From assembly GCF_900683735.1 (NCBI RefSeq), contig NZ_LR215979.1, positions 2,418,001 to 2,482,000 of the forward strand: a DNA stretch of 64,000 nt. Direction: 5' to 3'. The notes beneath the pieces were generated by a model. The model was not told the origin of the DNA, made no database searches, and saw nothing but the letters and a program-made list of their open reading frames with translations. Each line of letters starts with the position of its first letter. Position 1 is the first letter of the stretch. The translations under genes and the position numbers were made by a program. Below are positions 1 through 64,000 of this stretch, one piece after another. Source of the stretch: Fusobacterium ulcerans ATCC 49185. Lineage in GTDB: Bacteria; Fusobacteriota; Fusobacteriia; Fusobacteriales; Fusobacteriaceae.

Positions 1-1321
1 TTATCCCTGCCGTTTTTCCTTGTTCCATAGCTATCTGCCAAAGTCCTATTACTTTCCCTTCATATTCTGCTGCATCTCCACAAGCATAAATATCTTTTTC
101 TGAAGTTTCCATTTTTTCATTTACAATTATTCCTCTTCCAGTTTGAAGTCCCATATCCACAGCAAGTTTTTTATTAGGAAGTATTCCTGCACTTATAACT
201 ACTAAATCAGCCATAATATGCTCTCCTTTTTCAAGAACAACAGATGATACCTTTCCTTCTCCCTCTAAGTGATCAACAACCACACCTTTATACACCCTTA
301 CACCAGAACGCACTATTGCCTGCTCTAATATTTTTGATCCTTTTTCATCTAACTGTCTAGGTAATATTCTTTGCATCATTTCTATTACTGATACATCCAT
401 TCCTAATTCTTTCAGCCCCCATGCTGCTTCCAGACCTAGAACACCTCCACCAATAACAACTGCTCTTTTACATTTCTTTACATACTCTTTCACATTTTCT
501 GTATCTTTCATACTTCTAATAGTAAAAACTCCATCTAAAGCAGCATTTTTTATAGGAGGAATAAAACACTCTGATCCAGTAGCCAATATCAATTTATCAT
601 AGTTATATTCTTTTCCACTTTCTAAAGTTACTTTTTTTTCTTTAGATGATACAGCCTTTACAGCATCTCCAATGGTTATTTTTATATTTTTTTCTTCATA
701 CCATTTATCTTTTTTTATTTTCAATTTTTCTTCTGGCATATCTGCATAAAGATGTTCTGTTAACATCGTTCTGTAATATGGCATTATACTTTCTTTCCCT
801 ATGATCTCTATATCTGCCAGTTTATTTTTGCTTCTCACAGCATCTGCTGCTGATACTGCAGCTACTCCTCCACCAATTATAACTACTTTTTCCTCTTTAT
901 TTAAATTATCTTCTTTTTTATTTTCTATTTTTATAAAAGCTTCCTTCCCAGCTCCGCATACAGGACATATTATTGGACATTCCTCTCCATCTATTACTTC
1001 ATTGCATACTGTACATTTCCAGCTTGTTTCTGAAGCAGGTTTTATCTCTATCTCTTCAAAAAGTTCTTTCCCTACACCACACACAGGACAGGTATCAGGT
1101 ACCTCACCATCAGGAAATATTTCATCACATACTGTACATTTCCAAGCTTTTCCTGAAATTACTTTTTTCCTTTCATTTGATTTATCCGTTGAACTGACTA
1201 TTTTTTCTTCATCTTTTACTTCTTCAAAAAATTCACTTCCAACATTACATACTGGACATACATCTGGAGGATTATCTCCTTCAAATACTTCTCCACATAT
1301 AGTGCATCTCCATTTTTTCAT
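1..1321 (-). CDS. FAD/NAD(P)H-dependent rubredoxin-type oxidoreductase with three N-terminal rubredoxin-like domains (C-terminus cut by window edge)
   Basis: The reading frame stays open from an ATG at 1321 to the window edge, so the C-terminus is missing. Three short rubredoxin-like zinc/iron ribbons come first: CTIC..CPVC, CTVC..CPVC and CTVC..CPVC, within about residues 5-125, each with the compact spacing seen in rubrerythrin tails. A pyridine nucleotide-disulphide reductase fold follows, with a first dinucleotide motif (VVIIGGGVAAVSAA) and a second (VVIGGGVLGLEAAW). The family passes electrons from NAD(P)H through FAD to rubredoxin-type iron centres, usually for O2 or peroxide removal in anaerobes. 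The start is set by a GGGAGGAG ribosome site about 8 bases upstream. Physiological partners are inferred; FprA at 53.9 kb is one candidate. Confidence 0.85.
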   Translation of the reverse strand, partial: MKKWRCTICGEVFEGDNPPDVCPVCNVGSEFFEEVKDEEKIVSSTDKSNERKKVISGKAWKCTVCDEIFPDGEVPDTCPVCGVGKELFEEIEIKPASETSWKCTVCNEVIDGEECPIICPVCGAGKEAFIKIENKKEDNLNKEEKVVIIGGGVAAVSAADAVRSKNKLADIEIIGKESIMPYYRTMLTEHLYADMPEEKLKIKKDKWYEEKNIKITIGDAVKAVSSKEKKVTLESGKEYNYDKLILATGSECFIPPIKNAALDGVFTIRSMKDTENVKEYVKKCKRAVVIGGGVLGLEAAWGLKELGMDVSVIEMMQRILPRQLDEKGSKILEQAIVRSGVRVYKGVVVDHLEGEGKVSSVVLEKGEHIMADLVVISAGILPNKKLAVDMGLQTGRGIIVNEKMETSEKDIYACGDAAEYEGKVIGLWQIAMEQGKTAGI

Positions 1322-1361
1322 CCCTATATTCTCCTCCCTTTCCTTATATATCCTTTTTTCA

Positions 1362-1390
1362 ATTTTAACACATTAAATCCTTTTTTTCAA
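1362..1390 (-). promoter_or_regulatory. Promoter of the rubredoxin-type oxidoreductase
   Basis: On the minus strand the -35 box TTGAAA (1385-1390) and -10 box TAAAAT (1362-1367) are separated by 17 bases, with a TG one base before the -10 box. It lies about 40 bases before the start codon of the oxidoreductase. Confidence 0.6.
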
Positions 1391-1405
1391 TTGTAATTAT
1401 TACAA
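1391..1405. promoter_or_regulatory. Fur-family-like 7-1-7 palindrome abutting the -35 box
   Basis: TTGTAATTATTACAA is two 7-base arms (TTGTAAT / ATTACAA) around one central base. This is the geometry of PerR/Zur/Fur-type operators, whose known consensus sequences are close to it. It touches the -35 box of the rubredoxin reductase promoter. Regulation by a PerR-like peroxide sensor is an inference. Confidence 0.4.
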
Positions 1406-1426
1406 AAGTAATATTTTTACAGCATA

Positions 1427-1454
1427 AAAAAAGGATAGCTTCTTGACTATCCTT
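1427..1454 (-). terminator. Intrinsic terminator after tsaB
   Basis: AAGGATAG and CTATCCTT arms (1431-1454) form an 8-bp hairpin that is followed on the minus strand by a run of T. It ends the NUDIX-rfaE2-tsaE-tsaB transcript. Confidence 0.75.
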
Positions 1455-1465
1455 AATATTATTAT

Positions 1466-2161
1466 CTAATTATTCTTTTTTTCTCTCTCTTCTTTTTCTC
1501 TTTCTGCTTGTGATTTATTTAAATAGAAAGGTTCCAGTGTGTATATATTATCATCTTCATGTTGTAAAGCCATTTGAGCTGCCATAGCTGCTCTTGGTAT
1601 TGAATTTACTTTAGAAAATATAATATTTTCTTCTCCCATAATTTCCTTTATAAGTTCTTGATTAACTAATGCTCCATCTCCTATAAAAACAACTTTTTCA
1701 CCTTTTAAATTTGTAAGTATATCTCTTAACTCTCCATCTTTATATTCTGCTTTTCTAACTAATTTTCTATTTTCATATTTATATTGGGAATAATATACTC
1801 TTTCTTTCCTTGCATCAATAAGAGGAACAATTAAACCTTCTCTCTCTTCCCCTGTTTCAGCTAAAACATCTAATTCATTTATTCCAATGATAGGTTTCTT
1901 TAGAGAATAAGCAAGTCCCTTAGCTATTGCTACTCCTATTCTGATTCCTGTAAAAGATCCAGGCCCTGTTGTTACAGCTATCTTATCTACATCTTTTATA
2001 GTATATCCAGATAAATCAAATAGAGAATCTATAGATTTCATTATGACATTTGAATGATTTATTTTTACATATAAATTTATTTCTCCTACTATCCCAACCT
2101 CATCATCATATAAAGCTACACTTCCTATTTTTGTAGCAGTATCAATCGCTAAAATCAACAT
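1466..2161 (-). CDS. tsaB: tRNA N6-threonylcarbamoyladenosine biosynthesis protein TsaB
   Basis: 231 residues, the normal size for TsaB (YeaZ). The ASKHA-fold signatures are present: LAIDTAT at the N-terminus and GPGSFTGIRIG at residues 66-76. TsaB is the inactive paralogue that dimerises with TsaD and, with TsaE, moves the threonylcarbamoyl group to A37 of ANN-decoding tRNAs. It overlaps the end of tsaE by 20 bases and is last in the operon. The start has a GAAGGAGAT site. The C-terminal tail is unusually charged (KEEREKKNN). Confidence 0.95.
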   Translation of the reverse strand: MLILAIDTATKIGSVALYDDEVGIVGEINLYVKINHSNVIMKSIDSLFDLSGYTIKDVDKIAVTTGPGSFTGIRIGVAIAKGLAYSLKKPIIGINELDVLAETGEEREGLIVPLIDARKERVYYSQYKYENRKLVRKAEYKDGELRDILTNLKGEKVVFIGDGALVNQELIKEIMGEENIIFSKVNSIPRAAMAAQMALQHEDDNIYTLEPFYLNKSQAEREKEEREKKNN

Positions 2162-2606
2162 ACTTTAACATCTCCTTCTCTTTTGCAGGATTTCCTACAT
2201 AACTCAGTTCTACTTCACGAGTTTCATCTCCATGATAGAATAATTTTATCTCAATATATTCTTTTGGAAGTTCACTTTTTATTATATCAGCCCATTCTAT
2301 TAAAACTATCCCCCCACTGTTAAGATAATCTTCATAGCCAACTTCATATATCTCTTCTGCTTCAGATAAACGATATACATCAAAATGATATAAAGGAAGC
2401 CTTCCACTGAAATATTCAAGCACATAGTTAAAAGTAGGACTTTTTATACTTTCTTCTACTCCTAATTTTTTAGCAAAAGTTTTAGTAAATGTTGTTTTTC
2501 CTGTACCTAAATCTCCTATGAGAGCTATGGTAGTGTTTTCTTCAGCATAATCAGAAAGCTTTTCTGCTAAAGTATCAAGCTCCTTAAAGCTCATTATTTT
2601 ATTCAT
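2142..2606 (-). CDS. tsaE: tRNA threonylcarbamoyladenosine biosynthesis ATPase TsaE
   Basis: About 154 residues from the ATG at 2606. This start is preferred because a GGAGGAGA site precedes it and it overlaps the rfaE2 stop codon as ATGAATAA. The P-loop GDLGTGKT lies at residues 31-38, followed by the FNYVLEY / YHFDVYRL segments typical of the family. TsaE is the ATPase that activates the TsaB-TsaD complex in t6A synthesis. It overlaps both neighbours, so translational coupling with tsaB is likely. Confidence 0.95.
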   Translation of the reverse strand: MNKIMSFKELDTLAEKLSDYAEENTTIALIGDLGTGKTTFTKTFAKKLGVEESIKSPTFNYVLEYFSGRLPLYHFDVYRLSEAEEIYEVGYEDYLNSGGIVLIEWADIIKSELPKEYIEIKLFYHGDETREVELSYVGNPAKEKEMLKYVDFSD

Positions 2607-3081
2607 TTTCTCCTCCATCTTTAAATTGTATCTTATTTACAATATTTGTAGTTGATTTTCCTTCTATAAAAGAAAGAATTCTAACTTCTCCACCATTTTT
2701 TTCTACTGTTGAAGTTTCTGGAAGAGTATTTTTATCATAATCTCCACCTTTTACATGAATAGATGGCTTTAATTTATCTAGTGTTTCTATTGGTGTCAGC
2801 TCATCAAATATAACTGTAAAATCTACAGCTTTTAATCCAGAAAGCATTTCGGCTCTATCTATTTCATTATTGATAGGTCTTGTAGGTCCTTTTAACTGTT
2901 TTACAGAAGCATCTGAATTAACTCCTACTATTAATATATCTCCCTGCCTTTTTGCTTCATTCAAGTATCTTAAGTGCCCTACATGAAGAATATCAAAACA
3001 TCCATTTGTAAATACGACTTTCTTCCCTTGTAATTTTAATTCCTCTATAAGTTTTGCTGCAGTTTCCTTGCTTAAAATCAT
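2599..3081 (-). CDS. rfaE2: D-glycero-beta-D-manno-heptose 1-phosphate adenylyltransferase (HldE C-terminal-domain type)
   Basis: 160 residues forming a single nucleotidyltransferase domain, so this is the split version of HldE without the kinase half. The cytidylyltransferase signature HVGH is at residues 33-36 within GCFDILHVGHLRYL. The family charges heptose-1-phosphate to ADP-heptose for the LPS inner core, which fits an organism with an outer membrane. The start has a GGAGGT site and overlaps the NUDIX stop as ATGA. No rfaE1 kinase or other heptose gene is in the window. Confidence 0.92.
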   Translation of the reverse strand: MILSKETAAKLIEELKLQGKKVVFTNGCFDILHVGHLRYLNEAKRQGDILIVGVNSDASVKQLKGPTRPINNEIDRAEMLSGLKAVDFTVIFDELTPIETLDKLKPSIHVKGGDYDKNTLPETSTVEKNGGEVRILSFIEGKSTTNIVNKIQFKDGGENE

Positions 3082-3713
3082 TTTACTACCTCCATATCTT
3101 TTTTCAACATTTTTATAAAATCCAGTATGATTTCTGCTGTCATTCCCCAGACTATGTCTCCATGAAAATTATAAAAATATACCTCTCTTGGATTTCCCTG
3201 CCAATCTCCATGATACCTCTTTGGCAGTCCAAGCTCCTCAGTTGAAAATTGAGGAACATTTTTTATTCCAATTTTTTCTATTCTAGGTTCATTTTTCAAA
3301 AAAAATTCTATTGGTGCAAAGATTACTCTTTCCACTTCATCTCTATTATACTTGATATCTTCTCTATTTTCCAGTCTGACAAATCCTACATATACCTCTA
3401 ATATCATTCCAGAAGGATTTACCAATATCCCTAATTTTCCAGTTACCTCTATTTTTTCTCTAGGTATTCCTAATTCCTCTATTGTTTCTCTAATTGCCGT
3501 TTCTTCAGAATTTTTATCTTTTTTATCACACTTTCCACCTGGAAGAGATATCTCCCCTCCCTGTCTTATTTCAACAGCTCTTTTCTCCAAAACTATATAT
3601 TCTTTTCCTTCAAATTCAGCTATGGCAATGAGGACTGCAGAATTTACATATCTATCTTGTCCAATTATTCTTTCTTTGGTATTTTTCAATAATTCTACGA
3701 TTCTTTCTCTCAT
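3078..3713 (-). CDS. NUDIX hydrolase, CoA pyrophosphatase type
   Basis: 211 residues. The Nudix box spans about residues 60-83, with the invariant RETIEELG part. The box is one residue longer than the generic pattern, as in the CoA diphosphatase (NudL/YeaB) subgroup, and is preceded by the LPGGK motif. The likely reaction is cleavage of CoA to phosphopantetheine and 3',5'-ADP. It is the first gene of the four-gene operon that runs into rfaE2, tsaE and tsaB. Substrate is inferred from the subgroup pattern. Confidence 0.85.
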   Translation of the reverse strand: MRERIVELLKNTKERIIGQDRYVNSAVLIAIAEFEGKEYIVLEKRAVEIRQGGEISLPGGKCDKKDKNSEETAIRETIEELGIPREKIEVTGKLGILVNPSGMILEVYVGFVRLENREDIKYNRDEVERVIFAPIEFFLKNEPRIEKIGIKNVPQFSTEELGLPKRYHGDWQGNPREVYFYNFHGDIVWGMTAEIILDFIKMLKKDMEVVK

Positions 3714-3735
3714 ATCCTTTTACACCTCAATAAAA

Positions 3736-3763
3736 ATTATACCATTTTCTAAAAAAAGAGCAA
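3736..3763 (-). promoter_or_regulatory. Promoter of the NUDIX-rfaE2-tsaE-tsaB operon
   Basis: TTGCTC (3758-3763) and TATAAT (3736-3741) are 16 bases apart on the minus strand, just upstream of the NUDIX start. The -35 box sits inside the upp terminator hairpin. Confidence 0.5.
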
Positions 3764-3799
3764 CTGAATTAGCAATTTTTTTTGCTTTCAGCTGCTCTT
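3756..3799 (-). terminator. Intrinsic terminator after upp
   Basis: A long imperfect hairpin (AAGAGCAGCTGAA pairing with TTCAGTTGCTCTT on the minus strand) is followed by a T run. It separates upp from the NUDIX operon. Confidence 0.75.
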
Positions 3800-3822
3800 A
3801 ATAAAATTTAATTTTTCATAGC

Positions 3823-4446
3823 TTATTTAGTTCCAAATATTCTATCTCCACAATCTCCAAGTCCAGGGTAAATATATCCTTCTTTTGTTAATCCTTGATC
3901 TATTTTAGCTGTATATATAGCTACATCTGGATGTTTATTAAGAAGTTTTGCTATTCCTTCTGGAGCAGCTACCAGACACATAAATATGATATCTTTAACT
4001 CCTTCAGATTTTAAATAATCTATTGCATAAACTGCTGATCCACCTGTTGCCAGCATTGGATCTACAACAATTACTTTTCTAGAAGTTATATCTACAGGAA
4101 GTTTACAATAATAATAAACAGGTTCTAATGTTTCCTCATTTCTATATACTCCAATATGCCCAACTTTTGCAGTTGGAATAAGATCCTGTATTCCATCTAC
4201 CATTCCTAATCCAGCTCTTAAAATAGGTACAATAGCAAGTCTGTCTTGAAGAGTATGTCCTATAGTAGACATCAAAGGAGTTGTTACTTCTGCCTCTTCT
4301 AATTTTAGATTTTTTGTTGCTTCATAAGTCATAAGTTTTGCTATTTCATTTAGATTTTCTCTAAAAGCTTTTGTGTCAGTTCCTATATTTCTAAGTATTG
4401 TCAATTTGTGTTGAATTAAGGGATGATTAATTTCTATTACTGCCAT
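3823..4446 (-). CDS. upp: Uracil phosphoribosyltransferase
   Basis: 207 residues, full length for Upp. The PRPP-binding loop [12 protein letters not shown] is at about residues 128-139 and the C-terminal [10 protein letters not shown] is the uracil-binding hallmark. The enzyme salvages uracil to UMP with PRPP in the cytoplasm. It is a single-gene unit with its own promoter and terminator. The start has an AGGAGG site. Confidence 0.97.
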
Positions 4447-4482
4447 TTTTTCCTCCTGCTTTACTAAATTTTTTTCTCATAT

Positions 4483-4511
4483 ATTATACCAAAAAATTGA
4501 GAGTTTTTCAA
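4483..4511 (-). promoter_or_regulatory. Promoter of upp
   Basis: TTGAAA (4506-4511) and TATAAT (4483-4488) have a 17-base spacer on the minus strand, about 37 bases before the upp start codon. Confidence 0.7.
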
Positions 4512-4532
4512 AATTAAATTATGCCATAAAAA

Positions 4533-4554
4533 AACAGGACTATAAAGTCCTGTT
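4533..4554 (-). terminator. Intrinsic terminator after rpmE
   Basis: AACAGGACT/AGTCCTGTT hairpin followed by a seven-T run on the minus strand. Confidence 0.8.
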
Positions 4555-4563
4555 CTGATACGA

Positions 4564-4776
4564 CTATTTATTAATATTGTATCTTTTGTTGAATTTGTCA
4601 ACTCTACCAGCAGCATCAATAAACTTAGCTTTTCCTGTATAGAATGGGTGGCATTTTGAACAAACAGCTATTTTAAGTTCGCTCCCTTTAGCATAAGTTG
4701 ATCTTGTTTCAAATTTTTCTCCACATGTACACTCAATAGTTATAACGTTGTATTGTGGATGAATATTTTTTTTCAT
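4564..4776 (-). CDS. rpmE: 50S ribosomal protein L31 (zinc-binding type)
   Basis: 70 residues, matching bacterial L31. The zinc-binding cysteines of the C+ form are present: CTC early, and CSKC just before the conserved HPFYTGK segment. It is a large-subunit protein at the subunit interface. It is expressed alone, with its own promoter and terminator. Confidence 0.97.
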   Translation of the reverse strand: MKKNIHPQYNVITIECTCGEKFETRSTYAKGSELKIAVCSKCHPFYTGKAKFIDAAGRVDKFNKRYNINK

Positions 4777-4821
4777 TGATTTTTCACCTTCCTAACAAAA
4801 ATTTTCTTAATATCACAAGAG

Positions 4822-4850
4822 ATTTTATCATAAATATCTAAGTTTTGCAA
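4822..4850 (-). promoter_or_regulatory. Promoter of rpmE
   Basis: TTGCAA (4845-4850), 17-base spacer, TAAAAT (4822-4827) with an extended TG, on the minus strand. Confidence 0.6.
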
Positions 4851-4923
4851 CTTTTTTTTAAGTGTATTTATTAAAAATTTTCTCCCATTAATTTATTTAT
4901 GAAATAAATTTCAATAAATATAT

Positions 4924-4952
4924 TTGTAAATTTTCCTTTTATAAGTTAATAT
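4924..4952 (+). promoter_or_regulatory. Promoter of the viroplasmin/RNase H gene
   Basis: TTGTAA (4924-4929), 17-base spacer, TAATAT (4947-4952). Transcription would start near 4959, almost on top of the ATG at 4960. That supports the downstream GTG start at 4984. Confidence 0.5.
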
Positions 4953-4983
4953 ATTCTATATGATTATTTTTTCAGGAGGAATT

Positions 4984-5622
4984 GTGGGTAAAAAATTTTA
5001 TGCTTACTTCTTAGAAGATGAAAATATTAAGGGGATGGTTGACAACTGGGACAAATGCAAAAGCCTTGTTCATGGAAAAAAGGCTAGATATAAATCTTTT
5101 CCAACAGAAAAAGAAGGAAAACAGTGGCTTGAATCAGGAGCTCATTATGAGAAAAAAACAGGTGATCAAGCTCCTAAAATAAAAAAAGAAAAATTAAAAG
5201 AGTCTCTTGTTAATGGAATATACTTTGACTCTGGTACAGGACGTGGAATTGGTGTAGAGGTAAGAGTCACTGATTTAAGTGGAACTTCTCTTTTAGCTAA
5301 AAATTCTTTTGGGCTTCCTGTTAATTCCTATGGAAATATTCATCTTGGTACTGACAAAACAAACAACTATGGAGAACTTCTTGGATTATATCTGGCTATG
5401 GATATAGCTTCACAGACTGGAGAAAAGAAAATATTTGGAGACAGCAATCTTGTTATTTTCTTTTGGTCTAAAGGGTTATTTCGAAAAGATTCACTAAATG
5501 ATGATACAATATCTTTAATACTTAAAGTTACAGAAAAAAGAAAAAATTTTGAAAAAACAGGTGGAAGAATTGAATATGTCTCAGGAGATATAAATCCTGC
5601 TGATTTAGGATTCCACAAATAG
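4984..5622 (+). CDS. Viroplasmin-domain ribonuclease H (RNase HI type)
   Basis: 212 residues from GTG at 4984. An upstream in-frame ATG at 4960 exists, but the AGGAGGA ribosome site (4975-4981) lies inside that extension, so GTG is the better start. Residues 1-50 are a caulimovirus viroplasmin-like domain (FYAYF..NWDKCKSLVHG..ARYKSFPT), which in eukaryotic RNase H1 and bacterial homologues binds RNA/DNA hybrid. Residues 78-212 are the RNase H fold with the four expected acidic residues D82, E131, D153 and D207. It should remove RNA from hybrids. The YwaF-like gene follows after 8 bases, so the two probably share a transcript. Confidence 0.88.
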   Translation: MGKKFYAYFLEDENIKGMVDNWDKCKSLVHGKKARYKSFPTEKEGKQWLESGAHYEKKTGDQAPKIKKEKLKESLVNGIYFDSGTGRGIGVEVRVTDLSGTSLLAKNSFGLPVNSYGNIHLGTDKTNNYGELLGLYLAMDIASQTGEKKIFGDSNLVIFFWSKGLFRKDSLNDDTISLILKVTEKRKNFEKTGGRIEYVSGDINPADLGFHK

Positions 5623-5630
5623 GAGGAATA

Positions 5631-6317
5631 ATGGATACTTTTACACTTTTTAGTACTGAACATTTTTGGTTTATAGGAGGAGGATTTTTAGCAGTATTTG
5701 CTTTTATAATTATTGCTGCATTTCTCCCAAGATATAGATTTGCTCAGGTTTCTGCTCTCATAATTCTAATCATAAAAGTCAGTGAATTAAGTTACAGACA
5801 TTTTTATTTTGGAGAGCCTATTAAAGGTCTGCTTCCTCTTCATCTGTGCAACCTTACATTAATATTTGCTCTGCTTATGATGTTTACTAAATCACCATCA
5901 TTATTTCAGGTAACTTATTATTGGAGTTTAGGTGCTCTTTTTGCAATCCTTACTCCTGACGTAAAATACTCATTTCCTCATCCATTGACATTAAGTTTTT
6001 ACATCACACATTTTTATTTGATATTTGCAGCTATTTATGGAGTAATCTTCTTTGAATTTAAACCTACCTTTAGAGGCTGGGTAGATTCATTTGTATTCTT
6101 AAATGTTCTTGCAGTAATTATATTCTTTATAAATTCAAATCTTGGAACAAATTATCTTTATGTCAATAGAATTCCAGATTTTACCTCTCCATTGGATCAT
6201 TTTGGAAAGTGGCCATACTACATTGCAGTTGTAGAAGGGATATATCTAATACTGACATATGCTATTTATTTTCCGTTCAGAAGAAAGACTTTTAAATACA
6301 GTACAAAATATTTTTAA
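5631..6317 (+). CDS. YwaF/TMEM164-family integral membrane protein
   Basis: 228 residues with about seven hydrophobic segments. The segments around LPLHLCN and FYITHFYLIF match the TIGR02206/YwaF family, which is related to eukaryotic TMEM164. The bacterial function is not established; TMEM164 has been reported to be an acyltransferase. It sits directly behind the RNase H gene with an AGGAGG site in the 8-base gap. Confidence 0.75.
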   Translation: MDTFTLFSTEHFWFIGGGFLAVFAFIIIAAFLPRYRFAQVSALIILIIKVSELSYRHFYFGEPIKGLLPLHLCNLTLIFALLMMFTKSPSLFQVTYYWSLGALFAILTPDVKYSFPHPLTLSFYITHFYLIFAAIYGVIFFEFKPTFRGWVDSFVFLNVLAVIIFFINSNLGTNYLYVNRIPDFTSPLDHFGKWPYYIAVVEGIYLILTYAIYFPFRRKTFKYSTKYF

Positions 6318-6320
6318 AGT

Positions 6321-6346
6321 AAAAAGAGGGTTGCAACCCTCTTTTT
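6321..6346. terminator. Bidirectional terminator between convergent genes
   Basis: AAAAAGAGGGTTGCAACCCTCTTTTT is a perfect palindrome with A and T tails. It serves the plus-strand YwaF-like gene and the minus-strand yigZ gene, whose stop codon it overlaps. Confidence 0.85.
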
Positions 6347-6923
6347 ATAATTCTATTACAAGCAGTCCTTTTACTTCTTTCAGAGCTTCAAAAGTTTTGG
6401 TATCTGTCCTTATCTTATATGTCACTCTCTCATTAAATCCTTTATCTAAGTATTCACCATTAAGACTGTCTATTATAGTTTCTACATCGCTTATTTTCTC
6501 ATATGGAAAATCTATCATATATGTTTTTTTCTCTATATATTCTGTGATACCAGCTTCCTGTATTGCTAATTTTGCTGTTTTAGCATAATTTCTGACAAGT
6601 CCTCCAGCTCCCAGTTTTATTCCTCCAAAATATCTTGTAGCAATTACTACCAGATTAGTAACATCCATATATGTTATTATATCTCCCATTGGCTTTCCAG
6701 CTGTTCCACTAGGTTCTCCATCATCATCAGTTTTAAAATACTCCTGCCCATTGTCTATAACTTTATATGCAGTACAGTTATGAGTTGCATCTTTATGCTT
6801 TTCTCTTATTTCAGCTATAAATTCTTCAGCTTCCTGCTTGCTTCCTATAGGTTTTACATACCCAATAAATTTTGATTTTCTCTCTTCAAATTCTATTGAA
6901 CATTCTCTTTCTACACTTTTCAT
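6345..6923 (-). CDS. YigZ/IMPACT (UPF0029) family protein
   Basis: 192 residues, as expected for YigZ. The family core is obvious: DATHNCTAYK, DDDGEPSGTAGKP and TRYFGGIKLGAGGLVR at about residues 45-115, then a ferredoxin-like C-terminal domain. Homologues are linked to translation control (eukaryotic IMPACT) but the bacterial role is unsettled. It is 11 bases downstream of the M50 protease gene and probably in its transcript. Confidence 0.9.
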   Translation of the reverse strand: MKSVERECSIEFEERKSKFIGYVKPIGSKQEAEEFIAEIREKHKDATHNCTAYKVIDNGQEYFKTDDDGEPSGTAGKPMGDIITYMDVTNLVVIATRYFGGIKLGAGGLVRNYAKTAKLAIQEAGITEYIEKKTYMIDFPYEKISDVETIIDSLNGEYLDKGFNERVTYKIRTDTKTFEALKEVKGLLVIEL

Positions 6924-6934
6924 TCTTTCCCTGC

Positions 6935-7669
6935 CTATATCAATTTTTCCAGAATATAAAGTATTCCTGAATATACTGGAGCAATTATTCTTCCTAATAT
7001 TCCTGTCATATTTAAAAGAAGTATTATTATTATCCCATATCTGTCCATATAGAAAATTGTATTTCTTAAATCATCATTTCCTAAAGAAGCTAAAACTCTT
7101 GAACCATCCAGTGGAGGAACAGGAATGAGATTGAATACCCCAAGAAGAATATTTAATCTGATCATATAAATTATAGCTGCATAAACATATCTATTTCCTA
7201 AATGAGGTGCTGCATATTTAAAAAGGAATAATCCTATAGCTGCAAGAATAAAATTTGAAGTTACTCCAGCCACTGCTACTAAAAATTCTCCTAATCTTCC
7301 ATATTTTAATCTCCAGTAATTAATTGGAACTGGTTTTGCCCATCCAAAAACAAAAGATGAGCCAGTAAGTATCAGTAAAATAGGAAATATTGTTCCTAGA
7401 GGATCCAAATGTTTTAAAGGATTCAAACTCAATCTCCCATAATTTTTTGCTGTAGGATCTCCACATATATAAGCCATTACCCCATGAGCCACCTCATGTA
7501 CCAAAAGAGATAAAATAAGTATGGCTATATTTAAAAATATCATTGGATTTGTAAGGATATTTCCCCCTGTTCCAAAAATCAAATATAAAACAATAACTGC
7601 TAAAATAGCTTTTGTCACATTAGACATTCCACTATTTAAATATTTTAGTTCTTCCAGAAATCTTCTCAT
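6935..7669 (-). CDS. Site-2 protease family (M50) membrane metalloprotease
   Basis: 244 residues and about six hydrophobic segments. The zinc-binding HEVAH is at residues 58-62 and the second conserved motif (PVPPLDGS, residues 183-190, the equivalent of NPDG) supplies the third ligand. It has no PDZ domain, so it belongs to the small YwhC/Rv-type group and not to RseP. It probably cleaves transmembrane substrates inside the bilayer; the substrate is unknown. It overlaps the comEC gene upstream by 38 bases. A GGAAGG site precedes the start. Confidence 0.88.
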   Translation of the reverse strand: MRRFLEELKYLNSGMSNVTKAILAVIVLYLIFGTGGNILTNPMIFLNIAILILSLLVHEVAHGVMAYICGDPTAKNYGRLSLNPLKHLDPLGTIFPILLILTGSSFVFGWAKPVPINYWRLKYGRLGEFLVAVAGVTSNFILAAIGLFLFKYAAPHLGNRYVYAAIIYMIRLNILLGVFNLIPVPPLDGSRVLASLGNDDLRNTIFYMDRYGIIIILLLNMTGILGRIIAPVYSGILYILEKLI

Positions 7670-8987
7670 TTTTTTTACCTTCCATTTTAAATTTATTATA
7701 AAATACTATCCCAAATATTATAACATAAAAAATTAAAAATAGAGCATTATCCTTACTTCCATTATATCTTAAAGTTAAGTATGGAACTTTAGAAAAAATT
7801 TCTACTAATTTCATAAATGTTTCAAAAATAATATTCACTATTGGAAAAACTATGAACCCGAGTCCTAAATTTTCCAAAAAAAGCCCAATAAATGATGTTA
7901 AGATATATAAAGTTCCAACTGGTAAAATAATTAAATTACTAAAAAATGAAAGAAACTGAACAGTTCCAAACTCTTTTATCAATATAGGTATCAGAAAAAA
8001 TTGAAGAGTTGTCAGAAGTATCAATTTTTCTACGAATTTAGATTTTCCTCTATATATAATTTTTCTTATTATTGGATATATACATATTATAGCAAACACA
8101 GCTAAATATGATAATATAAATGAAACTTCATCAATAGCAACAGGACTTATAAATATTCCTCCTATAAAAGCTGCTGCTAAAGATTTAGAAGCATCTATAT
8201 CTTCATAGAATATCTTTCCTCCTATGAATATTACTGCCATTATATAAGCTCTGATTAATGATGAAGAATGCTTCACTCCTAAAAAATAAATAGTTAAGGA
8301 TACTAGCATAAAAATATATCTATTCTTTCTAGAAACAGGTAATTTTTTAGAAATAAAACCACATATTCCTAAAATTATCCCTATATGTAACCCTGAGAGT
8401 GCCATAAGATGAGATATTCCCACATAATTAAATTCTCTTCTCATATTTCTGGTCAGCTGCTTTCCTTTGCCAAGTATGACAGCACTATATACTCTTTTAA
8501 ATTCAGGGCTTCCATCAGCAATAAATTTCTTTACATTATTTTCAAAATAGTTTTTCAGCCAGCTTTTCTCTATTTTTTCATCTGTTATTTTATTAATATA
8601 AAAATACTGCATATCATCTCTATTTTCTATCTTAGCTATTTCAGCTAAAATCATATATTTCCCATCTGGTATTTCTGGAATAAATGTATAACTTCTTATT
8701 TTAGGATACCTGTTGTCTATTTTTATTATATTTCCCATTCCATTTTTTATTTCTACTTTCATTTTAACTATTTCCAATCTTTCAAGATCATTAAAATGTA
8801 TACATAAAAGTATCCTTATTACTAATAAAACTGGAATTACATAAATAAATTTATCTTTTTTCTTAAAAAATATGTACATTCCAGTGACTACTAATACAGT
8901 TAAAAATATGGAAATCCATAAAGAAAATATATTGAAAATAGTCACAATTATAAAAACTTCTAAAGCTAGAATATAAATTAGTTCCAA
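7632..8987 (-). CDS. comEC: ComEC/Rec2-family DNA-uptake channel protein, short form
   Basis: 451 residues. A hydrophobic N-terminus is followed by an OB-like stretch (about residues 75-125). The Competence domain has the hallmark GISHLMALSGLHIG near residues 185-200 and many membrane segments. Full ComEC proteins carry a C-terminal metallo-beta-lactamase-like nuclease; here the protein stops after the membrane domain. The family moves single-stranded DNA across the inner membrane in transformation. The missing domain may be encoded elsewhere. It overlaps the M50 gene by 38 bases, so the two are translationally linked. Confidence 0.85.
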   Translation of the reverse strand: MELIYILALEVFIIVTIFNIFSLWISIFLTVLVVTGMYIFFKKKDKFIYVIPVLLVIRILLCIHFNDLERLEIVKMKVEIKNGMGNIIKIDNRYPKIRSYTFIPEIPDGKYMILAEIAKIENRDDMQYFYINKITDEKIEKSWLKNYFENNVKKFIADGSPEFKRVYSAVILGKGKQLTRNMRREFNYVGISHLMALSGLHIGIILGICGFISKKLPVSRKNRYIFMLVSLTIYFLGVKHSSSLIRAYIMAVIFIGGKIFYEDIDASKSLAAAFIGGIFISPVAIDEVSFILSYLAVFAIICIYPIIRKIIYRGKSKFVEKLILLTTLQFFLIPILIKEFGTVQFLSFFSNLIILPVGTLYILTSFIGLFLENLGLGFIVFPIVNIIFETFMKLVEIFSKVPYLTLRYNGSKDNALFLIFYVIIFGIVFYNKFKMEGKKNEKISGRTKIFK

Positions 8988-9013
8988 ATTTTGCCTCCGA
9001 TTTTTGAATATCT

Positions 9014-10336
9014 CTATTCTTCATACTTGTAATAAAATATGAATGATATAATAAATGAGATCGTAGACACAATAGAAGTAAGGTATATACCACTCTTTTC
9101 CACTCCTTTTGGAGTTCCTGTTATTGCAGATAAAATGTCTCCATTTCCTGAAACTAAAATTATAGGCAAAATAAGTATAGATACTAAAAATGCCATTTTC
9201 AAGAAAAATCCTTGTATTCCAAAACATACCCCTTCTATTCTATGACCTGTTTCATCACTTATTTTACTTCCTATCTCACTAAGCATAGCTGGAGGAAAAA
9301 TAAACCCAGCTCCTGCTATTGGTATTCCGATCAAAGCAAATAATATAAATCCAAATTTTACAGGAATTGCTTTTCCTAAAAAAAATAAAGCTGTTGTAAA
9401 TATTATCAGCATAATCAAACAGCTAAGCATAACTTTTCTATATCCATATTTTCTTGAAAGAAGATTTGTAGGATAGAAGCATATTGCTGACATTCCAAAA
9501 AGAAGAGCAGAAGCTAAAGTTATAGCTCCCTTTCCATATCCCATTATGTCCTCTACAAAATAATTCATAACAGCTCTCAGATTATTAAATCCTATAAAAA
9601 AGAAAAGAAGTCCTAAAAGATATAATACAAAAGATTTATTTTTAAATAATATCTTCATAGTATCTTTGAATCCTGCATCTGAACTTTGTCCTAATGAATA
9701 TTTTCTCTCTGGAACTAAGAATACTGTTATAAATCCTCCTATTACTGCAATGGCACATAGAGAGATAACCATTCCTCTGACTCCAAAAAGAACATCTCCT
9801 TTTCCAATCATTTTTATAAGTACACCAGGAATAATCATTGCGATAGCAGTATATAAAAGCCTGAATATAGATTGCCATGTAGACAGGTTAAGTCTTTCCT
9901 CCTGTATATGTCCTATCTCTGGTATAAGAGCATTATAAGGAGCTCCCACCACTGTATAAAATGAAAAGAACAAAGAACCAACTATTGCCAGATAAATAAA
10001 TGCTGCTTTTTCATTTCCCATTGGAGGATAAAAAAATGCTACTGTACATAATGCTAATGGAATAGTTCCAACGGCTATAAATGGTATTCTTCTTCCCCAT
10101 CTTGTATTAACTCTGTCTGATAAGAAGCCCACTACTGGATCTGTTATCATATCTACAAGCCTTGATATTACAAGTGCTAATGAAATAAATAATGGCGCCA
10201 TCACTGGTTTTAATCCTGAGCTTTCAGGGGGAAGATAGAAATATAGTATCCATTGTGCAAAAATTTGATCTACAATGGCATAACTAACTCCCAATCCATA
10301 AAATATCTGTATATTTAAAGGTATTCTTTTGCTCAT
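9014..10336 (-). CDS. GPH-family (glycoside-pentoside-hexuronide:cation) symporter, MFS superfamily
   Basis: About 440 residues with 12 hydrophobic segments. The family signature is in the loop after helix 2: DMITDPVVGFLSDR followed by RWGRRIPFI (about residues 60-85). These transporters carry sugars or glycosides together with Na+ or H+. There is no glycosidase next to it, so the substrate cannot be named. The ATG at 10336 is preferred over a GTG one codon upstream because of GGAG spacing. Confidence 0.85.
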   Translation of the reverse strand: MSKRIPLNIQIFYGLGVSYAIVDQIFAQWILYFYLPPESSGLKPVMAPLFISLALVISRLVDMITDPVVGFLSDRVNTRWGRRIPFIAVGTIPLALCTVAFFYPPMGNEKAAFIYLAIVGSLFFSFYTVVGAPYNALIPEIGHIQEERLNLSTWQSIFRLLYTAIAMIIPGVLIKMIGKGDVLFGVRGMVISLCAIAVIGGFITVFLVPERKYSLGQSSDAGFKDTMKILFKNKSFVLYLLGLLFFFIGFNNLRAVMNYFVEDIMGYGKGAITLASALLFGMSAICFYPTNLLSRKYGYRKVMLSCLIMLIIFTTALFFLGKAIPVKFGFILFALIGIPIAGAGFIFPPAMLSEIGSKISDETGHRIEGVCFGIQGFFLKMAFLVSILILPIILVSGNGDILSAITGTPKGVEKSGIYLTSIVSTISFIISFIFYYKYEE

Positions 10337-10384
10337 CACTTTCTCCTTTTTATTTAGTCTTTATTGTTATCAGTATTTTGAAGC

Positions 10385-10413
10385 TTTATATTATGATATC
10401 AAATTAATATCAA
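10385..10413 (-). promoter_or_regulatory. Promoter of the GPH symporter
   Basis: TTGATA (10408-10413), 17-base spacer, TATAAA (10385-10390) on the minus strand. The -35 box lies inside one arm of a 13-bp inverted repeat (10406-10418 and 10465-10477). Confidence 0.5.
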
Positions 10414-10477
10414 TATTTTTATTTATTTTTTCTATATGATTTCTTAATTATTATTTTATCAAATAAATATTGATATT
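10406..10477. repeat. 13-bp inverted repeat upstream of the GPH symporter
   Basis: AATATCAATATTT (10406-10418) is repeated exactly in inverted orientation as AAATATTGATATT (10465-10477). One arm covers the -35 box of the symporter promoter, so it may be a pair of operator sites. The region is very AT-rich, so chance cannot be excluded. Confidence 0.4.
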
Positions 10478-10481
10478 TTCT

Positions 10482-11660
10482 TTACTTTCCTTTTATCATT
10501 AGTGGTATCTTTGAATCTTCATAAAATTTTACCATTTTGTATATAAGAGAAGCTTTTTCATTAAATTCTATAAACTCTCTTGCCTCATCAGAAAATTTAT
10601 CTTTAATATTTTTCATAGATGTCATTATTTTATTATTTTCTTCTTTTTTTAAATAATTAAGATATTCTCTTCCCTTGTCAGTGAACCCCAGTATTTTTAC
10701 ATAGGGTATCTCTTTTTTTACTTTTTGAGTAAGTTCCTGTGTTATTCCAGTCAAAATATGAATCAACACCCTCTGTGTTCTTCCTTGAGTAAATCTTCTG
10801 CTAGTTATTCCATTATAAAATTCTTCAAATTTATAATTTTTTACAGCCATTTCATAAAGTCTGTTTTCATATCCTTTTTCCATATCCTGAATATCAGATA
10901 ATATATTTTTATTTCTTATTATTTCATACCTTAACAGAGGATAGAAGTTTTCTAAATATACAAGTCTGTTCTTTTTATTTTCTTCATTTAATATTTTTAA
11001 ACTTTCTTCTGGTACTAAATCAGCTATCTCTTTTTTCTCTTTTAAAAACTTTCTGACAGCAGTAGCACTTGCAAAACCTTCATCAGCATTCTCTTCATAA
11101 TATCCAGTTTTCTCTCTTTTTATAAGCATAGGAACAATATTACTATTCCAATATTTTATAGCCTTTATATATTCCAATCCTAAGATATCATTTGAAGCAA
11201 GAATAATATTATTTCCTTTAATTTCTTTTAAAGCTTTAGAATATGCTGTTGGATATGATTCTCCATTGGAAAGATGCTTTTTTATTTTATTTTTAAATTC
11301 TATATCTTCTTCTATCTCTGCAATCTTCTTCAAACTATTTATATTTGAAGTTTCTGAACCAAATATTATATTACTGCATTTCAATTCATTGAGAATTCCC
11401 ACTGCTCCCTTAGCAAAAATTTCTGCACTCTGGCAAGAATAAAATACTGGAAGCTCTGCTACTATATCTATTCCATTTTTCAAAGCCATCTCTGCTCTTT
11501 TCCATCTGTTAATGACAGCTGGTTCTCCTCTTTGAACAAAATCACCACTCATAACAGCTATCTTTACATTTTCTTTATCTATTTCATATGCCTTTTCTAA
11601 ATGATACTTGTGTCCATTATGAAAAGGATTATATTCTACAATTAATCCAGATGCTTTCAT
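10482..11660 (-). CDS. tmcAL: tRNA(Met) cytidine acetate ligase TmcAL
   Basis: 392 residues from the ATG at 11660. A longer in-frame start 33 bases upstream is less likely because AAAGGAG sits just before 11660. The nucleotidyltransferase motif HNGH is at residues 14-17 (EYNPFHNGHKYHL), followed by SGDFVQRGEPA, as in YlbM. TmcAL activates acetate with ATP and makes N4-acetylcytidine at the wobble base of elongator tRNA-Met. It stands alone between the symporter and the divergent coaX. Confidence 0.92.
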   Translation of the reverse strand: MKASGLIVEYNPFHNGHKYHLEKAYEIDKENVKIAVMSGDFVQRGEPAVINRWKRAEMALKNGIDIVAELPVFYSCQSAEIFAKGAVGILNELKCSNIIFGSETSNINSLKKIAEIEEDIEFKNKIKKHLSNGESYPTAYSKALKEIKGNNIILASNDILGLEYIKAIKYWNSNIVPMLIKREKTGYYEENADEGFASATAVRKFLKEKKEIADLVPEESLKILNEENKKNRLVYLENFYPLLRYEIIRNKNILSDIQDMEKGYENRLYEMAVKNYKFEEFYNGITSRRFTQGRTQRVLIHILTGITQELTQKVKKEIPYVKILGFTDKGREYLNYLKKEENNKIMTSMKNIKDKFSDEAREFIEFNEKASLIYKMVKFYEDSKIPLMIKGK

Positions 11661-11738
11661 CCACTGCTCCTTTCTTTTTCTTATTATCATCATATCAGTT
11701 GTTTATTAACAAATCAATCAATATTTATTACTTGACTA

Positions 11739-11766
11739 TTGCTTTTTCAAAATTTTAGTTTATAAT
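11739..11766 (+). promoter_or_regulatory. Promoter of coaX
   Basis: TTGCTT (11739-11744), 16-base spacer, TATAAT (11761-11766), about 32 bases before the coaX start. Confidence 0.5.
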
Positions 11767-11798
11767 TAAGTATACATAGGATATAAGGAGGAAACCAT

Positions 11799-12575
11799 AT
11801 GCTTTTAGCAATTGATATTGGAAATACCCACATAGTTACAGGATTGTTAGATGATACAGGAAATGTCTTGTTGACTTTTAGAATTGCTTCTAATGATAAA
11901 TTAACTGAAGATGAATATTTTTCATATTTAAGAAATATTTCCAAATTTAATAAAGTAGATATTGAAAAGATAGATGGAATGATAGTTGCTTCTGTAGTTC
12001 CCAATCTCATTACCATATTTCATTTCTTAGGAAAAAAATATTTTAATATAGAACCTATGATAGTTAATTCTGAACTTAAAAAACCTTTCACTTTTGCACC
12101 AAATCTTAATCCAACTGGTTTTGGAGCAGATAGAATAATAGATATAGTCCAGTCTTTAAGCGAATATCCAGATAAAAATCTTGTTATTTTTGATTTTGGA
12201 AGTGCAACTACATATGAAGTACTTGAAAAAAATATCTATATAGGGGGCGGTATTCTTCCAGGAATAGAAATGTCTATCAATGCCTTATTTACAAATACAG
12301 CAAAACTGCCAAAAGTAAAATTCAGTACCCCTGATTCTGTTCTTGGAAAAAATACTATTGAGCAGATTCAAGCTGGTATTTTCTATGGTTATGCTGGACA
12401 GATAAAGCATATAATCAAAAAAATTAAAGAGGTAGTTGAGAATCCATTCATTATTGCAACAGGTGGACTTGGTAAAATTCTTTCTGCTGAAATTGAAGAA
12501 ATTGATGTATATTCTCCTGATTTGAGTATAAAAGGACTTCATACTCTTTATAAATATAATCAAGCTTATAATTAA
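11799..12575 (+). CDS. coaX: Type III pantothenate kinase
   Basis: 258 residues, full length. The ASKHA motifs are in order: AIDIGNT (residues 4-10, catalytic D6), GADRI (109-113) and DFGSATTYE (132-140). The enzyme makes 4'-phosphopantothenate in the first step of CoA synthesis, and this type usually needs a monovalent cation such as K+. An AGGAGG site precedes the ATG. It is a single-gene plus-strand unit. Confidence 0.96.
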   Translation: MLLAIDIGNTHIVTGLLDDTGNVLLTFRIASNDKLTEDEYFSYLRNISKFNKVDIEKIDGMIVASVVPNLITIFHFLGKKYFNIEPMIVNSELKKPFTFAPNLNPTGFGADRIIDIVQSLSEYPDKNLVIFDFGSATTYEVLEKNIYIGGGILPGIEMSINALFTNTAKLPKVKFSTPDSVLGKNTIEQIQAGIFYGYAGQIKHIIKKIKEVVENPFIIATGGLGKILSAEIEEIDVYSPDLSIKGLHTLYKYNQAYN

Positions 12576-12581
12576 ATCAAA

Positions 12582-12616
12582 AAGCCTGACTTGTAGTTTT
12601 ATACTTTGTCAGGCTT
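12582..12616. terminator. Terminator between coaX and the secreted-protein gene
   Basis: AAGCCTGAC (12582-12590) pairs with GTCAGGCTT (12608-12616), with an A tract before and a T tract after. It can stop both convergent transcripts. Confidence 0.8.
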
Positions 12617-12622
12617 GATTTT

Positions 12623-13189
12623 TTAGTTCAAAACTTTTTTATTTTTCTTTACAAAATCTATTATCTTAAAGTAGTCTTCCATTGCAGCATTGATATATGC
12701 TTTTTGTCCTACATAGTTATCTGGATAAAGTTTTGCAGCTGATTCTTTAAATATCTCTACAACTTCAGCTGGAACTTTAGAAGAAGCTATCTCTTTAGCT
12801 AACTGTTCTTTAGCAGCGTTATTTTTCTCTTCAGTCACTACTGCACTTTTTAACGTTTCTACTTTTACTCTTTCTACAAGTTCATTATAATTTGCTATTT
12901 CACTTGGTAATACCTGATATTGTTTTACAAAGTTTGAGCCATACATCTGTCTTAATCTTTGCTTTATTCTGTCAAATTCCACTGCTGGTATTCCAGATTC
13001 TGCCCCCATTTTTTCCATTTTTAAATATGAGTCTGTCTGCCATCTTCTAAAAGATATTCTGTCACTTCCTTCAAAAGATTGAGATTCTCTAATTATAGCT
13101 TTTTCTATGTCTGCTGGCACTTCCTGTTTAATAGCAGCAAAAGCTGAAATATTCAAAGCTATCAATCCTAATATTATTGCTTTTTTCAT
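12623..13189 (-). CDS. Small secreted or periplasmic protein of unknown function
   Basis: 188 residues from the ATG at 13189, which has a perfect AGGAGG site; a longer in-frame start lacks one. Residues 1-19 are a clear signal peptide (MKKAIILGLIALNISAFAA). The mature part is charged and mostly helical with no cysteine and no domain I recognise. The IS3 element ends only some tens of bases upstream, so the original promoter may have been displaced. Confidence 0.7.
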   Translation of the reverse strand: MKKAIILGLIALNISAFAAIKQEVPADIEKAIIRESQSFEGSDRISFRRWQTDSYLKMEKMGAESGIPAVEFDRIKQRLRQMYGSNFVKQYQVLPSEIANYNELVERVKVETLKSAVVTEEKNNAAKEQLAKEIASSKVPAEVVEIFKESAAKLYPDNYVGQKAYINAAMEDYFKIIDFVKKNKKVLN

Positions 13190-13230
13190 TCTTTCCTCCT
13201 CTGATTTATAGACATATTCCATGTCATATT

Positions 13231-14082
13231 TTATATTTTTTTACTATTTATATATTTCTCTTTGTATTTTACAGGACTCATTCCATCAAGCTTCAACTGT
13301 ATTCTTTCATTATTATAGAAATGTATATACTCTTTTATTTTTTGAGCTAGATTTTCATATGTCATTCCTCTATCTAATAAGTATATCAGTTCTGCTTTAA
13401 AATGTCCAAAGAATATCTCAATAGGTACATTATCCCAGCAGTTGCCACGTCTTGACATAGATTGAATAACTCCTTTCTCTCTTAGCATATCACAATATTT
13501 TTCTCCTGTATACTGAAAACCTTGATCAGTATGTAAAATACATTTTTCTTCCAATGGAAATTCAAAGATTTTATCCAAAGTTTTTACAACAAGTTCAAAG
13601 CCATCAGTGAGTCCTAAGTCATAAGCAATTATTTCCTCATTAAAAATATCTTTCACAGCATTCATATACACAGTAAAATTATACATTTTTATTTCTGTAA
13701 TATCCATACATAATTTTTCTAAAGGTTTACCAGAATTAAAATCTCTGTTTAATATATTCTCAACAACTTTTCCAGCCCAACTTTTGCCTTTATAACTCTG
13801 ATTTCTTATTATTGATTTTACTCCCAGCTCTCTCATTATTCTATATATTCTTTTATGATTTACTTTAAATTCCGTATTATTGTTTATGTATGAGCATAAT
13901 CTTTTTACTCCATATGTTCCATTGTATTTTTCATTTATTTCTATAATCAGCTCTTCTATTTTTCTATTTTCCTGTTTTCTTAAACTTGTATCATCTTTCC
14001 GCTTCTTCCATTTATAATAAGCACTTCTTGACACTCCTGCAGCCCAGCATAGAGATGTGACAGGATATTCATCCTCCAACAT
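13231..14082 (-). CDS. IS3-family transposase OrfB (DDE integrase core)
   Basis: 283 residues from the first ATG, but it is probably made as an OrfAB fusion by -1 frameshifting. It has an HTH_21-like region near the N-terminus, then the rve core with the three catalytic acidic residues in CMDITEIKMY, HTDQGFQY and NVPIEIFFGHFKAEL. It catalyses cut/copy-and-join steps of transposition. Confidence 0.93.
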   Translation of the reverse strand: MLEDEYPVTSLCWAAGVSRSAYYKWKKRKDDTSLRKQENRKIEELIIEINEKYNGTYGVKRLCSYINNNTEFKVNHKRIYRIMRELGVKSIIRNQSYKGKSWAGKVVENILNRDFNSGKPLEKLCMDITEIKMYNFTVYMNAVKDIFNEEIIAYDLGLTDGFELVVKTLDKIFEFPLEEKCILHTDQGFQYTGEKYCDMLREKGVIQSMSRRGNCWDNVPIEIFFGHFKAELIYLLDRGMTYENLAQKIKEYIHFYNNERIQLKLDGMSPVKYKEKYINSKKI

Positions 14083-14084
14083 TT

Positions 14085-14420
14085 CTATAGCTCTATATTT
14101 GGTTCTTCCAGCTGCAGAATATACAACTTTTTTAAGTATTCATTCTCCATTCTCAAATATTTATTTTCCTTTTTTATTGATATGTTTTTCTCATTAGAAG
14201 CTGTTTTTATCTTTTTTAAAATCATTTTCTTACTGCTTCTTCTTTTATCAAAAGCTCTTTCTCCCAATTCTTTATATTTTTTTACCCAATCTAATATTTG
14301 TGTATCAGATTTAACTCCATATTCTTTTGCCAGCATTTCAGCACTTACATTAGATTTTAAATATGTTTTTACAACTGATAATTTTAATTTTTTATCATAC
14401 CTACTATACTCTTTACACAT
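14085..14420 (-). CDS. IS3-family transposase OrfA (helix-turn-helix protein)
   Basis: 111 residues. It has an N-terminal helix-turn-helix of the IS3 OrfA type (VKTYLKSNVSAEMLAKEYGV) and a C-terminal leucine-zipper-like coil (KKENKYLRMENEYLKKL). It binds the element ends and regulates transposition. A GGAGG site precedes the start. The slippery heptamer for the OrfAB fusion is inside its last 20 codons. Confidence 0.92.
   Translation of the reverse strand: MCKEYSRYDKKLKLSVVKTYLKSNVSAEMLAKEYGVKSDTQILDWVKKYKELGERAFDKRRSSKKMILKKIKTASNEKNISIKKENKYLRMENEYLKKLYILQLEEPNIEL
14127..14133 (-). other. A AAA AAG programmed -1 frameshift site
   Basis: Read on the minus strand in the OrfA frame the codons are TTA AAA AAG, giving the heptamer A-AAA-AAG used by many IS3 elements. 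Slipping back one base continues VVYSAAGRTKYRAIE and runs straight into the OrfB frame without a stop. Confidence 0.8.
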
Positions 14421-14603
14421 AATAAAACCTCCTGAATAAATTATTTATTTGAAAGGCAATAAAAAGATTTTTCAAAAAATTTTTAAGGATGACCTTTCAA
14501 GTCATCCCATATTTTTATTTTATCTTTTTATATATCTTTAAAATACTATACCAAAACTGATACATTATTTTTTATATTATACCTTGATTTTTCTCAAAAA
14601 AAA

Positions 14604-14626
14604 AGTGCCTACCTAAGGTAAGCACT
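14604..14626 (-). terminator. Terminator of porin 1
   Basis: AGTGCTTACC/GGTAGGCACT hairpin followed by nine T on the minus strand. It is a diverged member of the hairpin found after all five porins. Confidence 0.8.
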
Positions 14627-14657
14627 AAAAATTTTTTATTTAATTTTTTAAACCAAA

Positions 14658-15752
14658 CTAGAATGAAGTTCTGAATCCTGCAAATACAGTTGGCTGCCAT
14701 CTCCAGTTAGATGCTTCACTCTCAGCCGTAATATTCCAGTTTCTGTATTCAGCCCCAGCTGCTGCATATACTTTTACAGATGGAGTTGCTTGATAGTTAA
14801 CTTGAATTGTTGGTAATGCATATAATTGATATGCTGCATGTTTTTGACTAGTTATAGACTTATTTAAAAATGCCTTTTCTTTAGCCCAAGAATAAGTATC
14901 ATATCCACCTTCGAAATTGAAGTCAACTGATACTTTTCCATTTGTATATAGGTTAGTTGTATTATAGATATAAGCTTCCACATCTACAGTAAAGTTTTTA
15001 TCTTTTTCATCCCATGTAGCTTCTCCATTTCTTATTTTTCCATTAACTATTTGGTCAGCTCCATAAAAATGTTGAGTTGTATATAAATTAAACTCAAATG
15101 AGAATCCCCATGGTAATTCATGCATTGTATATAAATCTACACCTAATTGATTATCATATTCATCAGAAAAATCATCTTCATCAGCGAACACATGTCTATA
15201 TTTTGGAGCTACTACAAAGTTAGTAGTTTTTACAAAATCATTGTTGAACATATATTCTGCAAAATTAAATCTTGCTTGATATTCTAAATGTCTAGCATTA
15301 TTATTGTCTCTTGCTTCAACTCTTGAAGTAAAATCAACTTTAGAATCTCCAAGTAATCCATGATTATATGTATATCTTAATCTTGTGTCATCTCCAGTTT
15401 TTCCTCCAACTTTAGAATTTTCAGAAGTAAATTTATTAAAATCTCTTACTCTGTATTCTAAAGCTTGTTTTTCAGTCATATTAATTTTTCCTTGTAACTG
15501 AAGTCTTCCATACTTATTATTTCCATTCCAATCAGTTCCATCTTGAGTTTCAGTTTCACCATAGTATCTGTATTGAAGATCAACATAACCGTTAGGTCTG
15601 AATCCTTCTTCTTTGTCTCTGTAAACGATAACTTCTTTTTCGATTACTTGAACTGGTGCTTCTTCAACTACAACTGGAGCTGGTACAACTTCTTTTGCAG
15701 ATGCTGATGCTACAACAAGTAAAGAACCTAGTAAAAGTGCTAATTTTCTCAT
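14658..15752 (-). CDS. FomA-family outer-membrane porin, array copy 1
   Basis: 364 residues. It starts with the signal peptide MRKLALLLGSLLVVASASA and a Pro/Val/Glu-rich linker ending EGFRPNG (to about residue 54), both shared with the four other copies. The rest is alternating hydrophobic beta-strand sequence ending in Phe, as for barrels handled by the BAM complex. Similarity to F. nucleatum FomA includes WRWQP near the C-terminus and NLYTNGK / NFEGGYD. FomA is a trimeric voltage-dependent porin, adhesin and major antigen. This copy is last in transcription order and has its own leader and terminator. Confidence 0.93.
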   Translation of the reverse strand: MRKLALLLGSLLVVASASAKEVVPAPVVVEEAPVQVIEKEVIVYRDKEEGFRPNGYVDLQYRYYGETETQDGTDWNGNNKYGRLQLQGKINMTEKQALEYRVRDFNKFTSENSKVGGKTGDDTRLRYTYNHGLLGDSKVDFTSRVEARDNNNARHLEYQARFNFAEYMFNNDFVKTTNFVVAPKYRHVFADEDDFSDEYDNQLGVDLYTMHELPWGFSFEFNLYTTQHFYGADQIVNGKIRNGEATWDEKDKNFTVDVEAYIYNTTNLYTNGKVSVDFNFEGGYDTYSWAKEKAFLNKSITSQKHAAYQLYALPTIQVNYQATPSVKVYAAAGAEYRNWNITAESEASNWRWQPTVFAGFRTSF

Positions 15753-15911
15753 AATTATCTCCCCTTTAAAAAGATTTTTTTATACCTCCCCCCTAACTTC
15801 CAAGGGGAGATATTTCCCATTACCAATGGAGGGGAGGGTTGACAAATCTTCTTGTTAGAACCCCAAAAAAAGAGGATAGAAAAAGGATAGACATACCCCC
15901 TTTTAGTAGAC
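15753..15911 (-). repeat. Porin leader block, copy 1 (159 bp)
   Basis: Upstream block of porin 1, near-identical in copies 1, 3, 4 and 5 and partly in copy 2. On the minus strand it contains a conserved CTATCCTTTTT / CTATCCTCTTT double element, an ATCTCCCCTT stretch, a GGGGGGAGG stretch and the GGGGAG ribosome site. Confidence 0.9.
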
Positions 15912-15936
15912 AAAAAAAATCAAGAAAAATTAAAAA

Positions 15937-15959
15937 AAGTCTGCCAAAAAGACAAACTT
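15937..15959 (-). terminator. Terminator of the zeta-toxin unit
   Basis: AAGTTTGTC pairs with GGCAGACTT (with G-U pairs) and seven T follow on the minus strand, directly after the zeta stop codon. Confidence 0.65.
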
Positions 15960-15961
15960 TT

Positions 15962-16528
15962 TTAAATATATTTAATTATATTTTCCAACCATTTAGGAAT
16001 ATTTTCATCCCAGATAATATTTCCATTTTCTACCAAAAGACATTCTCTTATATATTCACTATTATCATATACAGTTATTTTATCACACATCTTAAAAACT
16101 TTTTTAAAATTTTCAAATGATTCAACATACCTTTTTTCTATATCTTTATCTGGTATTCCATGACCACCATTTCTTACTCTTATTCTTACTCTTTCTTTAG
16201 CAATTTCTACATTTTTTACTCCAATATAGTGTAAATATATTTTAAAGCCTTTTTCTTTAGCTTTTAAAATCCCTTTTAAAACAGTATTCCCTGTCAAAGT
16301 AGTTTCTTGATTAAAAGAAATTCCTTTTTCTATATATTCATTTCTCCAACTAATTCCAATTCTGGCAGCCTTTATCTGATCAGATGAATTTTTCCATTCT
16401 CCAATCTCTTTTACTATTTCATCAGTATTAATTCTTTTCCCTAAATCATTATTCTTTATTATTTCAATATTATATAAAGTTGATTTACCAGCTCCATTTA
16501 CTCCTGCAAAAATAGTATATACCTTCAT
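15962..16528 (-). CDS. Zeta-toxin-family P-loop kinase
   Basis: 188 residues. The Walker A motif GVNGAGKST is at residues 9-17, INTDEIVKEI follows, and RVRNGGHGIPDKDI lies near residue 133. This is the compact COG4185-type relative of zeta toxins. Classical zeta phosphorylates UDP-N-acetylglucosamine and blocks wall synthesis. It starts two bases after the stop of a 57-residue gene that would be the antitoxin. Whether it is toxic and what it phosphorylates are inference. The pair sits between two porin units with its own terminator. Confidence 0.85.
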   Translation of the reverse strand: MKVYTIFAGVNGAGKSTLYNIEIIKNNDLGKRINTDEIVKEIGEWKNSSDQIKAARIGISWRNEYIEKGISFNQETTLTGNTVLKGILKAKEKGFKIYLHYIGVKNVEIAKERVRIRVRNGGHGIPDKDIEKRYVESFENFKKVFKMCDKITVYDNSEYIRECLLVENGNIIWDENIPKWLENIIKYI

Positions 16529-16529
16529 A

Positions 16530-16703
16530 TTAATATATTCCTTCTTCTATAATCTTCTTCTGCTCTTCTTGAAGTAAAAAGTTCCTTGCATTAAAATAAA
16601 ATTCCTTTTCTTCTTTTGTTTTAGCTGATTTTATTAATTCAAAGTACTCATCTATTTTTAAAGTTTTAAAATATTCATATATATTTATATCTCTTATTTC
16701 CAT
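16530..16703 (-). CDS. 57-residue putative antitoxin paired with the zeta toxin
   Basis: A short gene beginning MEIRDINIYEYFKTLKID and ending IIEEGIY. It has a GGAGG site 7 bases before the ATG at 16703 and ends two bases before the zeta start. It is acidic/basic and helical, the right size and place for a zeta antitoxin, but I see no recognisable epsilon-type sequence. It is too short for routine gene finding. Function is inferred from position only. Confidence 0.65.
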   Translation of the reverse strand: MEIRDINIYEYFKTLKIDEYFELIKSAKTKEEKEFYFNARNFLLQEEQKKIIEEGIY

Positions 16704-16790
16704 ATTCTGACCTCCATTATTATAGTCTTTTTATATATGTTAACCTTTTTTTTAAATAAAATCAATGAATATTTATGTATACACAAAAAA

Positions 16791-16812
16791 AGTGCCCACA
16801 AATGTGAGCACT
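16791..16812 (-). terminator. Terminator of porin 2
   Basis: AGTGCTCACA/TGTGGGCACT hairpin plus a T run on the minus strand. Confidence 0.85.
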
Positions 16813-16843
16813 AAAAAATTTTTATTTAATTTTTTAGACCAAA

Positions 16844-17935
16844 CTAGAATGTAGTTTTAAATCCTGCAAATACAGTTGGCTGCCATCTCCAGTTCTTAGC
16901 TGAATTTTGATTATCAATAGCCCAATCTCTATATTCAGCACCAGCTGCTGCATATACTACAACATTTGGAGTTGCTTGATAGTTAACTTGGATTGTTGGT
17001 AATGCATATAGTGAATAAGCTGCATCATCAGTTCCTGCTTCACCATATTTACCAGTTAATTTTGTTCCAAATTTCTTTTCTTGTGACCAGTTGTAAGCAT
17101 CATATCCACCTTCAAAGTTAAAGTCTACTGTTACATTTCCATTTGTATATAGGTTAGTAGTATTGTATAAATATGCTTCCATATCTACTGTAAAGTTCTT
17201 ATCTTCTGATTTTCTTCCACCGTCAAATGCTTGATCTTGCCCATAGAAATGTTGATCAACATAGAAATTTAACTCAAATGAGAATCCATATGGTAATTCA
17301 TGGAATGATGCAATATCAAACCCTAGTCTATTATCATAAGCATCATCATTTGTTGAATCCCATACATATTTGTATTTAGGTGCTACTACAAAATTAGTAG
17401 TTTTAATAAAATCATTGTTGAACATATATTCAGCAAAGTTAAATCTTGCTTGATATTCTAATTCTTGTGCACCAGATGCTAAATCTCCTCTATCTCTATA
17501 ATGTACTCTTGAAGTCAAATTAACTTTAGAATCTCCAAGATTTCCATGGTTATAGAAATATCTTAGTCTTGTATCAGAACCAGATTTTCCAGTTTTTTCT
17601 TCAGAAGAAACACTGTTATATTTTCTGATTCTATATTCTAAAGCTTGTTTTTCAGTCATATTAATTTTTCCCATTAACTGAGTTCTTGAATAGTTAGTTT
17701 CTCCTGCCCAACCTTCACCTTTTTTTTGTCCTTCAGTTTCACCATACCATCTGTATTGTAGATCTACATAACCGTTAGGTCTGAACCCTTCTTCTTTGTC
17801 TCTGTAAACGATAACTTCTTTTTCGATTACTTGTACTGGTGCTTCTTCAACTACAACTGGAGCTGGTACAACTTCTTTTGCAGATGCTGATGCTACAACA
17901 AGTAAAGAACCTAGTAAAAGTGCTAATTTTCTCAT
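16844..17935 (-). CDS. FomA-family outer-membrane porin, array copy 2
   Basis: 363 residues with the shared signal peptide and EEGFRPNG linker, a beta-barrel body and a C-terminal TTF. It is most like copies 1 and 5 in the strands around EYQARFNFAEYMFNNDF and NWSQEKKFG. It is the only copy with a canonical promoter in its leader (18011-18039), so it may be the most strongly or independently expressed one. Loops between strands (for example after YRWYGETEG and the DQAFDGGRKSED region) differ from the other copies, as expected for surface-exposed antigenic loops. Confidence 0.93.
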   Translation of the reverse strand: MRKLALLLGSLLVVASASAKEVVPAPVVVEEAPVQVIEKEVIVYRDKEEGFRPNGYVDLQYRWYGETEGQKKGEGWAGETNYSRTQLMGKINMTEKQALEYRIRKYNSVSSEEKTGKSGSDTRLRYFYNHGNLGDSKVNLTSRVHYRDRGDLASGAQELEYQARFNFAEYMFNNDFIKTTNFVVAPKYKYVWDSTNDDAYDNRLGFDIASFHELPYGFSFELNFYVDQHFYGQDQAFDGGRKSEDKNFTVDMEAYLYNTTNLYTNGNVTVDFNFEGGYDAYNWSQEKKFGTKLTGKYGEAGTDDAAYSLYALPTIQVNYQATPNVVVYAAAGAEYRDWAIDNQNSAKNWRWQPTVFAGFKTTF

Positions 17936-17938
17936 AAT

Positions 17939-17995
17939 TATCTCCCCTTTAAAAAGATTTTTTTATACCTCCCCCCTAACTTCCAAGGGGAGATA
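17939..17995 (-). promoter_or_regulatory. Candidate translational switch in the porin leader (shown for copy 2)
   Basis: On the minus strand, TATCTCCCCTT (17985-17995) is exactly complementary to AAGGGGAGATA (17939-17949), which contains the ribosome site. The same C-rich stretch can instead pair with GGGGGGAGGT (17967-17976) lying between them. The two helices exclude each other, so the ribosome site could be hidden or free. All five porins carry both pairing options. Confidence 0.45.
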
Positions 17996-18010
17996 TTTCC
18001 CATTACCAAT

Positions 18011-18039
18011 GTTATACATTATTTTTACAGTTTTGTAAA
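18011..18039 (-). promoter_or_regulatory. Promoter of porin copy 2
   Basis: TTTACA (18034-18039), 17-base spacer, TATAAC (18011-18016) on the minus strand. The start point would be near 18004, giving a leader of about 70 bases. The segment is absent from the other four leader blocks. Confidence 0.65.
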
Positions 18040-18210
18040 TACTTTTTTTAAAATTTCTTCACAAAATTTTCATATTACAGTCACAAATCTCCTAAATATA
18101 ATACTTTAAATACCCCAAAAAAAGAGGATAGAAAAAGGATAGACATACCCCCTTTTAGTAGACAATTTTTTTTGTGATTATTTTGTGAAGATGTAAAAGT
18201 AAAATAAAAA

Positions 18211-18236
18211 GAGGCTGATCTTTTCAGAACAGCCTC
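18211..18236 (-). terminator. Terminator between HEPN-1 and porin 2
   Basis: GAGGCTG/CAGCCTC hairpin followed by TTTTTATTTT on the minus strand. It would end transcription coming from the HEPN-1 side. Confidence 0.7.
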
Positions 18237-18271
18237 AACCTCGGGGAGAGATTTTTTATATAAAATTTTAT

Positions 18272-18556
18272 TATTAGCGTTTCCCTCTTATTGAGAGGGT
18301 TTATAAGATTTTCTGGGAAAAATCTTTTTTCTATTTAATGGGGGTATTAACAACTTTACTAGATTCTTTATTGTTTTTTTATCTATGTTATTTAGACTCT
18401 TCTTTTTCTTAAAAAGTTTAAATATTTTTTATTTTTTTGTTTTCTCCCCTCTTTTTTATCAGAGGGGAGAACATTTTTTCTGGGGGAGAAAAAATCTTTA
18501 TTATTTGTTGTTTTATTTCTATGATATTTAGACTCTTGATTGTTTAAAAAAGTTTA
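18272..18556 (-). repeat. Two diverged tandem non-coding repeats with hairpins
   Basis: Two copies (about 18272-18420 and 18443-18556) share, in the same order on the minus strand, AAACTTTTT, AAGAGTCTAAATA, a purine-rich stretch, AAAGATTTTT, CCCAGAAAA and a C/G hairpin. The hairpins are CCCTCT/AGAGGG at 18283-18299 and TCTCCCCTCT/AGAGGGGAGA at 18443-18470. There is no reading frame. This fills the otherwise gene-free stretch between HEPN-1 and porin 2; the role is unknown. Confidence 0.5.
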
Positions 18557-18573
18557 AAAGTTTTTTAATTATT

Positions 18574-18996
18574 TTATTTTTGTATATTAATTTCATATTT
18601 TAATATTTCTCTTGCTAGTTCTAATGTATCCTTTAGGTGAGTTTCAATAATTTTTTGTAATATATTTAAATTTATAGCTTGATAATCATGAACTGCAATA
18701 TTTCTAAATCCTACCATTCCCTGTAGTTTTTTGCTTAGTTCTTTAGAAATAATATTATTCTTTTCTAATATTTGAAAAGTTTCTTTACTACTCTGAAAAA
18801 TTCCATATTTATTTATTCTAATCACATGGGCAGCAAGATCTATTCCTGCTTCACATAAGCGTTGAATATTTAAAATCATAGAATCCTGTTTTGTACAATT
18901 TTCTAAATTTGATGGATTGTTTTCATATTCTTCTTCTACTCTTTTTATACATTTTTTTATTGTTTCAATTTTATTAATTATAATATCATCTTTCAT
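18574..18996 (-). CDS. HepT-like HEPN protein (DUF86), copy 1
   Basis: 140 residues, all-helical. The HEPN ribonuclease motif RNIAVHDY (R-x4-H-x-Y) is near residue 100 in the order typical of HepT, preceded by LCEAGIDLAAHVI and ELSKKLQGMVGFRN. HepT toxins cut tRNA or other RNA and are silenced when their partner MntA AMPylates the tyrosine. No MntA gene is adjacent; the gene is flanked by a porin terminator upstream and a hairpin-rich gap downstream. It is clearly paralogous to the HEPN protein at 20350. Confidence 0.87.
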   Translation of the reverse strand: MKDDIIINKIETIKKCIKRVEEEYENNPSNLENCTKQDSMILNIQRLCEAGIDLAAHVIRINKYGIFQSSKETFQILEKNNIISKELSKKLQGMVGFRNIAVHDYQAINLNILQKIIETHLKDTLELAREILKYEINIQK

Positions 18997-19039
18997 CTCT
19001 CACCTCCTAAATAATAATTATTATATCACAATTAAAAAA

Positions 19040-19061
19040 AGTGCCCACAAATGTGAGCACT
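19040..19061 (-). terminator. Terminator of porin 3
   Basis: AGTGCTCACA/TGTGGGCACT hairpin plus a T run, same as after porin 2. Confidence 0.85.
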
Positions 19062-19091
19062 AAAAATTTTCATTTAATTTTTTAAATCAAA

Positions 19092-20144
19092 CTAGAATGT
19101 AGTTTTAAATCCTGCTATAACAGTTGGTTGCCATCTCCAATTAGTAGCTTCACTTTCAACTTCTACAGCCCAGTTTCTGTACTCAGCACCAGCTGATAAA
19201 TATACTACAACATTTGGAGTTGCCTGATAATTAGCCTGAATAGCTGGCCATGCATATAAAGAATATTTTGCATCCTCTTGTTTTTCTCTTGAATTAGTGA
19301 AAGCTTTTTCTTGAGACCAGTTATATTGATCATATCCACCTTCAAATACAAAATCTATTCCTAAATTACCATTTGTATATAGATTAGTTGTATTACGTAA
19401 ATATGCTTCCATATCTATTGTAAAGTTTTTATCTTTATTAGCTATTTTGTCATTAAAATCTTGATCTTGTCCATAGAAGTGTTGAGTTGTATATACATTA
19501 AATTCAAACGCAAAACCATATGGTAAATCTGTCCATGTATATAAATCTACACCTAATTGATTATCATAGTTATCAGTATTTTTATTCCATACATAAGCAT
19601 ATCTAGGTGCTACTGTAAAGTCAGTAGTTTTTACATAATCATTGTTGAACATATAATCAGCAAAGTTAAATCTTGCCATATACTCTACATCTTGAGCCCC
19701 AGCATTTTTGTCTCTATATTGAACTCTTGAAGTAAAGTTAACTTTAGAATCTCCAAGATTTCCATGGTTATAGAAATATCTTAATCTTGTTTCTGTTTTA
19801 GTTTGATTTTCTTTCGCATTTAAACTGTTCCAATCTCTAATTCTAAATTGTAACTGTTGTTTTTCAGTCATATTAATTTTTCCACTTAATTGAATTCTTG
19901 AATAGTTATTATCACTATTCCAAGTCCCTTTATTTTGCCCCTCAGTATCTCCATAATATCTGTATTGAAGGTCAACATTTCCATTAGGTCTGAACCCTTC
20001 TTCTTTGTCTCTGTAAACGATAACTTCTTTTTCGATTACCTGTACTGGAGCTTCTTCAACTACAACTGGAGCTGGAACAACTTCTTTTGCAGATGCTGAT
20101 GCTACAACAAGTAAAGAACCTAGTAAAAGTGCTAATTTTCTCAT
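19092..20144 (-). CDS. FomA-family outer-membrane porin, array copy 3
   Basis: 350 residues, the shortest of the five. It has the shared signal peptide and linker (EEGFRPNG), a beta-barrel body and the C-terminal WRWQPTVIAGFKTTF. Its DTEGQN / NNYSRIQLSGK segment resembles copy 4, while its middle part (VDLYTWTDLPYGFAFEFN) is its own. It has its own leader block and terminator. Confidence 0.93.
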   Translation of the reverse strand: MRKLALLLGSLLVVASASAKEVVPAPVVVEEAPVQVIEKEVIVYRDKEEGFRPNGNVDLQYRYYGDTEGQNKGTWNSDNNYSRIQLSGKINMTEKQQLQFRIRDWNSLNAKENQTKTETRLRYFYNHGNLGDSKVNFTSRVQYRDKNAGAQDVEYMARFNFADYMFNNDYVKTTDFTVAPRYAYVWNKNTDNYDNQLGVDLYTWTDLPYGFAFEFNVYTTQHFYGQDQDFNDKIANKDKNFTIDMEAYLRNTTNLYTNGNLGIDFVFEGGYDQYNWSQEKAFTNSREKQEDAKYSLYAWPAIQANYQATPNVVVYLSAGAEYRNWAVEVESEATNWRWQPTVIAGFKTTF

Positions 20145-20303
20145 AATTATCTCCCCTTTAAAAAGATTTTTTTATACCTCCCCCCTAGCTTCCAAGGGGA
20201 GATATTTCCCATTACCAATGAGGGGGAGGATTGACAAATCTTCTTGTTAGAACCCCAAAAAAAGAGGATAGAAAAAGGATAGACATACCCCCTTTTAGTA
20301 GAC
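20145..20303 (-). repeat. Porin leader block, copy 3 (159 bp)
   Basis: Same 159-base block as copies 1, 4 and 5. On the plus strand it carries the AGGGGGAGGATT variant, shared only with copy 4; copies 1 and 5 have GGAGGGGAGGGTT. Confidence 0.9.
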
Positions 20304-20310
20304 AAAAAAA

Positions 20311-20334
20311 TTTCATCCTCACAATCAGATGAAA
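20311..20334 (-). terminator. Terminator of HEPN-2
   Basis: TTTCATC/GATGAAA hairpin followed by seven T on the minus strand, 15 bases after the HEPN-2 stop. Confidence 0.7.
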
Positions 20335-20349
20335 TTAGTATCTTAGTTT

Positions 20350-20754
20350 TTATATTTTTATTATTTCTCTTGCTAATTCTAAAATATCTTCTAAATTATT
20401 TTCAACAATTTTTTGTAATATTCCTAAATCTATAGTTTGATAATTATGAATTGCAACATTTCTAAATCCTATCATTTCCTGAAGTTTTTTGCTTAACTCT
20501 TTAGAAATAACATTATTTTTTCCCAATATTTGAAATATTTCCTGACTGCTTTGAGGAATACCATATTTATTTATTCTTATTACATGAATCCCTAATCCTA
20601 TTCCTGTTTCGCATAATCTTAGAATATTTAAAATTATTGAATCCTGTTTTGTGCAATTTTTCAGGTTTGATGAATCATTATCATATTCTTCACTTATTCT
20701 TTTTATACACTTTTTTATTACTTCAATTTTATTAATTATAATATCATCTTTCAT
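20350..20754 (-). CDS. HepT-like HEPN protein (DUF86), copy 2
   Basis: 134 residues, a close paralogue of copy 1 (same MKDDIIINKIE start and nearly the same helices). The catalytic motif is intact as RNVAIHNY. The porin 4 unit separates it from the MntA-like gene at 22169, which would be its natural partner in an ordinary hepT-mntA operon. It has its own terminator. Confidence 0.87.
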   Translation of the reverse strand: MKDDIIINKIEVIKKCIKRISEEYDNDSSNLKNCTKQDSIILNILRLCETGIGLGIHVIRINKYGIPQSSQEIFQILGKNNVISKELSKKLQEMIGFRNVAIHNYQTIDLGILQKIVENNLEDILELAREIIKI

Positions 20755-20806
20755 ATTTTACCTCTCATAAAATATTTTATGATTTATTATATCACATATA
20801 TAAAAA

Positions 20807-20828
20807 AGTGCCCACAATTGTGAGCACT
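20807..20828 (-). terminator. Terminator of porin 4
   Basis: AGTGCTCACA/TGTGGGCACT hairpin plus a T run. Confidence 0.85.
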
Positions 20829-20858
20829 AAAAATCTTTATTTAGTTTTTTAAATCAAA

Positions 20859-21938
20859 CTAGAATGTAGTTTTAAATCCAACTGTAATATATGGTTGCCA
20901 TCTCCAGTTAGTTGCTGATTTTCTTCCTTCTTCAGCCCAGTTTCTATATTCTGCACCAAGATTTGTGTAAGCAACTACATTTTCAGTAGCTTGATAATTA
21001 AATTGGAACTCAGGATTCCAGTAAGCTGAATAAGAAGTATCTTGATCTCCTTTTGTTCCATAAATATCTTTTTCACTCCAGTTGAAGTTATTATATCCCC
21101 CTTCGTTATATAGAGCAATACTTAATTTTCCTTCAGAATATAATGAAGTAGTTTGTGCAAAATAAACTTTTAATCCTACAGTTGCATTTTCATCATAAGT
21201 TTTTCCATTTGCAGCTATTTTTTTATCTTGACCATAGAATTTATACATGAAAGTACTATCTGTTTCAATTCCTGTTTCAAATCCCCATGGATGTTGGTTA
21301 ACCATTAAAAAATATAACCCTAATCCATTATAATAATCTGAATCATTTGTTGCCCATCCATATTCATAAGTAGGAGCTAATATAAAAGCTGTTGTTTTAA
21401 TAAAATCATTATTGAACATATAATCAGCAAAATTAAATCTTGTTTGATATTGTACTGATTGTGAAGAGTTAGAACCATCTTGATATTGAATTCTTGAAGT
21501 GAAGTTAACTTTTGAATCTCCAAGATTTCCATGATTATAGAAATATCTTAATCTTGTTTGAGTTCCATCACCTGTTACATGTTTTTTCTCATTTTCATTT
21601 AAATCATTCCATTCTCTTATTCTAAAGTATAAAGACTGTTTTTCAGTCATATTTACTTTTCCTTCTAATTGAGTTCTTGAGTAATTATTTCCATCTTCTT
21701 CTGAGTATCCATGCCAAGTTCCCTCATTTTGTCCTTCAGTATCTCCATAATATCTGTATTGTAGATCTACGAAACCGTTAGGTCTGAACCCTTCTTCTTT
21801 GTCTCTGTAAACGATAACTTCTTTTTCGATTACTTGTACTGGTGCTTCTTCAACTACAACTGGAGCTGGTACAACTTCTTTTGCAGATGCTGATGCTACA
21901 ACAAGTAAAGAACCTAGTAAAAGTGCTAATTTTCTCAT
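20859..21938 (-). CDS. FomA-family outer-membrane porin, array copy 4 (most diverged)
   Basis: 359 residues. The first 54 residues match the other copies, but the body differs more: GLYFLMVNQHPWGFETGIE replaces the usual LYTMHELPWGFSFEFN, and FAQTTSLYSEGKLSIAL replaces the YNTTNLYTNG strand. It still ends WRWQPYITVGFKTTF. It may have a different pore or antigenic surface. It lies between the MntA-like and the HEPN-2 genes. Confidence 0.93.
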   Translation of the reverse strand: MRKLALLLGSLLVVASASAKEVVPAPVVVEEAPVQVIEKEVIVYRDKEEGFRPNGFVDLQYRYYGDTEGQNEGTWHGYSEEDGNNYSRTQLEGKVNMTEKQSLYFRIREWNDLNENEKKHVTGDGTQTRLRYFYNHGNLGDSKVNFTSRIQYQDGSNSSQSVQYQTRFNFADYMFNNDFIKTTAFILAPTYEYGWATNDSDYYNGLGLYFLMVNQHPWGFETGIETDSTFMYKFYGQDKKIAANGKTYDENATVGLKVYFAQTTSLYSEGKLSIALYNEGGYNNFNWSEKDIYGTKGDQDTSYSAYWNPEFQFNYQATENVVAYTNLGAEYRNWAEEGRKSATNWRWQPYITVGFKTTF

Positions 21939-22097
21939 AATTATCTCCCCTTTAAAAAGATTTTTTTATACCTCCCCCCTAGCTTCCAAGGGGAGATATT
22001 TCCCATTACCAATGAGGGGGAGGATTGACAAATCTTCTTGTTAGAACCCCAAAAAAAGAGGATAGAAAAAGGATAGACATACCCCCTTTTAGTAGAC
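21939..22097 (-). repeat. Porin leader block, copy 4 (159 bp)
   Basis: Same block, with the copy 3 variant in its centre. Confidence 0.9.
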
Positions 22098-22103
22098 AAA
22101 AAA

Positions 22104-22130
22104 ATATTCATCTAAAATTAAGATGAATAT
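22104..22130 (-). terminator. Terminator of the MntA-like gene
   Basis: ATATTCATCT/AGATGAATAT hairpin followed by a T run on the minus strand. Confidence 0.7.
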
Positions 22131-22168
22131 CATAAGCTACTTCTTATAAAAAATTATTAATTAATTTT

Positions 22169-22552
22169 TTATACTTCATAATTATCTATTATTTCTTTTC
22201 TTTCTTCATTCAGTTTTAAATATTTTTTTAAAACAAGATTTTCAAATTTCTCTCTTTGAATTTTATTTTTCTCATATATCAAAATACCATTTTCTACAAC
22301 TTCTTTTTGAAACACTGTTGTAGAAAAATTTATTTGAATCAAGTCTACCTCTTTTCCTAATTGCAGAGAAATTTCTTGAGCTAGAAGAAAAATATCATAA
22401 GAATCATGCTTAATCAACGAATAAAAGGCTATATCTACATCACTATCATTATTTTGTTCTCCTTTAGCATATGAACCAAATATATAAATAAAATCACATT
22501 CTATATTTTCTAATTTTTTTATTATTTTATCAGCATATTTTTCAATCTCCAT
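22169..22552 (-). CDS. MntA-like minimal nucleotidyltransferase (antitoxin type)
   Basis: 127 residues. The nucleotidyltransferase signature GSYAKGEQNNDSDVDIAFY (GSx10DxD) is at about residues 27-45, with the third acidic residue in KEVDLIQI. In hepT-mntA systems the MNT protein AMPylates HepT to neutralise it. Here it is the only MNT gene in an array that holds two HepT-like genes, and a full porin unit separates it from the nearer one. It has its own terminator, so it is expressed independently. Confidence 0.87.
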   Translation of the reverse strand: MEIEKYADKIIKKLENIECDFIYIFGSYAKGEQNNDSDVDIAFYSLIKHDSYDIFLLAQEISLQLGKEVDLIQINFSTTVFQKEVVENGILIYEKNKIQREKFENLVLKKYLKLNEERKEIIDNYEV

Positions 22553-22606
22553 AATTAAACAGCTCCATTAATATTTTATGTCTTCATTATATCATAGATA
22601 TAAAAA

Positions 22607-22628
22607 AGTGCCCACAATTGTGAGCACT
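22607..22628 (-). terminator. Terminator of porin 5
   Basis: AGTGCTCACA/TGTGGGCACT hairpin plus a T run. Confidence 0.85.
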
Positions 22629-22658
22629 AAAAATTTTTATTTAATTTTTTAGACCAAA

Positions 22659-23861
22659 CTAGAATACAGTTTTAAATCCTGCAAATACAGTTGGCTGCCA
22701 TCTCCAGTTAGTTGCTGAACTTCCACTGTTTACTGCCCAATCTCTATATTCTGCACCAGCTGCTGCGTATACTTTTACTGATGGAGTTGCTTGATAGTTA
22801 AATTGAATTGTTGGTAATGCGTATAGTGAGTATTTAGAATTATCTGTTCCTACACCTTTTCCATTTTTAGTTTCTATACCATTTTTATCTTTATTAACTA
22901 CAACTGTATCATTTATTTTATCATATTTATCTACATACTTTCCACCTTCTCTACGAGGTGCACCAAATTTTTTCTCTTGTGACCAGTTGTAAGCATCATA
23001 TCCACCTTCAAAATTGAAGTCTACTGATACTTTTCCATTTGTATATAGGTTAGTTGTATTATAGATATACGCCTCTACATCCACTGTAAAGTTTTTATCT
23101 TCCATTTTGTCAGTTCCATCATAGAATTGATCTTTTCCATAGAAATGTTGAGTTGCATATACATTTAATTCAAATGAAAATCCTAATGGAAATTCATGCA
23201 TTGTATATAAGTCTACACCTAATTGGTTATCATAAGAATTATCATTTGATGAATCCCATGCATATTTGTATTTTGGAGCTACTACAAAGTTAGTTGTCTT
23301 TACAAAATCATTACTGAACATATAGTCAGCAAAATTAAATCTTGCTTGATATTCTAATTCTTGTGAATCATCATCATGTCCATTATCTCTGTAATGTACT
23401 CTTGAAGTTAAGTTAACTTTAGAATCTCCTAATAATCCATGATTATAGAAGTATCTTAATCTTGTATCTGTTCCATCTTTTCCATTTCCTTCATGAGTAG
23501 TTACTGCGTTGTAATCTCTGATTCTATACTCTAAAGTTTGTTTTTCAGTCATGTTGATTTTTCCACTGAATTGAATTCTTGAATAATTATTTCCTGTATT
23601 CCAGTTTCCATTTCCATCAGTAGTTTCACTTACTGTTTCAAATTTGTCTTCTTGTCCTTCAGTTTTTCCATACCATCTGTATTGTAGATCTACATAACCG
23701 TTAGGTCTGAACCCTTCTTCTTTGTCTCTGTAAACGATAACTTCTTTTTCGATTACTTGTACTGGTGCTTCTTCAACTACAACTGGAGCTGGTACAACTT
23801 CTTTTGCAGATGCTGATGCTACAACAAGTAAAGAACCTAGTAAAAGTGCTAATTTTCTCAT
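22659..23861 (-). CDS. FomA-family outer-membrane porin, array copy 5 (longest)
   Basis: 400 residues, about 40 longer than the other copies. Extra length is in a loop after residue 65 (QEDKFETVSETTDGNGNW) and a charged, Lys/Asp/Asn-rich loop near residues 310-345. The rest closely follows copies 1 and 2 and ends with the shared WRWQPTVFAGFKTVF. Long variable loops between conserved strands fit surface-exposed regions. It is first in transcription order and borders trkA. Confidence 0.93.
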   Translation of the reverse strand: MRKLALLLGSLLVVASASAKEVVPAPVVVEEAPVQVIEKEVIVYRDKEEGFRPNGYVDLQYRWYGKTEGQEDKFETVSETTDGNGNWNTGNNYSRIQFSGKINMTEKQTLEYRIRDYNAVTTHEGNGKDGTDTRLRYFYNHGLLGDSKVNLTSRVHYRDNGHDDDSQELEYQARFNFADYMFSNDFVKTTNFVVAPKYKYAWDSSNDNSYDNQLGVDLYTMHEFPLGFSFELNVYATQHFYGKDQFYDGTDKMEDKNFTVDVEAYIYNTTNLYTNGKVSVDFNFEGGYDAYNWSQEKKFGAPRREGGKYVDKYDKINDTVVVNKDKNGIETKNGKGVGTDNSKYSLYALPTIQFNYQATPSVKVYAAAGAEYRDWAVNSGSSATNWRWQPTVFAGFKTVF

Positions 23862-24020
23862 AATTATCTCCCCTTTAAAAAGATTTTTTTATACCTCCCC
23901 CCTAGCTTCCAAGGGGAGATATTTCCCATTACCAATGGAGGGGAGGGTTGACAAATCTTCTTGTTAGAACCCCAAAAAAAGAGGATAGAAAAAGGATAGA
24001 CATACCCCCTTTTAGTAGAC
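23862..24020 (-). repeat. Porin leader block, copy 5 (159 bp)
   Basis: Same 159-base block, with the copy 1 variant in its centre. Confidence 0.9.
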
Positions 24021-24085
24021 AATTTTTTTACAAAAAAAATTCTATAGTAAAAGAAATTTAAATTACCATTTTATATTTTTTAGTT

Positions 24086-24114
24086 TTGGAAACATTTGAA
24101 TCTTATGATATAAT
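24086..24114 (+). promoter_or_regulatory. Promoter of trkA-trkH
   Basis: TTGGAA (24086-24091), 17-base spacer, TATAAT (24109-24114) with an extended TG. Confidence 0.65.
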
Positions 24115-24164
24115 TAGCACATACTAAAATTGATATAATTATATTTTTTAAATAGGAGTATGGA

Positions 24165-25520
24165 ATGAAAATTACAATTGTTGGTGGAGGAAAAATAGGG
24201 GAACTCCTCTGTAAAGACCTTGCTATTGAAGGAAATGATATAACACTTATTGAAGAAGATCCAAAAATACTTGATAGAATTCTTTCTTCTTCTGATATTA
24301 TGGGATTGGTTGGAAATGGAGCCAATTGTGAAGTATTAAGAGAAGCTTCTGTTGAAACAGCTGATATCTTTATAGCTGTTACACATTCAGATGAAATCAA
24401 TATTATTTCATCAGTAATAGCAAAAAAAATGGGTGCTAAATATACAATAGCCAGAGTAAGAAATCCTGAATACTCTTCACAAATGAAATTTATGAGTGAT
24501 TCTTTAGGTATAGATATTATGCTGAATCCAGAGGCAGAAGCTGCTTATTTTATAGCTAGAAATCTTGAATTTCCCAATGCTTTAAATGTTGAAACTTTTG
24601 CTAATAACAAAGTTAATCTTGTGGAGGTTCTTGTAGAAAAAGATACCTATTTAGATGGAATAAAATTAGCAGAATTTAAAAATAAATACTTTGCAAGTAT
24701 CTTAGTGTGTATTGTAAAAAGAGGACAGGAAGTTTATATCCCAACTGGTAACTTTATTTTACAAGCTGGAGACAGAATATATGTAACTGGTATTCAAAGT
24801 GAACTCTCTAAGTTTTACAAATCCCTTGGTCATAAAGAAGAACGTATAAAGTCGGTTGTTATAATTGGTGGAGGACGTATCACTTATTATCTGACAGATA
24901 TTCTTTTAGAAAGAATGATGGATGTAAAAATAATTGAAATTGATGAAGAGAAAGCTCAAGAGTTAAGTGGTATATATGAAAATGCTGTTGTGGTACATGG
25001 TGATGGTACTGACAGTGAACTTCTTGATGAAGAAAGATTTGGAGAATACGATGCCTTTGTATCTCTCACTGGTATAGATGAAGAAAATATTATTCTTTCT
25101 ATGTATGCTAATAAATTAGGAATCAAAAAAACTATTACCAAAATAAATGGAATATCTTTATTCAATGTTTTAGAACTTGTAGGACTTCAGTCTATTGTTA
25201 CTCCTAAAAAAATAATTGCTGACTATATAGTAAGAATAGTGAGATCATTAGTAAGTTCACAGGGAGAAAATATTGAAACTCTTTACAGGCTTGTTGACAA
25301 CAATGTTGAAGCTATTGAATTTAAAGTTCCTGAAAATAGTGATGTTATTAATATTCCATTAAAAGATTTAAACACAAAAAATAACCTTCTTATTGCTTAC
25401 ATTTTAAGAAAAGGTCAACTGATATTTCCAGGAGGACTTGATGTATTAAAGCCTAAAGATAGAGTCATCATTGTCACTACTGAAAAATTCTTAGATGATA
25501 TTAATAAAATATTAAAATAA
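24165..25520 (+). CDS. trkA: Trk-type potassium uptake regulatory subunit TrkA
   Basis: 451 residues. It is a tandem of two RCK units, each with an NAD-binding Rossmann domain and a TrkA-C domain. The first GxGxxG is at residues 7-12 (GGGKIGELL) and the second near residue 227 (IIGGGRITYYL). TrkA is the cytoplasmic ring that gates the TrkH channel in response to nucleotides. It has an AGGAG site and is followed after 12 bases by trkH. Confidence 0.95.
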   Translation: MKITIVGGGKIGELLCKDLAIEGNDITLIEEDPKILDRILSSSDIMGLVGNGANCEVLREASVETADIFIAVTHSDEINIISSVIAKKMGAKYTIARVRNPEYSSQMKFMSDSLGIDIMLNPEAEAAYFIARNLEFPNALNVETFANNKVNLVEVLVEKDTYLDGIKLAEFKNKYFASILVCIVKRGQEVYIPTGNFILQAGDRIYVTGIQSELSKFYKSLGHKEERIKSVVIIGGGRITYYLTDILLERMMDVKIIEIDEEKAQELSGIYENAVVVHGDGTDSELLDEERFGEYDAFVSLTGIDEENIILSMYANKLGIKKTITKINGISLFNVLELVGLQSIVTPKKIIADYIVRIVRSLVSSQGENIETLYRLVDNNVEAIEFKVPENSDVINIPLKDLNTKNNLLIAYILRKGQLIFPGGLDVLKPKDRVIIVTTEKFLDDINKILK

Positions 25521-25532
25521 TGGGGAATGAAT

Positions 25533-26984
25533 ATGAATAATAAAATGGTAAGATATGTAATTGGACATATCTTAAAAATAGAAACTGCTTTTATGCTGAT
25601 ACCATTAGCATTAAGTTTTTTTTATCATGAAAGTATTACAGTTAAAAAAGCTTATGTCTTTACCATGGTGCTACTTTTGTTTTCCAGTCTTCTTATTTCT
25701 AAAAAGATTCCTGAAAATCAAAAGATATATGCTAAAGAAGGACTTGTTATAGTGTCAATTTCATGGATAGCATTATCACTTTTTGGGGCTCTTCCTTTTG
25801 TATTCAGCAAAAGAATACCCTCATTTATTGATGCTTTTTTTGAAACAGTAAGTGGTTTTACCACAACTGGAGCCAGTGTATTAACCAATGTTGAAGCTTT
25901 AGAAAATTCGCTATTATTCTGGAGAAGCTTTACTCATCTAGTAGGTGGAATGGGTGTACTGGTTCTGGCATTAGCTATACTGCCCAAAAATAATAATCAG
26001 TCTCTTCATATAATGAAAGCTGAAGTTCCTGGACCTACATTTGGTAAATTAGTTGCAAAAATGTCTTATAACTCAAGAATTCTTTATATGATATATATTT
26101 TCATCACTATTGTTATTACTGTACTATTAAAACTTGGAGGAATGTCTCTTTTTGATTCTATAGTTCATGCCTTTGGTACAGTGGGAACAGGAGGATTTGG
26201 TATAAAGAATAGTAGTATTGCCTATTATCATAGTTCATACATTGATTATGTCCTTGGAATAGGGATGCTTCTATGTGGTATGAACTTCAATCTTTTCTAT
26301 GCCTTGCTTTTAAAAAACTATAAACAGGTGTTCAAAAATGAAGAATTAAAATATTACTGTGGAATAGTTGCAATAGCTATAATTGCTATTGCAGTAAATA
26401 TATCATCTTCATATACAAGTATCAGACTTTTATTCAGAGATGTATTTTTTACCGTTTCATCTGTAATTACTACAACAGGATATTCTACTGTAGATTTTGA
26501 TACATGGCCTGTATTCTCCAAAACAATTCTTCTTTTGCTTATGTTTGTAGGAGGATGTGCTGGTTCTACAGCAGGAGGATTAAAAGTTTCAAGAATAGCA
26601 ATACTTTTTAAAACAGTTGTTGGAGAATTTAAAAAAATAGGTACTCCAAATAGAGTCATAAATATAAAAATGGATAAAAAAGTTATTACTAAAGAATTAT
26701 CTAGTGGAATAAGTACTTATCTGATGTTATACATTACTATATTTCTGATAGCTATTTTATTTGTAGCATGGGATTCCCCTGATTTCCTATCAGCATTCAG
26801 TGCTGTTGCAGCTACATTTAATAACATTGGTCCAGGAATGGGAATAGTTGGTCCAACATCTAACTATGCATCTTTTTCCAACATTAATAAAGTGATGCTG
26901 TCTTTGATAATGCTTTTAGGAAGACTGGAAATTTTTCCTATATTAATACTTTTTTCACCTAGTTTATATAAAAAATCCAATTAA
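25533..26984 (+). CDS. trkH: Trk-type potassium transporter membrane subunit TrkH
   Basis: About 483 residues. The ATG at 25533 is better spaced from the GGGGA site than the in-frame ATG at 25527. Four pore-loop repeats are visible, including TTTGAS, GTGGFG, TTTGYST and GGCAGSTAGGLK, the degenerate selectivity-filter glycines of the SKT superfamily. It forms the K+ channel with TrkA as the gating ring. Confidence 0.95.
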   Translation: MNNKMVRYVIGHILKIETAFMLIPLALSFFYHESITVKKAYVFTMVLLLFSSLLISKKIPENQKIYAKEGLVIVSISWIALSLFGALPFVFSKRIPSFIDAFFETVSGFTTTGASVLTNVEALENSLLFWRSFTHLVGGMGVLVLALAILPKNNNQSLHIMKAEVPGPTFGKLVAKMSYNSRILYMIYIFITIVITVLLKLGGMSLFDSIVHAFGTVGTGGFGIKNSSIAYYHSSYIDYVLGIGMLLCGMNFNLFYALLLKNYKQVFKNEELKYYCGIVAIAIIAIAVNISSSYTSIRLLFRDVFFTVSSVITTTGYSTVDFDTWPVFSKTILLLLMFVGGCAGSTAGGLKVSRIAILFKTVVGEFKKIGTPNRVINIKMDKKVITKELSSGISTYLMLYITIFLIAILFVAWDSPDFLSAFSAVAATFNNIGPGMGIVGPTSNYASFSNINKVMLSLIMLLGRLEIFPILILFSPSLYKKSN

Positions 26985-27022
26985 ATTAAAATATAGAAAC
27001 TATTGTCAATTTGGAATAGCTT

Positions 27023-27057
27023 AAAGCTGACTTGAATTTTTCTTTCTTGTCAGCTTT
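27023..27057 (+). terminator. Terminator of trkA-trkH
   Basis: AAAGCTGAC (27023-27031) pairs with GTCAGCTTT (27049-27057), followed by T on the plus strand. Confidence 0.75.
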
Positions 27058-27075
27058 TTCTTTTAAAATGAAAAA

Positions 27076-27121
27076 GAGGCTGTATAAATTAGTTCATAAA
27101 CCTCTAATTTGCAACAGCCTC
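27076..27121 (-). terminator. Terminator of the peptide-binding lipoprotein gene
   Basis: GAGGCTGT/ACAGCCTC arms around a long loop with a T run on the minus strand. Confidence 0.65.
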
Positions 27122-27132
27122 ACTTATTTTTT

Positions 27133-28650
27133 TTATTTAACTTTCTTTATTTTTGTCAAAACGTGATGCCCATTTGGTCTAAATATAAAATTAGTTATAT
27201 TTTTTCTCATTCCTACTAACTCATTTTTTCTAAGAATAGGTATCAATGGAAGATCCTCTTCTAATATAGCTTGAGCTTGTCTGTATATTTCAGCTCTTTT
27301 TTCCATATCAGTTTCTAATCTGCCTTGTTCAGCCAGCTTATCATATTCTGGGTTGCTGTAAAAACTTCTATTTCCTGCTGCTCCTCTTGCATCTGTATGA
27401 TAAAGTGGATACAATACAATATCAGAGTCATTAGTTCCTGGAAACCATCCACCTAAAATCAATTCATGTTGTCCAATTGCACTCTTTTCAAGATAAGTTC
27501 CCCATTCAACTGGTTCTATTATCAAATCTATTCCTAATTCTTTTAAGTTAGCCTGTATAATCTGAGCAGTCTGAATATTAGCTGGAGTAGAATCTGTCAT
27601 TATTTTCATCTCTTTAGGAATATCTCCAACTTCACTTAAAAGTTCTTTTGCTTTATCTAAATTCAAGCTGATATCTCCTGTTGGTTTTCCTCCTATCATA
27701 TTAGGACTTACCATAGATGTAGCAGGTTCTCCTGCATTATCATAAACAGCACTTAATATTCCTTCTCTATCTAAAACATTATTTACAGCTTGTCTGAATT
27801 CTTTTTTATTAAATGGATATTTTTCAGTATTGAATCCTACATATTCTGTTCTCATAGATGGTCTGTTGACTAAAGTAAGATCTTTATTTTCCTCTACAAA
27901 TTTTATATCTGATGGACTTAAATTATATGCTATATCCACTTCTCCAGTTTCAAGAGCTATAAGTCTGTTGTTGCCTTCTGGTATAACTTTAAATACAAGT
28001 TCATCTATTTCTGGTTTTCCCATAAAACTCTCTTCAAAAGGTTCAAACTTCAATACATCTCCACTATTCCAATAAATAAGTCTGAAAGGGCCTGTTCCAT
28101 TTGGATTTATAGCTATTTCACTTTCTCCTCTTTTCAGTGTATCTTCTTTATTTATTATTCCACAAAGAGAAAGAGTCATATTATACAGTAATGGCGAAAA
28201 TTCACTTGATAAAAGTACTCTTACATGGGCATCATCCACTATTTCAACACCACTTATTTTTTCTAGAAGTATACGTGTTCCAGCTTTTTCTCTCATTCTT
28301 TCTACAGAAAAAGCTATATCTTCCACTGTAAGTTCAGCACCATTGTGAAATTTTATTCCTTTTTTTATAGTAAAAAGAATTGACTTTGGATTTTCAAATT
28401 CCCATTTCTCAGCTATTTCTGGAATAAGATTCCCTTCATCATCTACAGCTAAAAGAGTATTGAATACTTGTCTTGCTACAGTCATAGAAGCTACCTGATT
28501 TGCAAGAGGTGGATCCAAAGTTTTAGGTTTTGCTGCCTGTGCTACAGTTACAGTTACTTTTTCACTTTTTACCACTTTCTTTTCTTCTGTTTTCCCTCCA
28601 CAACCTAATAAAAACAGTGACAATGTTAATACTGCTATTTTTTTTATCAT
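27133..28650 (-). CDS. ABC transporter substrate-binding lipoprotein, peptide/nickel family (SBP_bac_5)
   Basis: 505 residues. It has a lipoprotein signal ending LLGC with Cys17 as the lipidated residue, then the family 5 fold: KPKTLDPPLANQVAS near the start, KWEFENPKSILFTIKKGIKFHNG, and RQAVNNVLDREGI in the middle. It binds oligopeptides or similar ligands in the periplasm. No permease or ATPase gene is next to it, so it is an orphan component and the ligand cannot be predicted. Confidence 0.9.
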   Translation of the reverse strand: MIKKIAVLTLSLFLLGCGGKTEEKKVVKSEKVTVTVAQAAKPKTLDPPLANQVASMTVARQVFNTLLAVDDEGNLIPEIAEKWEFENPKSILFTIKKGIKFHNGAELTVEDIAFSVERMREKAGTRILLEKISGVEIVDDAHVRVLLSSEFSPLLYNMTLSLCGIINKEDTLKRGESEIAINPNGTGPFRLIYWNSGDVLKFEPFEESFMGKPEIDELVFKVIPEGNNRLIALETGEVDIAYNLSPSDIKFVEENKDLTLVNRPSMRTEYVGFNTEKYPFNKKEFRQAVNNVLDREGILSAVYDNAGEPATSMVSPNMIGGKPTGDISLNLDKAKELLSEVGDIPKEMKIMTDSTPANIQTAQIIQANLKELGIDLIIEPVEWGTYLEKSAIGQHELILGGWFPGTNDSDIVLYPLYHTDARGAAGNRSFYSNPEYDKLAEQGRLETDMEKRAEIYRQAQAILEEDLPLIPILRKNELVGMRKNITNFIFRPNGHHVLTKIKKVK

Positions 28651-28722
28651 ATGTTCCTCCCAAGATTATTTTGATATACATCTCTCTATTTTCTATCATG
28701 TTTCTTTCTCTCTGTCCAGATT

Positions 28723-31700
28723 TTATTTTACATTTAATAGTTCTAATATATCTTTTTTTGTCATAGAGAATGTTTTGTCTATATTTTCATCTAATATTTC
28801 TTTTATTAATTTTTCTTTTTTATCTTTTATTATATTTATTTTTTCCTCTATAGTTCCCTTAGCTATCATTTTAAAAACATTGACATTTTTTTTCTGTCCT
28901 ATTCTATATGCTCTGTCAGTAGCTTGATTTTCAACTGAAGAATTCCACCAAGGGTCAACATGTATCACTGTATCTGCACCAGTAAGATTAATTCCATTTC
29001 CTCCTGCTTTCAATGATATAATAAATATATCTCCTTCTCCTCTATTAAATCTTTCTATAAGTTCCATTCTTTTTCCTGATTTTGTTTTTCCATCTAGATA
29101 CATATAATTTACATCTTTAGGAAGACTTTCTTTAATTATATCCAGCATTTCTGTAAATTGGGAAAACAGAAGTACTCTATGATTTCCACTTCTGCACTCT
29201 TCCAAAAGTTCCAGTATAGCTTCTAACTTTGAACTCTCACCTTTATAGTCTTTTAAAAAAAGTTTTGGATGATTGCAAAGCTGTCTTAACTTTGTAAGAT
29301 ATGCAAATATTTCCACTGAATTATCTTTGCTATGAATCTCTTCTTTATATTTTTCTAAGTAAGCTAAATAAAGTTTTTTCTCATCTTCACTTAATTCAAC
29401 CATGATATCTGTTTCAATTTTATCAGGAAGCTCAGGAAGCACATCATTTTTTAATCTTCTTAAAATAAATGGAGCTATCATTGTTCTAAGTTCTTCTAAA
29501 TTATTATTTTCTCTATATTTTTTCAAAAATTTTGTATGCTTTCCTAAGTATCCAGGAAAAATAAAATCAAAAATACTCCATAATTCCAAAGTAGTGTTTT
29601 CTATTGGAGTCCCTGTTAAAGCTATTCTTATATCTGCTTTTATTTTTTTCACAAAATAAGCAGTTCTTGATAAATAGTTCTTGATATTCTGAGCTTCATC
29701 CAGTACTAAAGTATCAATTTTTACATCATTATAAAATTCTCCATCTTTCATTAAAAAACCATATGTACTTATGAGAATATCTCCAGCTTTTGAATTCTCT
29801 ATTATCTCTTTTCTTATTACTGCTTTTCCTTCAACTATATTTACACGAAGGTTAGGAGCAAATTTTTTAAATTCCTTTCTCCAGTTATACATAAGGCTTT
29901 TTGGTACAATTATAAGTCTTATTCCATCATTTTCTTCTAACATAGAAAAATATGATATCATTTGTAAAGTTTTCCCCAATCCCATATCATCAGCTAGTAC
30001 TCCGCCCATCTTTATTTTTCTTAAAGCTAAAAGCCACTGTACTCCTACTTTTTGATATTCTCTTAACATTGGAAACTTTTCATCTATATTTGAATCATTA
30101 TTCTTTTTCTTAGATTTTACAATTTCTTTACATACATTTTCCATATCACTGCTCATTTTTACATTGTTTAATCGATCTAAAAAGTTTAATATAAAATATC
30201 CATAAGCTTTTTCTCTTTTTATTTTTCCAGAAATTATTTCACTTTTTTTAGCTTCCGCTTCTTCTAAAAGCTTTGAAAGTTCTTCCATACTTTTATTTTC
30301 TCCTAAAAGGAGCATTTCTCTATTTTTGAGAATATAGTATTTTTTCTTTTCTTTAATAGCTTTCAGTACTTCATATACTTCTTCTTTTGTAATTCCATCT
30401 ACTTCAAAGCTTATTTCAAAGAGATCAGTCATTTTAGCAGACATATGATAACTTACTGTTTCATATTTTTTTATTTTAAAGTTCTCTGAATAAAATACTC
30501 TATATTTTTCACTTAAAATTGGAACAGCATTTTTTATGAAATTATATATTTCATCTGAATCTTTTAAAATATATTTTTCATCTTTTTTTACAAATTTATA
30601 TGTTCCTAATATTTCAGAAATAATTTTTTCATCTATATGTTTATCTTCAATAATAATAACTTTATTTATATCTTTTTCTCTTTTTTCATCAAATATTTTT
30701 TCTATTATTATATTTATTCCTTCTTTTTCACACAAATCCATAAATATTCCTATTTCTACTACTTTAGGCTCATATACTTTTTCTTTCATTTTTTTATCTA
30801 AATTGATTTTTGAAAATGTTGAAATTTTTAGCATTACATCTTTTACATATTCTTCTTTTAAACTCAAATTCCAATCCTTTAATTTCATTATATTTTCAAA
30901 CTCTCTAAATTTTTCAAGCTTCTCTTGAGATACTTTATATATCTTTGTATCAATAATATCTCTATAAGCAATATAACTATATCCTATACTTAAATATTTT
31001 ACAAAATCAGGAATACTTATATTTATACTCTCGTTATAATAATTTAAATTTACTTTTATAATTTTTTCTAAATTTTCTTTTTCAATCTTTACATTTTTAT
31101 TTTTTTCTAATATATTAATTATTCTTTCAGCAGACCTTTTTCTTTCCAGTACCTTTTCAATAGAAAAATTTTCCTTTGAATTATTAGAACTAAAAAATTC
31201 ATATAACTCTTTCAAGTAATCTATAAGTTCTTTTTCCCAGCCAACAAAATAATCTTTTTTAGGGTCATAAGTATACTGTACTCCAAATTTCATTTGCTTT
31301 TCTTCATAGCTTTCTAAAAATTCTGAAAGTTTATGATTCAATTTATATTTTTTTCCTTTTGCTGTAATTGACATATTTATATCAAGAACATATTTGCTCA
31401 TATCATTGTTATTAACTAACCATAAATCAGTTTCCAAAACTATTCTATTTTTTTCTTTTTCTTTTTTTTGGAAATATTCTATTATTTCCTTTTCTTCTTT
31501 TTCTTCCAATTCCTCAAGAAAAGCATTTCCTCCAAATGCCAAAGCCACTATATGTTTGCATATATTTCCATTTGCTTCAAAATACCTACAGTCACATTTA
31601 TAATTTATAAGTTCATCTTTTGTAAATTTAATATTAGAGGTATATACATCTCCAGCTCCACCAATTCTTCCTTTCATTTCAAATATAGTTTCATCTTCAT

Positions 31701-31818
31701 TTTTAATCTTTTCTATTTGATAATCAAGAAGCTGCCTGTTGTCATAGCAATCTTTTCCTTTATCAAATACTTTTTCATTTTTAGTTTTTCTGAATGCATT
31801 CAGTAAGAATCTTGCCAC
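28723..31818 (-). CDS. SNF2-family DNA helicase/ATPase with N-terminal SWIM zinc finger
   Basis: 1031 residues. The SWIM finger is C75-x-C77..C87-x-H89. A long middle region of the bacterial SNF2-associated type follows, then the SNF2 ATPase with Walker A DMGLGKT (about 611-617), DEAQ box (707-710), ALTGTPIEN and the C-terminal helicase motifs LFSQFTEM, SLKAGGNGINL and DRAYRIGQ. These are ATP-driven DNA translocases or remodellers; the exact bacterial role is unclear. The start is a GTG at 31818 without a good ribosome site, so the true start may differ by some codons. A second SWIM protein lies at 33 kb. Confidence 0.9.
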   Translation of the reverse strand: MARFLLNAFRKTKNEKVFDKGKDCYDNRQLLDYQIEKIKNEDETIFEMKGRIGGAGDVYTSNIKFTKDELINYKCDCRYFEANGNICKHIVALAFGGNAFLEELEEKEEKEIIEYFQKKEKEKNRIVLETDLWLVNNNDMSKYVLDINMSITAKGKKYKLNHKLSEFLESYEEKQMKFGVQYTYDPKKDYFVGWEKELIDYLKELYEFFSSNNSKENFSIEKVLERKRSAERIINILEKNKNVKIEKENLEKIIKVNLNYYNESINISIPDFVKYLSIGYSYIAYRDIIDTKIYKVSQEKLEKFREFENIMKLKDWNLSLKEEYVKDVMLKISTFSKINLDKKMKEKVYEPKVVEIGIFMDLCEKEGINIIIEKIFDEKREKDINKVIIIEDKHIDEKIISEILGTYKFVKKDEKYILKDSDEIYNFIKNAVPILSEKYRVFYSENFKIKKYETVSYHMSAKMTDLFEISFEVDGITKEEVYEVLKAIKEKKKYYILKNREMLLLGENKSMEELSKLLEEAEAKKSEIISGKIKREKAYGYFILNFLDRLNNVKMSSDMENVCKEIVKSKKKNNDSNIDEKFPMLREYQKVGVQWLLALRKIKMGGVLADDMGLGKTLQMISYFSMLEENDGIRLIIVPKSLMYNWRKEFKKFAPNLRVNIVEGKAVIRKEIIENSKAGDILISTYGFLMKDGEFYNDVKIDTLVLDEAQNIKNYLSRTAYFVKKIKADIRIALTGTPIENTTLELWSIFDFIFPGYLGKHTKFLKKYRENNNLEELRTMIAPFILRRLKNDVLPELPDKIETDIMVELSEDEKKLYLAYLEKYKEEIHSKDNSVEIFAYLTKLRQLCNHPKLFLKDYKGESSKLEAILELLEECRSGNHRVLLFSQFTEMLDIIKESLPKDVNYMYLDGKTKSGKRMELIERFNRGEGDIFIISLKAGGNGINLTGADTVIHVDPWWNSSVENQATDRAYRIGQKKNVNVFKMIAKGTIEEKINIIKDKKEKLIKEILDENIDKTFSMTKKDILELLNVK

Positions 31819-31887
31819 TTTATATTTAGAATCTTCTATAAAAAATAGATTCTATCCTCCTTTATTTAAATTTCTATCTATAACCAG

Positions 31888-31918
31888 AAAGAACAGAATT
31901 AAAATAATTCTGTTCTTT
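31888..31918 (-). terminator. Terminator-like hairpin after the DUF2085 gene
   Basis: AAAGAACAGAATT/AATTCTGTTCTTT is a perfect 13-bp hairpin. The T tract after it is weak. Confidence 0.5.
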
Positions 31919-31930
31919 AAATTAATTTTT

Positions 31931-32302
31931 TTATTTAATAAAATTATATTTTTCCAAAAAAATAAGAGCTAATTTCATCATTATTCTATGAAAGTATACA
32001 AAAATAAATATAGTTCCCATACCAAACAAAATTCCTGTAATAATTCTCTTGATATTATTGCTCTCTTTTTTTCTTAATGACTGCATAGTTCCATCAACTA
32101 TCAAAGGAAAAAGAATCAATATAGTAATATACCCTTTAGGAACTTCTAATAAAAGACAATATATTATTCCAAATATCCATCCCAGCAGTATTCCTGTACA
32201 TCTCGCACATATAGGAAATTGTTTTTCTTTAAAGTAAAGACTTCTTTCAGGTTTTGAATGGCACATAAATAATATTTTTAAAAATTTTCCTACTCTATAC
32301 AT
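31931..32302 (-). CDS. DUF2085 family membrane protein
   Basis: 123 residues with about three hydrophobic segments. The family signature is clear: CHSKPERSLYF followed by FPICARCTGILLG, with two cysteine/histidine groups that may bind metal. Function is unknown. It overlaps the preceding gene by one base (TAATG), so the two are translationally coupled. Confidence 0.8.
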   Translation of the reverse strand: MYRVGKFLKILFMCHSKPERSLYFKEKQFPICARCTGILLGWIFGIIYCLLLEVPKGYITILILFPLIVDGTMQSLRKKESNNIKRIITGILFGMGTIFIFVYFHRIMMKLALIFLEKYNFIK

Positions 32303-32565
32303 TAGCTTGTTGCAACAATAACTAATACAATAAATATAAAATAAAGAATAACAAATATTACTCCTAAAATTGCACTGACCAAAGCTCCTATTCCCAATGC
32401 CTTTGCTGTTTTAGGTTTTTCATCTCTCCATACCAGCCATAATATCAACCCAACCATTGGAATACAAAAACCTAGACATCCCCAGCCAAAACCGCCTCTA
32501 TCTAGATTTTTTACTTGTACCCTTTCTTCTGCTGCCGTATCAAATTCATCTTTTTGTTCGCTCAT
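32302..32565 (-). CDS. Small two-helix membrane protein, unknown function
   Basis: 87 residues. A hydrophilic N-terminus (about 25 residues) is followed by GCLGFCIPMVGLILWLVWRD, a short charged loop and a second long hydrophobic segment. It resembles small DUF4190-like or zinc-ribbon-associated membrane proteins, but I cannot assign a family with confidence. It is the first gene of the pair with DUF2085. Confidence 0.65.
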   Translation of the reverse strand: MSEQKDEFDTAAEERVQVKNLDRGGFGWGCLGFCIPMVGLILWLVWRDEKPKTAKALGIGALVSAILGVIFVILYFIFIVLVIVATS

Positions 32566-32755
32566 TATGTATCCCCCTTGATGTTTTAATATATTTACAT
32601 TTTATCATAGCTGTTCAAGTATTTCCAGATTATTTCCTCTATTACTTTAAATTTGAAATTTCAATTCAATTACATTTTTTGAAAAATAATCTTCATAGCT
32701 TTTTATTTTTATAAATAAAATCATCCTATTATCAAAAAGAAAAATAGAGAATTTT

Positions 32756-33046
32756 TTAAAAAATCATATCCTTTGCATTTTGAATATAAAATTCCAATTT
32801 ACAAAATATGTCAGCAGCTGTTTTTATATCATACTCAAAACTATTTCTTCTCTTATTAAGTTCGTTTTTTAAATTTCCTATAAGTTCTCCTGCTTTACTC
32901 ATTCCAGTTTTCCTGCACAAATTTTCTATTTGTTCAAGCTTTTCAAGAGTTGCAGGTTGTACTGTATGAAAACCACTTAGAAAAATATCATTCATAATAT
33001 TTTCTGTATCATTTATTATTGTTTCTACAACATTATTATTTTTCAT
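32756..33046 (-). CDS. 96-residue helical protein at the end of the yeh-like operon
   Basis: 96 residues, predicted mostly helical, with one cysteine in each half (NLCRKTG and DIFCKLEF). I recognise no domain. A CAGGTGA site precedes the ATG and the gene is only 11 bases behind the SWIM gene, so it belongs to the same transcript. It has no counterpart that I know of in the E. coli yeh set. Confidence 0.6.
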   Translation of the reverse strand: MKNNNVVETIINDTENIMNDIFLSGFHTVQPATLEKLEQIENLCRKTGMSKAGELIGNLKNELNKRRNSFEYDIKTAADIFCKLEFYIQNAKDMIF

Positions 33047-33057
33047 TTTTCACCTGC

Positions 33058-34746
33058 TTAAAAAAATATATTTCTTACCTGTCCATCTTGTATTCCACTT
33101 AAAAATCTTCCATTCATTATACCATTCTTTTCATTAATACTTCCAAGTATATACTCAAAATAAAGTCCTGTTTTATTCTTTTCAAAATACTTTATAGCAT
33201 TTTCTGATACAGAATTATATTTTATATCAAAAGTTATAATATTTCCGTTTGAATCTAAAGAATCAAATTTAAGTTTTTGTTCTATCTTATCATACTCTAT
33301 ATTTTTTATCTCTTCTACTTTTATTAAAAAAATACTTTTAGTAGCTGAATATGGTTCGAAATACTTAAATTTATGCTGTCTTAACTCTTCTACTATAGAA
33401 GAGTAATCAGAAACTGCTATTTCCTGTACATCTTCTCTAGAAGTTTTTCCTTTTATACTACAAATTGTAGATTTTGCAGAAGATATTTTTCCAGTAGATA
33501 ATTTTACATCTCTCAAAGACATTTTTGACATGGATACTTCTTTAAAAGAAAGCTCATTAGACCATACCTGCCCCATATTATACAAAGTGCCTAATTGTGA
33601 ACTATTTTCATAAGGTCTGAGGGTACTCATAGATAAAATAGTCTTTATATCCTTACAATAAAAATAAGCTGTTATTAAAAGATCATTTCTTTTAGTGATT
33701 CCTCCAGAAGCTCCCAAACCTATCAACTCAATATTATCAAGATTAAATTTTTCTTCCTGTCTCTGTCCTGCAAGCATCATTTTTTTTCTGTTATCTTCTG
33801 TTGCAAGAAGAGCTGATGTTCTATTATAGACAGAACATAATATATGCATCAATCTTTTATTAGAAAAAGATATATTTTTAGAAAAATAAAATCCTAGCTC
33901 ACTTGAAAGATTTTTCAATTCATCTGCTGCTGCAAAAAGTTTTATTCCATAAGTCTGTATATAGAATTTTTCTGCCTGACTTATTTCATTTCCAGTTAGT
34001 CCAGATATTCCCTTATCAAATATAGAACTTATAAAAATATGAAGATTCTTTATAATTTCTTTTTCCTTTTCTCCTATCTCTATTTTATCATATTCTGTAT
34101 CCTCTTCTGTTATTTTCCCCTCTTTTATCAAGTAAGATATCAGGGCATATGCTTTATGTGAACAGATTCCTTTTTCTTTACAAGAACACATAGCATTCTC
34201 TATAGAATTTTCTTTTGGAAAATACACTTTTACATTTAGACTGGCAATAGATACAGTAAGCATATCTCCATATTCAAACACTGCTTCATCTCTGATAAAA
34301 ATTGAATTGATAAGAGAATTATAATTTTTCTTTCCAACTAATTCTAATATCTTTTCTCCAGTAATTTTTTTCAGTTCTTCATAAAATGCTGTTTCATCAA
34401 TTTCCTCTTTTGCCTCTTCTTTTACTCCTTCAGCTCCATCTTGATTATTATCATAGAATTCCTTTAAATAAAGAAGAGCCATTACAATATGTTTACAGAT
34501 ACTGGAAGAGGGACATGTACATTTACTATTTTGAACATTTACATTCAGCTCTACCACTGCATCTTCTATTTTTACTTCTATGATTCCTGTATTTTTTACT
34601 GATAATAAAATATTTTCTCTAGCCTTTTCCAAATCTTTTATAGAACGTTTATATATTCCTTTATTTGAAATACTTACTATAAATTCTTCATTGATAAAGG
34701 GAAGAAAAGATTTTATTTCATTTATAATACTATTTTTGCTATCCAT
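33058..34746 (-). CDS. SWIM zinc-finger protein (YehQ-like)
   Basis: 562 residues with two SWIM-type fingers: C76-x-C78..C84-x-H86 and C187-x-C189..C195-x-H197. The remainder has no motif I recognise. The gene overlaps the VWA gene by 25 bases, and an AAGGAG site precedes its ATG. Position and domain match yehQ, the SWIM member of the E. coli yeh cluster. SWIM fingers bind DNA or proteins; the target is unknown. Confidence 0.8.
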   Translation of the reverse strand: MDSKNSIINEIKSFLPFINEEFIVSISNKGIYKRSIKDLEKARENILLSVKNTGIIEVKIEDAVVELNVNVQNSKCTCPSSSICKHIVMALLYLKEFYDNNQDGAEGVKEEAKEEIDETAFYEELKKITGEKILELVGKKNYNSLINSIFIRDEAVFEYGDMLTVSIASLNVKVYFPKENSIENAMCSCKEKGICSHKAYALISYLIKEGKITEEDTEYDKIEIGEKEKEIIKNLHIFISSIFDKGISGLTGNEISQAEKFYIQTYGIKLFAAADELKNLSSELGFYFSKNISFSNKRLMHILCSVYNRTSALLATEDNRKKMMLAGQRQEEKFNLDNIELIGLGASGGITKRNDLLITAYFYCKDIKTILSMSTLRPYENSSQLGTLYNMGQVWSNELSFKEVSMSKMSLRDVKLSTGKISSAKSTICSIKGKTSREDVQEIAVSDYSSIVEELRQHKFKYFEPYSATKSIFLIKVEEIKNIEYDKIEQKLKFDSLDSNGNIITFDIKYNSVSENAIKYFEKNKTGLYFEYILGSINEKNGIMNGRFLSGIQDGQVRNIFF

Positions 34747-35831
34747 TGTGCCAACTCCTTTGGTGTGATAGCTGCCACATCAGCACCTAGATTTGCCATT
34801 TTCTGAGCAGCATTTTTATCATAGCTTCCCTGAGCACTGTAATCCAAAGCAGGAAGTACAAACATTCTCGCCCCAGTTTCTATGATATCAAATACTCTTT
34901 TGTACATCTGTCTGTAATCATATCCATCATAGAGGTCGCTTACTAATACAACAATAGTTTTTTGAGGCTGTGTTATTTTAGAAGCAGCATAATCAAGTGC
35001 CCTTGAAATATCTGTTCCCCCTCCCAGCTGTACACTAAGGAGAGTTTCTACTGGGTCACTTACATAATCAGTAAGATCTACCACATTTGTATCAAAGACT
35101 ATTAGCTTTGTATCTATCATGGATAATTTAGAAAATATACCAGCCATAACAGCACTATATATTACAGAAGAGACCATACTTCCACTTTGGTCTACTACTA
35201 TTATTATATGATATTCATTCTGCTTTTTTATACGAGAAGAAAAATACAATCTTGATGGAATAAGAACTTTTCTTTCTACATCATAGTTTTTTAGATTTCT
35301 TCTTACAGTTTTCTTAAAATCAAAATTTCTCATTGTACGAAGTACTCCACTTTTATATGGATTTTTCTTTCCATGAAAAGCTTCAATTATCTCTTTTCTT
35401 AATTTCTCTTCTATCTCTTTAACTACTTCTCCTATTATATTTCTAGCAGTCTGAAGCACCTGAGGGTTCATCATTCTTTTAAAAGCCAGTATATTTTTTA
35501 ATAGTTCCATATCTGGCTGCATCTGCTTAAGTATTTTTTCATCAGTAAGAAGTTCTGTTAATTTGTATTTAGAAATTGCCTGTTTCTGCATTATTTCTAC
35601 TGTCTCTTCTGGAAAAAGTTCTCTTACTTTTCCTATCCATTCTGGAACAGTAAGACTTGAGCCTCCTCTTCCTCCCTCTTTACGTATTCCCTGTTCTTCT
35701 GAATACTCTCTTGAATAAAGAAAATCAAGGACAGAATCCATATTAGCATATTGAGGGTCAAGACTCATACTATCCTGAGCAAATTCTCCCAGAACAAGTC
35801 TCCACTTATTCAATGTCTTTTTATCTTCCAT
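34722..35831 (-). CDS. VWA-domain protein (YehP-like)
   Basis: 369 residues from the ATG at 35831, which has a G-rich site; a GTG 45 bases upstream is possible but unlikely. The C-terminal half is a von Willebrand A domain with the MIDAS motif D214-x-S216-x-S218 (VDQSGSM), then TKLIVFD and a LGGGTDI threonine/aspartate loop. MoxR ATPases typically act with a VWA partner to assemble or remodel a target complex or insert metal. It overlaps the DUF5682 gene by 11 bases and the SWIM gene by 25. Confidence 0.88.
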   Translation of the reverse strand: MEDKKTLNKWRLVLGEFAQDSMSLDPQYANMDSVLDFLYSREYSEEQGIRKEGGRGGSSLTVPEWIGKVRELFPEETVEIMQKQAISKYKLTELLTDEKILKQMQPDMELLKNILAFKRMMNPQVLQTARNIIGEVVKEIEEKLRKEIIEAFHGKKNPYKSGVLRTMRNFDFKKTVRRNLKNYDVERKVLIPSRLYFSSRIKKQNEYHIIIVVDQSGSMVSSVIYSAVMAGIFSKLSMIDTKLIVFDTNVVDLTDYVSDPVETLLSVQLGGGTDISRALDYAASKITQPQKTIVVLVSDLYDGYDYRQMYKRVFDIIETGARMFVLPALDYSAQGSYDKNAAQKMANLGADVAAITPKELAQWIAKIVL

Positions 35832-38265
35832 CTTCTCCCCCTTTTTCCAGAAGCCATTCATCAAGTTTTCCAGCACAATATCTATCTATATCCAATGCTT
35901 TTTCCATTTCTTTTTGATCAAAAACATCTCCATAGAGCAAAGATTCTCCTGATATATCATAAAATGAAGATACCTGCTTAGCTATTTTATCTGTTTCAAA
36001 AGGAAGAAAATATGTAAATGCAAATCTTAAATCTGGAAGTATTTCTAAAAATAGATCTCCCTCAGTTTCTTTCAATATGCTGTCTAAAGAGCGAAGCATT
36101 CTGTCATCTACAAATACTATATCTTTAGCTATCTTGAAAAATCCTTTAAGAAAAGAAGCTGACATTTTTTTAGAAATATCTGAACCATTTAGATATGAAT
36201 TAAATTTATTCATAGCTTCTTCCAAAGATATTTTTCTTTTCTTGAAAAGAACAGCACTACTAGAACCAGACAAAGCTGTATTTGCTGAATTATCTTCGTA
36301 TATTGAAAACATACTTTGGATAAAAGATTCCTCTTCCTCTTTATTTATGCTATCTATAAAATAAGTATAAAGGAATTTTATTCCATCACAGATACTGTCT
36401 TCATCTTCTTTTTTAGAATTAATAACAGTGTATATCAGTGTCAGCATACGAGTCAGACTTAACTCTATCACTTTATCCAGTATTGGAATATCTATCCTGG
36501 CAAAACTTGTATTATATGTTTTCACTTCACAAAGATTTTTAAAACAGTCAGATACACTTAGAAAATCCATATCATTACCTATGATATCCATGAGTTTTTC
36601 AAAAATAATTCCATATATAGAATTCAATCCCATACGATTTGCTTTTAAAAGCTTCTCTGAAAGTTCTCTGGCATTACTATGTTCTGATGATATTCCTTTT
36701 ATTATCAGAGAAAGACATGCTTCTTCTACAGTTCCACCATATGCAGAGTTTGTAATAAGAGCCACCTGTACTCCGGGAAAAAATCTATACTCCCAAGTTT
36801 CCCTGAGAAGTATCCTTCCTTTTCCAGTGTTAGAATCCTGTCCTCTTAGATAGTGGCAGAAATATGTTTCCAAAAAATTCATTTGATGAAAAAATCTGCT
36901 TTTTTCTCTATGGCTTTCATTGGTATATACATCTAGCTTTGTTTCTTTTTTCATACTTACTGCTGTAGATATTTTAAATTTTTTACATTTAGCAAAAAAA
37001 TCATTTACTAAAGGAGGAACTCCACAATCTGGATCTATTGTCCCCATTTCCATTCCTGTAAGAAGTCTGTATAAATTCTTTAATGCTGGCTGATGATATG
37101 AATTTATCTCTCCCTTTACAAAAGATGACTTCACTCCATCTATCAGCTCAAATACTCCACACTCTTTCTTTTCTCTTAGCTCTCCCAAACCTCTTGCCAT
37201 ATAGTATGACTGCATTTCATCAGCTATTGAAAGAGGCTGCTTTTTTCTCACTGCCCCTGCTGTATTGATAATAAAACGCAGTACTGTCTCTTCAAAAGGC
37301 TTCTTTCTCTTTTTACTTATGTTTTCCCAGACTTTCTGATAAAAAAATGGAAAGACCATTCCTGATTCATATCCAGAATTTCTGTCAGATTCTTCAAAAG
37401 AATATGGCATAAGATAACTTGGTGAATCCTCTTCCTTTATTTTTTCTATTTTAAATGAAGGAAGTTTCTCTGCTGTAATAAGATTTACAAGTTCTATTGT
37501 ATGAATTCCTCCTGTTACAACTAAAACTTTCTTATATTTTTTCATAGCTTCACGAATATTTTCAGCCATGTAATACTCTCTGATTATATCTCCATGATAA
37601 ATCAATTCATCTTGAGAAGTATTCTCTCTGCTGTAATAACAATAATAAAAGAGGCTTTTTACAAAATTTTCAGTTTCCATATGAAAACCTTCTATTTCAA
37701 AAAGCATTTCCCAAAGTTCATTGAAATTTTTACATCCCATTTTTTCTACAAGCATTTTGTAATAGCTGCTCTGTAGAAATACTCTGTCATCTTCATAATT
37801 TTCTGCTGTTTTCTGTTCTGGGTCAGGAGTATTCAAAAGTTTTTCTCCATAACCAAGATCTATAAACTCACAAGGTATTCCTCTCTTTGCTCCCTCTTTT
37901 AATGCAGTGAGTTCAGGTGAAAAATCAAGGAAGGGATAAAATGCTCTGTATTTTCCCTTCTCCTCATTTATTTTTCCCTGCTTGTCATCATAGCTTAAAT
38001 ATATACAAAAAGGAGTCTTTGTTTTATCAGATACAGCATATTCTATAAGGTGGGCTGCATTTTTTGGTCCCTCTATCAATATAGCCTCTGGCTGATATTC
38101 CTCTATTACTTTTTCCAAATGAAAAGAACAGACAGGGCTGTGATGTCTTATAGGAAACAATATAAAGTCAGAAGATAAATCATAACTTCTTTTAAAAAGT
38201 TTATCTATTTTTTTTATTTCTTCATCTATTTCAAATTGTTTCTCGCCTCGTAATAATCTATCCAT
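35821..38265 (-). CDS. DUF5682 protein (YehM-like), probable TIKI/EreA-fold enzyme
   Basis: 814 residues. The N-terminal 260 residues carry motifs reminiscent of the erythromycin-esterase/TraB/TIKI superfamily: FPIRHHSP (37-44), ILIEGP (62-67), an RExxMAExI helix (about 229-238) and TGGIH (251-255). The histidines and glutamate could form a metal or acid-base site. The remaining 550 residues are helical and unassigned. It overlaps the MoxR gene by 40 bases. The enzymatic idea is my inference; the family is formally of unknown function. Confidence 0.8.
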   Translation of the reverse strand: MDRLLRGEKQFEIDEEIKKIDKLFKRSYDLSSDFILFPIRHHSPVCSFHLEKVIEEYQPEAILIEGPKNAAHLIEYAVSDKTKTPFCIYLSYDDKQGKINEEKGKYRAFYPFLDFSPELTALKEGAKRGIPCEFIDLGYGEKLLNTPDPEQKTAENYEDDRVFLQSSYYKMLVEKMGCKNFNELWEMLFEIEGFHMETENFVKSLFYYCYYSRENTSQDELIYHGDIIREYYMAENIREAMKKYKKVLVVTGGIHTIELVNLITAEKLPSFKIEKIKEEDSPSYLMPYSFEESDRNSGYESGMVFPFFYQKVWENISKKRKKPFEETVLRFIINTAGAVRKKQPLSIADEMQSYYMARGLGELREKKECGVFELIDGVKSSFVKGEINSYHQPALKNLYRLLTGMEMGTIDPDCGVPPLVNDFFAKCKKFKISTAVSMKKETKLDVYTNESHREKSRFFHQMNFLETYFCHYLRGQDSNTGKGRILLRETWEYRFFPGVQVALITNSAYGGTVEEACLSLIIKGISSEHSNARELSEKLLKANRMGLNSIYGIIFEKLMDIIGNDMDFLSVSDCFKNLCEVKTYNTSFARIDIPILDKVIELSLTRMLTLIYTVINSKKEDEDSICDGIKFLYTYFIDSINKEEEESFIQSMFSIYEDNSANTALSGSSSAVLFKKRKISLEEAMNKFNSYLNGSDISKKMSASFLKGFFKIAKDIVFVDDRMLRSLDSILKETEGDLFLEILPDLRFAFTYFLPFETDKIAKQVSSFYDISGESLLYGDVFDQKEMEKALDIDRYCAGKLDEWLLEKGGEDGR

Positions 38266-39338
38266 AATGACCCCTCTTTTTCTGCTCTTTTTTTCACTAC
38301 AGTTCCAAAATAATTTCTAAGTTTTGATAAATCATCTCTATTTTCTTTAATTACTGCTCCTTTAATATTCTGTACAAGTTTATCAGCAGTTATTTTCCCA
38401 TCACTGTAATAATATGAATCAATAGCAGTCTGGAAATATACTGATACTGCTTCTGCTGTACTCATTACTGAAGATGGAACATCTACTTTTATATTTTCAT
38501 AAGTTATTCCTTCTCTCAATTCTCTGAAAGTCAGAGCCAGTATCTCAATAACATTATGATCTATCTTCATTTCTATATTAGCCTCATTGAACATTTTTTC
38601 ACATTCCTGTTCTATTATTTTAGCTTCTATAGTTACACTGCTAACTGGAAGAACAGTTTCAAAGTTAAATCTTCTCTTCAATGCACTGCTCATCTCATTG
38701 ATACCCTTATCTCTAGTATTAGCAGTAGCTATCACATTAAATCCAGGTCTTGCATATAGCACTGGTTCTTCAGCAAACTCAGGTATATTAAGCATTTTAT
38801 CACTCATAACACTTATCATACTATCCTGCATCTCCAATGGACATCTAGTTATCTCTTCAAAACGAGTTATCATTCCCTCTTTCATTCCAATGTATAAAGG
38901 TGCTGGAACAAGTGCTTCTCTTACAGGTCCTTTTGCCAAAAGCATTGCATAATTCCACGAATATTTTATCATATCTTCTGTAGTTCCTGCTGTTCCCTGA
39001 ATAGTATTTGTACTTGTTCCACAGATAGCAGCAGATAAAAGTTCACTCAGCATAGTTTTTGCTGTTCCAGGATCTCCTACCAGCATAAGTCCTCTGTTTC
39101 CTGCCAGAGTTATTATACTTCTTTCTACAAGAGAATCATCCCCATAGAATTTTTTAGTTATTTTAATTTTTTTTCCATTATATTCTATTGCTTTATCGCT
39201 TCCAAGGATGAATGTTCTCACTGCCTTTGGAGACATAAGCCAGTTCTCTGGCTTCTTCCCTGTATCTGTACTTTTCAATGCTTCCAGCTCTTCAGCATAC
39301 TTCATCTCCATAGTAGGTTTTAAAATTTTTACTTCCAC
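38226..39338 (-). CDS. MoxR-family AAA+ ATPase (YehL subfamily)
   Basis: 370 residues. Walker A GDPGTAKT is at residues 88-95; the sensor/arginine-finger region ATANTRDKGINEMSSALKRR is downstream. The GTG start at 39338 has an AGGGAGGA site. MoxR ATPases form hexamers that act as chaperones with VWA proteins. YehL is one of the recognised MoxR subfamilies and has no settled function. It is two bases from the DUF4132 gene and overlaps DUF5682. Confidence 0.9.
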   Translation of the reverse strand: MEVKILKPTMEMKYAEELEALKSTDTGKKPENWLMSPKAVRTFILGSDKAIEYNGKKIKITKKFYGDDSLVERSIITLAGNRGLMLVGDPGTAKTMLSELLSAAICGTSTNTIQGTAGTTEDMIKYSWNYAMLLAKGPVREALVPAPLYIGMKEGMITRFEEITRCPLEMQDSMISVMSDKMLNIPEFAEEPVLYARPGFNVIATANTRDKGINEMSSALKRRFNFETVLPVSSVTIEAKIIEQECEKMFNEANIEMKIDHNVIEILALTFRELREGITYENIKVDVPSSVMSTAEAVSVYFQTAIDSYYYSDGKITADKLVQNIKGAVIKENRDDLSKLRNYFGTVVKKRAEKEGSLWIDYYEARNNLK

Positions 39339-39340
39339 AA

Positions 39341-42300
39341 CTATTCCTCCCTATTTTCAATAGCTTTTTCTGTTATCATTTTTCCTGCAAGATATGCAAG
39401 ACTTATAAGTTTTTTTGGTACTTTTCTAAGAACTACTTCACTGTTGCTTTCTCTTGAGATAAAACTTATTTTAAGTATACTTATAATAGTACTGTAATCT
39501 CCTGGATAGAAATTATTAGTAGATATGAACATTTTCAGATTACTTGATTCATCTAGGAAAGTACATCCACAGCATTCTCCATATTCAGCAAATTCCATAT
39601 TAAATCCCAGCTTATTTGCTGCACTTTTGAAAGTTGAAGCATATATCTTTTTAGTTTTAAATTCTGTTATTTCTCTTTCTTCAAGTTCTTCATCTTTAAG
39701 AATATACACAGGAATATTCAACTGATCCACTGGTTGTACTATTTCATAATCTTCAAGCTGTTCTGTCCAAGCTGCCAGTTCCTCTTCATCTATATCAGCT
39801 GGATGCAGCGGAAGTATGTATGTTCCATTTGTCAATTCATACTCTTCCTCATCTACTGTGTTGAATGTTCCATCTTCCATATATCTGAAAGTTTTTATAA
39901 TATTTCCTTTATCATCTGTTTCTTCCCATACTAGTTTTGTTGCAAAGCTGTTCATTATAGGATTTTCTATAAATAATTCTTTCCATTTTTCTATACTCCA
40001 TTTTCTTCCTACAATAACTGCTTTAGCTATTCTCAATTTTTGAGATTCTACAACAATTTTTATCTGTTTCTTTATATTTTTCAGTTCCTCTTTACATTCT
40101 GCTGCTTTGTCTTCATTGTCATTATTTTTAGAAGATGCCTTTGGAAGAGATTTTATCTGTTTTCCAGTATTATCAAAAAGTGTTATTTCCATTTTATCAT
40201 CTAATACTGCTTTAAATTCCCTTTCTCCATAACTGAATATTCTAGTTCTGTCTTTTCCAAACCCTAAATCAGGAACTATTATATCATCCAGTTCATCTCT
40301 AGACATTCCCATAGCCTCTGCTGCTATATCCATAGCTTCAAGTGCAGCTCTTTTTACTCTTTTATTTTTATGTTTTCTTGACATACTGTCCACTATAAGC
40401 AGTGCCATTTTACTTCCATTCATACACAAAGATTGAATAGCAAAGGTTGCAAGTCCAGGTTTGCTGTTATCTGCCCAGAAGTCTATTTGTTTTTTAATCA
40501 TAGGTATTTGAGCTTCACCAGCTGTAAGAGCCAGAGGTAAAAGTAAATTTCTATATTTTGTAGTTGAACCTTCAGCAATCCACATATCAAAGATATTTTT
40601 CATTAAAAGTCTTAAATCGTAAATATTTACAATTTCCTGTATTTTTTTACATCCTTTAATTATATACAGATCTTTTAAAACTATATATTCAGATACAAAA
40701 TATTTCATTACTTTTTCTGAAATTTTTTCTTCTGAATCTTTTATTCTCACACTTGCATAATCTATTTCTTTAGCATAAGGAGTATTTTTATCATTAGTTT
40801 TAGTATATAGATTTTCTATATATTCTACCATTTTACTAATATCCTGCATTGCTTTCAAATCCTTTTCTATTTTATCATTATCCCATATTCTTATAAGACG
40901 CATAGCAGTATCAGCAGTTATTTTACTTTTAGCTCCAGCTAATTCTTCTATTTTAGGACGTACTTCATTTTCTTTAGATTTAAGCATATCTTCTACCATG
41001 CTTGTTACACTTTTTATTTTCTTTTCAAATACATTAGTTAGTTCTACATAATCAAATCCATTATTTTCTTTATAAAGAACATTGATGAATTTTTTTAAAT
41101 CTTCTATTTCAAAAGAATTATTTTTTAATAACTCATAGATTTCTTTTTCATATTTATGAGCAAATTCCAGAAATTCTTTTTTCTCAGTTTCTTCTTCTGA
41201 AAATCTATAGTCCAAATATCCCTGACATACATCTTCAAATGAAATTCTCATTTTATCATAAAGTCTTATATAAGCATTTTCAGTATTTACAGGACATACA
41301 CACTTATAATTTATAATAAAATGGAAAAGATAACTCATATATCCTGTTATTTTTAATGTTACTTCTACTGCATTTCTTGCTACTGTAGAATATTCAATCA
41401 ATGAAAGTGCTGAAACACTTATTTTATTAGCTTCTACTCTATGTTTATATGCATTTCCGCTTTCAGCTATTTTTATTCCGTTTAATACTGCATTTTCCTC
41501 TCTTAGGAATTCAAAATCTCCCATCCCCATTTCAGGAAACTCACAAGTAAATACATCTTTATTCATGTACATTTCACTATATGATTTTATCAATAGATTT
41601 TCAGCTTTTCTTAAATATGCTGCTTTTTCTTCATCAGTAAGATAATTATTTTTTAGAAGAAGGCTTAAAAGTACACTTCCCATTACATCTTCTTCATCTA
41701 TCTCTCTTTTCATTATAGATTTCACATAATCTGGTGATAATTTCATACTTTCTTCTATTGCTTTATAAAAATATTTTTCATTATACTTATAGTAGCCATT
41801 TGAAATACGTTCTAAACAGAAATCTAATTTATACTTATCAGAAAGCTTTAATTCTTCTATATTTTTCATTGTCTGTTCATCATTATTATGTATATAAAGG
41901 AATGTTACAGGTTCTGCCATTGCTGCTACTCTTACACCTTGAAAAATAATATTTGAAGCCATTTTTACTTCTTTTATTATTTTAGTAATTAAAATAGATT
42001 CATGCATTTCAGATGTAAAAACTAATTTTATCTGAGCAAATTCATTATAATATTTATCTATTTGAGGATCTTTTATATCATTTTCTAAAATTCTTTTTAC
42101 AGTTTTATCTTTAAGTCTTTTCTTTAAAATACTATAAAAAAATCTTTCCAGTTTTTCTACTATTTTTTCTTTTTTTCCAAAGAAAATATTACCTATTTTT
42201 TCTATTGAACTGCTTTCATTCTCATTTGCTAATTTTGTTATAAGAATTATTCCTGCTGCAAAAGCTGCATTTCCATTTACTTTATCATATTCATCTATAT

Positions 42301-42754
42301 ATTCATTAGCAATGTCTTTATAATTTTCAATAAATTTATTTACTGATTCTTTTTCTGTCTGCCACCAATATCTTGTAGTGTATAAAAGAGTTTTTTGAAA
42401 ATCTTCTTTTATAAATGCCTTGCTGAATCCCAAATTTTTATAAAGACTATATTTCCCACTAAAAAGCTGAAACTGAGCACTTAATTTATCTGGAGCTTCT
42501 TTATACATCAATTCTGTATATCTTTTTAATACCTCTCCATCTTCATTATCTATAAAATTTTTATTTTCATCAAAACAACTCATATTTTCAAAACCATAAG
42601 CTTGATACATTGACATTTTCTGCCTGATATCATTTCCTGATGGAGCTATATTTGTTTCCCCTAATATATAACTCTCCAGCTGCTCTCTTACTTGTGGATC
42701 CTTATAAGAATATACATTTCTCATAATAATTTCTGCTACTTCTTTTTTTGCCAT
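39341..42754 (-). CDS. DUF4132 protein (YehI-like)
   Basis: 1137 residues, the first gene of the operon. The C-terminal region (about 880-1100) has the DUF4132 signature: FIENPIMNSFATKLVWE, then TFRYMEDGTFNTVDEEEYEL and LHPADID. The long N-terminal part is helical, perhaps repeat-like, and lacks the WGR domain I recall in E. coli YehI. It may be a large scaffold or the client of the MoxR-VWA pair. An AGGGGG site precedes the ATG. Confidence 0.85.
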   Translation of the reverse strand: MAKKEVAEIIMRNVYSYKDPQVREQLESYILGETNIAPSGNDIRQKMSMYQAYGFENMSCFDENKNFIDNEDGEVLKRYTELMYKEAPDKLSAQFQLFSGKYSLYKNLGFSKAFIKEDFQKTLLYTTRYWWQTEKESVNKFIENYKDIANEYIDEYDKVNGNAAFAAGIILITKLANENESSSIEKIGNIFFGKKEKIVEKLERFFYSILKKRLKDKTVKRILENDIKDPQIDKYYNEFAQIKLVFTSEMHESILITKIIKEVKMASNIIFQGVRVAAMAEPVTFLYIHNNDEQTMKNIEELKLSDKYKLDFCLERISNGYYKYNEKYFYKAIEESMKLSPDYVKSIMKREIDEEDVMGSVLLSLLLKNNYLTDEEKAAYLRKAENLLIKSYSEMYMNKDVFTCEFPEMGMGDFEFLREENAVLNGIKIAESGNAYKHRVEANKISVSALSLIEYSTVARNAVEVTLKITGYMSYLFHFIINYKCVCPVNTENAYIRLYDKMRISFEDVCQGYLDYRFSEEETEKKEFLEFAHKYEKEIYELLKNNSFEIEDLKKFINVLYKENNGFDYVELTNVFEKKIKSVTSMVEDMLKSKENEVRPKIEELAGAKSKITADTAMRLIRIWDNDKIEKDLKAMQDISKMVEYIENLYTKTNDKNTPYAKEIDYASVRIKDSEEKISEKVMKYFVSEYIVLKDLYIIKGCKKIQEIVNIYDLRLLMKNIFDMWIAEGSTTKYRNLLLPLALTAGEAQIPMIKKQIDFWADNSKPGLATFAIQSLCMNGSKMALLIVDSMSRKHKNKRVKRAALEAMDIAAEAMGMSRDELDDIIVPDLGFGKDRTRIFSYGEREFKAVLDDKMEITLFDNTGKQIKSLPKASSKNNDNEDKAAECKEELKNIKKQIKIVVESQKLRIAKAVIVGRKWSIEKWKELFIENPIMNSFATKLVWEETDDKGNIIKTFRYMEDGTFNTVDEEEYELTNGTYILPLHPADIDEEELAAWTEQLEDYEIVQPVDQLNIPVYILKDEELEEREITEFKTKKIYASTFKSAANKLGFNMEFAEYGECCGCTFLDESSNLKMFISTNNFYPGDYSTIISILKISFISRESNSEVVLRKVPKKLISLAYLAGKMITEKAIENREE

Positions 42755-43097
42755 TTTTACCCCCTATATTTTATAATAGCTTTATTTTTTTGTTTATCTG
42801 AATAGATAAGTGTTGATTGTCCTGTTTCTATTATACTTCAAAATTTCAAATAATGAAACAGCCTCCTATATATATTTACAGATAATTTTCTCGCAACTAT
42901 AAGTAAACATTTATTAACCTTGTTTTCTCCATCATTTTTGTTAAATCAGCACCTCCAGACTTTACAAAATAAAAAGAAGCATTTATAAAGAAAGATTATA
43001 TTTTAAAAGTTTTTATAGAAATATCTGTTGTTTAATTTCTATTTTCAAATATTTTTCCGTCTTAATTAACAAGCTTCTTCAAATTAAAATATTTAAT
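42755..43097. other. Gene-free interval between the yeh-like and ynb-like operons
   Basis: 343 AT-rich bases. Apart from the likely -10 box (42830-42835) and the small inverted repeat at 42794-42809, I see no gene, clear terminator or repeat. The 3' end of the ynbB-like transcript has only a weak AT palindrome near 43078-43096. Confidence 0.5.
42830..42835 (-). promoter_or_regulatory. Likely -10 box for the yeh-like operon
   Basis: A perfect TATAAT on the minus strand, with a weak -35 (TTTCAT, 17 bases upstream). Between it and the start codon lies a TTATCT-GAAT-AGATAA inverted repeat (42794-42809) that could be an operator or leader hairpin. Confidence 0.4.
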
Positions 43098-43952
43098 TTA
43101 TAAATATAATGTCATCAATAAAATAACAGGAGAGTTAAAAATTAAACTATCAACACGATCAAGCATTCCTCCATGACCTGCAAGTATAGTTCCTGAATCT
43201 TTTTTATTTACTTTTCTTTTAAAATATGAAATTGAGATATCTCCTAAAAATCCAAGTATAGCTATTATTGGTCCCATCCAAATATTAATTTTATACTCAT
43301 AAGCTATATTTAAAAAGAATATAGTTGTTGTTGTTGTTATTATTCCACCAACTACACCTTCTAAAGTTTTATTTGGACTGATTTTGGGAGCTATCTTTCT
43401 TTTGCCAAAAATACTCCCAGTTATATATTGGTAAACATCATTTAATTCTATGAGAATAATATATCCTATAATCAATGAAATTCCAGATTTTATATTCACT
43501 AAATATGAAATAAAGCTTATAAGATAGACACTGACAAAAAAACTTACAGCTATCTTCTTTTTCTTTTTAATAAACATACTTGCTACTGCTGTTATATATG
43601 GAACAAAAAAATAGAAAACATAAAGCATATTTCTATAAATAATAAAATAATTGCTTCCTATTATTAATATACTTATCATTTTCATCTCAGCAGTTATTTT
43701 GACATCAAATAATTTTAAAAATTCTATTAATGACAAATAGGATATTAAACTAAATAAAACAATCATTGATAATTTATTTATACTTCCCAGATAAAAAAAA
43801 CTGATTATTATCAGCCATGTTTTTATTCTCTGACATAAATTTTTATATCTTTCTTTGCTGAATTTATTTTTTAATAAATATACAAATATATATGCTCCTA
43901 TTGCTATAAAAAAGAAAAAAATAAGTATAGGAATTTTTTGAAATATCTCCAT
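43098..43952 (-). CDS. CdsA-like phosphatidate cytidylyltransferase (YnbB-like)
   Basis: 284 residues with about eight membrane segments. The C-terminal CdsA signature is almost complete: SYFKRKVNKKDSGTIL followed by GHGGMLDRVD, with Ala in place of the usual Pro before GHGG. SPNKTLEGVVGG is also typical. The enzyme would make a CDP-activated lipid. It is the last gene of the ynb-like operon, next to a CDP-alcohol phosphatidyltransferase, so it is probably dedicated to this pathway and not the housekeeping CdsA. Confidence 0.88.
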   Translation of the reverse strand: MEIFQKIPILIFFFFIAIGAYIFVYLLKNKFSKERYKNLCQRIKTWLIIISFFYLGSINKLSMIVLFSLISYLSLIEFLKLFDVKITAEMKMISILIIGSNYFIIYRNMLYVFYFFVPYITAVASMFIKKKKKIAVSFFVSVYLISFISYLVNIKSGISLIIGYIILIELNDVYQYITGSIFGKRKIAPKISPNKTLEGVVGGIITTTTTIFFLNIAYEYKINIWMGPIIAILGFLGDISISYFKRKVNKKDSGTILAGHGGMLDRVDSLIFNSPVILLMTLYL

Positions 43953-43968
43953 ATAATATTTTCCTCCT

Positions 43969-44574
43969 TTATGAAATATTTTTTAAAGAACTTTTTATTC
44001 TATTATATATAGTAAGGAAAAGTAAAATTATTCCCAACACTATAAAATATTCTATATATTTATTATCTAATCTAAAAAATATAAAAATTGATAGCAGGCT
44101 TATAAAAAAGGCTCTGTCACTTTTCCCCATTGGTCCTTCATAATGTCTTTTTCCATCAATTTGTATAGCAGTCACTCCAGTATATTCTGATAATATTCCT
44201 AAAAATATAAATAACATAGTTAATATAGTATTAATATTTATGGCAGAAAAAAAGCAGAAGAAAAAAACTGTATCTGCAATTACATCTCCAATCTCATTTA
44301 GAAAAACACCTAAATTCGTTTTTTTATCAAATCTGTTGGCAATCATCCCATCTAATGCATTAAGAGCCATTCTTATTAAGAAAAACAATGGAACTGTCAA
44401 AAACAACCATCTATATTTTGAAAACACATAAAAAATCATGGAAAATACAATACTTAAAATCATAGTTCCAATAGTTATCTGGTTAGGAGTTATCCCAATA
44501 AAGTTCAATTTTCTGCATAATGGCATCAATAAATCTTGAAATTTTCTCTTTAAATTATATATTGAAATATCCAT
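43969..44574 (-). CDS. CDP-alcohol phosphatidyltransferase (YnbA-like)
   Basis: 201 residues with about six membrane segments. The catalytic region is LDGMIANRFDKK followed by GVFLNEIGDVIAD. It matches DGx2AR..Gx3Dx3D except that the R is shifted by one and the first D of the second half is Asn (GVFLN). The family joins a CDP-activated lipid to an alcohol. It overlaps the ynbC-like stop and is followed by the CdsA-like gene, so the two reactions are paired. The alcohol acceptor is unknown. Confidence 0.85.
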   Translation of the reverse strand: MDISIYNLKRKFQDLLMPLCRKLNFIGITPNQITIGTMILSIVFSMIFYVFSKYRWLFLTVPLFFLIRMALNALDGMIANRFDKKTNLGVFLNEIGDVIADTVFFFCFFSAININTILTMLFIFLGILSEYTGVTAIQIDGKRHYEGPMGKSDRAFFISLLSIFIFFRLDNKYIEYFIVLGIILLFLTIYNRIKSSLKNIS

Positions 44575-46274
44575 TATTCTCCTCTCTTTTCACCTAAAGA
44601 AACTGTAAAAATACCAAAATTATCTATCAGCATTTTTCTTTTTTCTAATCCATTATATCTAAAAATATTATCCAGTTCTTTTTGACTTCTTCTTCTCATT
44701 ATCCAACTTCCTTCTCTATGATTATTCAAAACAAAAGCTATTTTATGAAGTTGAGGATGCCATGGCTGACCTGTATATATAATACATCCATTTTTTTCAA
44801 GTATTTCACTAGCTCCCTTTACTGCCCGATTTATAAGTTCATTTTCATTGAACAATTCAAATATTCCTGAAATTATAATTATATCTGGTGTAAACTCAAG
44901 TTTTTTATAAGTTTCAAAATCAAAACAATCTAAATTAGTAAACCTAATATTTTCCCATTTATTTTCTTCAATAACCTTTTCTCCAGCTGCTATATTCTCT
45001 TTTTTAAATTCATTTATTATGATTTCAACGTCTGGGAAATCTCTTTTAATATCAAAAAGATAATTTCCAACTCCCCCAGCAATATCTAATATTTTCACAT
45101 TATTCTTAGCTGATGATGTTATCCTTTCTCTTACTAATTCAAGAAGATTTTTCTTTCTTTCTCTTATTCCTCTCCATCCTATTTCATTTAAATAACATCT
45201 GTCCATGAATTTTCCAACACCAAATTTTCCAGCAGCTTGATTTTTATAAATATAATCAAGAGAAGGTCCTGAATCAAATCCATGTTCCAATCCTACACTC
45301 ATTCCTTTACTTAACCACCCTAATTTATTTAGAAGAAATTTTTGTATTCCAAAAGATATTTTTTCTTTAACTGGAATCATCTTCAATAAAATAGTTTCAT
45401 ATTCCTTTTGAGAAAATTTTTCTGGAAGAATATTTATACCTTCCTTTTTTAAACTATAACTTTTTATAATAAAATCATCTATTTTTTTATAGACTTCTTC
45501 TCTTTTTTCTTCAAACATTATCCCATGATAAAAATCCTTTAAATATATAAATTCTTTTAATTCAGTTCCTAGTTCTAAATAGAATTTTTTCTGAGAATTA
45601 TTTTTTACTACATAATCTTTTCCAGCAGAAAAAATGATTGTAGGAATTTCAATGGCAGCAGAATCATCAGCTAATCTTTTTCCTGCATCTAAAAGATCAA
45701 CAAGAAGTCTGGCATTAATATCCTTAGTTATCAATCTATCTGAATCATATTTTTTCTGTTCATTTTCATCATGAGTCAGTACTCTAGATTTAACATAACT
45801 TGGAATTTTAGCGTTTTTATTAAGTTTTGTTAAAAATATAATAGATTCCTTTGCTAAAGGAACATATAATTTTATTTCAAAAGCAGGAGCAAGAAGTGCC
45901 ATTCCTGCAATTTCAGGAGCATAATCATGTACCCATGCTGTTAGAATAACTCCTCCTATACTATTTGCTACTACAAAAATATCTTTTTCTGATATTTTAT
46001 ATTCTTTTTTTATAAAACTTACAAAAGAATTTAAATCCCTCACATAATCCATAAATACTGGAGAACTCTTTTCCTTTGTACATCCATGTCCCCTCAAATC
46101 ATAAGAAAAAATATTATATTTTTTAAATTTCTCATTAGATGCAAAATCATTTAATCTTTCTGAATGCTCATGTCCTCTGTGAATCACAACTAAAGTTTTT
46201 TTACTTTTGTCAAAATTCCAGCTTCTATAAAATATATCAGCATTATCAAAGCTCTTAAAATAATTCATTTCCAT
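44574..46274 (-). CDS. Alpha/beta hydrolase fused to SAM-dependent methyltransferase (YnbC-like)
   Basis: 566 residues from the ATG at 46274, which has an AAGGAG site. Residues 1 to about 280 are a serine-lipase-like alpha/beta hydrolase (HRGHEHSER, DLRGHGCT, nucleophile in VANSIGG). The first Gly of GxSxG is replaced by Asn-preceding Ala. Residues about 340-566 are a class I methyltransferase (motif I LDIAGGVGNYL). The same fusion is found in E. coli YnbC. It probably modifies the lipid or its acyl chains. Confidence 0.85.
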   Translation of the reverse strand: MEMNYFKSFDNADIFYRSWNFDKSKKTLVVIHRGHEHSERLNDFASNEKFKKYNIFSYDLRGHGCTKEKSSPVFMDYVRDLNSFVSFIKKEYKISEKDIFVVANSIGGVILTAWVHDYAPEIAGMALLAPAFEIKLYVPLAKESIIFLTKLNKNAKIPSYVKSRVLTHDENEQKKYDSDRLITKDINARLLVDLLDAGKRLADDSAAIEIPTIIFSAGKDYVVKNNSQKKFYLELGTELKEFIYLKDFYHGIMFEEKREEVYKKIDDFIIKSYSLKKEGINILPEKFSQKEYETILLKMIPVKEKISFGIQKFLLNKLGWLSKGMSVGLEHGFDSGPSLDYIYKNQAAGKFGVGKFMDRCYLNEIGWRGIRERKKNLLELVRERITSSAKNNVKILDIAGGVGNYLFDIKRDFPDVEIIINEFKKENIAAGEKVIEENKWENIRFTNLDCFDFETYKKLEFTPDIIIISGIFELFNENELINRAVKGASEILEKNGCIIYTGQPWHPQLHKIAFVLNNHREGSWIMRRRSQKELDNIFRYNGLEKRKMLIDNFGIFTVSLGEKRGE

Positions 46275-46297
46275 AGAATTCTCCTTATTTGAATGCT

Positions 46298-47170
46298 CTA
46301 GCATTCTTTGATATTATCCAGCATATAATCTGGAATTACAGCATTTTTAACCAGTTTCTTTATTATAAAGACAGCTTCTTCACTTTCAAGCTGATAATTC
46401 TTTTTTAAAAAAGCACTTCCTAAGGCTGCACTTCTTGAATATCCCATTAAACAATGTATATATATCTTTTCATTTTCTTTTAAATTTTTATATTTCTCTA
46501 CAACTAACTCTAAAACTGATAAAAATATATCTTCATTAAAATTACAAATATCCAAAAGTGGAAAGGAATAATATTCTCTGCTTGCTTTTTTTAATATATC
46601 ATTCTCTTCTGATTCTGCTGATAGATCTATTACAATGACTTTTTTATCAGAAAGAAAAAATTCAACCTCTTTATTATTTAATTTTGAACCAATGAAAATA
46701 TCAGGAGCAATCTCCTTCCAAGGTTCATTCTCATATTTTCTAAAATATTTCCATATAATATTATAACAAAACAAGTAAGGTAAATGTATTATTTTATTGT
46801 GATAGTTTATTTTTCCAGCTTTCTTTAAATATTTTGAATTGTTCTCTACATAAGATTTTCCTACAAGAAAAAAAGATAGAGAACTCCAGAATAATATTCT
46901 AGTCCAATTAAAGAATATCAATCCTAATGTAAATAATATAAAGCTGAATAAAAAATATACAAATCCTACTTTTCTATTTCTTTTATTATCTTTTTCAGGA
47001 AAAATAAAAATAGTAAACAGAGTAAGTCCCAGAGAAAATATTACATCTATTACATGATGTTGATAAATAAAAATTGTAGATAATCCCATCAGAAAAAACC
47101 AAACACAGAATAGATATTTTACTTTACTTTTTATCTCCCTATAAAATACTATGGAATATCTTCTTCCCAT
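46298..47170 (-). CDS. Membrane-anchored dual-specificity phosphatase (YnbD-like, shortened N-terminus)
   Basis: 290 residues. The N-terminal half has about four membrane segments and only the last PAP2 element (STIFIYQHHVID). The C-terminal half is a dual-specificity phosphatase with HCLMGYSRSA (HCx5RS-type P-loop). E. coli YnbD, as I recall, is about 430 residues with a full PAP2 domain. Here the ATG at 47170 has no ribosome site, which suggests a 5' truncation or unrecognised upstream frame. It would dephosphorylate a lipid phosphate intermediate. Confidence 0.75.
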   Translation of the reverse strand: MGRRYSIVFYREIKSKVKYLFCVWFFLMGLSTIFIYQHHVIDVIFSLGLTLFTIFIFPEKDNKRNRKVGFVYFLFSFILFTLGLIFFNWTRILFWSSLSFFLVGKSYVENNSKYLKKAGKINYHNKIIHLPYLFCYNIIWKYFRKYENEPWKEIAPDIFIGSKLNNKEVEFFLSDKKVIVIDLSAESEENDILKKASREYYSFPLLDICNFNEDIFLSVLELVVEKYKNLKENEKIYIHCLMGYSRSAALGSAFLKKNYQLESEEAVFIIKKLVKNAVIPDYMLDNIKEC

Positions 47171-47296
47171 ACAAAATAAAATGACGATACTGACTCTAAA
47201 GCAGAGCTATGTTTTCCAGCTATTTCATAGAGAAATAAAAAAATTATATAGCTTAAAGACATCCATAAAAAGCTCTGTAATGTTAAATTTACATTT

Positions 47297-48040
47297 TTAT
47301 TTCTCATTCTTTTTCCTCAGAAGTATCATACTTAATATTTTCTTAGGAAACATCGAAAGAATAGATACTGCTATTTTCATTTTTATAGGAAATACTATTT
47401 TATCTCTATTTTCTTCAATACTTTTAACTATAATGTCAGCTGTATATTTCTCTGTCATTATAAAAGGTTTTTTAGATACATCATTATTATTCAACTCTCT
47501 CAATTTTAAAGTATCAATATATCCTGGGATAATAGCTGTCACCCCTATTCCAAAATCTGCTAAAGCCTCTCTGTACGCTCCGCATAAATTAATAACTACT
47601 CTTTTTGTTTTGCTGTATACTGATGCTCCTGGATATTCTAATAATGCTGCTACTGAAGATATTGCAGCAATATGCCCTTTTTTATTTTTCAACATAATTT
47701 CTCTTGCTATTTCAAAAGCATTTATAGTTCCTGATATATTTACTTTCAGCATATTTACAACTTCTTCCTGAGTTAATATTCTAGTACGGCTATTTGAATA
47801 ATTTCCAGCTGAAGCTATCATTATATCCAGTTCCCCTTTTGAAAAATCTTTTACTGCTGTTTCAAATGACAGTTTATCATATGTATCAAGTCTATATATT
47901 TTAAGGTTCTCATGTTTTTCTACTTTATCTATTTTTTCCTGACTTCTCCCACAAATTCCTACTTCATGCCCTTGCTCTAAATATTTTTCAGCAATTGCCA
48001 ATCCTATTCCAGATGTTCCTCCTGCAATAAATATTTTCAT
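47297..48040 (-). CDS. Short-chain dehydrogenase/reductase
   Basis: 247 residues. The NAD(P)-binding GGTSGIG is at residues 7-13 and the catalytic set S (ISSVAAL) and YSKTK is in place. Membrane-directed C-terminal hydrophobic/basic residues (MKIAVSILSMFPKK) suggest a peripheral association. It starts inside the patatin stop codon (TAATG) and lies upstream of the ynb-like genes, so it likely acts in the same lipid pathway. The substrate is unknown. Confidence 0.88.
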   Translation of the reverse strand: MKIFIAGGTSGIGLAIAEKYLEQGHEVGICGRSQEKIDKVEKHENLKIYRLDTYDKLSFETAVKDFSKGELDIMIASAGNYSNSRTRILTQEEVVNMLKVNISGTINAFEIAREIMLKNKKGHIAAISSVAALLEYPGASVYSKTKRVVINLCGAYREALADFGIGVTAIIPGYIDTLKLRELNNNDVSKKPFIMTEKYTADIIVKSIEENRDKIVFPIKMKIAVSILSMFPKKILSMILLRKKNEK

Positions 48041-49158
48041 TATATTCCTCCAGTATTAATTTTTCTAAAATTTTCAGAGGTATTATGCATATTTTTATTT
48101 CTCATATTTTTTTTATTACCTTTTCCATTTATTATTGCTTCCTTGCCACGTTCATACCCATAATCCCATTGAATCTCTACATCCTCTCTAAATTTTTCAT
48201 ATTCATCTGGAATTGATAATTCAACTTGTAATTTGAGTAAATTCAATCTAGCTGTCACATAATGTCCCCTTAATTTAAAAGGTATATCAGATGTATCTAT
48301 CCAATAGTCTCCATAGGAATCGTGTACTTCTTGCAATCTTTCATTTCCACTATAACCAAAAACTGATTTTACAGAAGAATCCTCTATTTTATCATATTCT
48401 TGTTTTAATTCCAGTATCACTTCATCTGCTAATAATTTAGCCAGTTCTATTGGAACAAGATTTATTGCTCCTCCAGCAAAATAGTTGTCATTGCATAATA
48501 CTGGTTTAGTATAAAACATGTCTGAAATTGATATTCTTGCTGCTTTTAATAAGGAAAAATCTGTTATTATCTCTTCTTTTTCTGCAATTGCACTTTTCAA
48601 TAAAACTTTTGATTTTATATTCAATTCCTCTTTTTCTAATAACTTCTCTATTTTTTTATCTGTAAAAATAACCTCTTGATACAGTTTTCTATCTCCACAT
48701 AGTTTACCTGTTTCAAATTTATTAAACAGTATTTTAGAACCAATTATAACAATTCCAATAGAATTATTTTTTTCTTTATTTAATGTTGGAAGATAAGTTT
48801 CTAAATTTTCTGGTATATCTACTAAATATTTATCAAAAATATTTTCAATATATAATTTTTTTCTTAATTCTCTCAACTTACAGTCAATCCCTATTCTATA
48901 AAGCATTTTTTCTCTAGTTAATTTTAAAGATTTTATAAAGTTATATAGTTCTAATGACTTCATATATTCTTTTATCTCAATGTCAGTTTCAAATGAATTT
49001 ATGATAGCAGCAGCTATTGCTCCACCACAGCTTCCTATGATGAGATCAGGTGTACATCCCATATTTTTCAGTGCAGAAAATATACCTCCATAAACAGCAA
49101 TTCTGGATCCACCTCCAGAAAAAATAACAGCCCTCTTATATTTCTGTAATTTTTCCAT
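48040..49158 (-). CDS. Patatin-like protein lacking both catalytic residues
   Basis: 372 residues from the ATG at 49158 (a GAAGGGA site precedes it; an upstream TTG is unlikely). The patatin fold is recognisable from the oxyanion loop FSGGGSRIAVYGG (13-25). The nucleophile motif GxSxG reads G-S-C-G-G, so the usual serine is Cys44, and the DG(G/A) motif reads AGGA, so the aspartate is Ala227. Hydrolysis by the classical Ser/Asp dyad is therefore not expected. It may be a lipid-binding regulator or use cysteine chemistry. First gene of the operon with the SDR. Confidence 0.85.
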   Translation of the reverse strand: MEKLQKYKRAVIFSGGGSRIAVYGGIFSALKNMGCTPDLIIGSCGGAIAAAIINSFETDIEIKEYMKSLELYNFIKSLKLTREKMLYRIGIDCKLRELRKKLYIENIFDKYLVDIPENLETYLPTLNKEKNNSIGIVIIGSKILFNKFETGKLCGDRKLYQEVIFTDKKIEKLLEKEELNIKSKVLLKSAIAEKEEIITDFSLLKAARISISDMFYTKPVLCNDNYFAGGAINLVPIELAKLLADEVILELKQEYDKIEDSSVKSVFGYSGNERLQEVHDSYGDYWIDTSDIPFKLRGHYVTARLNLLKLQVELSIPDEYEKFREDVEIQWDYGYERGKEAIINGKGNKKNMRNKNMHNTSENFRKINTGGI

Positions 49159-49261
49159 ATCTTTATTCCCTTCAAAAAATTTATATCTATACAAAGCTAA
49201 TTCTTAACTAAATTCTACCACATTAATACTTACTCTACCATTTAAATTTTAATATAAAAAA

Positions 49262-49280
49262 GAGATGCTTAATGCATCTC
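49262..49280 (-). terminator. Terminator after the HU-like pair
   Basis: GAGATGC/GCATCTC hairpin followed by T on the minus strand. Confidence 0.75.
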
Positions 49281-49290
49281 AGACACTCAA

Positions 49291-49560
49291 TTAATTGTTC
49301 ATATTTTTAGAAACTCTAAATTTTACTGTTTTTTTAGGATATATATTCATACGTTCTCTTGTTATAGGGTTAGATATTGTTCTTGAATTTCTTTCCTTTA
49401 TTTCAAATATTCCTCTATTAATGAATACTACTGTACCATCTATTTGTAAAGCTTCCTGTAATGTTTCAAGAAAAATATTAATTTTTTTTGCTGCTTTTCT
49501 TGCAGATATTTCCCCATTGCTTACTTCTTTATATATTTTCGCTAATTCTTTTTTATTCAT
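49291..49560 (-). CDS. HU/IHF-family DNA-binding protein, copy B
   Basis: 89 residues from the ATG at 49560. It has the HU fold: an N-terminal helical dimer region, FINRGIFEIKERNSRTISNP and the IYPKKTVKFRVSK C-terminus. It is more diverged than housekeeping HU. It overlaps the upstream HU-like gene by a few bases, so the two proteins may form a heterodimer. Confidence 0.85.
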   Translation of the reverse strand: MNKKELAKIYKEVSNGEISARKAAKKINIFLETLQEALQIDGTVVFINRGIFEIKERNSRTISNPITRERMNIYPKKTVKFRVSKNMNN

Positions 49561-49849
49561 GACTATCACTACCTTTAATCATTAAGTCTTTCATTCCTTT
49601 TCCTGCTTTGAATCTTATTACTTCTTTAGGTTCTGTATATATTGCTTTTTCTATTTTTGGTGTTATTACTTTTCTTGATTTAACCACTTTTTTTTCAAAA
49701 GTCCCCCAATTTTTAAATGTTACTGGTCCATTTTCATTTAATGCCTTTAAAAGTGTATCCCAAAATCTATCTATTTCTTTTTTTACTTCTTCATGATTTT
49801 TATTTTTATTTCTTTTTTTATAAAATTTTATGAATTCCCCTTCTGTCAT
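49553..49849 (-). CDS. HU/IHF-family DNA-binding protein, copy A
   Basis: 98 residues. The signature VTFKNWGTFEKKVVKSRK and EVIRFKAGKGMKDL identify the HU fold. The N-terminal part is lysine/asparagine rich. It is translated just before copy B (short overlap). A GGAGG site precedes the ATG. Confidence 0.85.
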   Translation of the reverse strand: MTEGEFIKFYKKRNKNKNHEEVKKEIDRFWDTLLKALNENGPVTFKNWGTFEKKVVKSRKVITPKIEKAIYTEPKEVIRFKAGKGMKDLMIKGSDSHE

Positions 49850-49942
49850 TTTTCCTCCAATGTTTTATATAATTTTCATAGATCAATATCTTTGCCTACA
49901 AACGATTCTCAAAACCATATTTTTTTTAGTATTTGAAAATGT

Positions 49943-50119
49943 GTTCTCTTTTATATAATAAGGCGAACTTTTTCGAATAATTTTCTTTTCTATTATACTC
50001 TTTAAAATTGATAAAATCAAGATAAAAAACATTTTGGTTTTTAGGGACCTAAAAAATGCCTTCAGTAAAAATAAGGAGTTTAGCCTTCTAAGTATTCGCC
50101 TTATTATATAAAAGAGAAC
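49943..50119. repeat. 177-bp element bounded by a perfect 25-bp inverted repeat
   Basis: GTTCTCTTTTATATAATA plus AGGCGAA (49943-49967) is repeated exactly in inverted orientation at 50095-50119. The 127 bases between are AT-rich with no convincing gene. The size and symmetry are those of a miniature inverted-repeat element. The outer 12 bases recur as a hairpin at 53662. Confidence 0.6.
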
Positions 50120-50149
50120 TTTTAGCTTTTTTACAGTTATTTTCAACTA

Positions 50150-50193
50150 ATAACAAAGGGGCTGTTTTAAATTTGCAACAGCCCCTTTGTTAT
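50150..50193 (-). terminator. Terminator after the autotransporter gene
   Basis: A 17-bp perfect stem (ATAACAAAGGGGCTGTT and its complement), strong and GC-containing, 50 bases after the autotransporter stop. The T run is short. Confidence 0.75.
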
Positions 50194-50244
50194 CTTTTAT
50201 TAATTAATACTTATTATTTTTATTTATCTAAAAATACTTTATTG

Positions 50245-53200
50245 CTAAAACTTATACCCTAATCCTGCTCCTACTATCCATTCACCTTTAGTCTTGTTTT
50301 TTCCTGATTGATTATGTGAGTCTCTTTCTACTGCATAAGTTCCTTTTACATCAAATAGTACTCCATTTTCAAGTTCAAGAGCATATTTTGCATTTAATCC
50401 TATGTTCTGTTCATTTTTGTGAGCAACCAATATATCAAAGTCGTTTCCACCTTTAAATCTTCCTGTGATAAACTCCTCATCTGCACCATCTAATATTTTT
50501 GTATAGCTTACCCCTGCTGAAAGTGTACTCTTTCCTTTTTCATGAGGTATAACTTTCTTCAAGTCCACTCCTATTTTTCCTACTGTATAGTCAAATGATT
50601 TTGAATCTGTTTCTATAGCTAAGACTTTGCTTCCTTCATCTGCACTATCTTGATCTATATATGTATATGATAAAGTTCCATAAGGCTCTAAGAATAGATT
50701 ATCTCCAATATTATGCAAATATCTTCCATTTAGGTAGATGTCATATGCCATATCTGAATATTTTTCATTGTAGCTGTGCCCACCAAGAGTTCTTCTGTCA
50801 GCGTCATATTCAGAATATTGTATTCCTCCTCCTGCTTTCAATGTTAGATTTCCTCTGTAATTTTCAACAAAAGCGCCAATATATCCACTGCTTCCTTCTA
50901 CTTTTGACATTGACAGTTCAGCTTCACTTTTGTTTCCTCCAACTGTTACTCCTAGTGATACATTTTCAGAGTATCCATATTTACCCAACGCATATGCTCC
51001 AGTAAGCTTCATATCCACATCTGTATCTGCTGTTCCTCCATCAAATCCATGATAATTCTGTCCATAGTATGTATCTTTAGTTCCACCATCTGCATGAGTA
51101 AGTCCACCCATTATCATCCATTTATTCAGGTCTGGTCTGAAGTGATTCTCTGTCACTATATCTCTGAACATTCCTGTTGACTTTCTTGATAATTCACTTG
51201 AGAATGAATATGGAGTTTCTGTATATACACTACCTAAATACCCTAAAAGATTTGCAAGTTGTTCTTCAGATGTTCTATTGTTGTAATCATAATTTTTTCC
51301 AAGGTAAGTTGGAAGATTTAATATATCTCTCAATGTATCAAGATTATTATCTGCATCTGCACTACTATAAATACTTCTGTATATTTTATTTAATTGATTA
51401 TATCTTTTTACTTCTTTTGGATTTACTATCCCATTTAGATCTGAACCTGCTCCAAGATGGATATACTCATCATAGATTTTTGCGCTGTCTATAATTGAAC
51501 TTGTCTTAATTTCCATATTTTCCAGTGTTATATTTCTAACTATTATTTCTTTTCCTATTCCATTTGTTACAAAGTTTAAAGTTCCTGCTTCACTTGGTGA
51601 ATCTCCTTTTATCAGCACTCCTCCATTCTTTGAGAAAGCATGAATAGCTTCTGGTATTGTTGTTTGTTTATTATCATCTTTTTGCAGTCTAAGGGTTAAT
51701 ATCCCTGTTTCTTCCACTGTCACTGTATCTGTTCCTGTTACTTTTATATTTTCAAAGAATGTTACATTATTATCTATATTCATATTTTTAAATCCAGATA
51801 TATCATAAAGCATATTCATTCCATTTTCTGATGTTCCATTAAGAACAAGTATACTATCATTTCCAGTAGATTCTATTTTTCCATTAACTATTACATTGCC
51901 AGACAAAACAACAGCATTGTTATTTCCAGTCACTTCTATAGCAGTAGTTCCATCCTTAGTATTTATTACAGAATCTCCCTTAACAGTAAAATTATTTCCA
52001 TTTCCTGTTATTTTTACAGTATTACCTTCTGAAATTCCTCCATTTACTACTGTATTATTCAAAGTAAGGATTGATTCACTTTCATTCATAATCACTGCTG
52101 TTTCATAGGCATTTATTATACTGTTATTTAAGTTATTATGTTGTCCAGTGACTTTAAGAGTATTTGTTATTCCATTTAAAACATATTTTCTATCTGAAGA
52201 AATATTTATTTCCTCAGACTTTCCATCTGTTAAAATTCCATTATCTAAACTTAAACTTTTAGTTCCAGTTATATTTTCTTTTGCTCCTTCAGCTTTAGCA
52301 TTTATTATTGTATATTCATCTGCTGTAGCAGTTGTTCCAAATTTACCATAATCACTAGCTTCAGCAGTATATTTTCCTCTACTAACTTTTTTAAATATCA
52401 ATCCCTCATTAGCTAGTGTTGCATCTTTTACTGTAACATTTTCTTCACTTATAAGGAGTCCATAGTTATTAAAATTAGTTATTGTTCCTCTATTCCTATT
52501 CAGTACAGCATTAGTTTTTCCATAAATAACTCCTGTATTTGTTAATGCAGATATTGCCCCATAATCATTATGAATTCCCCAACTCACTGAACCCCCTTCA
52601 GGAGTTATTCCTGTTATTAAACCATTGTTCGTTAGAGCTTCTATATCCTCAAGATTATAAATTCCACAACTTTGTACATTAATTTCTGGAGCTGTTCCTG
52701 TTATTGAACCATTATTTATCAGACTTCCTATAGCACTTCCTACTACATTATAAACTCCTATACCATTATATGAAGCTCTTCCTATTATTGAACCATTATT
52801 TATTAGACTTTCTATAGTTCCTGATTCATTATAAATTCCATAACTGCTTTCAGGCTTTCTTGTATTTATTCCTGTTACTGAACCATTGTTTATTAAACTT
52901 CCTATAGTACTTCCTGATTCATTATAAATTCCTGAACCATATCCATTATCTCCTGTAGATGTTCCCGTTATTGAACCATCGTTTGCTAGTGTTGTTATAG
53001 TTCCTGCATTAGAAATTCCATAACCTCCTCCATTACTTCCTGTCCCTGTTCCTGTTATTGAACCATTATTTATAAGTTCAAATCCCACTAAATTTCCTTC
53101 TAATTTTAATCCATAACCTTTTGTCCCAGAACTGTTATCTGTTCCTGATAATGTTATATTATTTATATAAATGCTTCCATCCCAATTGTTTTCACTGTAT

Positions 53201-53397
53201 GGATTATCCAGACTTGTTGGTGAGTTGTTATCTGTACTGAATTTTATTGTTCCACTATCATTCTTTATCCACAAATAATTATCTCCCCCCATCGCTGTTG
53301 TACATGATAATAGCATTCCTACTACTGCTCCTATTGTAATATTTCTTCCCCTTTTTTTACTCCCACTTTTTACTGCTTTCATAATTTTTTCTATCAT
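50245..53397 (-). CDS. Autotransporter (type Va secretion) with NGSITG-type repeats
   Basis: 1050 residues. It has an extended charged signal region (about 37 residues ending CTTAMG). The passenger has degenerate repeats around SLINNGSITG (at least eight between about residues 105 and 285), typical of a beta-helix, followed by further Asn/Gly/Ser-rich beta sequence. The C-terminal 275 residues are an autotransporter barrel ending GAGLGYKF. This architecture is common in fusobacterial surface proteins with adhesive roles. The ligand is unknown. A GGAGGGG site precedes the ATG. Confidence 0.92.
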   Translation of the reverse strand: MIEKIMKAVKSGSKKRGRNITIGAVVGMLLSCTTAMGGDNYLWIKNDSGTIKFSTDNNSPTSLDNPYSENNWDGSIYINNITLSGTDNSSGTKGYGLKLEGNLVGFELINNGSITGTGTGSNGGGYGISNAGTITTLANDGSITGTSTGDNGYGSGIYNESGSTIGSLINNGSVTGINTRKPESSYGIYNESGTIESLINNGSIIGRASYNGIGVYNVVGSAIGSLINNGSITGTAPEINVQSCGIYNLEDIEALTNNGLITGITPEGGSVSWGIHNDYGAISALTNTGVIYGKTNAVLNRNRGTITNFNNYGLLISEENVTVKDATLANEGLIFKKVSRGKYTAEASDYGKFGTTATADEYTIINAKAEGAKENITGTKSLSLDNGILTDGKSEEINISSDRKYVLNGITNTLKVTGQHNNLNNSIINAYETAVIMNESESILTLNNTVVNGGISEGNTVKITGNGNNFTVKGDSVINTKDGTTAIEVTGNNNAVVLSGNVIVNGKIESTGNDSILVLNGTSENGMNMLYDISGFKNMNIDNNVTFFENIKVTGTDTVTVEETGILTLRLQKDDNKQTTIPEAIHAFSKNGGVLIKGDSPSEAGTLNFVTNGIGKEIIVRNITLENMEIKTSSIIDSAKIYDEYIHLGAGSDLNGIVNPKEVKRYNQLNKIYRSIYSSADADNNLDTLRDILNLPTYLGKNYDYNNRTSEEQLANLLGYLGSVYTETPYSFSSELSRKSTGMFRDIVTENHFRPDLNKWMIMGGLTHADGGTKDTYYGQNYHGFDGGTADTDVDMKLTGAYALGKYGYSENVSLGVTVGGNKSEAELSMSKVEGSSGYIGAFVENYRGNLTLKAGGGIQYSEYDADRRTLGGHSYNEKYSDMAYDIYLNGRYLHNIGDNLFLEPYGTLSYTYIDQDSADEGSKVLAIETDSKSFDYTVGKIGVDLKKVIPHEKGKSTLSAGVSYTKILDGADEEFITGRFKGGNDFDILVAHKNEQNIGLNAKYALELENGVLFDVKGTYAVERDSHNQSGKNKTKGEWIVGAGLGYKF

Positions 53398-53441
53398 CTT
53401 TCCCCTCCATGAAATTTAATTCAATTTAAAAGTAAAAACTC

Positions 53442-53447
53442 ATTATA
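53442..53447 (-). promoter_or_regulatory. Likely -10 box of the autotransporter gene
   Basis: TATAAT on the minus strand about 45 bases before the start codon; no good -35 box is visible. Confidence 0.35.
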
Positions 53448-53566
53448 ATATTCTCAAATTGGTATAAAAAAAATCTAATTCTCTTCAATAAATGTTCGCA
53501 TTTATACATAAACGAGTATTGATGAATATTTTTCAATTTTTAAGAACATTATTTGCAGATTAACTA

Positions 53567-53595
53567 TTGACTTTTAATCAAATTTAGGGTATTAT
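53567..53595 (+). promoter_or_regulatory. Plus-strand promoter of a possible small RNA
   Basis: TTGACT (53567-53572), 17-base spacer, TATTAT (53590-53595). It points away from the autotransporter and toward the convergent end of fprA. Confidence 0.45.
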
Positions 53596-53602
53596 CTATC
53601 AT

Positions 53603-53694
53603 ATATGCTAAGTATTCAAAATATGGTTTAAAGGTTTTTTAGAAACAAGTAAGTAGTTAGTGTTCTCTTTTATGTATAAAAGAGAACTTTTTTT
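53603..53694 (+). ncRNA. Candidate small RNA, about 90 nt
   Basis: The interval runs from the predicted start point after the TTGACT/TATTAT promoter to the T run behind a 12-bp hairpin (GTTCTCTTTTAT/ATAAAAGAGAAC, 53662-53687). There is no reading frame with a ribosome site. Divergence from an outer-membrane protein gene is a common place for envelope-regulating small RNAs. No expression evidence is available from sequence. Confidence 0.35.
53662..53687. repeat. Solo hairpin related to the ends of the 177-bp element
   Basis: GTTCTCTTTTAT-GT-ATAAAAGAGAAC equals the outer 12 bases of both arms of the 49943-50119 element placed back to back. The preceding CTAAGTATTC at 53609 also occurs next to the other element. 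It looks like the same repeat with its inner part deleted. Confidence 0.5.
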
Positions 53695-53798
53695 ATTTCT
53701 TTTTCTTTTGCTGAAATCTCAAAATTTTCCACTTTAAAGGAATTTTTTATATTTTTTCTTTTAGAAGCTATCTGAAAAAAATTCTTTGTAATATAAAA

Positions 53799-53833
53799 AA
53801 TCACCCACAAGGTAAATTTCCTCATGGATGATT
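53799..53833 (-). terminator. Terminator after fprA
   Basis: AATCATCCA/TGGGTGATT hairpin (one G-U pair) with an inner AGG/CCT helix and a T run on the minus strand. Confidence 0.75.
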
Positions 53834-53865
53834 ATTTTTTTTATTAAAATATTTTTATTATTAAA

Positions 53866-55077
53866 TTATTTTTTTTCTTTCATTGATTCAAGTATACTAT
53901 TAACAAAAATATCCATTTCTTCAATTGTATTTTCATTCATAGAAGAAGTTAAAGTAACTCTTTCATTTAATACTGTCATTTCTCTCATATCTTCTAGGAA
54001 TTCCTGCATTAACTTACCTGATTCACAAGCCCAAGAACCATTTTCTAATATACCAAATGTTCTTTTCTGTAAATTTAATGCTTTCATATCCATTAGATAA
54101 TTATGCATCAATGGATAAATTCCTAAATTATATGTCACAGAAGCTAATACCACATGGCTGTATTTAAATGTTTCAGATATTAATTGAGATACATGAGTTT
54201 TAGAAACATCATACATTACCACATTAGTCATTCCTTTTTCCACTAATTTAGATGCCAATACAGATACAGCATTTTCTGTATTTCCATACATTGAAGCATA
54301 TACAATCATTACCCCTTTTTCTTCAGGCTCATATCTGCTCCACTTATCATATTTATCTAAGAAATAACCTAAGTCATTACGCCAAACTGGACCATGTAAA
54401 GGACATATAATTTTTATGTCTATTCCTCCAGCCTTCTTCAAAAGTGATTGTACATGAGGACCATATTTTCCAACTATATTTGTATAATAACGTCTTGCAT
54501 CATCAAGCCATTCTCTATCAAATTTCACTTCATCATTAAATAATTTTCCATCTAGAGATCCAAAAGATCCAAAAGCATCTGCACTGAATAAAACTCCATT
54601 AGTAAGATCAAAGCTTACCATAGCTTCTGGCCAGTGAACCATTGGTGCTGCAACAAACAGAATTTCATGTTTTCCAAAAGATATCTTATCTCCCTCTTTT
54701 ACTTCCTGAGTTTTTGAGCTATCTATATGGAATCCAAATTGATTCATAAGATAAAAAGCTTTTTCATTACTGATAACTTTAACCTTAGGATAACGAAGCA
54801 TTACTTCTTCAATCATAGCAGCATGGTCAGGTTCCATATGATTGATAACCATATAGTCTAAAGGTCTTCCATCTAAAACTGCTTGTATATTTTCTATAAA
54901 TTGACGCCCTATTGACCAGTCTACAGTATCAAATAAAACAGTTTTTTTATCTAATAAAAGGTATGAATTATATGAAACTCCTCTAGGAATGGGATGTATA
55001 TTTTCAAATAAATGAAGATGATGATCATCTCCTCCTACCCAATATAAATCTTCAGTTACTTTTCTAACATTATGCAT
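53866..55077 (-). CDS. fprA: Flavodiiron protein FprA (A-type flavoprotein)
   Basis: 403 residues. The N-terminal metallo-beta-lactamase-like domain keeps the di-iron ligands H80-x-E82-x-D84 (NHMEPDHAA), with further His in MVHWPEA and CPLHGPVW. The C-terminal flavodoxin domain starts near residue 255 with the FMN loop VIVYASMYGNTENAV. FprA reduces O2 to water (or NO to N2O) with electrons from rubredoxin. Its neighbour, 50 bases upstream, is a fusion that ends in rubredoxin, so the electron donor is probably built into that protein. Confidence 0.95.
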   Translation of the reverse strand: MHNVRKVTEDLYWVGGDDHHLHLFENIHPIPRGVSYNSYLLLDKKTVLFDTVDWSIGRQFIENIQAVLDGRPLDYMVINHMEPDHAAMIEEVMLRYPKVKVISNEKAFYLMNQFGFHIDSSKTQEVKEGDKISFGKHEILFVAAPMVHWPEAMVSFDLTNGVLFSADAFGSFGSLDGKLFNDEVKFDREWLDDARRYYTNIVGKYGPHVQSLLKKAGGIDIKIICPLHGPVWRNDLGYFLDKYDKWSRYEPEEKGVMIVYASMYGNTENAVSVLASKLVEKGMTNVVMYDVSKTHVSQLISETFKYSHVVLASVTYNLGIYPLMHNYLMDMKALNLQKRTFGILENGSWACESGKLMQEFLEDMREMTVLNERVTLTSSMNENTIEEMDIFVNSILESMKEKK

Positions 55078-55127
55078 GAATTACTCCTCCTTTATGCTTA
55101 AAACAGCTTAAATTTTTTACTCATATC

Positions 55128-57038
55128 TTAAACTTCAATAAACATATCCTTACTTTCTCCACATATTGGACAGATCCACTCTTCAGGAAGAGCTTCAAAA
55201 AGTGTTCCTGGTTTAATATCATTCTCTTCATCTCCTACAGCTGGATCATACTCATATCCACATCCATTACAAACGTGACGTTTCCAAGTAGGAATTTCTT
55301 TTTTAGGAACTGCTCTCTTCATTTTTTTCATTGGAGGAGCTTCTTTTTTAGGTTCTCCATTATCTAATGCAGCAGTAAGTAAAGGAAGTATCTCTTCTAC
55401 GTTTCCTATTATTCCATAGTCAGCATTTTTAAATATTGGTGCATTTGGATTATTATTAATTGCAACTATTGTTGTAGCATCTTTTATTCCTTTCAGATGC
55501 TGTCCTGCTCCTGAAATTCCACAAGCTATATACAAGTTCCCATTAAATTTTTGTCCTGACATTCCTACATAACGATTCAATGGAAGATATCTTAGAGTTT
55601 CAGCCACTGGTCTAGATGATCCTATAGCAGCTCCAGCTTGTATAGCTAAATTTTTAATAAGCTCCATATTTTCTTTTGGTCCTATTCCTTTTCCTGCACT
55701 TACTACACGATCAGCTTTTGAAATAGGAGTATCTAAATCTATTCCTACTGTAAAATCATATCCATCAGCCTTTAATGCTTCTACCAAAGCTTCTACTCTT
55801 TCTTTTGCACTTCCTTCTTTTAATATCATATTTTTACGAATACCTGTTGGATGACCTTTTGAAGATGGCTTTTTAGATCCACCATCACTTTTAGGCATTT
55901 TCCCTATTAGATGAGAAGCAATAACTACTCTCTGAATTTCATTTGTTCCTTCATATATAGTACAGATTTTGGCATCACGATAAGCACGTTCTACTTCCAT
56001 ACCTTTAAGATATCCAGTTCCTCCAAATATTTGAAGAGCTTCATTTACTATTTCTAAACATACATCTGAAGCATACTGTTTTGCCATAGCAGATTCCATA
56101 GCATAATCTTCATGATTTTCTTTTAATTCAGCAGCACTATATACTAAGAATCTTGCTGCTCTTAATTTTGTTGCCATATCAGCTAATTTAAAAGAAATCA
56201 CCTGTTGGAAAGCGATAGGTTTTCCAAACTGTTCTCTTTCTTTTGCATAAGCAAGAGCATTTTCAAAAGCGCCCTGAGCAATTCCCAAAGCCTGAGAAGC
56301 TATTCCTATTCTTCCTCCATCTAGAGTAGACATGGCAATTTTAAATCCTTCTCCCTCTTTCCCTAAAAGGTTTTCTTTTGGTACTTTTACATTATTAAAT
56401 ATCAATTCAGCAGTTGAAGATGAACGGATACCCATTTTGTCATAGTGATCTCCAAATGTAAATCCTTCCCATCCTTTTTCAACTATGAAAGCACTTATTC
56501 CTCTTGTTCCTATATCAGGAGTTGTAACTGCAAAAACTATATATGTTTCAGCTTTATCAGCATTTGTTATGAATATTTTCCCACCATTAAGAATGTAGTA
56601 ATCTCCCTCTAATACTGCTGTTGTTTCAGTTCCACCAGCATCACTTCCAGCATTTGGTTCTGTAAGTCCAAAAGCTCCTAATTTTTCTCCTTTTGCCAAT
56701 GGTACTAAATATTTTTGTTTTTGTTCTTCAGTTCCATAAGCAAAAATAGGATACGAACCTAAAGAAACATGAGCTGATAAAATTACTCCTGTTCCTCCAT
56801 CTACTCTTGATAATTCCTCAACAGCAATTGCATAGCTAAGCATATCTAAACCTGCTCCACCATATTCTTTTGGAAATGGTGTTCCCAATACTCCCATTTC
56901 TCCTAATTTTTTTACAGCTTCTGTTGGAAATTCATTCTCCTTATCTAACATAAAAGCTATGGGTTTTACCTCTGTTTCAGCGAATTCTCTTATTTTCATA
57001 CGCAAATTTTCATGATCTTCTGTTGTTTTAAAAAACAT
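55128..57038 (-). CDS. Acyl-CoA dehydrogenase / EtfA C-domain / rubredoxin fusion
   Basis: 636 residues in three parts. Residues 1 to about 385 are a butyryl-type acyl-CoA dehydrogenase ([24 protein letters not shown], and [10 protein letters not shown] with the catalytic Glu). About 395-570 is the FAD-binding C-domain of electron-transfer flavoprotein alpha ([39 protein letters not shown]), without the EtfA N-domain. The last 50 residues are a full rubredoxin ([19 protein letters not shown]). Electrons could flow from an acyl-CoA or NADH-linked donor through two FADs to rubredoxin iron. GGAGG precedes the ATG. Confidence 0.93.
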
Positions 57039-57132
57039 ATACTGCCTCCTTCTGTTTTAATATTCCAAGTGACTCTTAAAACTTTTTATAATGGATACAA
57101 AATTAAATTTAATGTTTTTTTGCTATATATAC

Positions 57133-57161
57133 ATAATATCATTGTGGACTTTTAATGTCAA
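57133..57161 (-). promoter_or_regulatory. Near-consensus promoter of the acyl-CoA dehydrogenase fusion-fprA operon
   Basis: TTGACA (57156-57161), 17-base spacer, TATTAT (57133-57138) with an extended TG on the minus strand. The untranslated leader would be about 90 bases. Confidence 0.75.
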
Positions 57162-57379
57162 CTATAATTTTTGTTTTTTATTGGAGAATTTTTATTTTAA
57201 ATAGAACATTTTATAATGAAATTTTATTATTTTATTATCAAAAACCTCAAATTGACTTTTTTAAAAAGATTTTTGAATAGAAATGTATATAATATTTTTG
57301 CTTTATATATAACTTTACAACATTATTCGGTCAGTTCCCTTCATTTCATTTTTTTATTTATAATTTTTTTAAATAAAAA
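57162..57379. other. AT-rich gene-free stretch
   Basis: About 220 bases between the operon promoter and the nhaC terminator. I see no gene, repeat or clear RNA structure in it. Confidence 0.5.
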
Positions 57380-57408
57380 AAACAGCCTTGAAAAACTCAA
57401 AGCTGTTT
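57380..57408 (-). terminator. Terminator of nhaC
   Basis: AAACAGC/GCTGTTT hairpin with a T run on the minus strand. Confidence 0.75.
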
Positions 57409-57426
57409 AAATACATTTACTCTTCT

Positions 57427-58866
57427 CTATTTACTAAAAAGATTAAATACAATACTCCCCTTTTTAATCTTTCTTTTTTCTCCATTTTCATTTTCTAATT
57501 TACTTGTTCCTATCTCTGTTACATTAAAAAATAGATTTACAACTAATAAAGCTATTGGAAAAAATAGGTAAGGTACTACTTTTATCATATCCACACCTAA
57601 AGTTCCTGCTATAAATATTCCTGGCACACTCCATGGAACGAGAGTTATTCCTACAGTTCCAGTTGCTTCAACTATTCTTGTTATATTTTTATTTTTTAAA
57701 TTAAATTTTTCAAAAAGTGGAAGAAATATAGATATTGGGAGAATAATTGCCAGTAGTTGTGCTCCTGTTACAAAACCTACTCCAAGAGAAACTAAAAATA
57801 CAGCTACTGTAAGTTGTCTGGAACTTTTTATTCCTGATTGTATTTTATTCAAAAGGTTATCAAAAGAATGACATTCATTTATGATTCCAATAAGACACCC
57901 TATAAATATTATAATTATTACAGTTCCACTTACTTCATTCATCCCACCCCTAGCAAATAATTTTGTTACTGAAGGATCATTGAATTTCTGATTTACTCCC
58001 AATATTGTGCTTCTCATTATATCTACAGTTTTAAAATTTTGAAATATAAAGCTACTCAACACTCCCATTATTACTGATGAAAAAAGAACTATATTTGATG
58101 GTATTTTTTTTATTCCCAGAATTATAACTACAAGAGGAACTAGGAGAAGTATTGGAGTTACATTAAAAACTGTTTCCATCTCTGTTAAAAATCCATTTAT
58201 ATTATCCAAATTTATGTTTTCTACTGTTATGTTATTTCCAACTATTGTAAATCCTATTATAGCTATAATAAAAGCTGGTATTGTATCCATAAGCATATAC
58301 TGTATATGTTCAAAAAGATCAGTTTTTCCAAGAGCAGCAGATATATTTGTTGTATCAGATAAAGGAGACATTTTATCTCCAAGAAAAGCTCCTGATACTA
58401 TTGCCCCTGCTGTTATTTCAAGAGGGATTCCTACCTGTTTGGCTATTATGATAAATGATACACCAATAGTTCCAACAGAAGTAAAAGACGTTCCTGTTAT
58501 AATTGCCACAACACCAGTCATTGCCATAACAATAGGAACAAAAAATCTAAAATCTATCACTTTAAATCCCCAATAAACCATAGATGGAATTATTCCTCCA
58601 ATTATCCAGCTACTGACAATAAGTCCTACCAGAATAACTGTAAGGAGTGCTGGAAATACTCTTTTTACTCCGCTTCCCATTGCATCTTCAATATTTCTAA
58701 GAGTTTCTCCTCTCATAAATGCTATTGCTCCAGATACTACTACTCCTGCAAGTATGGGAGGAACTACCCCTGTTCTCCATTGAAGTATTGATATTTCTCC
58801 AAATACAATAATAAAAATTATTGGAAGAATATCCAAAATTAAACTGTTCTTAAATTTTTCTCTCAT
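57427..58866 (-). CDS. nhaC: Na+/H+ antiporter NhaC
   Basis: 479 residues from the ATG at 58866, which has an AGAGGAGAG site; an upstream in-frame extension would run through the terminator hairpin and is not credible. About 12 membrane segments, with the NhaC hallmark GDKMSPLSDTTNISAALG near residue 160. It exports Na+ in exchange for protons. The upstream neighbour is a Na+-coupled amino-acid symporter, so the antiporter may restore the gradient that the symporter uses. Confidence 0.92.
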   Translation of the reverse strand: MREKFKNSLILDILPIIFIIVFGEISILQWRTGVVPPILAGVVVSGAIAFMRGETLRNIEDAMGSGVKRVFPALLTVILVGLIVSSWIIGGIIPSMVYWGFKVIDFRFFVPIVMAMTGVVAIITGTSFTSVGTIGVSFIIIAKQVGIPLEITAGAIVSGAFLGDKMSPLSDTTNISAALGKTDLFEHIQYMLMDTIPAFIIAIIGFTIVGNNITVENINLDNINGFLTEMETVFNVTPILLLVPLVVIILGIKKIPSNIVLFSSVIMGVLSSFIFQNFKTVDIMRSTILGVNQKFNDPSVTKLFARGGMNEVSGTVIIIIFIGCLIGIINECHSFDNLLNKIQSGIKSSRQLTVAVFLVSLGVGFVTGAQLLAIILPISIFLPLFEKFNLKNKNITRIVEATGTVGITLVPWSVPGIFIAGTLGVDMIKVVPYLFFPIALLVVNLFFNVTEIGTSKLENENGEKRKIKKGSIVFNLFSK

Positions 58867-59062
58867 TTTTATCTCTCCTCTTTTTTGCATAAAAAAAGCC
58901 TTCTTACATAAAATTGTAAAAAGGCAAAATAACACAAAAAGACATTTCCTGAAAAGGAGATACTTTGATATATCATTAAATTAATTATTTTCCTATCCTA
59001 CAATCCTACTATTCTACATAATCTTACTTTTTCGCTGCTTCTACTATTCTACTATATTACTT
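58867..59062 (-). promoter_or_regulatory. Long nhaC leader ending in a terminator: candidate attenuator/riboswitch
   Basis: Between a consensus promoter (59070-59098) and the start codon are about 195 leader bases. They contain two TAGAATAGTAG repeats, a small TCCTTTTCAGGA hairpin and then a complete intrinsic terminator (58891-58925) about 25 bases before the ATG. That arrangement makes sense as conditional termination. I do not recognise the leader as a known riboswitch or T-box. Confidence 0.55.
58891..58925 (-). terminator. Intrinsic terminator in the nhaC leader
   Basis: GCCTTTTTAC/GTAAGAAGGC ten-bp stem (58898-58925, one G-U pair) followed by seven T on the minus strand. Confidence 0.8.
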
Positions 59063-59069
59063 GTATATG

Positions 59070-59098
59070 ATTATAAATAATTTAATCCGTTTTGTCAA
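59070..59098 (-). promoter_or_regulatory. Perfect-consensus promoter of nhaC
   Basis: TTGACA (59093-59098), 17-base spacer, TATAAT (59070-59075), directly after the NSS symporter stop codon. Confidence 0.8.
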
Positions 59099-59101
59099 GT
59101 C

Positions 59102-60415
59102 CTATCCTATACCACCATATATAAGTCCCAAAACTATTATTATTATTGTTCCTGGAATAAATATATATCTTCCAAACCATAATATTATGCTTCCAGTTTT
59201 AAAATTACTTCCTTTATTAATTTCAGCAATTACTTTATTTTTATCTATATAATAAAAATATATTCCTAAAGATATAACTGCTCCTAATGGAATAAGAATA
59301 ACTGATACAAAATCAGCAAATTTACCAAAGTAATTCATATTTAAATCTAAAACTAATCCTATAATAAGAGCTATTATTCCTACTATCACAGCAGATTTTT
59401 TTCTTGAAAATCCAAATCTATCCATAACTGATTCTACAGGTACTTCCAACTGATTGATAGCAGATGAAAGAGCTGCAAATATAACACTTAGGAAAAATAT
59501 TCCTCCAAGGAATGTTCCTCCAGGAATATGTGAAAATATTGCTGGTATAGTTATAAATAAAAGTGAAGGTCCTGCTCCAGCATCTAATCCAAAAGCAAAA
59601 GCTGCTGGTATTATTATGAATCCAGCCATAAGAGCTGCCATTGTATCAAGAAAACAAGTCTGTACTACACTTTCAAATATGTTTACATCATCACCAAGAT
59701 AACTTCCATACACCAGAAGTGCTGATCCGCTAAGCCCCACTGTGAAAAATGCCTGCCCCAGTGCCATTATCCATGTCATTGGATCTTTAAGCATACTCCA
59801 ATCAGGTTGAAGAAGAAAATGAACTCCAGTTATTGCATTTGGCAGAGTAAGTGATCTTACCATAAGCCCTAAAAATATTATAAACATCAAAGGCATTATT
59901 ATTTTATTTATCTTTTCTATTCCTTTTACAACTCCTAATGATATAACTGCCACACTGAAAACTATCCCTATTATATGCCATGGTATAGATGCTGCCTGTC
60001 CTGCAAGCTGTTCAAAATATTCTCCATATTCAACATGATTTATAGCTCCAGTAAGATATGAAAAGAAATATCTTATTACCCATCCAAAAACTATAACATA
60101 GAATATAAATACTCCTGTTACTGATATTATAGGAATTATTGGCAGATATTTCTTAAAAGGTATCTTTGTATTTTTTATTATCTCAGGTAACCCAAATATT
60201 CCTTTTTTCATCATTCTTCCAAATGAAATCTCTCCTACAAGCCCAACTACTGCAAACAGTGCAATAAATATAAAATATGGTATAAGGAAAGCTGCTCCTC
60301 CATATTTTCCTAGTTTCCAAGAAAATAACCATATATTTCCAAGTCCAATAGCTGCTCCAACACATGAAAGCATAAATCCTATTTTACCTGTAAAACTCTC
60401 TCTTTTCTCACTCAT
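59102..60415 (-). CDS. Sodium-dependent amino-acid symporter, NSS/SNF family (Tyt1-like)
   Basis: 437 residues, about 11 membrane segments. Helix 1 carries the unwound substrate/Na+ site GAAIGLGNIW (about residues 20-29) preceded by FTGKIGFMLSC. The length and 11-helix form match bacterial NSS transporters such as F. nucleatum Tyt1 (tyrosine). The substrate may be tyrosine or tryptophan by analogy; the sequence alone does not prove it. It lies between proS and nhaC. Confidence 0.9.
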   Translation of the reverse strand: MSEKRESFTGKIGFMLSCVGAAIGLGNIWLFSWKLGKYGGAAFLIPYFIFIALFAVVGLVGEISFGRMMKKGIFGLPEIIKNTKIPFKKYLPIIPIISVTGVFIFYVIVFGWVIRYFFSYLTGAINHVEYGEYFEQLAGQAASIPWHIIGIVFSVAVISLGVVKGIEKINKIIMPLMFIIFLGLMVRSLTLPNAITGVHFLLQPDWSMLKDPMTWIMALGQAFFTVGLSGSALLVYGSYLGDDVNIFESVVQTCFLDTMAALMAGFIIIPAAFAFGLDAGAGPSLLFITIPAIFSHIPGGTFLGGIFFLSVIFAALSSAINQLEVPVESVMDRFGFSRKKSAVIVGIIALIIGLVLDLNMNYFGKFADFVSVILIPLGAVISLGIYFYYIDKNKVIAEINKGSNFKTGSIILWFGRYIFIPGTIIIIVLGLIYGGIG

Positions 60416-60443
60416 AGTGTTCCCCCATTTAAACTAAATAGAA

Positions 60444-60475
60444 AAGAGGCAGGTCGAAAAATCCATCTGCCTCTT
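60444..60475 (-). terminator. Terminator after proS
   Basis: AAGAGGCAG/CTGCCTCTT hairpin followed by TTTTC on the minus strand. Confidence 0.75.
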
Positions 60476-60489
60476 CAACTTCACCTCAA

Positions 60490-62199
60490 CTAATATTTTT
60501 TCATCAGTTCTCTTACTGTTGAAACTACATCATCTTTAGATATTTCAAGAGTTTCTCCAGTTTTTCTGATTTTAAATTCTACAATTCCTTCTTCAGCTCT
60601 TTTTCCAGAAACAACTTTGAATGGGAATCCAATAAGATCAGCATCTTTGAATTTAAATCCAGGTCTTTCATCTCTGTCATCTATCATAGAATCTATTCCA
60701 TCATTTAAAAGAGCTTCATATATCTCTTCAGCTACTTTTACCTGTGCTTCATTTTTCATGTTAGCTGGAATTACATCAACAATATAAGGAGCTAAAGCTG
60801 TAGGCCAGATAATTCCAAATTCATCATTATTTTGTTCTATTGCTGAAGCAAGAGTTCTTGATACTCCTATTCCATAACATCCCATCAACATTACTTTACT
60901 TTCTCCCTTATCATCAAGGAAAGTAGCATTCAGAGCTTTAGAATATTTATCTCCAAGTTTGAAGATATGTCCTACTTCTATTCCTCTTGCACTGTGAAGT
61001 TTTCCTCCACATCTTTCACAAGTTTCTCCCACCTTTACAGTTTTAATATCTGCTACTATGTCAGCTTTGTAATCTCTTCCATAATTTACATTTATGTAAT
61101 GAGTGTCCATCTTGTTTCCACCAGCTGTATGGTTGTTTATTTCAGTTACAGCAGTATCTGCTATTACTTTTATATCTCCTAATTCTATTCCATATGGTCC
61201 AATAAATCCTTTTATCAATCCATGTTTTTCAAGTTCTTCATCTGTAAGAAGAGCAACTTCCACAGCATTTACTATATTTTTAAGTTTTGTTTCGTTTACT
61301 TCATAATCTCCTCTCATTAAAACCATATATACCTGATCATTTCCCATATCTCTATACATCATAGCTTTTACAGTTTTGCTGTAAGGAATATTAAGGAATT
61401 GTACAATATCATCTATTTTAGAAACATTTGGAGTATCTATTAATTCTGCATTTTTAAGTTCTTCCACTGGAGATGCTTCCACTCTGCTCACAGCAGTTTC
61501 CACATTTGCAGCATATGAGCAAGAATCACAATAGATGATTTCATCTTCTCCAGAGTCAGCTAATACATGAAATTCTTGAGATCCGCTTCCTCCAATTGCT
61601 CCTGAGTCTGCTTCTACTGGTCTAAATTTAAGTCCGCATCTTGAGAATATTCTTGAATAAGTATCTCTCATATTTAAGAATTCTTCATCTAAAGATTCAG
61701 CAGTTGCATGGAAAGAATAAGCATCTTTCATAACAAACTCTCTTCCTCTCATAAGTCCAAATCTTGGTCTTATCTCATCTCTGAATTTAGTTTGAATTTG
61801 ATAAAGGCTCAATGGAAGAGCTTTATATGAAGAGATGTCATTTCTTATTAAGTCAGTAACAACTTCCTCATGAGTTGGTCCTAATACAAAATCTCTTTTA
61901 TTTCTATCTTGAAGCTTCATCATTAGAGGCCCCATTACGTCCCATCTTCCACTTTCTTTCCATAATTCAGCTGGCTGAAGAACTGGCATCAATATTTCCT
62001 GGGAACCTGCTCTGTCCATTTCTTCTCTTACTATATTTTCTACTTTTTTCAAAGCTTTATACCCTAGTGGTAAGTATGTATAAACTCCACTTGTAAGTTT
62101 TTTTATCATGCTTGCTCTCAATAGAAGTTTATGACTTGCTGTTTCTGCTTCTTTTGGAGTTTCTTTAAGTGTTTTTATATAACTCTTGCTAAATCTCAT
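60490..62199 (-). CDS. proS: Prolyl-tRNA synthetase
   Basis: 569 residues, the long bacterial (ProRS type 1) form. Class II motifs are present (TSGVYTYLPLGYKALKKVE, FRDEIRPRFGLMRGREFVMKD, GCYGIGVSRTLAS) and the YbaK-like editing insertion lies between about residues 225 and 385. The C-terminus is the anticodon-binding domain. It charges tRNA-Pro. A GGAGGGT site precedes the ATG. Confidence 0.97.
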   Translation of the reverse strand: MRFSKSYIKTLKETPKEAETASHKLLLRASMIKKLTSGVYTYLPLGYKALKKVENIVREEMDRAGSQEILMPVLQPAELWKESGRWDVMGPLMMKLQDRNKRDFVLGPTHEEVVTDLIRNDISSYKALPLSLYQIQTKFRDEIRPRFGLMRGREFVMKDAYSFHATAESLDEEFLNMRDTYSRIFSRCGLKFRPVEADSGAIGGSGSQEFHVLADSGEDEIIYCDSCSYAANVETAVSRVEASPVEELKNAELIDTPNVSKIDDIVQFLNIPYSKTVKAMMYRDMGNDQVYMVLMRGDYEVNETKLKNIVNAVEVALLTDEELEKHGLIKGFIGPYGIELGDIKVIADTAVTEINNHTAGGNKMDTHYINVNYGRDYKADIVADIKTVKVGETCERCGGKLHSARGIEVGHIFKLGDKYSKALNATFLDDKGESKVMLMGCYGIGVSRTLASAIEQNNDEFGIIWPTALAPYIVDVIPANMKNEAQVKVAEEIYEALLNDGIDSMIDDRDERPGFKFKDADLIGFPFKVVSGKRAEEGIVEFKIRKTGETLEISKDDVVSTVRELMKKY

Positions 62200-62330
62200 T
62201 TTACCCTCCGAATTTTCTATAATTTACTCTATATTTTATCACATTTCAAATATTTTTTCCATACCCTAATTATTCAAGTGTTTTATTCTCTACTTTTTCT
62301 CGATATTAAAAAGTCGTATATAAATAAAAT

Positions 62331-62354
62331 AAGGACAGCTCAAAAGCCATCCCT
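62331..62354 (-). terminator. Terminator after the NifX-like gene
   Basis: AGGGATGGCT/AGCTGTCCTT hairpin with G-U pairs and a TTATTTTATT tail on the minus strand. Confidence 0.5.
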
Positions 62355-62385
62355 ATCAATCTACCAAATATTTTTTAGATATAAA

Positions 62386-62769
62386 TTATTTAGCTTTACA
62401 GCATTCTCCATGAGAATGATCTGTATAATGATGAACATATTCCTCTTTACCTCTACATATAAGTGTTCCTTGAATATATGCTTTTATTGTATCTTCAATA
62501 TTTCCCTCAGCTCCAAGTATTATTTCTACTCCATTATTTTTTATAGCTTCAAATACTGTTGAAGCCATATGCCCAGTAATTACAACATTTACATCTTTAT
62601 CTTTTAATAGTTTTGCTGCTGCCCCATGAGCCTTTTCCAATTTTTCTGTAATACCTTGTGCTTCCACTACACCATTTTCTATTACACAAATAAAAAATTT
62701 GTCACTGTGACCAAAATGTTTTTCAATATTTACTCCATCCTTTGTTGGAAATCCTACTACTTTTTTCAT
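62386..62769 (-). CDS. NifB/NifX-family (dinitrogenase Fe-Mo cofactor-type) protein
   Basis: 127 residues. The fold is recognised by EKHFGHSDKFFI, VVITGHMASTVFEAI and GVEIILGAEG. The tail is His/Cys rich (YVHHYTDHSHGECCKAK) and may bind metal. In organisms without nitrogenase these proteins are thought to handle iron-sulfur or other metal clusters. No nitrogenase genes are nearby. The start has an AGGAGG site. Confidence 0.87.
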   Translation of the reverse strand: MKKVVGFPTKDGVNIEKHFGHSDKFFICVIENGVVEAQGITEKLEKAHGAAAKLLKDKDVNVVITGHMASTVFEAIKNNGVEIILGAEGNIEDTIKAYIQGTLICRGKEEYVHHYTDHSHGECCKAK

Positions 62770-62807
62770 TTTTTCCTCCTTTGTACTCCTTTAGTTTATG
62801 ATAATCA

Positions 62808-63776
62808 TTATTTTTTATAAAACTTTCTTAATATTTTATCTTGTCTTTCTATTTTATCTTCCAGTTCTGCTTTGGTTTTTGCAATCATTTCATATACAAG
62901 ATATTCAATAGGTAAAGATTCTATTATATCTATTACTCCTTTATTTTCAAAAGGATCATGATAATCTATAGAGTTAATGTGGATGTATATGTTATTCATA
63001 ACATCTTCTATATTCAATTCTTTATCCTTATGTTCTTTTACTGCCTGCTTCACATACTCTCCTGATAAAGAATAATTGAGATGTATTCCAAAAATATAAC
63101 TTTTGTACTCTCCAAGATTTTCTATATTCTGCTTTACATAAGCTACAGCTTCATCTGAATTTTTAATATCTCTATTATTGTTTATCATATGCCCAGTATC
63201 CAACATAAACCCTATATTTTTATATTTTACATTCTTTAAGATATATTCTACTTCTTTCTTATTGATAAGTTTTAATCCTGGCCACCATAAGTTTTCCAAT
63301 AAAAGTTTAAAAGTATATTCTTCATTAGCAAATAAATCATTTATCAATGACACAACGCTTTTTAAAACTTCTTCATCTGAATATTTGAAATCATAGGTCA
63401 TACTTTCTGTGACTTTTGAATTACAAGCATGAAGTACTACATACTCCACTTCTAATTTTTTTGCTGTTTTTAATTCTTTTTTATAATATTCAATTAATTC
63501 TTCCTTGCCGTTTTCTCCACCACATAAAGATTTAAAATATTTTTTATCCCTTAACTCTTCATATAGTGCATTTAAATCTTCATTGTATAGCTCCAGCCAA
63601 GATGGAAAGAAACGCATATGATAACCTTTAATATAATCTTTTAAATAAGTATTATCTACCTCTGTAAATTTTATTAATTCAAACCCATCAAACCCATATT
63701 TTGAAATATAATACAACATATCTTTTTCTATTTCATCACTGTTAAAAAAGTCTGTTCTGTTCAATAGCTTATACAT
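62808..63776 (-). CDS. TIM-barrel sugar-phosphate isomerase/epimerase-like protein (AP endonuclease 2 family)
   Basis: 322 residues from the ATG at 63776, which has an AAGGA site; a start 21 bases upstream is less likely. The xylose-isomerase-like barrel shows VEYVVLHACNSK, LLENLWWPG and IGFMLDTGHMINN, with the Glu/Asp/His expected to bind a divalent metal. The reaction cannot be read from the sequence. It follows the chelatase-like gene by about 25 bases. Confidence 0.78.
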   Translation of the reverse strand: MYKLLNRTDFFNSDEIEKDMLYYISKYGFDGFELIKFTEVDNTYLKDYIKGYHMRFFPSWLELYNEDLNALYEELRDKKYFKSLCGGENGKEELIEYYKKELKTAKKLEVEYVVLHACNSKVTESMTYDFKYSDEEVLKSVVSLINDLFANEEYTFKLLLENLWWPGLKLINKKEVEYILKNVKYKNIGFMLDTGHMINNNRDIKNSDEAVAYVKQNIENLGEYKSYIFGIHLNYSLSGEYVKQAVKEHKDKELNIEDVMNNIYIHINSIDYHDPFENKGVIDIIESLPIEYLVYEMIAKTKAELEDKIERQDKILRKFYKK

Positions 63777-63801
63777 TCTTATTCCTTTCCAATACACTCT
63801 T

Positions 63802-64000
63802 TCATATATTATCTTTTATAAGCTTTAGCATATCTTCACTTTTCAGATTTTCAAGTTTATAATAATCTGCTTTCATGGCTTCACTCAATGTCTTTGCCAT
63901 TTCAAGTTTTATAAACCCTTCTTCTGTATCTATTACTATGGCTCTTATTCCATCATTTTTTATTTTTTCAGCCATTTCAATACTCTCTTTCACTGGATCT
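63802..64000 (-). CDS. C-terminal end of a magnesium-chelatase subunit D-like VWA protein (cut by window edge)
   Basis: The frame is open through the right edge: DPVKESIEMAEKIKNDG leads into RAIVIDTEEGFIKL, MAKTLSEAMKADYYKLENL and the stop. This is typical of the last part of BchD/ChlD-type VWA domains. Such proteins act with an AAA+ BchI-type subunit to insert metals into tetrapyrroles. The visible GTG at 63993 is an internal codon, not the start. Confidence 0.7.
   Translation of the reverse strand, partial: DPVKESIEMAEKIKNDGIRAIVIDTEEGFIKLEMAKTLSEAMKADYYKLENLKSEDMLKLIKDNI

What the first reader, a model, noticed from the sequence alone, without database searches (positions are those of the whole stretch)
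14604..24020. Five tandem FomA-type porins built as exchangeable cassettes, with toxin-antitoxin genes between them
Each of the five porins has the same 159-bp leader block (four near-identical copies, one mosaic), the same first 54 codons, a variable barrel and a near-identical terminator hairpin. Between them sit small genes with their own terminators: zeta toxin plus partner, HEPN, HEPN and MNT. About 320 bp of shared sequence at the 5' end of every unit would allow homologous recombination or gene conversion of surface-exposed loops. The two leader variants (copies 1 and 5 versus 3 and 4) suggest past exchange. Interspersed toxin genes could punish loss of units.
Basis: partly seen in the sequence, partly recalled or inferred. 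Interest (0 to 1): 0.85.

Follow-up and report, generated by a model that had tools for sequence, protein, structure and literature searches.

The report
One-promoter array of exchangeable porin genes
A gut Fusobacterium carries five versions of its main outer-membrane pore gene in a row, but only one has the gene's promoter; in four related species the promoter sits in front of different versions and the genes have changed places as whole blocks, so the cell probably shows one surface porin at a time and can swap it.

Summary
In detail: five FomA porins lie in tandem (- strand, 14658-23861). They share a 161-bp leader, 55 N-terminal residues and a terminator hairpin, with toxin-antitoxin-type genes between them. 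The 'mosaic' leader (porin 16844-17935) is the only one carrying the fomA core promoter, TTTACA-N17-TATAAC. The other four have 32 bp there instead of 101 bp.

Three sister species carry the same locus with three porins each, and each again has exactly one promoter copy. Single-copy fomA genes elsewhere in the genus carry the same promoter. Leaders are almost identical within each genome but differ between genomes (concerted evolution). Barrels match across species but occur in other slots and with the promoter on or off; spacers and terminators stay with the slot. One move is very clear: a promoter-plus-barrel cassette lies in slot H-Z in G010 and in slot Z-IS in G009. Exchange is of whole cassettes, not loops.

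Best reading: a single-expression-site system with promoterless, intact cassettes, working like Mycoplasma vlhA or Borrelia vmp, not previously described in Fusobacterium in the literature I could search. Silence of the other copies and switching within one strain are inferred.

The parts
22659..23861 (-).
   Evidence: barrel 89% identical to G010 unit 3
23862..24022 (-). Promoterless ('null') leader of unit 1; null-specific 32 bp at 23938-23969
22169..22552 (-). MntA-type adenylyltransferase antitoxin in the spacer between units 1 and 2
   Evidence: NF047752, E 3e-31; absent from G008-G011
20859..21938 (-).
21939..22099 (-). Promoterless leader of unit 2
20350..20754 (-). HepT-type HEPN RNase toxin, separated from MntA by porin unit 2
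   Evidence: NF047751, E 2e-40
19092..20144 (-).
   Evidence: barrel 85% identical to G009 unit 2
20145..20305 (-). Promoterless leader of unit 3
18574..18996 (-). Second HepT-type HEPN gene
   Evidence: NF047751, E 4e-45
18166..18573 (-). Spacer 'H', conserved non-coding, upstream of the promoter-bearing unit
   Evidence: 91-95% identical in four species while trkA dS is about 0.6; also recognisable upstream of single-copy fomA in G011
18202..18278 (-). Candidate small RNA in H: C-rich stretch UCUCUCCCC followed by a terminator hairpin, complementary to the porin Shine-Dalgarno GGGGAGA
   Evidence: 70-73 of 75 nt identical across species; duplex stronger than about 99% or more of shuffles; no Rfam family above its gathering score
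16844..17935 (-).
17936..18165 (-). Promoter-bearing leader of unit 4 (230 bp)
18012..18112 (-). Promoter-specific 101-bp segment that replaces the 32-bp null segment
   Evidence: one copy per genome in four species
18011..18039 (-). Core fomA promoter: TTTACA (18039-18034), 17-nt spacer, TATAAC (18016-18011)
   Evidence: sequence; the same promoter in single-copy fomA of other species
15962..16528 (-). Zeta-toxin-like P-loop kinase, spacer 'Z'
   Evidence: PF06414; spacer Z 90-94% identical in four species; omega about 0.1
16530..16703 (-). 57-aa ORF upstream of the zeta-like gene (candidate antitoxin, no family match)
   Evidence: sequence and conserved in L096-L098; no Pfam or NCBIfam hit
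14658..15752 (-).
15753..15913 (-). Promoterless leader of unit 5
14604..14626 (-). Terminator of unit 5; its type follows the slot, not the barrel
13231..14420 (-). IS3-type OrfA/OrfB pair at the array's downstream border: single copy, syntenic in all four array species, under purifying selection
   Evidence: NF033516; single copy in the genome; omega 0.05-0.11; absent at the G011 locus

Best explanation
The locus is a single-expression-site surface-protein system. One fomA unit carries the strong vegetative fomA promoter and makes the major porin. The other units are complete, translatable genes with ribosome site and terminator, but they lack the core promoter and are normally silent. All units share a 5' homology zone (53-bp upstream block, 76-bp UTR, first 165 coding bases) and a 3' zone (last codons and terminator). 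Homologous exchange between these zones either carries a whole promoter-plus-barrel cassette into another slot or puts the promoter in front of another barrel. The cell keeps one active promoter while changing which barrel, and so which set of outer loops, is displayed. Shown: anatomy, one promoter per genome in four species, concerted evolution of the 5' zone, cassette relocation and promoter re-association between species, variation concentrated in predicted outer loops. Inferred: silence of the promoterless units, switching within one strain, RecA-type homologous exchange, and selection by antibodies, phages or solutes.
For: (1) Exactly one unit per genome has the 101-bp promoter segment in G000, G008, G009 and G010; the other 4, 2, 2 and 2 lack it. 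(2) The segment holds the ancestral fomA promoter: the same TTTACA-17-TATA(A/G) element precedes single-copy fomA in G002, G005, G006 and G011, and a recognisable TTTACA/TATA element precedes it in G001, G003 and G004. (3) The 5' zone groups by genome (3 label changes, the minimum; 0 of 200 shuffles as low), whereas barrels do not (9 changes, shuffled mean 8.1). Leader substitutions average 0.74 of 129 within genomes and 10.3 between. (4) Barrel beta has the promoter in G008 unit 3 but not in G010 unit 1 (91% identical). Barrel alpha plus promoter lies between spacers H and Z in G010 and G000, but between Z and the IS pair in G009. (5) Sliding identity shows G009 unit 3 switching from its slot-mate to the moved cassette at the 5' block and back at the terminator. 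(6) All 10 promoterless ORFs are intact; barrel omega between two pairs of promoterless orthologues is 0.23 and 0.42, so they are under selection and presumably expressed at times. (7) The predicted 14-strand barrel begins at residue 56, where the shared N-terminus ends; outer loops have 0.19 mean identity against 0.80 for periplasmic turns.
Against: No transcript data. A naive sigma-70 matrix also finds TTGTCT-18-TATCCT in the 5' block of every unit, scoring no worse than the presumed fomA promoter, so weak transcription of the other copies cannot be excluded. The null core AAGATTTGTSAACCCnCCCC is itself conserved in four species, which could mean a function. Moves are seen only between species (dS about 0.4-0.6 in flanking genes), not within a strain. 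With 14 units and 4 promoters, one per genome by chance alone has a probability of about 0.03 (my arithmetic), not negligible. No tyrosine recombinase was found near the array.
Confidence: 0.6

Rival explanations
1. All units are expressed, from different promoters: the fomA promoter serves one copy, and a conditional or alternative-sigma promoter in the shared 5' block or null segment serves the others. The array is a differentially regulated porin family with concerted leaders.
For: Every unit keeps the 53-bp block with TTGTCT-18-TATCCT, and the null core is conserved in four species. The block is also present before single-copy fomA in G011. Promoterless ORFs are under purifying selection.
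Against: The TATCCT hexamer is not kept in the related block of G011 or G007. The null segment gives no consistent sigma-70 match and may be a deleted derivative of the promoter segment (weak local similarity). The promoter changes barrel between species, which a fixed division of labour would not predict.
Confidence: 0.2
2. Slow evolutionary reservoir: promoterless copies are silent and are exchanged only on evolutionary time scales; there is no phase or antigenic switching within a strain.
For: All exchanges seen lie between species; no sub-barrel conversion tracts were detected; no dedicated tyrosine recombinase lies nearby.
Against: Leaders within a genome are nearly identical (mean 0.74 of 129 substitutions, against 10.3 between species), so exchange is far more recent than speciation. 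Intact ORFs with omega 0.2-0.4 argue for repeated expression.
Confidence: 0.25
3. Toxin-antitoxin genes in the spacers guard the array against deletion of units.
For: The zeta-like gene with its 57-aa partner is in all four arrays with omega about 0.1; MntA and HepT lie on either side of a porin unit in G000.
Against: HepT and MntA are absent from the G009 and G010 arrays; G008 has HepT but no MntA anywhere. Copy number is 5 against 3. The 57-aa partner is in no Pfam or NCBIfam family, so its antitoxin role is untested.
Confidence: 0.12
4. Site-specific recombination by the adjacent IS3-type OrfAB, domesticated for cassette exchange.
For: OrfAB is single copy in the genome, syntenic in all four array species (OrfB has a one-base frameshift in G009, possibly a sequencing error), absent at the single-copy G011 locus, and has omega 0.05-0.11.
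Against: IS3 transposases are not known to do conservative cassette exchange (established knowledge). The exchange borders are simply where homology ends.
Confidence: 0.08

Closest known systems
Mycoplasma synoviae vlhA (single promoter, promoterless donors; PMC4206340, PMC2825196)
   Same: One transcription promoter and an assemblage of promoterless relatives that recombine with it.
   Different: vlhA donors are pseudogenes, about 70 silent copies (PMC4534519); here the donors are complete genes with ribosome site and terminator, 2-4 per locus, separated by unrelated spacers, and they encode an outer-membrane porin.
Borrelia hermsii vmp ('activated by promoter addition'; reviewed in PMC4534519)
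   Same: Upstream and downstream homology sequences border exchange into a promoter-bearing expression site; whole genes are replaced.
   Different: vmp donors are spread over chromosome and plasmids and transfer is duplicative and one-way; here promoter-bearing and promoterless units lie in one chromosomal array, and moves between slots were seen.
Mycoplasma pulmonis vsa / M. agalactiae vpma (PMC4534519)
   Same: Promoter plus N-terminal coding DNA is joined to formerly silent genes of a local cluster.
   Different: Those use site-specific inversion; here all units have the same orientation in four genomes and no tyrosine recombinase lies near.
FomA of Fusobacterium nucleatum, with sRNAs FoxI/FoxJ (PMC11005410)
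   Same: Same porin family; the fomA mRNA is targeted there by C-stretch sRNAs, and a C-rich candidate sRNA lies in spacer H here.
   Different: The paper treats fomA as one gene; I found no report of an array, promoterless copies or switching.

Membership tests
FomA porins (NCBIfam NF049909) | Score above the curated cut-off of 350 bits over the full length | tested here: met
   528 and 552 bits for the two porins tested; the other three are 61-74% identical to the promoter-bearing one
FomA porins (NCBIfam NF049909) | Outer-membrane beta-barrel | tested here: met
   AlphaFold2 model with 14 strands, mean pLDDT 72; best matches OmpG and CymA
Single-expression-site antigenic variation systems | One promoter-bearing copy among promoterless homologues | tested here: met
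   One per genome in four species, at the level of DNA sequence only
Single-expression-site antigenic variation systems | Shared 5' and 3' homology with a variable, surface-exposed centre | tested here: met
   (surface exposure from a predicted model)
Single-expression-site antigenic variation systems | The promoter-linked allele differs between lineages | tested here: met
   Promoter on barrel alpha in G000, G009 and G010, on barrel beta in G008, while G010's beta has none; between species only
Single-expression-site antigenic variation systems | Only one copy is transcribed; switching within a clone | not testable with these tools
   No RNA data and no second strain of any of these species in the collections
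Invertible-promoter or inversion systems (Bacteroides, vsa, vpma) | Inverted repeats bounding a flipped segment, with a recombinase gene beside it | tested here: not met
   All units have one orientation in four genomes; no tyrosine recombinase within 350 kb; no strong inverted repeat pair. Serine recombinases were not searched
Type VII MntA/HepT toxin-antitoxin | Adjacent MntA and HepT genes | tested here: inconclusive
   Both families are present, but a porin unit separates them; a second HepT lies further on
Zeta/PezT-type toxin-antitoxin | Zeta-toxin domain with a known antitoxin | tested here: inconclusive
   PF06414 met; the 57-aa partner matches no family

The most novel reading that the evidence does not exclude
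An active, reversible surface-porin switch in Fusobacterium: one mobile promoter serves an array of complete FomA genes, so clonal cells display different major porins. It may be helped by a domesticated IS3-type protein beside the array, and a nearby candidate sRNA may control whichever copy is active.
Probability: 0.4. Interest if true: 0.82.

Novelty: new variant of a known kind. Interest (0 to 1): 0.66.

Why it matters
FomA is the major, abundant porin of Fusobacterium and is studied as an antigen and virulence factor (papers listed). If gut species express one of several barrels from a single movable promoter, surface identity, phage or antibody sensitivity and permeability could change by recombination. 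That would add Fusobacteriota to the phyla with expression-site variation. The prediction is simple to test with long reads of one culture.

Tried and rejected
Inverted-repeat promoter switch: repeat scan and uniform orientation give no support.

RNA sequestration of the ribosome site by the null segment: folding is inconsistent among species, and promoter-type mRNAs also pair there, so not claimed.

ECF/sigma-E promoter in null leaders: no matching AAC-type motif upstream of the sigma-factor genes inspected, so the check was uninformative.

Loop-level gene conversion: no within-genome excess of exact runs.

Array relatives in IMG/VR: none. Other genera of the family: no genome outside the genus matches the leader pattern.

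Rfam: nothing at the gathering score; a sub-threshold PyrR hit in H (24.7 against 54 bits) was dismissed.

Full report
Observation. The window lies at C1:2418001-2482000 of a complete 3.84-Mb genome. Five porin genes lie head-to-tail on the minus strand, and the two tested score as major outer membrane protein FomA. Each has a leader of 161 bp (230 bp in one), an invariant 55-residue N-terminus, a variable barrel and a hairpin terminator. The leader block occurs nowhere else in the genome. Two further FomA loci (467-470 kb and 381 kb) have different leaders.

The 'mosaic' leader, that of the porin at 16844-17935, differs because it holds the promoter. Between the shared 53-bp block and the shared UTR it has 101 bp with TTTACA-N17-TATAAC, its -10 abutting the conserved region CATTGGTAATGGG where the mRNA should start. 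The other four leaders have 32 bp there. The same element precedes single-copy fomA genes in G002, G005, G006 and G011, and a recognisable form precedes those in G001, G003 and G004. It is therefore taken as the ancestral fomA promoter, and the array as a derived state in which most copies lack it. Twelve genomes of the genus were searched. Three further species (G008, G009, G010) carry the array at the same place, between trkA and an IS3-type gene pair, with three porins each and exactly one promoter leader each. A partial genome (G007) shows a unit with a promoterless leader just before a contig end, so the design may extend further.

Exchange. Spacers between units are orthologous across species and define slots: the trkA side, H (conserved non-coding), Z (zeta-like gene with a 57-aa ORF), and the IS side, plus MntA and HepT spacers. 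In transcription order, with n for no promoter and P for promoter: G000 is n-Mnt-n-HepT-n-HepT/H-P-Z-n-IS. G008 is n-Z-n-HepT/H-P-IS. G009 is n-cargo/H-n-Z-P-IS. G010 is n-H-P-Z-n-IS. Number and order are thus not fixed. Terminators follow the slot, barrels do not, and leaders follow the genome. Barrel alpha has the promoter in three species but lies in different slots; barrel beta has it in G008 and lacks it in G010. The cleanest event is G009 unit 3. Outside the unit it matches G010 unit 3 at mostly 86-98%. From the 5' block to the stop codon it matches G010 unit 2 at 84-100%, promoter included. This is replacement of a whole cassette, with borders where shared homology begins and ends.

Concerted evolution. 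In the 129 non-coding leader sites, units of one genome differ by 0.74 substitutions on average and units of different genomes by 10.3. A tree of the 5' zone groups by genome, whereas a tree of barrels does not. Exchange through the 5' zone is therefore far more recent than the species splits, yet the promoter segment has neither spread nor been lost. That is what selection for one active copy would give. Taken alone, the one-per-genome pattern has a chance probability of about 0.03 (my arithmetic, 4 promoters among 14 units), so the argument rests on the combination.

Protein. The model of the promoter-bearing porin is a 14-strand barrel starting at residue 56, exactly after the invariant segment; Foldseek's best matches are OmpG and CymA. 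Sequence variation sits in the predicted outer loops (identity 0.19, up to 46 residues in loop 6), while periplasmic turns are conserved (0.80). All ten promoterless genes are intact, and omega between promoterless orthologues is 0.23 and 0.42, so they are presumably expressed at times.

What is not shown. There are no transcripts, and the collections hold one genome per species. A promoter-like TTGTCT-18-TATCCT lies in the block of every unit, and the null core is conserved, so weak or conditional expression of the other copies remains possible. Recombination between loops inside barrels is not supported. The route of exchange is inferred to be homologous. No tyrosine recombinase lies within 350 kb. 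The adjacent IS3-type pair is single-copy, syntenic in all four array species and under purifying selection, which is odd for an insertion sequence and worth a test.

Toxin genes. The zeta-like module is in all four arrays. MntA occurs only in G000; HepT occurs in G000 (twice) and G008, and G008 has no MntA. A porin cassette now separates MntA from HepT. A guard role is possible for the zeta module and unproven.

Comparison. In mechanism this is nearest to M. synoviae vlhA and B. hermsii vmp. It differs in having few, complete, interspersed copies of a porin and in cassette movement among slots. I found no report of it in the open-access literature searched; subscription papers were not searchable.

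Noticed in passing
window 18202-18278 (-), spacer H: Candidate sRNA with a C-rich stretch complementary to the porin Shine-Dalgarno and its own terminator, nearly identical in four species and recognisable upstream of fomA in G011; it resembles F. nucleatum FoxI/FoxJ in logic.
   Followed up: partly
window 13231-14420 (-): IS3-type OrfA/OrfB pair: single copy, syntenic beside the array in four species, omega 0.05-0.11, no obvious mobile ends; possibly domesticated.
   Followed up: partly
window 20350-22552: MntA and HepT genes are separated by a complete porin unit, as if a cassette had entered a type VII toxin-antitoxin operon; a second HepT lies one unit further on, and G008 keeps HepT without any MntA.
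   Followed up: partly
L097:8858-9657: In G009 the spacer before H carries two small genes without PADLOC matches, one beginning like a replication or helix-turn-helix protein; spacers seem to collect cargo.
   Followed up: no
L099:4323-6815 and L115:3880-6378: A second tandem FomA-type pair (MKKS type) with its own leader type, followed in G000 by a response regulator and a sensor kinase.
   Followed up: no
window 15753-24022, 53-bp 5' blocks: The 5' block has TGTCTA direct repeats 19 bp apart, kept in G011 upstream of a single-copy promoter; possibly a regulator site.
   Followed up: no
L097 (G009): Several conserved genes are broken by apparent single-base indels (for example IS3 OrfB, coaX, trkH), suggesting homopolymer errors in this assembly.
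   Followed up: no
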